NCBI GenBank assembly: GCA_015487695.1 | Contig: WFPF01000063.1 | Location: forward strand, 1 to 39,511 | Reading direction: 5' to 3' | Origin: Chitinophagales bacterium | GTDB lineage: Bacteria > Bacteroidota > Bacteroidia > Chitinophagales > S012-47 | Length of the DNA stretch: 39,511 nucleotides | Program-made: the position numbers and the translations under genes | The notes under the pieces: generated by a model | Told to the model about the DNA's origin: nothing | Seen by the model: the letters and a program-made list of their open reading frames with translations, nothing else | The model's database searches: none | In this document: one piece after another, positions 1-39,511 of the stretch | How the letters are laid out: every line of letters starts with the position of its first letter | How positions within the stretch are numbered: the first letter of the stretch is position 1

Positions 1-59
1 ATAAGAGACAGATTAAGCATTCCGCTTTATGACGCATGCCTTTATTCCCGATTTAGGTA

Positions 60-88
60 TTTGATTCTTATTTAAATATATAGTTTTG
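60..88 (+). promoter_or_regulatory. Bacteroidota-type promoter for the TolB-like lipoprotein gene
   Basis: A TTTG at 60-63 and a TAGTTTTG at 81-88 are separated by 17 bases. This matches the Bacteroidota -33/-7 pattern (TTTG, then TAnnTTTG). It predicts transcription starting near 95, about ten bases before the ATG at 105. Motif match by eye only. Confidence 0.5.
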
Positions 89-104
89 CCAAAAATCAGA
101 ATCT

Positions 105-1208
105 ATGAGGCATTTTATCTTGTTATTTGCACTGTTGGCAGTGCTTTCGGCTTGCGGAAGTCCTGAGAAAAAGGAAGAAGCAAAGAACCCTGAAAGCCGG
201 GTGGAGCCATACAAGGACACCCTGCGCTATCCGCAGGAAAAGCACCTGAAAAATGTGCAACAACTTACTTTTGGAGGCGACAATGCCGAAGCTTATTTCA
301 GCTTCGACAGCAAAATGCTGGTCTTTCAGCGCACGACCCGCGATTCTGTGATTCCCTGCGATCAGATATTTACCGGTGTCATTCCGGCCCTCGGTGAGCC
401 CTTTGATTACAAAATGGTCAGCACCGGACTGGGCCGCACTACCTGTGCCTACTTCTACCCTGACAACGATACGATCATTTATGCCAGCACGAGCTATTTT
501 GATGAGGCCTGCCCGCCCGAGCCGGACATGCGCAAACTGAAAAAATACGTCTGGCCCATTTACAACAGCTACGAGCTGGTACTCACAGACCGCGAGGGTT
601 CTTTCCAACACCGCCTGACAAACAACGATTACTACGATGCCGAGGCTACGCTATCGCCCAAGGGCGATAAGATGATTTTTACATCCACACGAAGCGGAGA
701 CCTTGAACTTTGGGTGATGAATCTTGACGGAACGGGCTTAAAACAAATCACACACGAGCTGGGATATGACGGAGGAGCTTTCTTTTCGCCCGATGGCAGC
801 AAGATCGTGTGGCGTGCTTCGCGGCCCAAGGGCGAAGATGCCGAGCAATACAAGAAGCTTTTGGCTCAGGGTCTGATTCAGCCGACCAACCTCGAACTAT
901 TTATAGCCGATGCCGATGGCAGCAATGTAAAACAGGTAACAAGCCTTGGCTCTGCCAACTGGGCTCCCAACTGGCATCCTTCGGGCGAGAAACTGATCTT
1001 TGCCAGCAACCACAAGTCGGGCGGACGAACATTTAATTTGTTTCTCGTCAACCTCGATGGCAGCGGCCTGGAGCAGATTACTTTTGACAATACTTTTGAT
1101 GCATTCCCCATGTTTTCTTTTGATGGAAAGAAACTGGTCTGGTGCAGCAACCGCAACAATGGCAATACCCGCGATACCAACGTTTTTATTGCCGACTGGG
1201 AAGAATAA
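105..1208 (+). CDS. TolB-like PD40 beta-propeller lipoprotein
   Basis: Predicted exported lipoprotein of 367 residues. The N-terminus is a short lipoprotein signal peptide with a lipobox (Leu-Ser-Ala-Cys, Cys17) followed by a charged linker rich in Glu and Lys. The rest has repeated WD40-like/PD40 blades, recognisable by 'SPxGxKxIFxSxR' and 'LDGTGLKQIT'-type strands at roughly residues 180-360 and by a degenerate first blade near residue 60. Such propellers usually mediate protein contacts or bind ligands in the periplasm; the specific partner cannot be told here. It is not TolB itself, because there is no TolB N-terminal domain and no tol-pal genes are nearby. The next gene, hmgA, starts 76 bases downstream on the same strand, but no functional link is evident. 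Fold assignment is firm, function open. Confidence 0.8.
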   Translation: MRHFILLFALLAVLSACGSPEKKEEAKNPESRVEPYKDTLRYPQEKHLKNVQQLTFGGDNAEAYFSFDSKMLVFQRTTRDSVIPCDQIFTGVIPALGEPFDYKMVSTGLGRTTCAYFYPDNDTIIYASTSYFDEACPPEPDMRKLKKYVWPIYNSYELVLTDREGSFQHRLTNNDYYDAEATLSPKGDKMIFTSTRSGDLELWVMNLDGTGLKQITHELGYDGGAFFSPDGSKIVWRASRPKGEDAEQYKKLLAQGLIQPTNLELFIADADGSNVKQVTSLGSANWAPNWHPSGEKLIFASNHKSGGRTFNLFLVNLDGSGLEQITFDNTFDAFPMFSFDGKKLVWCSNRNNGNTRDTNVFIADWEE

Positions 1209-1284
1209 GGAAATCCCCGGCCGGCTTCTCTTTTCTGCCTGAATATGTCCCAAGGTTTTTTTAACTTTTAGCAAAATTTTAATC

Positions 1285-2442
1285 ATGCCTTTTTATCAGA
1301 AGAGGGGCCGTATTCCCCACAAGCGCCACGTAACTTTCAGAAAAGAAGACGGCTCGCTTTTTCATGAAGAGCTCTTCGGAACCATCGGCTTCGATGGCAT
1401 GTCGGTTTTGATGTATCATCACTATCCTCCGACCCGGGTCAAAGAGATATTGGAATCCATAGATGTCAGGCCCGAGATTGCCGAAGCGGAAAATATGAAG
1501 GCCAGAAGTTTTAAAGGTTTTCAGCTGACTCCGGCTGACGATTTCCTGGACAGCCGCACTCCGGTGCTGGTAAACAAGGACGTGCACATTTCGCTGGCGG
1601 CTCCCCGCCTGTCGCTGCGTGATTACTTCTACAAAAACTCCTCGGCCGATGAGTTGATTTTCATTCACCGCGGCAGCGGCACCCTGCGAACCATGCTGGG
1701 AAAAATTCCTTTTTCTCCCGGAGACTATCTGATGATTCCGAGAGGCATTATCTATCAGATTGATTTTGACAGCGAAGACAACCGCCTCTTCATTGTCGAG
1801 TCATTTTCGCCCATTTATACTCCGAAGCGCTATCGCAACTGGTTTGGTCAAATGCTGGAGCACGCGCCTTTCTGTGAACGCGATCTTCGTCCACCGGGCG
1901 AGCTGGAAACTTATAATGAGCGCGGAGATTTTCTCATAAAGATCAAGCGCGATGGTGTCTTGCATCGCTTTGTATATGACAACCACCCCTTTGACATCGT
2001 GGGATGGGACGGATATAATTTCCCCTATGCATTCTCTATTCATGATTTCGAGCCCATTACAGGGCGCATACATCAGCCCCCACCGGTACATCAGACCTTC
2101 GAGGCTGCCGGATTTGTGGTTTGCTCCTTTGTGCCGCGTCTTTACGATTATCATCCCGAGGCGATCCCTGCTCCCTACAATCACAGCAACATCGACTCCG
2201 ATGAAGTGCTCTATTACGTAGAGGGCAATTTTATGAGCCGGACGAATATCGAACAGGGCATGATTACATTGCATCCGGCCGGCATTCCGCACGGGCCGCA
2301 CCCCGGCACATACGAAGGCAGCATCGGGAAAAAAGAAACTCTGGAACTGGCTGTCATGGTAGATACCTTTGCCCCGCTCCAGCTGACCAAAGAGGCACTG
2401 AAACTGGACACGGGCGATTACTATAAATCGTGGCTTTCATAA
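1285..2442 (+). CDS. hmgA: homogentisate 1,2-dioxygenase
   Basis: Non-haem iron dioxygenase that opens the ring of homogentisate to give maleylacetoacetate in tyrosine and phenylalanine breakdown. The 385-residue protein is shorter than the roughly 440-residue human/Pseudomonas enzyme, as in other bacterial short forms. It is a bicupin. The C-terminal half carries the likely iron ligands: a His in 'PYNHSNIDSDE', a Glu six residues on, and a His in 'HPAGIPHGPHPG'. The opening 'MPFYQKRGRIPHKRH' is typical of the Bacteroidota proteins. The ATG at 1285 is the first in frame. 4-hydroxyphenylpyruvate dioxygenase, which makes its substrate, starts 21 bases downstream, so the two are very likely co-transcribed. 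The later enzymes, maleylacetoacetate isomerase and fumarylacetoacetase, are not in this window. Confidence 0.93.
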   Translation: MPFYQKRGRIPHKRHVTFRKEDGSLFHEELFGTIGFDGMSVLMYHHYPPTRVKEILESIDVRPEIAEAENMKARSFKGFQLTPADDFLDSRTPVLVNKDVHISLAAPRLSLRDYFYKNSSADELIFIHRGSGTLRTMLGKIPFSPGDYLMIPRGIIYQIDFDSEDNRLFIVESFSPIYTPKRYRNWFGQMLEHAPFCERDLRPPGELETYNERGDFLIKIKRDGVLHRFVYDNHPFDIVGWDGYNFPYAFSIHDFEPITGRIHQPPPVHQTFEAAGFVVCSFVPRLYDYHPEAIPAPYNHSNIDSDEVLYYVEGNFMSRTNIEQGMITLHPAGIPHGPHPGTYEGSIGKKETLELAVMVDTFAPLQLTKEALKLDTGDYYKSWLS

Positions 2443-2463
2443 GAATTCAAGTAGTAAAAAAAC

Positions 2464-3618
2464 ATGAGCATGGAAAAAAGCAAACTCACGAACGTAGAAT
2501 ACGGTGAAGAAAAGTTGTTCGATGATGCGAAGGACTTTCTGCCCATCAAGGGAACCGATTATGTGGAGCTTTATGTAGGCAATGCCAAGCAATCGGCCCA
2601 CTTCTATAAAACGGCTTTCGGCTTTCAGTCCGAAGCCTATGCCGGCCCCGAAACAGGCGTGCGCGATCGTGTGTCATATGTGCTCAGGCAGGACAAGATC
2701 AGACTTGTGCTGACTACACCGCTTACGGCAGACCATCCCATCAACGAACACCTATCGCTGCATGGTGACGGGGTGAAAGTCATCGCCCTCTGGGTCGATG
2801 ATGCCACAAAGGCGTTTGAGGAAACTACAAAACGGGGCGCCAAAGCATATATGGAACCCCAGCGAGAAGAGGATGCCAATGGCTATGTGGTCCGTTCCGG
2901 TATTCATACCTATGGCGATACGGTACATATTTTTGTGGAAAGGGGCGCGTACGAGGGTACTTTCCTGCCGGGCTTCGAGAAATGGGAATCGCACTACAAT
3001 CCTCCGGCCGTGGGCCTGCGATACATTGATCACATGGTGGGCAATGTGGGCTGGAACGAGATGAACACATGGGCCGAATTCTATGCCCAGGTGATGGGAT
3101 TTGCCCAGCTGATCAGCTTTGACGACAAGGATATCTCAACCGAGTATACCGCCCTGATGAGCAAAGTAATGAGCAACGGGAACGGACGGATAAAATTTCC
3201 GATCAACGAGCCGGCCAAAGGGAAGAAAAAGTCTCAGATTGAAGAGTTTATCGATTTCTACAACGGTGCAGGCGTACAGCATATCGCAGTGGCTACCAAC
3301 AATATAATCGAAACGGTTTCGGCCATGCGCGACCGGGGTGTTGAGTTCCTATACGTGCCCGAGAGCTATTATGACGACCTGCTCGACCGCGTGGGTGAGA
3401 TCGAAGAAGACATCGAAACCCTCAAGGAACACGGGGTGCTTGTTGACCGTGACGATGAAGGCTATCTGCTGCAGCTCTTTACCAAACCGGTCCTCGACCG
3501 GCCGACCATGTTTTTTGAGATCATACAGCGCAAAGGCGCCAAATCTTTCGGCAAAGGCAATTTCAGGGCCCTCTTTGAGGCCATCGAAAGGGAGCAGGCC
3601 CGAAGAGGCAACCTCTAA
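2464..3618 (+). CDS. hppD: 4-hydroxyphenylpyruvate dioxygenase
   Basis: Iron- and oxygen-dependent enzyme converting 4-hydroxyphenylpyruvate to homogentisate, the step just before HmgA. The 384-residue protein has two VOC (glyoxalase-fold) halves, about residues 20-165 and 175-365. The catalytic half shows the expected His-His-Glu iron triad: His in 'YIDHMVGNV', His in 'GVQHIAVAT' and Glu in 'FFEIIQRKGAKSFGKGNF'. The C-terminal helix after 'GNFRALFEAIE' that gates the active site is present. Start: ATG at 2464; a second ATG two codons on is equally possible. The stop codon overlaps the stop of the convergent xerD gene by three bases, so no terminator separates them. Length and motifs indicate an intact enzyme. 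Confidence 0.95.
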   Translation: MSMEKSKLTNVEYGEEKLFDDAKDFLPIKGTDYVELYVGNAKQSAHFYKTAFGFQSEAYAGPETGVRDRVSYVLRQDKIRLVLTTPLTADHPINEHLSLHGDGVKVIALWVDDATKAFEETTKRGAKAYMEPQREEDANGYVVRSGIHTYGDTVHIFVERGAYEGTFLPGFEKWESHYNPPAVGLRYIDHMVGNVGWNEMNTWAEFYAQVMGFAQLISFDDKDISTEYTALMSKVMSNGNGRIKFPINEPAKGKKKSQIEEFIDFYNGAGVQHIAVATNNIIETVSAMRDRGVEFLYVPESYYDDLLDRVGEIEEDIETLKEHGVLVDRDDEGYLLQLFTKPVLDRPTMFFEIIQRKGAKSFGKGNFRALFEAIEREQARRGNL

Positions 3619-4529
3619 TCTTTATTCTTACGGTAGCGCGGATGATACATCATCAGTGTGTCGCGAAGATAGCCGCGGCTCAGGTGGGTATAAATCTCTG
3701 TCGTGGTGATGGATTCGTGTCCCAGCATCTGCTGTACGGCCCGCAGGTTGGCACCACCGTTGACCATGTGGGTCGCATAGCTGTGACGAAAAGTATGCGG
3801 ACTGATTACTTTCCTGATGCCGGCTTCTTTTGCCAGGTCTTTTATGGCGGTAAAAACACTGATACGTGATATTTTTTTACCGAATCGATTCAGGAAGATA
3901 AAATCTTCAAAGCCGCGCTGGGCTTCCTGGTGCACCCGTACGGTATCAAGATATCGCTGAAGCTGGGCGGCAGCCGATGCCCCGATCGGGACAAGGCGCT
4001 CTTTGTTTCCTTTTCCAATCACACGTATATAGTCCACATCGAGGTGCAGGTCGGAGCGCCTGAGCCCGGTAAGTTCGGAAACACGTAAGCCGCAGCCGTA
4101 GAGCAACTCGATCATGACCCGCAGGCGCTGGCCTTTCAGTGTGCTGTGGTCAATGGCCGCCATCATTTCTTCGATCTCCTGCACGCTCAGCACCGAAGGG
4201 AGTTTGCGTTTCAGACGGGGTCCTTCGAGAAGTTCCGTGGGGTCGTCATCCACAATGTTTTCGAGCAGGAGGTATTTAAAAAAGGTACGTATCCCCGAGA
4301 GCATCCGGGCCTGAGAGCTGGGGCTGGGCATAAATTCAGCTATGGCCTTCACAAAGCGGCTCAGGTCGGCCGAACTGAGTTCATCGGGACTTTTCCCGCC
4401 CTGGGGAAGGTCAAAGAAGCTGCGCAGTTTCTGAAGGTCGCTGAGATAGGCGGCCACACTGTTGTCTGCAAGCGATTTCTCGAATTGCAGGTAAGCTTTG
4501 AAACCGTGAATACAACTTTTCCAGTCCAT
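3615..4529 (-). CDS. xerD: XerD-type tyrosine site-specific recombinase
   Basis: Tyrosine recombinase of 304 residues, the usual XerC/XerD length. The N-terminal SAM-like core-binding domain covers roughly residues 5-90 and the catalytic domain 110-300. All catalytic residues are visible: Arg149 in 'GCGLRVSEL', Lys173 in 'GKGNKERLVP', His245 and Arg248 in 'SPHTFRHSYATH', His271 in 'LGHESITTTEIY', and the nucleophile Tyr280. In bacteria XerD with XerC resolves chromosome dimers at dif beside FtsK. Bacteroidota often carry only one or two such chromosomal proteins. It lies 21 bases downstream of the glycosyltransferase on the same strand and probably shares its transcript. No flanking att-like repeat, integron array or phage gene is visible, so a housekeeping role is favoured over a mobile integrase. 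Confidence 0.9.
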   Translation of the reverse strand: MDWKSCIHGFKAYLQFEKSLADNSVAAYLSDLQKLRSFFDLPQGGKSPDELSSADLSRFVKAIAEFMPSPSSQARMLSGIRTFFKYLLLENIVDDDPTELLEGPRLKRKLPSVLSVQEIEEMMAAIDHSTLKGQRLRVMIELLYGCGLRVSELTGLRRSDLHLDVDYIRVIGKGNKERLVPIGASAAAQLQRYLDTVRVHQEAQRGFEDFIFLNRFGKKISRISVFTAIKDLAKEAGIRKVISPHTFRHSYATHMVNGGANLRAVQQMLGHESITTTEIYTHLSRGYLRDTLMMYHPRYRKNKD

Positions 4530-4550
4530 TTATTTGGCTTTCCGTTGAAT

Positions 4551-5624
4551 TTACGAAGCCTTTTCCTCCCGTTCCTTTGCTTGGACCGGAAGCTGGCTGA
4601 AATATTTCCTTTTTCTGATGAAAAAGTCGAAAATGAGAATGCCGGAATAGCGGCCCCTTTCATTGTCAGGTGCCACCCGTTTTTGCCTGATCATTCTTTG
4701 TGTCCGCCTTCGTGCGGCCAGCCATTTGAGGTAGCGGAGATGAACATAAAAATGGGCCCGTGCGATGGCCCGGAAGTCAGCTCCGTGTCCCTGCAACAAT
4801 TCCCGAAGGGCAGCCACCCCGTCCAGGACGAGGCGCAAAGGATAAGCCCAGATAAGCCGGCCGGCTTTTTCGTTTTTTATCTGTATGATGAGATTGTTGC
4901 GGAAGTTCAGGTAGGTCTTTCGCGGATGGCCCATGGGCAGGCTGCCTCCGCCCAGGTGGTACACCACCGATGCGGGTACGGCCAGAACCGCATATCCGGC
5001 CCGCTTGATCCGCCAGCAGAGGTCGATTTCCTCCATGTGGGCAAAGAGAACCGGATCAAGGCCGCCAAATTGATGCCACACGGCCGAACGGATAAAAAGG
5101 GCCGCCCCCGAAGCCCAGAATATCTCCATGCTTTCGTCATACTGCCCGCGGTCTTCCTCCACCACGTCAAACAGGCGCCCGCGGCAAAAGGGATAGGCCA
5201 GCAGATCGAGAAAACCGCCTGCCGCTCCGGCATATTCAAAACACTTTCTCTCTTTGTATGCCTTTATTTTGGGCTGTGCTGCGGCTGCTCCCGGGTTCTT
5301 TTCCAGGGCTTCTACCATGGGTTCGATCCAGCCGGCTTCCACCTCCACATCCTGATTGAGGAGGACGTAATAGTCGGCTTCCACGGCTTCGAGGGCTTTG
5401 TTGTATCCGGCAGCAAAGCCGAGATTCGCAGCGTTTTGTATGAGGCGTACCTGCGGAAACGATTCCTTCAGGAGCATGGCGGTATCGTCATCCGAATGGT
5501 TGTCGGCCACAATAATCTCCAGATTGGGATAGCTCGACTTCAAAACCGAAGGCAGGAATTCCCGGAGATAGGAAGCACCGTTCCAGCTCAGAATAACAAC
5601 GGCCACACGGGGTAGATTGCTCAT
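4551..5624 (-). CDS. GT2-family glycosyltransferase (rhamnosyltransferase-like)
   Basis: Family 2 glycosyltransferase of 357 residues with a GT-A fold: 'VAVVILSWNGASYL' at the N-terminus, 'VADNHSDDDT' near residue 40, and a metal-binding 'LLNQDVEV' near residue 90. A conserved acceptor-side motif 'HMEEIDLCWR' lies near residue 220. A basic C-terminal segment after about residue 260 may sit on the membrane. This arrangement resembles WbbL-type rhamnosyl- and other sugar transferases of O-antigen or exopolysaccharide synthesis, but neither sugar nor acceptor can be inferred. It is first in a two-gene minus-strand unit with xerD. A TATCTTTG box sits seven bases upstream of the ATG, so the message may be leaderless. 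Family confident, substrate unknown. Confidence 0.85.
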   Translation of the reverse strand: MSNLPRVAVVILSWNGASYLREFLPSVLKSSYPNLEIIVADNHSDDDTAMLLKESFPQVRLIQNAANLGFAAGYNKALEAVEADYYVLLNQDVEVEAGWIEPMVEALEKNPGAAAAQPKIKAYKERKCFEYAGAAGGFLDLLAYPFCRGRLFDVVEEDRGQYDESMEIFWASGAALFIRSAVWHQFGGLDPVLFAHMEEIDLCWRIKRAGYAVLAVPASVVYHLGGGSLPMGHPRKTYLNFRNNLIIQIKNEKAGRLIWAYPLRLVLDGVAALRELLQGHGADFRAIARAHFYVHLRYLKWLAARRRTQRMIRQKRVAPDNERGRYSGILIFDFFIRKRKYFSQLPVQAKEREEKAS

Positions 5625-5631
5625 ATGCGCT

Positions 5632-5639
5632 CAAAGATA
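5632..5639 (-). promoter_or_regulatory. -7 promoter box for the minus-strand glycosyltransferase
   Basis: Read on the minus strand this is TATCTTTG, matching TAnnTTTG. It ends seven bases before the ATG at 5624, so transcription would begin almost at the start codon. No clear -33 TTTG was found at the usual distance. Confidence 0.35.
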
Positions 5640-5710
5640 GAAAGAAGATCAGCGTGCGAAAACCACTCTTTCAAACATGAATTGAAGATCCGGCACAACT
5701 GCCGGCCCGC

Positions 5711-5743
5711 TTTGGCGTTTCTATCCTTAAAGCACTATTTTTG
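5711..5743 (+). promoter_or_regulatory. Bacteroidota-type promoter for the BatA-domain gene
   Basis: TTTG at 5711-5714 and TATTTTTG at 5736-5743 are 21 bases apart, within the usual Bacteroidota -33/-7 spacing. The predicted transcription start falls at or next to the ATG at 5750, pointing to a leaderless transcript. It is divergent from the glycosyltransferase promoter box at 5632-5639. Confidence 0.5.
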
Positions 5744-5749
5744 CCAGCT

Positions 5750-7783
5750 ATGAAATTTATGCATCCCGAATTTTTATGGGCTCTTTTTGCCTTGTTGATT
5801 CCCCTCATTATTCACCTCTTCAGTTTTCGGAAATTTCGGGCCGTATATTTTTCAAATGTGAGATTCCTCAAAGAGGTCAAAGAGGAAAATGCCTCACGCT
5901 CTAAGCTTAAGCATCTTCTTGTTCTCCTTGCCCGTCTTCTTGCGATCTTTTTCCTGGTTCTTGCTTTTGCCCGTCCCTATCTGCCCGGAGAGGAGAATGA
6001 GGGAAGCCGGCAGGATTCGGCTGTGAGCATTTATGTCGACAATTCTTTCAGCATGGAGGCCAACGGAGAAGAGGTTTCGCTGCTTGATGAAGCCAAAGGA
6101 GCAGCCCTTCAGATTCTGGATGCCTACGGAGAAGACGATCGCTTTCAGCTGCTCAGCAACGACTTTGAAGGCCGGCATCAGCGCTTGTTAACGAAAGAAG
6201 AATTCAGAAATGAACTGCAGGAAGTGGAAATATCGCCCCGCGTAAAGACCCTGAAACAGGTGCTTGCCCGGCAGCGCGATGCCCTTCGGGATTTTGATGA
6301 CCCCGTCTATTTTATGATCTCCGACTTTCAAAAGAAGATCACAAATCTGCCGGAGGACAGTGGCCTGGCACTTTACCTGCTTCCGATGAAGGCCGTCAGG
6401 CAGCAGAATATTGCCATTGACAGTGCCTGGTTGCTGGCTCCCGTAAATCTCAAAGGACAGACAGCTACGCTTTTCGTTCGAATCAGAAACTACGGGGAAG
6501 ACCGGGTGGAAAGTGATCATGTGAGTGTATCGGTAAACGGAAGCCGGAAAGCACTCTCGGATTTCGAAATGGAAGCCGGTGCCAGCATCACCGATACCCT
6601 GACCTTTACCGTGCCGGAGAGCGGCTGGAACTCGGGCGTTATCGAGATCAGCGATTATCCGGTCACTTTTGACGACAAATACTATTTTACATTTTATGCC
6701 CCTTCCCGCATTCGCATCCTTTCTTTAAACCGGGAGGAAGAAGATCCTTATATCAATGGCCTGGCAGTGGCATCCTTTACGGAAGTGGTAAACAAGGCCA
6801 TCGGCCAGGTCGATTATTCGGAGTTTGACCGCTACAATCTTATCATTCTCAATCGTCTGGAAGGAATGAGCAGCGGCCTCGCTGCAGAATTGAGAAATTA
6901 TATCGAAAACGGGGGCAAGGTGCTTTTCTTTCCCTCCGGAAACATGGACCCCGGGCCGGTCAACGACTTTCTTGGCTCGGTGGGTGCCGACCCCTATGGC
7001 CCGCTCCGGGAGGAGGCAACAAGGGTGCGGCAGATCAATACCGGGTCGGGGCTCTATGCCAATGTATTTGAAGAAATACCGCGCAACATGCAATATCCGG
7101 AAGTAAAAAAATACTTCCGCATTTTGCGCCCGGCCTACTCGAAAGGGGAGGAACTGCTCATCCTCAAAAACAACGATCCGCTCCTGCTGCGCTATTCTTT
7201 TGGCAATGGTTCCCTCTTTCTTTCGGCTGTGGCTCCCGACCTTGAGTTTAGCAACTTTCCGCGCCACTCGCTTTTTGCCGTCACCCTGTTTCAGATTGCC
7301 ATCAGCGGGCGTGGCACCGAAGATCTGGCCTTTGTCATTGGCCGCCCCGGAGTGCTGACGGTACCGCGTCCGGCTGGTCCGGCCGGAGAAAGCCTTAAAC
7401 TGAAAAGCATCAGCGAAGAGGGCATCGACCTTTTTCCGCGCCAGCGTCTTCTCGGACGGAGGCTTCTATTGAATTTTGACTCGGAACTGGGCATCGACCG
7501 GGCGGGCATCTACGGACTTTATGAACCGGGCAACGATACGCTTCTGCGTCTGCTGGCCTTTAATTACGACCGCAGCGAGTCGGATATCAGCAGCTACAGC
7601 CCTGAGGAGCTGGCATCTCTCTATCCGCAGCAGGTGAGGTCGGTGCTCGAAGCAGGCGGCTCGCAACTGGCATTGCGCATTACGGAGATCAACCGCGGCC
7701 GCTCTCTCTGGCAGGCAAGCCTCCTTCTTGTCCTGCTTTTCCTTTTCATCGAAACACTCCTTCTGAGATTTTTGCCTAAATAA
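5750..7783 (+). CDS. BatA/VWA-domain membrane protein
   Basis: Membrane protein of 677 residues from the ATG at 5750; an upstream TTG lies inside the predicted promoter box and is unlikely to be used. The N-terminus is a classic BatA domain: 'HPEFLWALFALLIPLIIHLF' forms one membrane helix and a second follows near residues 55-75. A von Willebrand A-like region begins with 'VDNSFSM', which keeps the D-x-S-x-S metal-site pattern. The middle (about 325-400) resembles the class-I glutamine-amidotransferase-like fold seen in many of these proteins, with no catalytic Cys evident. A C-terminal helix near residues 650-672 returns to the membrane. Members of this Bacteroidota family are poorly characterised and are related to the Bat aerotolerance proteins. 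Here it is a single gene, not a bat operon. Confidence 0.82.
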   Translation: MKFMHPEFLWALFALLIPLIIHLFSFRKFRAVYFSNVRFLKEVKEENASRSKLKHLLVLLARLLAIFFLVLAFARPYLPGEENEGSRQDSAVSIYVDNSFSMEANGEEVSLLDEAKGAALQILDAYGEDDRFQLLSNDFEGRHQRLLTKEEFRNELQEVEISPRVKTLKQVLARQRDALRDFDDPVYFMISDFQKKITNLPEDSGLALYLLPMKAVRQQNIAIDSAWLLAPVNLKGQTATLFVRIRNYGEDRVESDHVSVSVNGSRKALSDFEMEAGASITDTLTFTVPESGWNSGVIEISDYPVTFDDKYYFTFYAPSRIRILSLNREEEDPYINGLAVASFTEVVNKAIGQVDYSEFDRYNLIILNRLEGMSSGLAAELRNYIENGGKVLFFPSGNMDPGPVNDFLGSVGADPYGPLREEATRVRQINTGSGLYANVFEEIPRNMQYPEVKKYFRILRPAYSKGEELLILKNNDPLLLRYSFGNGSLFLSAVAPDLEFSNFPRHSLFAVTLFQIAISGRGTEDLAFVIGRPGVLTVPRPAGPAGESLKLKSISEEGIDLFPRQRLLGRRLLLNFDSELGIDRAGIYGLYEPGNDTLLRLLAFNYDRSESDISSYSPEELASLYPQQVRSVLEAGGSQLALRITEINRGRSLWQASLLLVLLFLFIETLLLRFLPK

Positions 7784-7808
7784 TTATCGGCCTCCATAGG
7801 GGCTCGGA

Positions 7809-7840
7809 TTGGACTTTATGCTCGGTAGCAATTAATTTAG
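7809..7840 (+). promoter_or_regulatory. weak promoter candidate for the dihydroorotase-like gene
   Basis: TTG at 7809-7811, a 21-base spacer, then TAATTTAG at 7833-7840, one mismatch from TAnnTTTG. The box ends seven bases before the ATG at 7848, the same close spacing seen for the two genes upstream. Confidence 0.25.
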
Positions 7841-7847
7841 CGCTCAA

Positions 7848-9107
7848 ATGAAATATCTCATTCGATCTGCCCGCATCATGGATCCGGATTCGCCATTGCA
7901 CCGGAAAGTTCGGGATATTCTGATTGAAGGAAAGCACATCGCCAAAATCGGGCAAAACCTGGAAGCAGCGGGTGCCCGGGAAATTCAGTTCTCCAATCTT
8001 CATCTTTCTCCGGGTTGGTTTGACCTTTATGCCAATTTCTGCGAACCGGGCTACGAGCACCGGGAGGAGATACGTACCGGCCTGAATGCGGCCGCAGCAG
8101 GCGGATTTACGGGCGTCCTGATCCGTCCGGACACGAATCCGGCCCTGCACAGTAAAAGCGAAATAGAATTTGTAATTAACAAAGCCCGTGGGCATGCCGT
8201 CTCGCTGTATCCCATGGGTGCCCTCACACGCGACACGGCCGGAGCCGAATTGACGGAGATGATTGACCTGCACCATGCCGGTGCAGTCGCTTTCTCAAAT
8301 GGAGAGAAATGCCTTGAAAGCAACGGCTTGCTTCTCCGCTCGCTACAGTATGTACAGGCTTTTGACGGCATTCTGATTTACCGCCCCCTGATGAAAAAGC
8401 TGGCAGACGGGCCGGTTCACGAAAGCCGGATCAGTGCCATGCTGGGGATGAAAGGCAGCCCGGCCCTGGCCGAAGAACTTGCCGTCAATGAAGCCATCGA
8501 ACTGGCCCGCTACACGGGAGCCCGCATTCATCTTGTGAAAATATCCACGGCCGGCAGTGTTTCACTCATTCGTAAGGCCAAAAAAGAAGGACTGCGCATC
8601 ACGGCCTCCGTATCGGCCCATCATCTTTTGCTGGATGAAGCGTCTCTTCTCTCATTTGATGAGAATTACAAGGTTTCGCCTCCTCTTCGGGGAAAGAAAG
8701 ATGTAAAGGCACTGCGAAAGGCCCTGCTTGATGGAGTGATTGATGCCGTGGTCAGCGATCACGAGCCGCTCGATCCCGAGTCCAAGCAAAGGGAGTTTGA
8801 GTTTGCCGCCCCCGGAATGGCAGGTATTGAGACCTGCTTCCCGTTGGCACTGGCAGCCCTGCCCGGGCATATAGATTCACTGCTTGGCGCATTCATCCGC
8901 GGACCGAGGCAGGTGCTCGGAATGGAGCATCCCGCAATAGAAGAGGGAGCCGTTGCAGAGCTGACGCTCTTTGACCCGGAGCTGGAATGGGTGCCCTCCG
9001 AACATCCCAGGCACTCCAAAGCAATTAATCATCCTTTGCTCAATACCAGGCTGAAAGGAAAAACTTTAGCTATTTTTAGCCATGCGCAATATGTGTTAAG
9101 CGCATAG
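7848..9107 (+). CDS. dihydroorotase-like protein, probably non-catalytic
   Basis: Amidohydrolase-fold protein of 419 residues, collinear with type I dihydroorotase (pyrimidine synthesis, carbamoyl-aspartate to dihydroorotate). The family scaffold is clear: 'FCEPGYEHREEIRTG', 'AAAAGGFTGVLIRPDTNP', 'YKVSPPLRGKKDVKAL', 'APGMAGIETCFPLAL' and a C-terminal 'GAVAELTLFDPE'. By-eye alignment suggests the metal site is gone: the D-x-H-x-H motif is D59-L-Y61-A-N63, the bridging Asp of 'FSDDG' is Asn151, the 'HCED' His is Tyr178, and the His of 'HxxHxST' is Lys231. Only the final Asp (D304 in 'SDHEP') remains. Non-catalytic dihydroorotase partners that support aspartate transcarbamoylase assembly are known in Pseudomonas (PyrC'), and I recall similar paralogues in Bacteroidota. 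A scaffold role is therefore plausible but inferred; no other pyr gene is in the window. Confidence 0.78.
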   Translation: MKYLIRSARIMDPDSPLHRKVRDILIEGKHIAKIGQNLEAAGAREIQFSNLHLSPGWFDLYANFCEPGYEHREEIRTGLNAAAAGGFTGVLIRPDTNPALHSKSEIEFVINKARGHAVSLYPMGALTRDTAGAELTEMIDLHHAGAVAFSNGEKCLESNGLLLRSLQYVQAFDGILIYRPLMKKLADGPVHESRISAMLGMKGSPALAEELAVNEAIELARYTGARIHLVKISTAGSVSLIRKAKKEGLRITASVSAHHLLLDEASLLSFDENYKVSPPLRGKKDVKALRKALLDGVIDAVVSDHEPLDPESKQREFEFAAPGMAGIETCFPLALAALPGHIDSLLGAFIRGPRQVLGMEHPAIEEGAVAELTLFDPELEWVPSEHPRHSKAINHPLLNTRLKGKTLAIFSHAQYVLSA

Positions 9108-9121
9108 GCGCCACATATTGC
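9086..9121 (+). other. hairpin spanning the stop codon of the dihydroorotase-like gene
   Basis: A perfect 10-bp inverted repeat (GCAATATGTG at 9086-9095, CACATATTGC at 9112-9121) encloses 16 bases. Inside it GCGC at 9100-9103 can pair with GCGC at 9108-9111, leaving a four-base loop that overlaps the TAG stop. No T-run follows, so it is not a standard intrinsic terminator. It may protect the 3' end or partly separate this gene from the downstream DUF4199 operon. Confidence 0.45.
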
Positions 9122-9152
9122 AGCGTCATTATTAACCCAAAACAAGTTAGTT

Positions 9153-9695
9153 ATGGAAGAAATGGAAAATTACAATGAAGCCCCGGAGATTAAAGCAAGT
9201 GCTTTTAGTACAGCTCTTTATTATGGATTGATCGGAGGGGTAATTCTTTCCATCTGGTCGGTTATTGCATATATGACCAACCTACAGGAATCGGCAGGCT
9301 GGCTTAATACCATTGTCAGCATTGTCATATTTATTGCGGTTATTATGATGGCCACCAAAGCACATCGCGACAATAAGCTGGGCGGAGTTATGAGCTTTGG
9401 AAAAGGCTTTTCAGTGGGCTTTCTTACCGTTTTGATTATGGCAGCCATCGGAGCTGTATTTACGATTGTTTATTTGCAGTTTATTGATCCGGGTGTCATG
9501 CAGGAGGCCGAAAGACAGATGGAACAACAAATGGCTGAAAGGGATATGAGCAGGGAAGAAATGGAGCAGGCTTTGAAAGTCGGCAGGATGTTTATACAAC
9601 CCGGAGTGATGGCTTTAATGGGTTTTGTATTTAATTTGATTCTGGGAGCAGTGGTTTCACTTATCTCAGCAGCTATATACCAAAGACAAAGTTAA
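9153..9695 (+). CDS. DUF4199 family membrane protein
   Basis: Small integral membrane protein of 180 residues, matching the DUF4199 layout common in Bacteroidota. Four hydrophobic helices lie at about residues 22-45, 50-70, 85-110 and 148-175. Between helices 3 and 4 is a soluble, Met/Glu-rich segment ('ERQMEQQMAERDMSREEMEQ') that likely forms a helix. The function of the family is not established. The stop and the next gene's start share one base (TAATG), so it is translationally coupled to a membrane-associated GT2 enzyme. In Bacteroidota DUF4199 genes commonly sit next to this GT2 type, as I recall, which suggests an accessory role in lipid-linked sugar metabolism; that is inference. Confidence 0.8.
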   Translation: MEEMENYNEAPEIKASAFSTALYYGLIGGVILSIWSVIAYMTNLQESAGWLNTIVSIVIFIAVIMMATKAHRDNKLGGVMSFGKGFSVGFLTVLIMAAIGAVFTIVYLQFIDPGVMQEAERQMEQQMAERDMSREEMEQALKVGRMFIQPGVMALMGFVFNLILGAVVSLISAAIYQRQS

Positions 9696-10645
9696 TGAGC
9701 GTAGACATATCGGTGATCGTCCCTCTCTACAATGAGGAAGAGTCACTGCCGGAACTGATGGAATGGATTGACCGGGTCATGCAGCAACACGGCTACCGTT
9801 ATGAAGTCATTATGGTGGATGACGGCAGCAGCGACCGTTCGTGGCAGGTCGTCCGTGAGCTGGCTTCGAAGTATCCGCATCTGAAAGGCATTAAGTTCAG
9901 GCGCAACTACGGAAAAAGTGCGGCATTGAACGAAGGATTCAGGCATGCACGCGGCAAGGTGGTCATCACCATGGATGCCGACCTGCAGGACAGCCCTGAC
10001 GAAATTCCCGGGCTCTACCGGATGATCGTGGAGGAAGGCTACGACCTCGTGTCGGGCTGGAAGAAAAAACGCCACGATCCGCTTTCGAAAACCATTCCTT
10101 CGCGTTTCTTCAATAAGGTAACCCAACTGATGTCGGGCATTAAGCTGCACGATTTCAATTGCGGCCTCAAGGCCTATCGCAGCGAAGTGGTAAAAGCCAT
10201 TGAGGTTTATGGCGAGATGCATCGCTATATTCCGGTTATTTCAAAAAAAGCGGGTTTTGGGCGAATCGGGGAAAAAGTAGTCGAACACCGTGCCCGGAAA
10301 TACGGCACCACCAAGTTTGGCCTCGAACGCTTTCTCAATGGATTTCTCGACCTCCTTTCCATCTCTTTTATCAGCCGCTTTGGCAAGCGCCCCATGCATT
10401 TCTTCGGAGCCATGGGCACGCTGACCTTCTTCGTAGGATTTGTAATCCTGCTTTATCTCGTCATATTGAAATACCTGCAAAACGAAACGGGGATGACCGA
10501 GCGCCCCGTCTTTTATCTGGGCTTGCTCACCGTGGTCATCGGCACACAGCTTTTCCTTACGGGATTTGTGGCAGAACTCGTTTCGCGCAGTGCAGCCGAT
10601 AAAGACCGCTACCTGATCGAAGAGAGAATAGGAGACGATGAGTAA
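9695..10645 (+). CDS. GT2 glycosyltransferase, polyprenyl-phosphate sugar transferase type
   Basis: Membrane-anchored family 2 glycosyltransferase of 316 residues. The catalytic domain (1-225) shows 'VPLYNEEESLPEL', the nucleotide-sugar 'MVDDGSSDRS' and the metal-binding 'MDADLQDSPDEIP'. 'GLKAYR' and 'HRYIPVI' further on are typical of the DPM1/GtrB/ArnC-like branch that moves a sugar onto polyprenyl phosphate. Two C-terminal helices (about 230-257 and 268-292) match the usual anchor. It begins one base inside the DUF4199 stop and overlaps the following GT4 gene by eight bases, so it belongs to a tightly coupled operon. The sugar is unknown; mannose, glucose or an amino sugar are all possible. 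Confidence 0.88.
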   Translation: MSVDISVIVPLYNEEESLPELMEWIDRVMQQHGYRYEVIMVDDGSSDRSWQVVRELASKYPHLKGIKFRRNYGKSAALNEGFRHARGKVVITMDADLQDSPDEIPGLYRMIVEEGYDLVSGWKKKRHDPLSKTIPSRFFNKVTQLMSGIKLHDFNCGLKAYRSEVVKAIEVYGEMHRYIPVISKKAGFGRIGEKVVEHRARKYGTTKFGLERFLNGFLDLLSISFISRFGKRPMHFFGAMGTLTFFVGFVILLYLVILKYLQNETGMTERPVFYLGLLTVVIGTQLFLTGFVAELVSRSAADKDRYLIEERIGDDE

Positions 10646-11786
10646 AATTGTATTGCTCGGTCCGGCCCATCCGCTGCGTGGCGGACTGGCCAACTTCAAT
10701 GAAAGCCTGGCGAAGGCCTTGCAGGATCGCGGCCATGAGGTCCGGATTATCACTTTCTCATTGCAGTATCCTGGATTTCTCTTTCCCGGCAAAAGCCAAT
10801 ACGGCCGGGGCAAAGCACCCCTGCATCTCCCGATTGAAATTGCGATCAACTCCGTCAACCCTTTCAACTGGATAGCTGTAGGCCGAAGGCTGCGAAAAGA
10901 AAAGCCGGACCTCATCATTCCCTCATTCTGGCTGCCGTTTATGGGCCCGTCTCTGGGGATCATCTCGGCACTGGCACGGAAAAACCGGCACAGCCTGAGC
11001 ATTGCGCTGGTCCACAACCTCATACCGCACGAGTCGAGGCCGGGCGATCGCATTTTTACCAAACTCTTTACCCGCAGCATGGATGGATTTGTAGCCCTGT
11101 CGCAAGAAGTACTGAAGGACATAAAAACCTTTCAGCCGGGCCGGGCAGTCGCCTGGAATCCGCATCCGATCTATGACCACTTTGGCCCGCGAATTCCCCG
11201 TGAGGAAGCCCTCAGGCTCCTCTCCCTGCCAGCGGATAAAAAATATTTGCTCTTTTTCGGATTTATCCGCCATTACAAGGGCCTGGATATTCTTCTGCGG
11301 GCGTTGGCCCGCGATATTCTGAAATCAAGGGATGATATCCGCCTGATCGTAGCCGGTGAGTTTTACGAGGACGAGAAAAAATACCTGCAGCTGATCAGTG
11401 AGCTGGGCATTGAGGAGCAGGTCATCCTGCACACCCAATTCATACCGGACGAAGAAGTGGCACGTTATTTTTCAGCCGCCCATGCCGTGGTGCAGCCCTA
11501 TCGCAGTGCCACGCAAAGCGGGGTGACTCAGATTGCTTATCACTTTGACGTGCCCATGATTGTGAGCAATGTGGGCGGCCTGCCCGAGATCGTCCCTCAT
11601 GGCAAAGTCGGACTGGTTTGCAAGCCGGAAGAGGAAGCCCTGGCACACGCGATAGATGAAATACTGGATGAAGAGCTGCTGGAAAAATTTAGCAGGCAGA
11701 TAGTGGAGGAGAAGAAGCGCTTTTCATGGGACAAAATGGGGGAGACTTTTGAAAAATTGTATCTTTCAATAAAAGAGCAAAGATGA
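10638..11786 (+). CDS. GT4-family glycosyltransferase
   Basis: Retaining GT-B glycosyltransferase of 382 residues. The N-terminal Rossmann half starts with 'IVLLGPAHPLRGGLANFNESL', whose Gly-rich loop is the acceptor-side motif of GT4 enzymes. The C-terminal half carries 'LLFFGFIRHYKGLDILLRAL' near residue 205 and the donor-binding region 'SATQSGVTQIAYHFDVPMI' near 292, where an E-x7-E-type pair is usual but the first Glu is not obvious. No signal peptide or membrane helix is evident, so it is likely cytosolic or peripheral. It overlaps both neighbours (eight bases upstream, ATGA overlap downstream with gmhA), implying coupled translation. The likely role is in assembly of a surface polysaccharide or lipopolysaccharide core; the substrate is not known. 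Confidence 0.85.
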   Translation: MSKIVLLGPAHPLRGGLANFNESLAKALQDRGHEVRIITFSLQYPGFLFPGKSQYGRGKAPLHLPIEIAINSVNPFNWIAVGRRLRKEKPDLIIPSFWLPFMGPSLGIISALARKNRHSLSIALVHNLIPHESRPGDRIFTKLFTRSMDGFVALSQEVLKDIKTFQPGRAVAWNPHPIYDHFGPRIPREEALRLLSLPADKKYLLFFGFIRHYKGLDILLRALARDILKSRDDIRLIVAGEFYEDEKKYLQLISELGIEEQVILHTQFIPDEEVARYFSAAHAVVQPYRSATQSGVTQIAYHFDVPMIVSNVGGLPEIVPHGKVGLVCKPEEEALAHAIDEILDEELLEKFSRQIVEEKKRFSWDKMGETFEKLYLSIKEQR

Positions 11787-12364
11787 GTCGTCTTGAAAAA
11801 ATAAACAGTGCTTTGAGGGAATCGATCCGGGTTAAAGAGGCGATTTCTGAGAGCGAAATACTGACGGTACGCATTGAGCGGGCCGCCTTTCTTTTTATCG
11901 AAGCTTTCCGAAAAGGACAAAAAGTGCTCTTCTGCGGCAACGGGGGCAGTGCGGCCGATGCCCAGCATCTGGCTGCGGAACTGAGTGGCCGCTTCCGCAT
12001 GGAAAGGCGCCCCCTTCATGCCGAGGCGCTCTCGGTCAATACGTCCATTATTACAGCGGTAGGAAATGATTACGGTTTTGACAAAATCTTCGCAAGGCAG
12101 GTAGAGGGAGCCGGAAAGGAAGGGGATATTCTGGTCGCACTGAGCACATCGGGAAATTCGGAGAACATTGTCCGGGCGGTTGAAGCAGCCCTGCACAAAG
12201 GCATGCAAGTCATTGCCCTGACGGGTGAGCGCGGAGGCCGGCTCGCCTCCCTGGATACGCTGCTGATTAATGTGCCCTCTTCAGATACGGCCCGCATTCA
12301 GGAAGCACATATTACCATCGGGCACATCATCTGTGAACTGTGCGAATCCGCTCTATTTGAGTAG
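11783..12364 (+). CDS. gmhA: GmhA-like sedoheptulose-7-phosphate isomerase (SIS domain)
   Basis: SIS-domain protein of 193 residues, the usual GmhA length. GmhA converts sedoheptulose 7-phosphate to D-glycero-D-manno-heptose 7-phosphate, the first step towards nucleotide-activated heptose for lipopolysaccharide or other surface glycans. Family motifs are present: 'LFCGNGGSAADAQHLAAELSG' around residues 50-70, including the His and Glu that help bind zinc, then 'ALSTSGNSENIVRA' for phosphate binding, and 'QEAHITIGHIICELCE' at the C-terminus with the second metal-site His. It overlaps the GT4 gene by ATGA and closes the operon. A GmhB-like phosphatase, two steps later in the pathway, is encoded at 14912. 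The kinase/nucleotidyltransferase (HldE or HddA/HddC) is not in the window. A DnaA-associated DiaA role is less likely given this context. Confidence 0.87.
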   Translation: MSRLEKINSALRESIRVKEAISESEILTVRIERAAFLFIEAFRKGQKVLFCGNGGSAADAQHLAAELSGRFRMERRPLHAEALSVNTSIITAVGNDYGFDKIFARQVEGAGKEGDILVALSTSGNSENIVRAVEAALHKGMQVIALTGERGGRLASLDTLLINVPSSDTARIQEAHITIGHIICELCESALFE

Positions 12365-12377
12365 CGCCTGCGGGTAT

Positions 12378-14795
12378 TTACATTCCCATACCCTCGAATC
12401 CGCCTCCGTTGAATCCACCGTTGCGGCCCCGCCTTTTCTTCTGGTTGATCCGGTAGTTGAATGAAAGCAGGGCAATGCGGCTTCGCCACTGAAACTCATG
12501 ATAACTTGTATAACCCGGACCTTCGATATAAACTCTTCTCTTTCGGGTATTAAAGACATCCCGTACTGAAAAGACCAATGTGCCTTTGCCCTTCAATACG
12601 TCCATCGAAGCGGCAAGATCAAGCGATCCGATTCCTTTCATCCGGCCCTGTGTGGTTTCCTGGGGTCCCCGGTATCGGAAAGTGGCCTGAGTGCTCAGCT
12701 TCTTGGCAATGGTGATTTTGGTGCTTGCCCGGGTGGTCCAGGCAAAGGTGTTCCGGTCGTAGATGCGATCCTCGTAGCTGCCTTCTGTAATGACCTTATA
12801 AAAATTGAAACTGCCGTTGAAATCCCACCACGAACGGATGTCGTAGTTGACGCTCAGCTCATAGCCATAGTTCTTCTCCGTTGCCAGGTTGACCGGAAAC
12901 ATTCTTGTAAATCCGGTACTGTCGACAGTGGTTATCCGGTCAATGACATCGCTGCGATGACGGAAGTAAAAGCCCGTGACAATCGATCCTTTTTCGAGAT
13001 ACTGCAGATAATTGACCTCGAAGGAGTTGGTGAACTCGGGCCTCAGGTTGGGATTTCCCGAAAAGAAATTGCGACTGTCGCTGAAAGTGAAGAAGGGCAG
13101 CAAATACCAGAAATGCGGCCGGCTGATGCGCCTGCTGTAGCTCATTTGCAGGGTTTTTTCTTTGCTCAGTTCGTAGCCGAGAAAGAAGCTGGGAAAGAGG
13201 TTGGGGTATTGCTGTACGTTGTGTTCGTTGGTCTTGACGAGGGTAGTTGTAATGTCCGAGTATTCGGCCCTCAATCCGCCCTGAAGCGAAACTTTGCCGT
13301 ACTTGTTTCCCAGCATGACGTAGGCAGCAAAAATGTTTTCATCATATCGGAAAGTGTTGTCATAAAGAGAGAGCACTTCCCACTGTCCGTTCTTGTCCTC
13401 TTCTACCGTATAATCATTCAAAACATCCCGTGCGGACACTTTCACACCCGTCTCGAATTTTCCGTCTTTTGAAAAAGGATAGACATAGTCAAGCTGGGCC
13501 TGGAGCATGCTTCGGTTTTCGGCATTGACGCTTCGCTGAAGGATCGGGAGCGTCATGGCACCCACGCTCCGCTCGTTGTAGTTGGATTCTTCGGCATCGT
13601 CACGAAGCGAATAGCGCACATCGAATGTGAGCTTGTGTTCTTTGCTGTCAAATTGTTTGTCGAAACGGAGGTTGAACTCCACATTGTTCTCTATTTCCCG
13701 CTCATCCTCGTCCCGTATTACCGTATCCATGGTGTCGCCCGCAGCGTTCAGGTCATAATAAGTAACCGTTGAGTAATTCTTGCCATCGGCATATTGATAG
13801 GTTCCCGATAGGGTAAGTACATCTTTCGGAGTGAAAAAGAGGTCCATGCCCAGGCGTAGGGTGTTGGAGAGGTCGCCCCGGCTGTGAACCCGGTCGCGTA
13901 TGTAGCTGAAAGAGGTATCGGGCAGGTTGAAGGTTTGTGTGCTGTGGCCTCCGCCCGGAAAGCGACTGACATTGAACCCCTCACTGAGGAAGAAATTTAC
14001 TTTGGATTTGCGGTAGTTGAAGTTGAGGGCAGCCCCTTCATTGAGCGGATAGCCGGCATTGACATCAACCGAACCGTTGAAGCCCGACTGCTTTTTCTTT
14101 TTCAGAATAATATTGATAATACCAACTTCGCCTTCGGCATCATACCGGGCCGAAGGATTGGTGATGACCTCTATCTTTTCGATCATTTCGCTTCTGAGTT
14201 GCCGCAGCGACTGCGGATCTCCGCTGCGGACAATGGCGCTGGGTTTGCCGTCTACAAGGATGATCACATTGCCGCTTCCGCGCAGGCTGACGTTGCCTTC
14301 CACATCCACATTTACCGAGGGCAGGTTGTCCAGAATTTCCGAAGCACTGGTGCCTTTGGAGCTCAGGTCCTGTCCCACATTGAATACCCGCTTGTCGAGC
14401 TTCAGTTCCATTTGATTGCGTTGTCCACTGATTTGCACTTCTTCCAGATTCTGAGCACTTGCCCGCAGAGGGATATTGCCCAGGCGGAGCAGTTCATTTC
14501 CTACTTCAATGCCGCTGATCACTGTGTCGTTGAAAGATATCATGCGGATGGCCATGTAATATTTTCCGGGAGGAAGAGGGACAAAGAAGCGTCCTTCATC
14601 ATCGCTCGTGCCACCGTCCACAAGGGATGAGTCGGCTGTCTTGTAAATGGCTATGGTGGCATAGGGGATGGGGTTCTGGTATTCATCGACAATGCGCCCG
14701 GCAATAGCGCTGCGCTTCATCTTTGGATTGTCCGGCTGGGCAGCGAGCAGTGAACTGAGGGCGAGGAGTATGATCAGTATGGCACTTTTGGTCAT
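12378..14795 (-). CDS. outer-membrane beta-barrel receptor, TonB-dependent receptor-like (OMP_b-brl_3 type)
   Basis: Outer-membrane protein of about 805 residues. An N-terminal signal peptide ('MTKSAILIILLALSSLLAAQ') precedes a carboxypeptidase-regulatory-like domain (about 28-100, 'GRIVDEYQNPIPYATIAIY'). A TonB-receptor plug follows (about 115-245, with 'ILDNLPSVNVDVEGNVSLRG' and 'IEVITNPSARYDAEGEVGIIN'), then a long beta-barrel. The C-terminus is unusual-looking but common in this family: a Lys/Arg stretch then Gly/Phe repeats ending near 'GGGFEGMGM'. It probably takes up or senses a ligand at the surface; no SusD partner is adjacent and no substrate can be named. Start choice: ATG at 14795 gives the cleanest signal peptide; in-frame ATGs at 14810, 14816 and 14885 are alternatives, the last lying upstream of a predicted promoter box. 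Its 3' end is 13 bases from the convergent gmhA. Confidence 0.85.
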   Translation of the reverse strand: MTKSAILIILLALSSLLAAQPDNPKMKRSAIAGRIVDEYQNPIPYATIAIYKTADSSLVDGGTSDDEGRFFVPLPPGKYYMAIRMISFNDTVISGIEVGNELLRLGNIPLRASAQNLEEVQISGQRNQMELKLDKRVFNVGQDLSSKGTSASEILDNLPSVNVDVEGNVSLRGSGNVIILVDGKPSAIVRSGDPQSLRQLRSEMIEKIEVITNPSARYDAEGEVGIINIILKKKKQSGFNGSVDVNAGYPLNEGAALNFNYRKSKVNFFLSEGFNVSRFPGGGHSTQTFNLPDTSFSYIRDRVHSRGDLSNTLRLGMDLFFTPKDVLTLSGTYQYADGKNYSTVTYYDLNAAGDTMDTVIRDEDEREIENNVEFNLRFDKQFDSKEHKLTFDVRYSLRDDAEESNYNERSVGAMTLPILQRSVNAENRSMLQAQLDYVYPFSKDGKFETGVKVSARDVLNDYTVEEDKNGQWEVLSLYDNTFRYDENIFAAYVMLGNKYGKVSLQGGLRAEYSDITTTLVKTNEHNVQQYPNLFPSFFLGYELSKEKTLQMSYSRRISRPHFWYLLPFFTFSDSRNFFSGNPNLRPEFTNSFEVNYLQYLEKGSIVTGFYFRHRSDVIDRITTVDSTGFTRMFPVNLATEKNYGYELSVNYDIRSWWDFNGSFNFYKVITEGSYEDRIYDRNTFAWTTRASTKITIAKKLSTQATFRYRGPQETTQGRMKGIGSLDLAASMDVLKGKGTLVFSVRDVFNTRKRRVYIEGPGYTSYHEFQWRSRIALLSFNYRINQKKRRGRNGGFNGGGFEGMGM

Positions 14796-14824
14796 ATAGC
14801 TTACGTACATTTGCATTTGAGGAT

Positions 14825-14832
14825 CAAAAATA
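14825..14832 (-). promoter_or_regulatory. -7 promoter box for the outer-membrane receptor
   Basis: Minus-strand TATTTTTG matches TAnnTTTG. It predicts a start of transcription near 14818, upstream of the ATGs at 14816, 14810 and 14795 and downstream of the ATG at 14885, which argues against the longest reading. No clear -33 element. Confidence 0.35.
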
Positions 14833-14911
14833 GCTTTTAGGCTCAGGCTGCAGCTAATTTTAATGTTTTTTATGAATTGCGGCATACGAAGATTCTAAAG
14901 AAGCGCTATAA

Positions 14912-15472
14912 ATGAAAAGATTTTTATTTCTTGACAGGGATGGAGTTCTCAACAGGCGATTGACGAATGACTATGTGAAATCCCCGGAAGAGCTTGAAAT
15001 TCTCCCCGGAGTGCCGGAAGCACTGGCATCTCTGCGGCCTCATTTTGAGCGCATTCTGGTCATCAGCAATCAGCAGGGAATAGGAAAGGGGCTTATGACT
15101 GCCGCTGATCTGGAGGGCATTCATCGCGTGATGGCGAGGGAGCTGGCCGAGGCCGGAGGGCAGATAGATGACTTTATCTGCTGTCCTGACCGGGCTGAAA
15201 AAAAAGACAACTGCCGAAAGCCGTCAGCGGCTATGGCCCTGGAAGCGCGGAAAAGATACCCGGAGATACGTTTCGAAAATACCTGGATGATTGGCGACAC
15301 GGCTGGCGACATTGCGTTTGCCCGCAATCTTGGCATGCATGCGATCATGATCGGAGAAGAAGATATTCCTCCCGAACTGGAAAGTTATCACCGGGGGCGC
15401 TACCCCGAGCTCATTGATTTTGCGAGGGCATTTTTGGCAGAAGTTGACAAAAATCATAATACGCAGGCTTAA
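14912..15472 (+). CDS. gmhB: GmhB-like D-glycero-heptose-1,7-bisphosphate phosphatase (HAD family)
   Basis: HAD phosphatase of 186 residues, matching histidinol-phosphatase/GmhB length. The nucleophile motif 'FLDRDGVLNRR' gives Asp8 and Asp10. Motif II is 'LVISNQQGIGKGLM', motif III includes the Lys of 'NCRKPSAAM', and motif IV is 'MIGDTAGDIAFARN'. The zinc-loop region reads 'FICCPDRAEKKDNCRKP', with Cys residues on both sides but fewer His/Cys than the classic GmhB loop, so substrate preference is less certain. GmhB removes the C7 phosphate of heptose 1,7-bisphosphate before nucleotide activation. The gene lies divergent from the receptor and 2.5 kb from gmhA, supporting the heptose assignment. 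Start: ATG at 14912. Confidence 0.83.
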   Translation: MKRFLFLDRDGVLNRRLTNDYVKSPEELEILPGVPEALASLRPHFERILVISNQQGIGKGLMTAADLEGIHRVMARELAEAGGQIDDFICCPDRAEKKDNCRKPSAAMALEARKRYPEIRFENTWMIGDTAGDIAFARNLGMHAIMIGEEDIPPELESYHRGRYPELIDFARAFLAEVDKNHNTQA

Positions 15473-15490
15473 AAGCTTGGCTGAGCAGCG

Positions 15491-15498
15491 TATATTTG
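15491..15498 (+). promoter_or_regulatory. -7 promoter box upstream of sdhC
   Basis: TATATTTG matches TAnnTTTG and lies 21 bases upstream of the sdhC ATG at 15520. It follows the gmhB stop by 18 bases, so it could give the sdhCAB operon its own promoter. No well-spaced -33 element was found. Confidence 0.4.
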
Positions 15499-15519
15499 TT
15501 AAGTACTAAAAAAGACGAA

Positions 15520-16209
15520 ATGAGCTGGTTAAAAGGGTTCTTTAATTCTTCCATCGGAAGGAAATTTATCATGGCTCTGACGGGCCTTTTTCTCTTTTTA
15601 TTCCTGACAGAGCATATGCTGGCCAATCTTTTGCTTTTGCTCCCCGACAACGGAATTCTCTACAATCAATACTCCCATTTCATGGTGAATTTTCCCCTCA
15701 TCCGCATCGTGGAGTTTCTGCTTTTCGGGTCACTGATTTTTCATATTATTTATGCCCTCGTACTTACCTATCGCAACCGCCAGGCAAGACCGATACAATA
15801 TGCGGTGAGGAAACCCGGGGAGAACAGCTCATGGGTCTCAAGAAACATGGGATTCCTCGGAGTCATCCTCTTTATTTTTCTAGCCATTCACCTTACCGGC
15901 TTCTTTGCCAAAGCCCGAATAACGCACGACCTCGGGATGGTGACCATCAACGGGGTGGAAATGCACGATGTATATTCCCTCGTAAAAGCAAAATTTGAAA
16001 TTTGGTGGTTCGATCTGATTTATATCATCGGATTCATGGCCCTGGGAGCCCATCTCTGGCATGGGTTTTACAGTTCTTTTCGTACCCTCGGCCTGCGACA
16101 TCCCCAATACCTGCCCCTTTTTAAAGGTATCGGGATCTTTATTGCCGTGATCATACCGCTTGGATTTGCCATTGTTCCGATCTACTTTTTAATCAACTCA
16201 CTTTCTTGA
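15520..16209 (+). CDS. sdhC: succinate dehydrogenase cytochrome b subunit
   Basis: Membrane anchor of 229 residues for succinate dehydrogenase/fumarate reductase. Five hydrophobic helices are visible at about residues 12-34, 58-80, 107-130, 160-185 and 198-225. Single His residues sit in the first four helices ('[10 protein letters not shown]', '[10 protein letters not shown]', '[10 protein letters not shown]', '[10 protein letters not shown]'). This is the pattern of type B, di-haem anchors that exchange electrons with menaquinone and need no SdhD. An upstream TTG at 15496 lies in the predicted promoter box, so ATG at 15520 is chosen; it begins '[16 protein letters not shown]', typical of Bacteroidota homologues. 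The sdhA start lies one base beyond the stop codon. Confidence 0.92.
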
Positions 16210-16210
16210 C

Positions 16211-18133
16211 ATGATAAAACTGGATGCTAAAATACCGGAAGGCCCCCTGGCCACGAAGTGGACGGATTACCGTTCGAAAGTAAAGCTTGTCTCTCCCAAC
16301 AATAAGCGAAAGCTGGAGATCATTGTAGTGGGTACCGGATTGGCCGGAGCATCGGCTGCTGCCACATTCGGTGAGTTGGGCTATCAGGTGAAAACGTTCT
16401 GCTTTCAGGACAGCCCGCGAAGAGCGCACAGCATTGCAGCCCAGGGAGGAATCAATGCGGCAAAGAACTATCAAAATGACGGAGACAACGTCTATCGCCT
16501 CTTCTACGATACCATCAAAGGGGGCGATTACCGCTCACGCGAAGCCAATGTGTATCGCCTGGCCGAGGTCAGTGTGAATATCATCGACCAGTCGGTGGCT
16601 CAGGGTGTTCCCTTTGCCCGCGAGTACGGAGGACTGCTCGACAACCGCTCCTTCGGTGGTGTGCAGGTGAAGCGAACCTTCTATGCCCGCGGACAGACAG
16701 GCCAGCAACTGCTTCTGGGCGCCTATCAGGCCATGGAGCGCCAGGTGGCCCGGGGCAACGTGAAAGAGTTTACACGGCACGAGATGCTGGACATTGTACT
16801 GATTGACGGGAAAGCCCGTGGCATCATTGCCCGCAATCTGATCACGGGCGAAATAGAGCGCCATGCGGCCCATGCGGTGGTGCTTGCCACGGGGGGCTAC
16901 GGAAATGTCTTTTATTTGTCGACCAATGCCATGGGCTCCAATGCCACGGCCATATGGAAAGCGCACAAACGCGGAGCAGCTTTTGCCAATCCTTGTTTTA
17001 CACAAATACATCCAACCTGCATCCCTCAGATGGGGGAATACCAGTCGAAACTCACCCTCATGAGCGAGAGCCTGAGAAACGATGGACGGGTGTGGGTGCC
17101 CAAACGGGCCGAAGACGTAAAGAAAAAACCGGCAGATATTGCCGAGGAAGACCGGGATTACTATCTCGAGCGCATGTATCCGGCTTTCGGCAACCTCGTT
17201 CCGCGCGATGTGGCGGCACGGGCCGCCAAAAAAGTATGTGACGAAGGAAGGGGCGTAGGCCCGACAGGCCGTGCCGTTTACCTCGATTTTAAAGATGCCA
17301 TTCAACGGCTTGGCCATCATGTGATTGAGGAAAGATATGGCAACCTCTTTGAGATGTATGAAAAAATTACGGGAGACAATCCTTACGAGACACCCATGAT
17401 GATTTATCCTGCCGTGCATTATACGATGGGTGGATTGTGGGTGGATTATGAACTGATGACGAGCATTCCCGGCCTCTATGCCACGGGCGAATGCAACTTC
17501 TCGGATCACGGGGCCAACCGCCTCGGAGCCTCCGCCCTCATGCAGGGCCTGGCCGATGGATATTTTGTGATTCCGATGACCATCGGAAACTATCTTTCAA
17601 ACGACATCCGCACACCTTTGCCCGAGACTTCTTCAGCGGAATTTGAACAGACGGAAAAAGAAGTGAAAGAAAGGCTTGAGAAGCTGATGTCTATCAACGG
17701 CAAGCGTTCGGTAGATCATTTTCATCGTGAGCTGGGCAAAATCATGTGGGAGTATTGCGGCATGTCGAGAACAGCCGAAGGACTACAGAAAGCCCGGGGA
17801 ATGGTGCAGGAGCTTCGGAAGGAATTTTGGAAGGACCTCCGCGTACCCGGCAAAATGGACGAACTGAACTCGGAACTGGAGAAAGCCGGCCGGGTTGCCG
17901 ATTTCATGGAATTGGCAGAGCTGATGATCATAGATGCCTACAACCGCAACGAATCCTGCGGAGGCCACTTTCGCGAAGAGTATAAAACTCCGGACGGAGA
18001 GGCGCTGCGTGACGATGAAAACTATGCCTACGTGGCAGCCTGGGAGTATGCCGGCATGGACAAAGACCCCATATTGCACAAGGAAGAACTGAATTTTGAG
18101 GTGGTCACACCGAGCACCAGAAGTTATAAATAA
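16211..18133 (+). CDS. sdhA: succinate dehydrogenase/fumarate reductase flavoprotein subunit
   Basis: Catalytic subunit of complex II, 640 residues, oxidising succinate to fumarate in the TCA cycle or working in reverse. The FAD-binding dinucleotide fold is at '[18 protein letters not shown]' near residue 35. The His of '[15 protein letters not shown]' is the expected covalent FAD attachment site. Active-site regions include '[20 protein letters not shown]', '[13 protein letters not shown]' and '[19 protein letters not shown]'. The long length and an insertion around residues 285-340 fit the type B/Bacteroidota form. It sits between sdhC (one base) and sdhB (11 bases) in one operon. No truncation is seen. 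Confidence 0.95.
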
Positions 18134-18144
18134 AAAGAAATCGT

Positions 18145-18906
18145 ATGAAAATTACGCTCAAGGTTTGGAGACAGGAAAGTCCGGATGAAAAGGGCCGCTT
18201 CGATACATTCAGGCTCGACAACATCGACAGCCATATGTCATTTCTTGAAATGTTCGATGTGTTGAATCAGCAACTGATCGAAGAAGGCAAACGTCCGGTG
18301 GAATTTGATCACGACTGCCGGGAAGGAATCTGTGGTATGTGCAGCATGTACATCAACGGGCGTCCCCATGGTTTTCAGTCGGGAACAACTACCTGTCAGC
18401 TTCATATGCGGCACTTCAGGGATGGCGATACCATTGTGGTAGAGCCCTGGCGGGCCCGTCCTTTCCCTGTTATCAAAGATCTGGTGGTCGACCGTTCTCC
18501 TTTTGACCGCATCATTGCAGCCGGAGGCTATGTCTCGGTAAATACCGGAAGCCCGCAGGATGCCAACAGCATTCTGGTAAAAAAGAGCGACTCGGATGCG
18601 GCTTTCGATGCAGCCTCATGTATCGGCTGCGGTGCCTGTGTGGCAGCCTGCAAAAATGCTTCGGCCATGCTCTTTGTAAGTGCCAAAATCGAACACCTGA
18701 GCCGGCTGCCCCAAGGCAGGGTAGAGCGGGTTCGCAGGGCCGTCAATATGGTGCGGCAAATGGATATGGAAGGCTTCGGTAACTGCACCAATACGGGCGC
18801 TTGCGAAGTGGAATGCCCAAAAGGCATCAAAATAAGCAATATCCACAAGATGAATGCGGAATTCTTTAAGGCAGTATGGGTTTCGTCCGAGGAAGTGGAA
18901 GCCTGA
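18145..18906 (+). CDS. sdhB: succinate dehydrogenase/fumarate reductase iron-sulfur subunit
   Basis: Electron-transfer subunit of complex II, 253 residues. The N-terminal ferredoxin-like domain holds the 2Fe-2S ligands in '[11 protein letters not shown]' plus a later Cys in 'TTTCQLH'. The C-terminal helical domain has '[13 protein letters not shown]' and '[15 protein letters not shown]', which together supply the 4Fe-4S and 3Fe-4S clusters. It passes electrons from SdhA FAD to the SdhC haem/quinone site. It is the last gene of sdhCAB. The 159 bases to the next gene contain no clear terminator or promoter box that I could identify. Confidence 0.95.
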
Positions 18907-19065
18907 AGCCTTGCTGCGCATGGACCTGGATCCCCGTCAACCGGAGCGGCAAAACAGGGCCCTTTTAACATGCAACGCTGCCCTGATTTCTCTCTTGAAA
19001 GGCAATAAATCGGAACTTCGGCACATTTAATGCAAGGAAGATTCCGTCCAACAGCAATTAACTCT

Positions 19066-21405
19066 ATGCGAAAGATCATTCTTTTTATCTGCCTCGCTTT
19101 TTTCTTTACTTCCGTTCATGCCCAGGCAGTGCAGTGGGCTTCCAGGGTCTTGCGATACAGCTCCCAGTATGGGAAAAAACAGTACAGTGCCGCACAGGTG
19201 CTGGGAAAACCCAATGTATTGCCGGGCTATGGAGAAAGTCCCGTGGCCTGGGCTCCCGAGAGTGAAGACAGAGGGCGGGAGTTTGTATGGGTGGAATTTG
19301 AAGAAGCCATTCCCGTAAAGCAAATCGCCATCGGTGAAAGCCTCAATCCGGGTTCCGTCTCCAAGGTCATCCTGTACGATGAATCGGGGAAGCGACATAC
19401 GGTTTATGAAAACAGGCATCCTGCAAATACGATGGAAATGAGCAGGATTTTTCACATCTTTCTCGATGAGAAAACGGAATACCGCGTAAAAAAACTCTGG
19501 CTTGAACTGAATACCTCGGCCGTGGAGGGAATGCAGCAAATCGACTGCATCGGCATTTCCCCTGATGCCACTCCGGTCAAAGCGGAGATCAATGTGATTC
19601 AGTATGAGAAATATGAGGGTGAGCCCGAGAACCTCGGACCGATGGTGAACTCGAGATATGAAGACCGCTATCCGATCATTGCACCCGATGGGAAGACACT
19701 CTACTTTGCACGCAAGCACTCCCCGGAGAATATCGGTGCCGAAACGGCTGCCAGTCTAATCGAAGTGGGGGATGACATTTATTACAGCCAACTGGGCGAA
19801 GACGGGCACTGGAGCAAAGCCCGGAATATAGGACCTCCGCTTAACAATGAGTACAACAACTTCGTGACTGCCGTGATGCCCGACAACGAAACCCTGGTGC
19901 TGGCCAATGAATACACACGCCTTGCGGGGCCGGGCGTTTCCATTTCGCACCGAAAGGCAAACGGGGAGTGGGAAAAGCCGTACCCGCTGCGCATTCGCAG
20001 CATGTGGAACGACAACCTCTTCACCTGCTACCAGATGAATGTGGACGGGGATGTGATTGTGATGGCCATAGAACAGGATGACAGCTACGGGGATCTGGAT
20101 ATTTATGTCTCTTTCAAAGAAGAAGGAAAGAAATGGACCAAGCCCGTGAACATCGGGCCGGTGGTCAATACGGCCGGTACCGAGGGAAGCGCCTTCCTGG
20201 CTGCCGACAACCGCACGCTCTATTTTTCATCCAACGGTCATGCCGGATACGGCTCTTATGACATGTTTGTAAGCCAGCGTCTCGATGATACCTGGAAGCG
20301 CTGGAGCGAGCCGGTAAATCTGGGCCCGGTGATCAACTCGCCCAAAGCCGAATGGAACTATACCCTTTCGGCACGGGGTGATTACGCCTATTTTGCTTCG
20401 AGCAAAAGCGGATATGGCGAAGGCGATATTTTCCGCATTGCCCTGCCGCGTGAGGTACAACCCGAGCCGGTGGCCCTTATCAAAGGCCGGGTGATCAACT
20501 CCATCACCCGCGAACCGATGAAAGTGAAAATAAAAATAAAGGAAAAGCCCAATGCCTTGCTTGACCCGGGTGGAGAGAAAAGTCCGAAAAATGAAGGCGG
20601 GCGTGTGAAAGAACTGGAAGGCCGCTTTGGCCTCGTGATTCCCCGCGAGAAAGAGTTTGAAATCGTCTCTGAAGACCCCGGTTACTTTCCGGAATACAGC
20701 AATCCCAGCCCGTCACAACCCGAGGAAAGCGAGTATCTCGACTACAATGAGAGCGATACCCTGGAGGGACTGCGCAGAGAAATGCTGGGTCGCATATACA
20801 AGGAAATAGACAAGTGGACAGCCTCGGAAAAGGCGCCTCAAAGTCCGCTTGAGCGAAAAGAGCTGAGAGAAAAGCTGGAAAGAAAGTCTATGGCACTGCT
20901 TGAAAAAGAACTCTCGAAGATCAATATCAGCGAAAGCAAAAAAAATGTTCTGAAGCCTGAGCTGGAAACAGAAATCAAAAGCAAGCTGGACGATGAACTG
21001 CAGGGCGGAAGCTATGTGGAGCTGGATGAAGACATTCGGATGGTGCCATTGAAAGAGGGGCAAATCATTCGCATAAACAACATCTATTTCAGAGCCAACC
21101 AGGCCATCCTCCTGCCCGAATCTTTTGTCGAACTCGACAGGGTGCTGGATTTCCTGAAAAAGAACCCCAATATTTACGTGGAGATCGGGGGGCATACCAA
21201 CGGATTGCCGAGCCACGAATTTTGCGATGCCCTCTCGCAGGCCCGGGCCCGCAGGGTATATGAATATCTCATAGAAAAGGGTATTCCGGAAAGGCGGCTC
21301 AGCTACAAAGGCTATGGAAAGAGAATGCCCATAGCAGACAACAATACCCTCAGCGGGAGGAAGAAAAACCAAAGAGTGGAGCTGAAGATCATTCGGGTAG
21401 ACTGA
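19066..21405 (+). CDS. exported OmpA-family protein with discoidin-like and PD40 domains
   Basis: Envelope protein of 779 residues from the ATG at 19066, which begins a clear signal peptide ('MRKIILFICLAFFFTSVHAQ'); an in-frame ATG 36 bases upstream would bury it. Residues about 22-165 look like a discoidin/F5-8-type beta-sandwich ('VWVEFEEAIPVKQIAIGE'). Residues 185-465 are PD40-like propeller blades ('PIIAPDGKTLYFARK', 'FLAADNRTLYFSSNGHAGYG'). A short carboxypeptidase-regulatory-like segment starts near 470 ('LIKGRVINSITREPMKV'). Residues 555-650 are a Glu/Lys-rich, probably helical spacer. The C-terminal OmpA domain (about 668-775) has 'EIGGHTNGLPSHEF' and 'GRKKNQRVELK' and should bind peptidoglycan. 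It probably links an outer-membrane or surface ligand to the cell wall. It precedes the A2M-pbpC pair by 74 bases. Confidence 0.85.
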   Translation: MRKIILFICLAFFFTSVHAQAVQWASRVLRYSSQYGKKQYSAAQVLGKPNVLPGYGESPVAWAPESEDRGREFVWVEFEEAIPVKQIAIGESLNPGSVSKVILYDESGKRHTVYENRHPANTMEMSRIFHIFLDEKTEYRVKKLWLELNTSAVEGMQQIDCIGISPDATPVKAEINVIQYEKYEGEPENLGPMVNSRYEDRYPIIAPDGKTLYFARKHSPENIGAETAASLIEVGDDIYYSQLGEDGHWSKARNIGPPLNNEYNNFVTAVMPDNETLVLANEYTRLAGPGVSISHRKANGEWEKPYPLRIRSMWNDNLFTCYQMNVDGDVIVMAIEQDDSYGDLDIYVSFKEEGKKWTKPVNIGPVVNTAGTEGSAFLAADNRTLYFSSNGHAGYGSYDMFVSQRLDDTWKRWSEPVNLGPVINSPKAEWNYTLSARGDYAYFASSKSGYGEGDIFRIALPREVQPEPVALIKGRVINSITREPMKVKIKIKEKPNALLDPGGEKSPKNEGGRVKELEGRFGLVIPREKEFEIVSEDPGYFPEYSNPSPSQPEESEYLDYNESDTLEGLRREMLGRIYKEIDKWTASEKAPQSPLERKELREKLERKSMALLEKELSKINISESKKNVLKPELETEIKSKLDDELQGGSYVELDEDIRMVPLKEGQIIRINNIYFRANQAILLPESFVELDRVLDFLKKNPNIYVEIGGHTNGLPSHEFCDALSQARARRVYEYLIEKGIPERRLSYKGYGKRMPIADNNTLSGRKKNQRVELKIIRVD

Positions 21406-21479
21406 GCGGATGCGACAGGGCAAGAAAATAAATAGTTTAACTTTATTAGCGTTCGTCTTTGTCAATCAACCCGAATCCT

Positions 21480-24400
21480 ATGCGATCTATATTCTTACTT
21501 CTCACGCTGGCCGCACTTTCCACCCTGTCCTGCAATCGGCAAAAGGAAAGCGAAGCGTACGATCCCTCCTATTCGCGCTACATTGCCGCATTCTCACAGA
21601 GTCCTCTTTCGACTTACGGTGATTTTCGAATTCGCTTTACCGTTGATATTCCCGGAAAAGAAGCCGGTGTGATTGAGGATGAAGCACTGATGGATATCTC
21701 GCCCGGTGTGGAAGGCCGCCTCGAGTGGCTGGATGCTTCCACCATTCACTTTCTGCCTTCGGCTCCCTTGCTTCCTGATCATGAATACCGCATCAGCTTT
21801 GACCTCGCATCACTCATTGCCGTGCCCGACTCCCTGTCCCGTTTTTCTTTTAGCGTGCAGACGCGCAAGCAGGAGCTGTCATTGGAAGAGGGCTACCTGG
21901 AGGCCGTAAATACAGAAGATTATCGTTACAGCGGAAGTCTGATTACTGCTGATTTTGCTCCGCCCGAACTGCTTGAGAAATGCCTGGAAATCTATTATCG
22001 GGGCGAGCCCGTGAAGCCGGAGTGGAGACATGAAGAAGGCGGATTGAAGCATCATTTTCTGGTAGACCGGATCAAACGGGGCAGCGAGATGGAGCAAATG
22101 CGCCTTCAATGGAATGGCAAAAGCATTGCTGCGGATGATAAAGGAAAGCTGGAGATCGATGTGCCGGGCCGGGGAGCCTTTAAGTATGCCGGAATTAAAA
22201 TATTCAACTACGAAGAGCAGAAAGTAGAGGTTTACTTTACCGATCCGCTGGATGCCGCCCAGGATATCACCGGTCTGATTCAGATTGAAGGCATCACGGG
22301 TCTGCAGCATGCAATCCGGGGGAACAAGGTCGTTCTTTACGTGCCGGGGCGGCAAAGTGGCAGCTATCGGTTGAAGATACACCCGGGCATCCGCTCGGTC
22401 TCGGGCCGGGTGGCCGGAACGACTGTGCTCGAAACGCTCCTCTTTGAAGAGCTCAAGCCCAGCATTTGGTTGCCGGGCGAGGGAAATATCCTGCCCCTCG
22501 GAAAGTCCCTCGTTTTTCCTTTCGATGCGGTCAATCTGAATGCCGTGGATGTCACCATTCTGAAAATTTATGAAAGCAATATGCTTTCGTTTTTGCAGCG
22601 CAACAGCCTGGCAGGAAGCAACGAACTGTATCGTACGGGAGATATCATTCTGCAAAAGAAAATTGAGCTCAAACCCGAAAATCCACAGGCAATAAAAACC
22701 CGTTCGCGCTATGGAATCGACTTGAGCAAAATCATCCGGGCCGAACCGGGCGCACTGTACCGGGTCGTGCTTTCATTCAGGCCCGAATATTCGGCCTATA
22801 TGTGCAGCCGCGATGATTTTGACGATATTTCCGATACGTATGAAGACGATTATTACTACTACGATGAATCTTCGCAGTATTTCCACGATCTCTATCCGGG
22901 ATATAAGTTTAAGTATGACTGGCGGCATCGCGATGATCCCTGTTACAGGGCCTATTACCGTACGAGCCGCTTTGTAAGCCGCAACATTCTGGCGAGCAAC
23001 CTGGCCATGACGGCCATGCAGGGCTCAGACGGGCAGACCACATTCATACTGACCGATATCCGAAATGCCCGGCCCCGCAAAGGAGTGAAAGTGACGATTT
23101 ACAGCTACCGGATGCAGGAGCTGGGTTCGGCCCTGAGTGACGGCAGTGGCCTGGCACGCATTGACTGGAAAGAAAAACCTGCATTTGCGGTGGCTGGAGA
23201 CGGGAAAGAGAAAGCCTATCTGCGCCTTGATCCCGGTGAAGCACTTTCCGTAAGCCGCTTCGAGACAGGGGGCGTTTCGGCCCAATCGGGGCTGAAAGGC
23301 CGGCTCTATGGCGAGCGCGATGTATGGCGGCCGGGTGATTCGCTTTTTCTCACTTTTGTACTCGAGGATCTTAGCGAAAAACTTCCGCTGGCCTATCCGG
23401 TTCATTTCGCACTGCGCGATCCGCAGGGCCGCGAAGTTATCAACCTGAAAAAACTGCCCGATGAGGGACGCTTCTATACTTTCCGCCTGGCAAGCGATCC
23501 CGACTGGATCACAGGTCGATACCTGGCCACCGTCAGTGCCGGAGGGCTGACCGTGAATCAGGGAGTGAGAATAGAGACCATCAAGCCGAATCGTTTGAAA
23601 ATTGATTTTGAGGGTGAAGGGGATAAAATATGGGGATGGAAAGGAAAGAATCACTTCACGCTTCGTGCTCAGTGGCTGCATGGCGCATCGGCCGGTGGTC
23701 TGAAATATAAAGTGGAAAGTGCTCTGAAAGAGCAGACTACCTCATTTCCATCATATCGTGATTTTCATTTCCGAGATGAGTCGGAGCCCTTTTATGATGC
23801 ACCCAGAGTCGTTGCCGAAGGAGAACTGGATGAGCAGGGCGAATCCGATTTATCGCTGTCGTTGCAAACGTCAAACCGTCCACCGGGGATATTGAAAGCG
23901 GCCTTCAAAATCCGAGTTTTTGAAAACAGCGGAAATTTCAGCGTACGTACCCTGCAAAAGGACTTCTATCCCTATGAAGCCTATGCCGGCTTCAAGCTGC
24001 CGGAAGGAAACAAATGGACGGGCGCTCTGGCAACCGGAAAGAAGGAAAAGATAGACATGGTACTCCTCGATGCGGAAGGAAATCCCTTGCCCGGGCAGTT
24101 GCTGAGGGCGAAACTTTATAAGCTGGAGTGGCGCTGGTGGTGGCACAGCTCGGGCGAAAACATCGCCTCATACATCAACAACCGTTTTCTCGAGCCTGTG
24201 AAGGCAGTGGAACTTCGGACCGATGCCCGGGGCAAAGCCCACTGGACGCTTGCGATGGATGACAATGAGTGGGGACGCTATTTCCTTTGGGTCGAGGACG
24301 TGAAAGGCGGCCACAGATCAGGAAAAGTGCTATACTTCGACAATCCCTATTATTCGGGCCGCAGCAGGGAGGGAATGGCCGAGGGAGCCAGCATGCTGCC

Positions 24401-27032
24401 TCTGTCTTTGGATAAGGACAAATATATGGCCGGTGAAAGGGCCGTTCTGACTATTCCGGTAAGCAAGGGGAGCCGGGCGCTGGTAACCCTGCAGGGGAGC
24501 ACAGGTGTGATCTCTGCTCAATGGTGGGAAGCCGGAATGAATAAGGATGTAATTCAGGTACCCCTTGCCACGGATCGCGACATGGCACCCAATATTTATG
24601 TGCATGTAATGCTGCTACAGGAGCATTCGCGCAGTTTGGAACATCTGCCGATACGGCAATACGGAATCATTCCCCTGATGGTCGAAAATCCGGAGACCAA
24701 ACTGGAACCCCGGCTTCAGACAGCCGATGTCTATCGCCCCGAGGAAAGCGTCAGCATAGAGGTATCGGAGGAAAAGGGCCGCCCGATGACCTATACCCTT
24801 GCCCTGGTAGATGAGGGCTTGCTGGGCATTACCGGTTTTCGCACACCTGATCTTTGGAATTATTTTTATGCCAAGCAGGCACTCGGAGTGCATACCTGGG
24901 ATATCTTCGACCGGGTGCTGGGCGCTTTTGGCGAAGAGATGGCCCAACTCCTGAGCCTCGGTGGGGGAGAAGCAGCCGAACCCGATCCCGACAAAGCCAA
25001 GGTCAACCGCTTTAAACCGGTCGTTCGCTTTCTCGGTCCTTTCCGGCTGGAGGCCGGGAAAAGCCGTATTCACAGTGTCAGGATACCCCGCTATGTGGGC
25101 GCCCTGCGGGTGATGCTGGTGGCCGGTGACAACGGGAAATACGGATCAGCCGATAAGGAAGTGCCGGTTCGGAAACCGCTGATGGTGCTGAGTACGGCCC
25201 CGCGGGTGCTTCGTCCGGGCGAGCAGGTCAGGCTGCCCGTAGAGGTTTTTGCAATGGAAAATAAGATAAAGGATGTGGAACTGCGCATAAGCGGTACACA
25301 GAACCTCCAATTTACGGGTGGCATGACAAAACGCGTGCATTTTGATGCCCCCGGCAGCAAGCTCGTCTTTTTCGAGGCCGTGGTGGGCCAACGCCTTGAG
25401 CCCGCAGCATTTGCGGTGGAAGCTTCGGGCAACGGAGAAAAGGCCGTAGAGCAAAGCGATATTCCGGTGCTGCCCTCCAATCCCGAGATAAGCGGTTTTA
25501 GTGATTATCAGTTGGAGGCCGGAGGCACTTTTAGCGAAGAAATCAAAGCGCTGGGCATACCCGGAAGCAACCGGCAAAGCATAGAGGTCAGTACCCTGCC
25601 ACCGATGAATCTCGGCCAGCGAATGGATTACCTCATGCGCTATCCATACGGGTGCGTTGAGCAGGTGACTTCGGCCCTTTTTCCGCAGTTGTACCTCGGT
25701 GATTTTATGGACCTGAGCGAGGAGAAACGGAAAGAAGCCGAAGAAAATATACAGGCCGGGATACGCAAATTGATGCAGTTTCAGAACTCCGGTGGCGGGC
25801 TGAGTTACTGGCCGGGTTATGGTGAAATCAGTGACTGGGGTACTTCTTACGGAGGTCATTTTATGCTGGAAGCAGAAAAAAAAGGCTACAGGCTGCCTCC
25901 CGGATTTAAGGAAAGTTGGATCTTGTATCAGGTAAATGCTGCCAACAATTGGAATCCTTCTCACACCATTTCGGCTCCGGAGTTGGCCATGCGGGAGTTG
26001 CAGCAGGCCTATCGTCTTTATACTTTGGCCCTTAGCGGACAGGCGGCATTGGGTGCCATGAACCGCCTGAAACTGAGACCCAATCTGTCGGCAGCTGCGC
26101 GCTGGCGTCTTGCGGCAGCTTATGCCATGGCCGGACAGGAAAGTGTGGCCCGTGAATTGACAAGGGGAGCCCCGGTGAGTTTTACTCCGTACCGGGATTT
26201 CCGGTACACCTATGGCTCGCTTCTGCGCGATCAGGCGATGGCATTGGAGACAATGGTGCTAACGGGTGATCCCCGCACACTGAGGCTTGTAAAAAAAATC
26301 AGCACGGCCATGGCATCGAAAAACTGGTATAGTACGCAAACCACGGCTTACTGCCTCATTGCCCTTTCAAAATATGCTTCCGAAGCAGAGGGCGGTATGC
26401 AATTCAGCCTGACTATCAACGGAAAACCCGCACATGAGGTGAAGAGCAATAAAGTCATCTGGTCACAGGATATGGCAGACGACAGCCGCGTGGTGCTGAG
26501 CAACCGGAGCGCAAAGCCCCTCTTCGTGCGCATTCTCCGCAGCGGAATACCTCCGGCAGGCGGGGAAGAAGCCGATGCGCGCAAGGTTCAGCTCCGGGTA
26601 CGCTATCTGACAACGGATGGAGAAGCGCTGGATGTGCGCAATCTGGTGCAGGGTACGGATTTCCTTGTGGAAGTCGAAATAATGCATCAGATCAGAAGTG
26701 GTTATCGCTACGACCGGATGGCCCTGACACAGATATGGCCTTCCGGATGGGAGATATCAAATGCAAGAATGGATGAGCTCGACTATTCGGGAAATGATTA
26801 TGATAAGCCCGAATACATGGATATCCGGGACGACCGGATTTACAGCTTTTTCAATTTGGGCTATTGGGGCAAAAAGAAATTTCTGTATCGTGTTTCGGCT
26901 ACATATGCCGGCCGGTATTATTTGCCGGCTGTCAGGGTCGAAGCCATGTACGACAATGAGATTTATGCCAATACTCAGGGGCAATGGGTAGAAGTCTCCG
27001 AGCCGGGGAGGCCCCGTGAGGCAATGAAATAA
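21480..27032 (+). CDS. bacterial alpha-2-macroglobulin lipoprotein with intact thioester
   Basis: Very large periplasmic lipoprotein of 1850 residues from the ATG at 21480; the upstream TTG only adds residues before the signal peptide. The lipobox is 'LSTLSC' with Cys18, followed by Asn. The MG-domain series runs over the first 1200 residues, including 'VWRPGDSLFLTFVL' (MG2-like) and a bait-like region. The thioester motif is 'YGCVEQV', Cys1392, with the required Cys and Gln; the alpha-alpha toroid of the TED domain surrounds it ('GGGLSYWPGYGEISDWGTSYGGHFML'). Bacterial A2Ms trap proteases by covalent capture. An Asp/Tyr-rich acidic stretch lies near residues 440-475. pbpC starts 13 bases downstream, the well-known A2M-PBP1C pairing thought to combine protease defence with wall repair. 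Confidence 0.93.
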   Translation: MRSIFLLLTLAALSTLSCNRQKESEAYDPSYSRYIAAFSQSPLSTYGDFRIRFTVDIPGKEAGVIEDEALMDISPGVEGRLEWLDASTIHFLPSAPLLPDHEYRISFDLASLIAVPDSLSRFSFSVQTRKQELSLEEGYLEAVNTEDYRYSGSLITADFAPPELLEKCLEIYYRGEPVKPEWRHEEGGLKHHFLVDRIKRGSEMEQMRLQWNGKSIAADDKGKLEIDVPGRGAFKYAGIKIFNYEEQKVEVYFTDPLDAAQDITGLIQIEGITGLQHAIRGNKVVLYVPGRQSGSYRLKIHPGIRSVSGRVAGTTVLETLLFEELKPSIWLPGEGNILPLGKSLVFPFDAVNLNAVDVTILKIYESNMLSFLQRNSLAGSNELYRTGDIILQKKIELKPENPQAIKTRSRYGIDLSKIIRAEPGALYRVVLSFRPEYSAYMCSRDDFDDISDTYEDDYYYYDESSQYFHDLYPGYKFKYDWRHRDDPCYRAYYRTSRFVSRNILASNLAMTAMQGSDGQTTFILTDIRNARPRKGVKVTIYSYRMQELGSALSDGSGLARIDWKEKPAFAVAGDGKEKAYLRLDPGEALSVSRFETGGVSAQSGLKGRLYGERDVWRPGDSLFLTFVLEDLSEKLPLAYPVHFALRDPQGREVINLKKLPDEGRFYTFRLASDPDWITGRYLATVSAGGLTVNQGVRIETIKPNRLKIDFEGEGDKIWGWKGKNHFTLRAQWLHGASAGGLKYKVESALKEQTTSFPSYRDFHFRDESEPFYDAPRVVAEGELDEQGESDLSLSLQTSNRPPGILKAAFKIRVFENSGNFSVRTLQKDFYPYEAYAGFKLPEGNKWTGALATGKKEKIDMVLLDAEGNPLPGQLLRAKLYKLEWRWWWHSSGENIASYINNRFLEPVKAVELRTDARGKAHWTLAMDDNEWGRYFLWVEDVKGGHRSGKVLYFDNPYYSGRSREGMAEGASMLPLSLDKDKYMAGERAVLTIPVSKGSRALVTLQGSTGVISAQWWEAGMNKDVIQVPLATDRDMAPNIYVHVMLLQEHSRSLEHLPIRQYGIIPLMVENPETKLEPRLQTADVYRPEESVSIEVSEEKGRPMTYTLALVDEGLLGITGFRTPDLWNYFYAKQALGVHTWDIFDRVLGAFGEEMAQLLSLGGGEAAEPDPDKAKVNRFKPVVRFLGPFRLEAGKSRIHSVRIPRYVGALRVMLVAGDNGKYGSADKEVPVRKPLMVLSTAPRVLRPGEQVRLPVEVFAMENKIKDVELRISGTQNLQFTGGMTKRVHFDAPGSKLVFFEAVVGQRLEPAAFAVEASGNGEKAVEQSDIPVLPSNPEISGFSDYQLEAGGTFSEEIKALGIPGSNRQSIEVSTLPPMNLGQRMDYLMRYPYGCVEQVTSALFPQLYLGDFMDLSEEKRKEAEENIQAGIRKLMQFQNSGGGLSYWPGYGEISDWGTSYGGHFMLEAEKKGYRLPPGFKESWILYQVNAANNWNPSHTISAPELAMRELQQAYRLYTLALSGQAALGAMNRLKLRPNLSAAARWRLAAAYAMAGQESVARELTRGAPVSFTPYRDFRYTYGSLLRDQAMALETMVLTGDPRTLRLVKKISTAMASKNWYSTQTTAYCLIALSKYASEAEGGMQFSLTINGKPAHEVKSNKVIWSQDMADDSRVVLSNRSAKPLFVRILRSGIPPAGGEEADARKVQLRVRYLTTDGEALDVRNLVQGTDFLVEVEIMHQIRSGYRYDRMALTQIWPSGWEISNARMDELDYSGNDYDKPEYMDIRDDRIYSFFNLGYWGKKKFLYRVSATYAGRYYLPAVRVEAMYDNEIYANTQGQWVEVSEPGRPREAMK

Positions 27033-27045
27033 GGGAGATTTTATA

Positions 27046-29364
27046 ATGAAGATTTTTCGCCTTTATCGCCTGGCTTCCTGGTTGTCAATTCTTTTTGCGG
27101 CCTTTTGGCTCAGCTTGCGTTTTCCTCTTTTTGACGATCCCCTGTCCACCGTCCTGCGAAGCAGTGACGGGCATTTGCTTGGAGCCTCCATTGCAGATGA
27201 CGGACAATGGAGGTTTGAAGAGGAGCAGGAGCTTCCCGAATCATTTAAAGCGGCTCTTCTCACATTCGAAGACCAGCGTTTTTATTCCCATCCCGGATTC
27301 GATATACGGGCCATCGCCCGGGCGATGAAGCAGAATATCAGTGCCGGGCGAATCGTCAGTGGTGGATCAACCATTAGTATGCAAGTCATCCGGCTGAGCC
27401 GCAAAGGCAGGTCCAGAACCTGGGGCGAAAAATTGATAGAAGTGATGCTTGCGGCCCGCATGGAAATGAGCCTTGGCAAGGAGGAAATCCTGAGGCTTTA
27501 CACTGCCCATGCTCCTTTTGGCGGCAATGTGGTGGGACTGAGCGCAGCGTCCTGGCGATATTACCGCAAAGATACCCGCTTTCTGAGCCCTTCGGAAAGT
27601 GCTTCTTTGGCGGTGCTGCCAAACAGTCCTGCGCTGGTTCGCCCGGGCGTGAAGACCTTGCTGTTCAAACGCAAAAGAAACCGCCTCCTGCTAAAGCTGG
27701 CAGAAAAAGGACTTTTGCAGGCAGACGACTATCGCCTGGCACTGGAGGAGGCACTGCCCGGCAAACCGAATGCACTGCCCCGCGAAGCACCTCATCTCCT
27801 GTATCACCTGAAAGCCGGACGGGGGATTGCCGGGACTTGCACATCAAGTATTGATTACGGCTATCAGCACCGCATCAATGAGATCCTTAAAAATCACTAC
27901 CGCGATCTGGAAGGTAACGGGGTGCACAATGCTGCTGTTTTGCTTATTGACATGGAAAGCGGCAAGGTATTGGCCTATGCAGCTAATATACCCGGACTGC
28001 AGGCGGCTTACAGCCCGGATGTTGATCTGATACAGGCCGAAAGGAGCACCGGTTCCATATTAAAACCGCTCCTCTATTATCACCTGCTGCAAAGAGGCGA
28101 AATAACTCCGGATATGCTGATCAAAGACATCCCGACTTATTTCGGAAGTTTTCATCCTCAGAATTATACCGAAAAGTATCTTGGAGCAGTTTCGGCAAGA
28201 GATGCCATTGCTTTTTCATTGAATGTGCCCTCGGTACACCTGCTCAAAAGAGCGGGCGTACCCATATTTTATGATTTCCTGAAATCATTGGGCATGAAAA
28301 GCCTTAGGAAAGCGCCCGGACACTATGGTCTCAGCCTGATTTTGGGCGGGGCCGAGGTGTCTCTCTGGCAACTGGCTTCGATGTACGGTAAGCTATCGGC
28401 AGCGCTTCTTTCGCCTGCAGGAGATGCGGGGAAAGGGGGCTTTTCTTTGCAATTGCTTCCGGAAGAAAAGGACGATAAGCCTCTGGACGGGCCCCTTGAT
28501 CCGGCAGCCGTATTCGAGACCTTCCGTACGATGAGTCAGGTCCGGAGGCCTTCCGAGGAGCGGGCCTGGTCGCATTTCTCCTCGAGCAGGCAGATTGCCT
28601 GGAAAACAGGAACCAGCTTTGGCGGACGGGATGCCTGGTCAATCGGACTGACACCCCGCTACGGGATTTTTGTTTGGAGCGGCAACGCCAGTGGAGAAGG
28701 CCGCAGCGGTGTTTCAGGCCTCCACACCGCAGCACCTATTCTTTTTGATGTATTCAATATCTTGCCAAATACCGAATGGTTTGATAAACCGGTTGAACAC
28801 TATAGCGAAGTATCGATTTGCCCTGCAAGCGGTATGCGTGCCGGTCCCAATTGCCCTGAAGTGATAAGCCGTGATTTGCCTCCGGCCTGCAGCAAGGCAC
28901 CCCGTTGCAGCTATCATAAACGCATTTATCTGAACACTGAGGGGCAGCGTGTCTATAAGGATTGCTATGCGGATAGCTTAAAAGATACCGTATGGTTTAA
29001 TCTTTCTCCGGGGATGGCCTGGTATTACGGGAAATGGCATAGTGATTATAAAAACCTGCCTCCGTTGAGTAGTGCCTGTGCCGGTGATCAGGGCGAAAGC
29101 ACTTTTCGCATCATTTATCCCCTGAACAACGGCCGCATAAGGCTAAGCCCTCAGTCAGGCAGGGGTGCAGCTGCCTTTGTGGCAGAAGCAACTGCCATTC
29201 CCAATACCGTACTTTACTGGCATCTTGATCGTGATTTTCTGGGAATCACGCTTGAGGATCACCGTCTTTCTGTGCAGGCAAAAACGGGTTGGCATGTACT
29301 TACTGTCGAGAATGCCGCTGGAGAGCGTAAGGTCCTGAAATTTGAGCTTTTAAGTTCAGAATAG
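27046..29364 (+). CDS. pbpC: penicillin-binding protein 1C
   Basis: Bifunctional class A penicillin-binding protein of 772 residues anchored by one N-terminal helix (about 9-25). The glycosyltransferase (GT51) domain shows 'FEDQRFYSHPGFD' with catalytic Glu75 and 'GGSTISMQVIRL'. The transpeptidase domain has all three motifs: S337-x-x-K340 in 'STGSILKP', 'SLN' in 'AFSLNVPSV', and K520-T-G in 'WKTGTSFGGRDAWSIG'. A Cys-bearing linker follows, then the C-terminal BiPBP_C domain ('FRIIYPLNNGRIRLSP') characteristic of PBP1C. It probably polymerises and crosslinks peptidoglycan during repair, working with the A2M encoded just upstream. Both catalytic centres look intact. Confidence 0.94.
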   Translation: MKIFRLYRLASWLSILFAAFWLSLRFPLFDDPLSTVLRSSDGHLLGASIADDGQWRFEEEQELPESFKAALLTFEDQRFYSHPGFDIRAIARAMKQNISAGRIVSGGSTISMQVIRLSRKGRSRTWGEKLIEVMLAARMEMSLGKEEILRLYTAHAPFGGNVVGLSAASWRYYRKDTRFLSPSESASLAVLPNSPALVRPGVKTLLFKRKRNRLLLKLAEKGLLQADDYRLALEEALPGKPNALPREAPHLLYHLKAGRGIAGTCTSSIDYGYQHRINEILKNHYRDLEGNGVHNAAVLLIDMESGKVLAYAANIPGLQAAYSPDVDLIQAERSTGSILKPLLYYHLLQRGEITPDMLIKDIPTYFGSFHPQNYTEKYLGAVSARDAIAFSLNVPSVHLLKRAGVPIFYDFLKSLGMKSLRKAPGHYGLSLILGGAEVSLWQLASMYGKLSAALLSPAGDAGKGGFSLQLLPEEKDDKPLDGPLDPAAVFETFRTMSQVRRPSEERAWSHFSSSRQIAWKTGTSFGGRDAWSIGLTPRYGIFVWSGNASGEGRSGVSGLHTAAPILFDVFNILPNTEWFDKPVEHYSEVSICPASGMRAGPNCPEVISRDLPPACSKAPRCSYHKRIYLNTEGQRVYKDCYADSLKDTVWFNLSPGMAWYYGKWHSDYKNLPPLSSACAGDQGESTFRIIYPLNNGRIRLSPQSGRGAAAFVAEATAIPNTVLYWHLDRDFLGITLEDHRLSVQAKTGWHVLTVENAAGERKVLKFELLSSE

Positions 29365-29460
29365 CTTAGTTTTTGCTTATGCTGCTTTTTTTATCTTTAT
29401 CACTTAACTTTAGTTGCTTATTCAAAGCTTTAAATTCCATATTACAGATACTCATTACTC

Positions 29461-32421
29461 ATGATTCGAATTGTACTTCTCCTGTTCCTTTCATTATTCC
29501 TGCTGCGACCGGTCGAAGCGCAGGAAATTCAGGTTTACTCGGAAGATTTCAATGGCCAGTTTAATATCTTCTTTTTGAATACCGGTGGAGTGGGAGGCAA
29601 CAGCGGCCCCAATCAGTGGATTGTCAATGATGAGTACATCGGAACACCCCTCTATCCCAATACCCTGCGACAGGACAGTGTGGTCTCGGGTCAGATCAAC
29701 GGAGCGCCCTTCAGCAAATATCTGCACATCCATGACGTCAATGCAGCCGGCAGCCAGTCGATTAGCAATGCCAATTATGATCCCACGGCTGCCAGCGACC
29801 GCTTTTGCCAGTTTGGCAATGCCGTTTGTACCAAGTCCCTCTACAATGTGACATTAACCTTTTACTATCTGGTAGAGGGCAACGAAAATGCCTATGGCGA
29901 GGTGTATTTCAGCAAAGACTTCGGTCCCTGGGAGCAGGTGGGACCTGCCAAAATTTTCGATGCACCCAAGTGGCAAAGGATGGATATCACAGATCCGCGC
30001 TTTGACAACACGGAAAATCTGCGTTTTGGCTTTCGTTGGGTCAATACGGGCAATTCGGGCCCGGCCAGCACCTCCTTTTCTATTGATGAAATCAACGTAG
30101 TGGCCGATTATGATGAAGTGAACCATCCCGTAAGCATCACAGCCGCGAATAATTCGGATACGGCCTGCCGGGGTACTTTTACCTCGATACGCTTCGAACT
30201 CTCTGACACCCTTTGTGAAGGCGTGTATTTGTTTGAGCTCTCTGAGCCGGGCGGCAGTTTCCAAAATCCCACAAGTCTGGGCACAATTACCTGGCAGCCC
30301 TTCTTTCCGCTGGCTTTTAACATCAACGTAGGTATTTCAGCCTCTTTGCAGACGGGGGTATGTTACAAGATTCGTATCACACGCATTCAGCCGGCACCGG
30401 TCTTGCGGAGCAACATTACAGATTGTATTTATGTAGTCGACTGCGCACCTGTTATTACAACCAATCAACCTCCTGTCACCATCGGCTCCGGAGCGGGGTC
30501 GGGCAGCGGGGGAGGCGGCCTCGATGACGGTTATGTGCTCTGTGCAGGCAGCGTGATTGACATACCCTTCCTCTCGGTCGGAACCATCAATCCCGACAAC
30601 GAGTACATTGCCGTCTTGTCAAACAAAATCGACACACTGCCCGGCAATCTTTACGTGCTGGTCGGTGGTGACACCATCGGCAGGATGCCCGACCCGAATC
30701 AGCATCCCGGACCTCCGGGATCGGTAGGCGGTATGGTGCCCAACGATGTGGAACCCGGCTGCAATTATTACGTTCAGATTTTATCTACCAGTCCTCCCGG
30801 ATATGGCACCATCTACGGCCCGTTCTGCATACGGCAATGCGACATTACAACCAATGACCAGCAGGATATCCAGGTCTGCATCTACGATACGGCCGGGGTG
30901 ACCCTCGTGATACCGGTCAAAATCAATAGCTGGACCGACAGCATCAATTATAATCCGGGCAATGAGTTTCTCGTCCAGATTCTCGATGCCATGTTCTTCA
31001 ATGTGATCAATACCGGAGGATTTGGGGCCGTCTTTGATACGGCCATCAGCTCTATCATTCTGGATATTCCCGATGGAAAAACACTTGATTCCCTCGGCAT
31101 CGGCCCGGGTCTTTACTACATGAGGATTGTTGCCACCAGCTCGAACGGAGGGAATGACACCATGGGAACGCTGGTGCATCTGACCATCGGAAGAGTGCCC
31201 AGTGATACGACCTATTCGATAGCAGCCGACTCGGTGATCTGCCGGGGCGAGCAAATGACATTTTTTATAGTCCCCTATGATTTTACGACCAGCTATGAGT
31301 GGGAATTTGGGGATGGGCGCCACTTCGATGCGCAGGGCAACTCATTTACCTTCAATACGGTAGGGGCTCCGGCCGATGATTATTACATGCGGGTCAGGGA
31401 AGTGAATTTCGGATGTCCGGGCCCCTGGTCTCCCTGGGATACCGTGACCATACTCGGTACTCCGAGGGCAAACATTTTTGGGCTTGACAAAATTTGCGTG
31501 GGCGACACGCTTCCCTACAAAGCCACTTTCTTTGCCAAAACATTTTATGACTGGGATGCCGGAGACTATGGACACCTTGTGAAAGTCGGGAACAATGAAA
31601 CCTTTATGGTTTTTGATTCGGCCGGTCAATATGGGATTTCCCTCTTTGTGCTCAATAAGTGCGGAAGTGATTTCAGCTCGAAGTTGCTTACCATCTATGA
31701 GAAACCGGTGGCCAATGCCGGCAATGACAGCACCGTTTGTGCCGGAAGTCCCATTGTCAGAGAAGCAGGCCCCGATGCCATGCGGAAATATTTTTGGCTC
31801 AAAGGCAACTCCATTTATCATCGCGACAGTGTGCTTTCCATCACGGTCAACCAGGATGAAACCTTTGTGCTTTACGTGGAAGGAGAGGCCGGTTGCGGGG
31901 GCCGGGATACAGTCACTTTTCGTGCCGTAGCGCCCGATCCGCCTGTTGAAGATTCGCTCCGTATTTGTGAAGGAGACTCTGCCTGGATAAAAGCGGGGAT
32001 ACCCGGAGCGCTCTACGAATGGAGCACCGGAGAAAGCGGGGATTCCATCCGTGTGGCAGATGCCGGGCTTTATTCGGTGACCATCACGGAGGCAGGCAAG
32101 GTCTGTCCATCCTTTAAAACGCTTGATCTGAGCCTGGAAGAATGTGAACCCGTATTCGATATCCCAAATGCATTTAGCCCGAACGGGGATGGTCTGAATG
32201 ATGAGTTTAAACCGGTAGGTGACGAGGTGGATATCGTTCTCTTTGAGATTTACGACCGTTGGGGTGAATTTGTGTTCGGCACCAACAACTTCAATGTAGG
32301 ATGGGATGGCACGCTGAACGGAAAGCCGGTTGATCCGGGGGTCTTTACCTGGGTGCTGCACTATAAAGACAGTCTGGGGAAACGCAAAGTGAAGACGGGC
32401 AATGTTACCCTTATCCGATAA
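29461..32421 (+). CDS. secreted protein with C-terminal type B (CHU_C) sorting domain
   Basis: Secreted protein of 986 residues. Signal peptide 'MIRIVLLLFLSLFLLRPVEAQ'. Residues about 22-220 resemble a lectin/jelly-roll-like sandwich ('VYSEDFNGQFN', 'LTFYYLVEGNENAYGEVYFS', 'SFSIDEINVV'). Several Ig- or PKD-like beta-sandwich units follow, for example around 'YEWEFGDGRHFDAQGN' (near 610). A Gly/Ser linker lies at about 342-352. The C-terminus (about 898-986, 'IPNAFSPNGDGLNDEF' to 'KTGNVTLIR') is the gliding-motility-associated domain used as a type B signal for the type IX secretion system. It is probably released or displayed at the surface. The next gene encodes another protein with the same tail nine bases downstream. 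Role beyond secretion is unknown. Confidence 0.87.
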   Translation: MIRIVLLLFLSLFLLRPVEAQEIQVYSEDFNGQFNIFFLNTGGVGGNSGPNQWIVNDEYIGTPLYPNTLRQDSVVSGQINGAPFSKYLHIHDVNAAGSQSISNANYDPTAASDRFCQFGNAVCTKSLYNVTLTFYYLVEGNENAYGEVYFSKDFGPWEQVGPAKIFDAPKWQRMDITDPRFDNTENLRFGFRWVNTGNSGPASTSFSIDEINVVADYDEVNHPVSITAANNSDTACRGTFTSIRFELSDTLCEGVYLFELSEPGGSFQNPTSLGTITWQPFFPLAFNINVGISASLQTGVCYKIRITRIQPAPVLRSNITDCIYVVDCAPVITTNQPPVTIGSGAGSGSGGGGLDDGYVLCAGSVIDIPFLSVGTINPDNEYIAVLSNKIDTLPGNLYVLVGGDTIGRMPDPNQHPGPPGSVGGMVPNDVEPGCNYYVQILSTSPPGYGTIYGPFCIRQCDITTNDQQDIQVCIYDTAGVTLVIPVKINSWTDSINYNPGNEFLVQILDAMFFNVINTGGFGAVFDTAISSIILDIPDGKTLDSLGIGPGLYYMRIVATSSNGGNDTMGTLVHLTIGRVPSDTTYSIAADSVICRGEQMTFFIVPYDFTTSYEWEFGDGRHFDAQGNSFTFNTVGAPADDYYMRVREVNFGCPGPWSPWDTVTILGTPRANIFGLDKICVGDTLPYKATFFAKTFYDWDAGDYGHLVKVGNNETFMVFDSAGQYGISLFVLNKCGSDFSSKLLTIYEKPVANAGNDSTVCAGSPIVREAGPDAMRKYFWLKGNSIYHRDSVLSITVNQDETFVLYVEGEAGCGGRDTVTFRAVAPDPPVEDSLRICEGDSAWIKAGIPGALYEWSTGESGDSIRVADAGLYSVTITEAGKVCPSFKTLDLSLEECEPVFDIPNAFSPNGDGLNDEFKPVGDEVDIVLFEIYDRWGEFVFGTNNFNVGWDGTLNGKPVDPGVFTWVLHYKDSLGKRKVKTGNVTLIR

Positions 32422-32430
32422 GCATCTTCT

Positions 32431-35118
32431 GTGAAGGATCAAGCAAAAATATTGATTCTGTGCCTGATTGTATTTACGGCATTAGCCGCTCGTTCGCAGG
32501 ATTGGGGTGCCCCTCCCGGAGTAAGCCTCCTCATGCCCCTCGAAGAAAGCAATGAAAGTTTTTTCGGAAAAGAAATTTATGAATTAACGCCTCCGGCCTT
32601 TTACCGGCATCCTGAATTTGGCAGAAAAGCATTTAACTGCAAGCTCGACAGTGTCTTTGAACTTATTCAGTACCGAACGCTGAACTCAAGGCTTTTTGTT
32701 AAGATCGGCACGCAGGGACGCGTCAGCTACTCGCAGAAAGTGTATGGAAAATTTCATTATCGCGACCGGGATGGTTGGTTGCGTACCATCGATGCGCGCC
32801 TGAAACCGGATGCATCGGGAAAAAAGGTCTTCCGGGCCATGGATCAGCCGGTGCCGGTGATCATCAACCTGGAGGAGGATTACACGGAATTGCAAGTGCT
32901 GAATTCCCAAGCCTTTCGATTCAACCGGGGCATGAGCCTTGGAATTGAAGGTCCGGATGCAGAATACAAATCGGTCATCAGAAAAAGAAATACGGATATC
33001 TTCTGGTTTGGGAGCAATGGCGTGATCAACAAAGATTATTTCCCGGGTGTGGATCGAGAGATCTTTGCCGACCGGGGTAATCTGAAAACCAACTTTGTCC
33101 TGAACCGCAAACCCGAGGGCCTGTCAGAGGAGGATGTGCTAGTCTTTTCCGATTCCATTGTACTGCCCAAAGGATACCAATTGGTACGAAATGAGAAATA
33201 CGGCCATGAGACCGATGCAGGAGATTGGGATGGCAAATTGAGATTGCTTAATCAGGTCGGGAAGACGGTAGCCCATATTGACGGGCTCACACTCTACGAT
33301 CGCCATGGACGATTGCTCGATGAGCCGAATTATCCCGGCAGCTACCGCCTGATAAAGACGGACTACGGATATCAGTGGCAGATTCGTATTTCCGGAGCCT
33401 GGCTCTGCGACAGCAACACCATGTATCCGGTAAAAATTGACCCCTTTGTCTATGGCAGTGACACCTTTCAGAAAGAAACGATGGGTTTTGAATACGACAT
33501 CGGTTGCGCGGGCAACAAGTACTGCAGCTATGACATGACCGTCACCGTGCCGGGGCGCTCCGAAATGACCCGTACCTGGGCCGAGTTCGAATCACAGTCC
33601 TTTATCGGAGGATGCAGCAATGGCAGCGATTGTGAAAAAGAGGAACTCTATTTTCAATTGGTTCAGCCTTGCCGCACGATAGGATTTATATGCAACGATA
33701 TTGACTTTCTTGCCGGGAGATGCACCACACAGGTTCCCTTCCTTACCGATGATCAGATGGATTGCCTCGATCCGCGCTGTCCGCCCCATAAGGTCGACTT
33801 TGAGCTCAGGCTGTCGCACTGTTCCTGCCCGAGTCCCGAGTGCGATACCGTTTGTCACCGAATGTATACGGGCACCTGGATCATGACTGTGGAAGCAAGA
33901 ACATTGGAAGGCCTGATCAGTGCAAAGGCACCTTATTGCAAGGGGGATACGGTCTGGCTCACGGCCAGGGCCTCATGGGGGGTGCCACCGTACAATTATC
34001 TTTGGCTGCACAACGGAGATACCTCCAAATCGACATTTGCAATTCCGACAACGGATACCTCATTTATTTGCCGAATTCGTGACAGTTGTTCTATGATGTG
34101 TACGGGCTGCGGCCTCGAAGTCTACGATACCATACACATGGTAGTAAGAGATAATCCGGGCATTGATTTAAGCAGTCAGGATGCGACCTGCATCAATGGC
34201 AGCGATGGCAGTGTCATGGCTGTGGGAACGGGGACGATGGGCCCCTACAAATATCTTTGGAATACCGACCCGCCATTCAGCGGGGCCCGCCTCGATTCGG
34301 TAAAGCGGGGTGTCTACAAGGTGACCGTAACAGACCGATTTGGCTGTGATACGGAGGATTCTGTCGAGGTGGCATATCGCAATCTGATCGAATTGAGTGC
34401 AAGCATCGACAGCATCACGTGTTTTGCGGTGCAGGACGGGGCCGCCCGTGCAGCCACCGTGGGCAAAGCGCCATTTCGCTACATCTGGTCTACCGGAGAC
34501 AGCAGTGAATCGGTCTCAGGGCTCGGCCCGGGCAACTATTGGGTGCAGGTCGAAGATCAGGCGGGATGCCGTGATACTTTCTACTTTACGCTCGATACGG
34601 TCGCTCCCCTGACCGTGGATGCGGGAGAGGATAAGCTCATTGTACGGGGAGAGTCTGTCCGGCTCATTGCCGTTACGAATGCTGGCGGAACGGTGATCTA
34701 TGCCTGGATGCCTCAGGAAGACCTGAGCGATCCCAGCCTTCCCGATCCATTTGCCAGTCCCGATTCCACCACATTATATATTGTAAGTGTGGCCTTGCCC
34801 GACAACCCCGACTGCCGGGCCTATGATTCCGTTTGGGTAGAGGTGATATACCAAAGAGCACTCTTTGTTCCCACGGCCTTTTCGCCCAACGGGGATGGAA
34901 TCAATGAAATTTTTGCTCCGAAAGGGGAAGCCGAAGTCGTGAGCATTGAGGTATTTGACCGCTGGGGCAATCGGGTATATGAAGGCAGGGAAGGCTGGGA
35001 TGGCAGATTTAAAGGCAGAGAGCTGCCCATAGGCAGCTATGCTTTTCTGGTGAGATACCGGAAAATTCCCGGTGGCAGGGTCTTCAAGCTGAAGGGAAAT
35101 GTGACATTGCTTCGATAG
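32431..35118 (+). CDS. secreted SprB-repeat protein with C-terminal type B (CHU_C) sorting domain
   Basis: Secreted protein of 895 residues starting at GTG 32431; this start places the signal peptide ('ILILCLIVFTALAARSQ') correctly and no in-frame ATG upstream does. Residues 20-345 form a domain I do not recognise, ending in 'MYPVKIDPFVYG', a phrase common in large secreted Bacteroidota proteins. Residues about 357-474 form a cysteine-dense module with 13 Cys. Two SprB-type repeats follow (about 580-730; 'CINGSDGSVMAVGTGTMGPY' and 'ITCFAVQDGAARAATVGKAP'), then a PKD-like unit and the CHU_C sorting domain ('FSPNGDGINEIFAPKG' onward). SprB repeats occur in gliding adhesins. It is very likely co-transcribed with the preceding type B protein. 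Confidence 0.85.
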   Translation: MKDQAKILILCLIVFTALAARSQDWGAPPGVSLLMPLEESNESFFGKEIYELTPPAFYRHPEFGRKAFNCKLDSVFELIQYRTLNSRLFVKIGTQGRVSYSQKVYGKFHYRDRDGWLRTIDARLKPDASGKKVFRAMDQPVPVIINLEEDYTELQVLNSQAFRFNRGMSLGIEGPDAEYKSVIRKRNTDIFWFGSNGVINKDYFPGVDREIFADRGNLKTNFVLNRKPEGLSEEDVLVFSDSIVLPKGYQLVRNEKYGHETDAGDWDGKLRLLNQVGKTVAHIDGLTLYDRHGRLLDEPNYPGSYRLIKTDYGYQWQIRISGAWLCDSNTMYPVKIDPFVYGSDTFQKETMGFEYDIGCAGNKYCSYDMTVTVPGRSEMTRTWAEFESQSFIGGCSNGSDCEKEELYFQLVQPCRTIGFICNDIDFLAGRCTTQVPFLTDDQMDCLDPRCPPHKVDFELRLSHCSCPSPECDTVCHRMYTGTWIMTVEARTLEGLISAKAPYCKGDTVWLTARASWGVPPYNYLWLHNGDTSKSTFAIPTTDTSFICRIRDSCSMMCTGCGLEVYDTIHMVVRDNPGIDLSSQDATCINGSDGSVMAVGTGTMGPYKYLWNTDPPFSGARLDSVKRGVYKVTVTDRFGCDTEDSVEVAYRNLIELSASIDSITCFAVQDGAARAATVGKAPFRYIWSTGDSSESVSGLGPGNYWVQVEDQAGCRDTFYFTLDTVAPLTVDAGEDKLIVRGESVRLIAVTNAGGTVIYAWMPQEDLSDPSLPDPFASPDSTTLYIVSVALPDNPDCRAYDSVWVEVIYQRALFVPTAFSPNGDGINEIFAPKGEAEVVSIEVFDRWGNRVYEGREGWDGRFKGRELPIGSYAFLVRYRKIPGGRVFKLKGNVTLLR

Positions 35119-35308
35119 TTTTTCAATTAAAAAAAAGCATTTAATTTTATATTGTGAAAATGACATTATTTAACAACCCCGTTTACTTGCTTCAATGGAC
35201 TGATTAGTAGGGATTTTGGTGGTTTTACACATAGGGGTGTAGATAATGTGGATAAGGCTTGTGTAGGCAGGAAGAAAATACTGCTGTACATTTAGGGGCA
35301 AATTGGTT

Positions 35309-35434
35309 TATAAATTATTTTTAGATACAATTCGAAGTGCTTGATTTTGATCCGGAGATCGCCTTTATTTATTTATTGGTGAAGGATGGGTTAAAATTTT
35401 TGTAAATCGTTAACATATCTAAAAATAATTTATA
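35309..35434. repeat. perfect 19-bp inverted repeat with 88-base spacer
   Basis: The left arm TATAAATTATTTTTAGATA (35309-35327) is the exact reverse complement of TATCTAAAAATAATTTATA (35416-35434). The pairing stops on both sides of each arm. The right arm ends on the first two bases of a TAGATTTG promoter box. It could be paired operator sites for a dimeric or looping regulator, or the ends of a 126-bp MITE-like element; no target duplication is obvious at the flanks. Confidence 0.7.
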
Positions 35435-35440
35435 GATTTG
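35433..35440 (+). promoter_or_regulatory. -7 promoter box for the HYR-repeat gene
   Basis: TAGATTTG matches TAnnTTTG. Predicted transcription would start near 35447, giving a leader of about 118 bases before the ATG at 35565. No TTTG lies 17-23 bases upstream, and the right arm of the inverted repeat occupies that spacer, so a protein bound there may control use of the box. Confidence 0.35.
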
Positions 35441-35564
35441 TTTGCTGAAATCTGTATGTTCAGATAAATAGATTTATTTTGAATTCGCATAAAATTCGTT
35501 TACGAAAAACCAGTAACTCATGAGAGAAGCTTTACCTGAGATTGCTTTCTTAAATTCAACTACT

Positions 35565-38500
35565 ATGAAAGATTTTTACAACCGTTTTTTCAAATCTCTT
35601 CTTGGTTTGTTATTCGTGGCTCTTTTCTTCTTTTCAACTGAGAAGAAAGCCGAGGCGCAGTGTACAATCAATTGCCCCATTGCCACACCGGAAACTTTTA
35701 CCATGCAAAATGGGGATGTGATCAGTGCCGATACCATCGTCTTTCCTCCTTTCCCTCCTGCCATATGTGCAGCGCTGGTCTCGTGGCCGGCACCTACGGT
35801 AACTGGGTGCGCACCCAATACCTATACGCAGCTTGCAGGACCCGTCAGTGGAGGAACACTGAATGTGGGTTACTACACGGTCACTTATGCGACTACAAGT
35901 GGTGGAGGCAACCCCAACGAGGATACCTGCTCTTTTACGATTGCCGTTTTGGATACGGTCAGTCCTAAGATTACAGGCTGCCCAACCGACATTACGGTTT
36001 ACCAGGAACCGGATACCTGTGGTGCCCACGTGACCTGGGTGGCTCCGAATGCTTCGGATGCCTGCCAAATGCAGTCCTTCACCTCTAATTATAACTCAGG
36101 CGATTTTATTCCAATCGTAGTTGGAGGCGAGACCATTACCTATACGGCTACGGATACCTCAGGTAATACCAGTAAATGCGAATTTGTCATTACCGTGCTG
36201 GATACTTCCGCACCGGTGATTACTTTCTGCCCCAACGATACCATAGTGGATACCGACCCGGGACTTTGTACAGCTGTTCTCACTCTTCCTGACCTCGAAT
36301 ATGATGAAGATTGTGCGGCCACCATTGTGTGGTCAATTACAGGTGCCGGAGCGATACCGGCAGCAGGGTCTGGAGTAACAGTTAACGCCACCTTTAATAA
36401 AGGAGTATCCACCGTCACATTTACCGTCTCCGATCCTTCCGGTAATACGACAAGCTGCTCCACTCAGGTGACTGTGGAAGACAACGAAGCTCCTTCCGTG
36501 ATCTGTAACAACGGCCCTGTGCAAACCTTTAATACCAGTGCAGATGGTACCGGTGACTGCATCTATGGCTATGCCGAGAGTGTTTTATTTAATGACAACT
36601 GTGACGGAGACGTCACCTATACGGTCACACACAACGGAGTAGCCGGCAGTCCGGTGACTTTTGCAACAAATGTTTCCGGTGGTCTTGCAACACCTACCAT
36701 TAATCTGAGTTCGGGCACCAATATCATCACCTGGATCATGACCGATGATGCCGGCAATGCCGACACCTGCTCTCATACCGTGATTGTGCTGGATGATGAA
36801 AATCCGACCTTCACGAGTTGCCCGGGAAGCTTAACTACCGGAAATACGACCGATTCCTGTGGTGCAATTATTAATTATACCGTTGCGGCAATGGATAATT
36901 GCCAATTGGCATCTGTCACACAAACGGCAGGATTGCCTTCCGGTTCGCTCTTCCCTGTGGGTACTACTACCAATACTTATATTGCCACGGACACAGCTGG
37001 TAACACGAGCTCCTGCTCCTTTACTTTCACGGTAAATGATGTGCAAGCGCCTACTCCGGCCGGATGCAATGACACTACATTTTATGTCGATGGATCTTGC
37101 CAGGCAGTGGTAAATTGGAACGACCCAACGGCTACCGACAATTGTCCGGGTGCTATTACGATAACCCAGATAGGCGGAATAAGCAAGGGAAGTACACAAA
37201 GCCCGGGTACTTACCTAATACAGTATAGTTTTACTGATCTTGCGGGCAATGTATCTTTTTGTTCCTTTAATGTCATTGTGGTAGACACTACTTCACCTAT
37301 TTTTATTGGTTGCCCGGGCGACATTACATTAAATGCAGACGCATCGTGTAATGCCCTGGCTGTCTGGGTGGTACCGACTGCCCTTGATAATTGCGGGGTT
37401 ACAAGTTTTACGGCTTCGGGCCCCGGAACTCTTACAAGCGGTTTAGAGAGTGTTATTCTGACAGCCGGAGTATACACGCAGACGTATACGGCTATGGACG
37501 CAGCGGGCAACACCGCAGAGTGCTCTTTCACCATTACGGTCTTGGATGTAACTCCGCCAACGGTAAGTCTTTCTTCCGGTAGTCCGTTCAATAATACTCC
37601 GGGGGCTTGTTCTTATACAACAAGCTTAGGAGACGTTATTTTTAGTTTCTCTGATAATTGCGGCAATTCTTTGCAAAGTGAAAGAGAGTATGCAATTAAT
37701 AATGGAGATACCATATTTGATTACACCTATGGTGCAGTGCCGGGAATCGGATCTCAAGGAACCAGAACATATCCTTACGGGGTGACAACATTAACCGTTG
37801 TATTGACGGACACTTCCGGAAATTCCAGTTCGGCCAGTATTAATATTACGGTCAACGACAACGAAGCACCGACTATCTCTTGTCCGGGTCCGATCACCCA
37901 ATCCAATGATCCCGACACCTGCGGTGCCACGCTGAACTTTACGGTGACCGGTAGCGACAACTGTGCTTACACCATAAGCAATGATTTCAATGCGCAAACT
38001 TCCAACAACGGGCCGTTGAATTTCAATGATTTTGTTCCGCAAAGCACCACGGCTATTACATTCACTATTACCGATACAGCCGGCAACAATACCAATTGTA
38101 CGGTAAATATCAGTATTGTCGATACCCAACGACCTTATCTCACCTGTCCTCCGGACATTTATCAATCCACCCTTGATCAGACGGTATGTTATGATATCGT
38201 AAGCTGGAGCCAGCCGAACATATCGGATGGTACACTGGATGATAATTGCCCTGGTTTATTGACCATTTCGCAAGTGACATCTTATAACAATCCGGACCTC
38301 TATGCGGTAGGTCATTATACGGTACAATACCTGGCTACGGATGCCAGTGGAAATACCGCTACCTGTAGCTTCGGTATTGAAGTAATTGACAGTGCCCAGC
38401 CGGTGATCAATAATTGCCCGTCCGACATTACACTGGCCTACGATCCGAATCTCTGCGGTGCGGTTGCAAGCTGGACGGCTCCAAGCGCTACGGATAACTG

Positions 38501-39511
38501 TCCGGGTGTATTGTTGACTGCCGATTATGCACCGGGTTCGGTATTCCCGCTGGGAACAACCACGGTTACCTATACCGCACTGGATACATCTTCCAATTTC
38601 GGCTATTGCAGCTTTACGGTTACCGTAACGGACAATACGGTACCAACTGTGACCTGCATAGGTGATACAATAATCTACTCTGCGGATACCACTTGTGGTG
38701 ACTTCTTCAGCTATGTCATCACCACAAATGACGACTGTGATACGGTAGAAATCAGTTATGTGACCACCGACCAGGCGCAAATATCATCTCCGGGTGCAAG
38801 GCACAGTATCGGAATGCCCCCACTGGCATTTGATAGAAACCAATCCGGAACAGATAACTTTAATTCATCGTATGATAAGGTGTACGAAGTACATGACAAA
38901 ATATACTTCGATACGGATAGCAATACGGTGGTTATCCGCTCACCGAAGAAAAACTTCTCTTACATCTTTGTAGATGGCCGCCATGTCGCACAACCTTTGA
39001 TACTGGAAGCCACAGGCCTGGGAAGTTATCCCGATGCCTCGGCCAGCGTTTTGGTTAATGTGTACTACCGAACGGATGTGGACAACACAAACGAAAGATT
39101 CAAAATCAACGGAGAAGGCGGATTTGATCTGGATACCACCGATGTCCTGGTTCAGGATAATGCCGGATCGGTACAGTTCTACGGCAAAAAATCCATCTGG
39201 GTGGATGCCGCCACGTTTAATGCATGGAAAGCGGATAATACCATTCAGATAGATCTTGATACGCTGGCTCCCAATCGTGTAGACTGGTATATTAGCGGTA
39301 GTGGATCAACAGGAGAACGCTTTCTGAATGATGCCTATTTTGAAATGGTTTATACCCGTTCTTCCCAACCGGAGCTTACCGTGGTGGGGGATGTGAAATA
39401 TGTGCTGCATAGACGAGGGGACTTCAATTCTTCTTCGGAGCAATTTGATGTCTACGGTGAAAATGGTTTCTATCTTGGATTAACCTCGGATGCTGCTCCG
39501 CAGTGTGGTAT
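35565..39511 (+). CDS. giant HYR-repeat surface protein, 3' end cut by the window
   Basis: Open reading frame running off the window end; 1315 complete codons are present and I checked the frame at several points (37020, 37560, 38100, 39000). ATG at 35565 starts a signal peptide ('FKSLLGLLFVALFFFSTEKK', then AEAQ); an in-frame ATG at 35520 is an alternative. After a first unit come about ten HYR (hyalin-repeat, Ig-like) domains, each ending in a form of 'D-x-x-G-N-x-x-x-C-x-F-x-I-x-V-x-D' followed by 'P-x-x-x-x-C-P-x-D-I'. From about residue 1075 the pattern breaks into a different module ('KVYEVHDKIYFDTDSNTVVI', later 'DVKYVLHRRGDFNSSSEQF'). Such proteins are typically exported by type IX secretion and act as adhesins or structural surface fibres. 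A C-terminal sorting domain is expected beyond the window but not seen. The gene looks somewhat more AT-rich than its neighbours. Confidence 0.85.
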   Translation, partial: MKDFYNRFFKSLLGLLFVALFFFSTEKKAEAQCTINCPIATPETFTMQNGDVISADTIVFPPFPPAICAALVSWPAPTVTGCAPNTYTQLAGPVSGGTLNVGYYTVTYATTSGGGNPNEDTCSFTIAVLDTVSPKITGCPTDITVYQEPDTCGAHVTWVAPNASDACQMQSFTSNYNSGDFIPIVVGGETITYTATDTSGNTSKCEFVITVLDTSAPVITFCPNDTIVDTDPGLCTAVLTLPDLEYDEDCAATIVWSITGAGAIPAAGSGVTVNATFNKGVSTVTFTVSDPSGNTTSCSTQVTVEDNEAPSVICNNGPVQTFNTSADGTGDCIYGYAESVLFNDNCDGDVTYTVTHNGVAGSPVTFATNVSGGLATPTINLSSGTNIITWIMTDDAGNADTCSHTVIVLDDENPTFTSCPGSLTTGNTTDSCGAIINYTVAAMDNCQLASVTQTAGLPSGSLFPVGTTTNTYIATDTAGNTSSCSFTFTVNDVQAPTPAGCNDTTFYVDGSCQAVVNWNDPTATDNCPGAITITQIGGISKGSTQSPGTYLIQYSFTDLAGNVSFCSFNVIVVDTTSPIFIGCPGDITLNADASCNALAVWVVPTALDNCGVTSFTASGPGTLTSGLESVILTAGVYTQTYTAMDAAGNTAECSFTITVLDVTPPTVSLSSGSPFNNTPGACSYTTSLGDVIFSFSDNCGNSLQSEREYAINNGDTIFDYTYGAVPGIGSQGTRTYPYGVTTLTVVLTDTSGNSSSASINITVNDNEAPTISCPGPITQSNDPDTCGATLNFTVTGSDNCAYTISNDFNAQTSNNGPLNFNDFVPQSTTAITFTITDTAGNNTNCTVNISIVDTQRPYLTCPPDIYQSTLDQTVCYDIVSWSQPNISDGTLDDNCPGLLTISQVTSYNNPDLYAVGHYTVQYLATDASGNTATCSFGIEVIDSAQPVINNCPSDITLAYDPNLCGAVASWTAPSATDNCPGVLLTADYAPGSVFPLGTTTVTYTALDTSSNFGYCSFTVTVTDNTVPTVTCIGDTIIYSADTTCGDFFSYVITTNDDCDTVEISYVTTDQAQISSPGARHSIGMPPLAFDRNQSGTDNFNSSYDKVYEVHDKIYFDTDSNTVVIRSPKKNFSYIFVDGRHVAQPLILEATGLGSYPDASASVLVNVYYRTDVDNTNERFKINGEGGFDLDTTDVLVQDNAGSVQFYGKKSIWVDAATFNAWKADNTIQIDLDTLAPNRVDWYISGSGSTGERFLNDAYFEMVYTRSSQPELTVVGDVKYVLHRRGDFNSSSEQFDVYGENGFYLGLTSDAAPQCG
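35963..38790 (+). repeat. tandem HYR-domain repeat region
   Basis: About ten consecutive protein-level repeats of roughly 75-100 residues. They are diverged at the DNA level, so this is not a recent duplication array. The unit starting near 37554 ('PTVSLSSGSPFNNTPGACSY') is longer and its closing strand lacks the usual Cys ('TDTSGNSSSASINITV'), unlike most others. Confidence 0.75.

Follow-up and report, generated by a model that had tools for sequence, protein, structure and literature searches.

The aspartate transcarbamoylase (ATCase) chain of Pseudomonas aeruginosa has no activity until it assembles with a pseudo-dihydroorotase into a dodecamer of 6+6 chains (PMC7053772). This partner, known as PyrC' or PyrX, is a full-length homolog of type I dihydroorotases (DHOs) without the metal site, occurs in organisms that also have a separate catalytic DHO, and represents class A2 (PMC7053772). 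A dead DHO is likewise associated with ATCase in fungi, there as a fused domain of a multifunctional, CAD-like eukaryotic protein (Ura2; Chaetomium, 5NNL) (PMC7053772). In the class A1 DHO-ATC complex of Aquifex aeolicus (3d6n, 4bjh; PMC3880350), by contrast with these dead forms, the DHO keeps all of its ligands and is active within the complex.

Here, we analyzed a window of 39,511 nucleotides from a Chitinophagales bacterium (GenBank assembly GCA_015487695.1, contig WFPF01000063.1) that encodes, at positions 7848..9107 of the + strand, a 419-aa protein sharing its fold and length with the Aquifex DHO, unlike which it lacks most of the metal ligands, and forming a gene of its own, unlike the fungal domain. 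By analogy with class A2, we propose that this pseudo-DHO (PyrC'-like) is very probably a catalytically dead partner subunit of the cell's PyrB. As in Pseudomonas, the partner would be PyrB, although the gene studied here differs from pyrC' in having no linkage to pyrB and the binding is predicted. Our literature search for a Bacteroidetes version of such a protein returned no paper, although one may exist.

A dihydroorotase scaffold with one metal ligand left

The open reading frame is undamaged and full length. Its product scored 295 bits against the NCBIfam model TIGR00857 (pyrC_multi, cut-off 279 bits), whereas a Pfam search gave no match, and in a search of PDB sequences it aligned with the Aquifex DHO 3d6n at 227 bits across residues 2-410, so that homology to type I DHOs spans the full length, as in class A2 pseudo-DHOs. 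The AlphaFold model (pLDDT 91.6) has its top PDB fold match in 3d6n_A, the ATC-bound Aquifex DHO (TM 0.94), a predicted resemblance that alone is no proof of ATC binding because Bacillus and Thermus DHOs match about equally. A previous reading of this DNA from the sequence alone had judged the type I scaffold intact, with which family model, Aquifex match, and fold comparison all agree; it also expected automated annotation to call the protein a dihydroorotase, and a relative from Rufibacter (WP_062546243.1) is indeed labelled plain "dihydroorotase."

The metal ligands of the Aquifex enzyme are H61, H63, D153, H180, H232, and D305 (PMC3880350). Aligned to it with phmmer and MAFFT, the window protein reads Y61, N63, G152, R179, K231, and D304 in these columns; five of the six ligands are lost (H61Y, H63N, D153G, H180R, and H232K in Aquifex numbering) and D305 alone is kept. 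The ligand set of a catalytic dihydroorotase (EC 3.5.2.3), comprising HxH, an Asp or carboxylated Lys, two His, and an Asp, is thus reduced to 1/6, and the catalytic-site residues R65, N95, and H309 of Aquifex read C65, D95, and L308. On the + strand, codons 61-65 (8028..8042) encode YANFC in place of HxHxR, with the loss of two metal ligands and the substrate Arg (ligand list from PMC3880350); codons N151-G152 (8298..8303) place G152 at Aquifex Asp153; R179 (8382..8384) and K231 (8538..8540) stand at Aquifex His180 and His232; and codons D304-H305 (8757..8762) hold the sole kept ligand, Aquifex Asp305, and the adjacent His, invariant in 135/135 orthologs.

The sequence-only reading had described nearly the whole metal site as lost, with Asp304 the only survivor, and this description stands, neither alignment nor fold comparison restoring any ligand. 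Its assignments of Tyr61, Asn63, Lys231, and Asp304 are correct; its Asn151 and Tyr178 are off by one, aligning with Aquifex D152 and D179 directly before the true ligand columns (G152 and R179), a slip that leaves the conclusion unchanged. An alignment that would bring the ligands back was also considered and found no support from phmmer, from MAFFT with 30-135 relatives, or from fold comparison.

A second dihydroorotase and co-inheritance with PyrB

A second pyrC, for which the same reading had proposed to search, is present: the genome encodes one other DHO (locus L002), of Porphyromonas type, which matches the Porphyromonas gingivalis dihydroorotase 2gwn at 510 bits and which we presume from its sequence to be the catalytic enzyme. 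The genome thereby holds a separate DHO, as class A2 genomes do. PyrC of this type occurs in 74/76 Bacteroidia versus 3/220 genomes of other classes. The P. gingivalis protein belongs to the same superfamily as the pseudo-DHO, yet shares only 21% identity with it in structural alignment; it is listed with two zincs, as a structure without a describing paper (PMC12524618). At the first metal ligand, L002 (L002:178-1608) reads QVHF instead of HxHF, Gln replacing the first His of HxH, and the same is true of 2gwn.

The window genome encodes one PyrB and no PyrI, again as expected for class A2. Of 76 Bacteroidia genomes with a completeness of 95% or more, 66 carry the pseudo-DHO together with a PyrB of the native clade, ten carry neither, and no genome has one without the other (0/0). 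In this presence/absence table native PyrB was scored at E <=1e-137 and the pseudo-DHO by profile E-value, the metal site being read directly in the aligned orthologs rather than for every genome. The associated Fisher p of 1e-12 treats related genomes as independent and so overstates independence; the effective support comes from about three separate replacements of PyrB, as the ten genomes without the pseudo-DHO fall into three lineages. In family f31, a distant PyrB (class B) is accompanied by PyrI, which stands in the place of the pseudo-DHO; in family f24, the PyrB joins the Bacillus class C PyrB at 100/100; and in family f29, one genome (G125) has a pyrB-pyrC pair of the type found on Hymenobacter plasmids, its DHO site intact, and another (G217) has no PyrB at all. 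The pattern says that the pseudo-DHO goes with native PyrB and is lost when PyrB is replaced by one that comes with a partner of its own or works without any.

With regard to G125, native PyrB, the pseudo-DHO, and the 2gwn-type PyrC are all absent alongside the plasmid-type pair (L240), and this mobile pair has apparently taken the place of its pyrimidine genes. The pyrB-"dihydroorotase" pairs of two Hymenobacter plasmids (L217 and L218) were considered as a possible link between pyrB and a pseudo-DHO and set aside, their intact DHO site marking them as foreign catalytic pairs.

At the level of the order, where 60 genomes were surveyed, some of them less complete, PyrI is absent from 60/60. 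Five of the 60 are mismatched: in four metagenome-assembled genomes (completeness 75-93%), native PyrB or a PyrB match occurs and no pseudo-DHO was detected, and one genome shows the reverse, a pseudo-DHO without PyrB; these cases may be assembly gaps. Five others have neither gene. Four nearly complete genomes of family f12, in the same order, show no PyrB over the cut-off and no pseudo-DHO, and are perhaps pyrimidine auxotrophs. Outside the class, nine genomes of family f44 have a diverged PyrB and, for type I DHO, no match above background.

Gene neighborhood

The pseudo-DHO gene is not adjacent to pyrB, which lies on another contig (C133 vs. C63), adjacency being a typical although non-defining feature of class A2. 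It is instead preceded, across a 64-bp gap, by a BatA-domain protein gene (5741..7783, +) that is probably outside its function, and followed by genes for a DUF4199 membrane protein (9153..9695, +) and a family 2 glycosyltransferase (GT2; 9695..10645, +), an order kept over much of the class. On this basis, one could suppose that the protein has left pyrimidine metabolism and acts in an envelope or glycosylation module with BatA, DUF4199, GT2, and GT4, the more so as a similar cluster sits on plasmid 2 of Rufibacter. We consider this improbable: at several loci no BatA, DUF4199, or glycosyltransferase gene was detected next to it (six of them, L113, L116, L118-L120, and L130, give no BatA match), and a glycosylation role does not predict that presence should track PyrB type exactly, including loss with each of three PyrB replacements. 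The Rufibacter tibetensis record itself (plasmid 2, 12.5 kb, circular) holds little besides the cluster of BatA-like, pseudo-DHO, DUF4199, and glycosyltransferase genes, and reflects either capture by a plasmid or an artifact of assembly.

Loss of the active site under selection on the scaffold

Across the class, the six-ligand site is complete in 0/135 full-length orthologs, the maximum of 4/6 being reached in two of them only, and as many as about a dozen different residues occur in one ligand column; among homologs from other classes of the phylum, the site is intact in 20/20. When the columns invariant in catalytic DHOs (n = 64) are compared, all nine that contact metal or substrate are lost in the pseudo-DHOs, versus 12 of the 55 others (Fisher p 1e-5), a loss which in these alignments is concentrated in the active site while the remainder is held. 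Relative to a copy from the same genus, the window gene shows a dN of 0.059 and a dS of 0.69 (dN/dS ~0.09). Because the degenerate state is common to 135 orthologs and comes with such values, chance or sequencing error is excluded as its cause. Since the ligands are variable, 43/55 of the other columns are kept, and dN/dS is low, we read the alignments as showing a metal site that has drifted while selection holds the scaffold; the gene is retained by selection in most sampled families of the class.

Some amidohydrolases function with an altered metal site, and this precedent leaves room for the idea that the protein is still, or has newly become, an enzyme that uses another active site for a new amidohydrolase-like or metal-free reaction. 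His305, His228, Glu192, Glu209, Lys275, and Arg281 are indeed invariant or nearly so. However, these conserved residues are mostly common to catalytic DHOs, and the pocket columns vary freely among orthologs, with no new conserved set there, so that we regard such an activity as highly improbable. As for a weakly constrained relic heading for loss, the unconstrained metal-site columns are what it would predict, but it is already contradicted by the selection measured between same-genus copies, by the gene's distribution (66/76 genomes), and by the retention of the other invariant columns, and we give it practically no credence.

A putative partner subunit of PyrB

Site loss, selection, the second DHO, and co-inheritance with native PyrB all favor a conserved nonenzymatic role on the model of Pseudomonas PyrC', which is what the first reading had put forward, and we thus return to the proposal of a dead subunit in a class A2-like ATCase. 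From these data and the described complexes, we infer PyrB binding, the form and stoichiometry of a dodecamer, an effect on ATCase activity, any regulation, and an order of events. The ancestor would have been a catalytic PyrC encoded next to pyrB. In Bacteroidia, the Porphyromonas-type PyrC, here L002, would then have taken over the dihydroorotase reaction, and as a result the subunit bound to PyrB may have been free to shed its metal ligands, with selection still acting on the scaffold. Dimers of the pseudo-DHO would most likely join two PyrB trimers into a dodecamer, as in Pseudomonas and Aquifex, and thereby might stabilize or regulate PyrB. A more specific version, which we find rather doubtful, would have a regulatory ATCase subunit, common to the whole class, born in Bacteroidota without any link to the proteobacterial PyrC' once the second DHO had assumed catalysis, its emptied pocket possibly sensing a nucleotide or other metabolite as a functional equivalent of PyrI.

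If the proposal of a dead PyrB partner holds, the committed step of pyrimidine synthesis would, in most of a major bacterial class, be carried out by a complex that includes a dead subunit, and a widespread misannotation as dihydroorotase would be corrected. It would also add one more lineage to those where an enzyme has turned scaffold, and suggest a plausible order of events, with the replacement enzyme first and the site loss afterward. The ATCase of Bacteroidia is in that case predicted to fail or to behave differently when expressed alone.

A probable origin within Bacteroidota

In a maximum-likelihood tree, the Bacteroidia clade (100/100) nests with the catalytic DHOs from other classes of the phylum (98/96), and this phylogeny supports descent of the pseudo-DHO from them; at 10/20 loci of these catalytic homologs, pyrB is adjacent and pyrR near. 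The tree took in degenerate alphaproteobacterial DHOs, which adjoin pyrB, and left out the Pseudomonas PyrC' sequence. The alphaproteobacterial PyrC' proteins fall on a different branch from the Bacteroidia clade, favoring separate origins; a single origin is disfavored by the tree, although not rejected by the AU test (p 0.15). The pseudo-DHO thus probably evolved inside Bacteroidota, separately from the PyrC' of proteobacteria. A metal-stripped type I DHO (L242, motif YRGFHD) also occurs in a different class of the phylum, in a genome (G149) whose PyrB is not of the Bacteroidia kind and which encodes a 2gwn-type PyrC as well; this DHO lies on a long branch outside the Bacteroidia clade and is possibly a second, parallel loss of the site.
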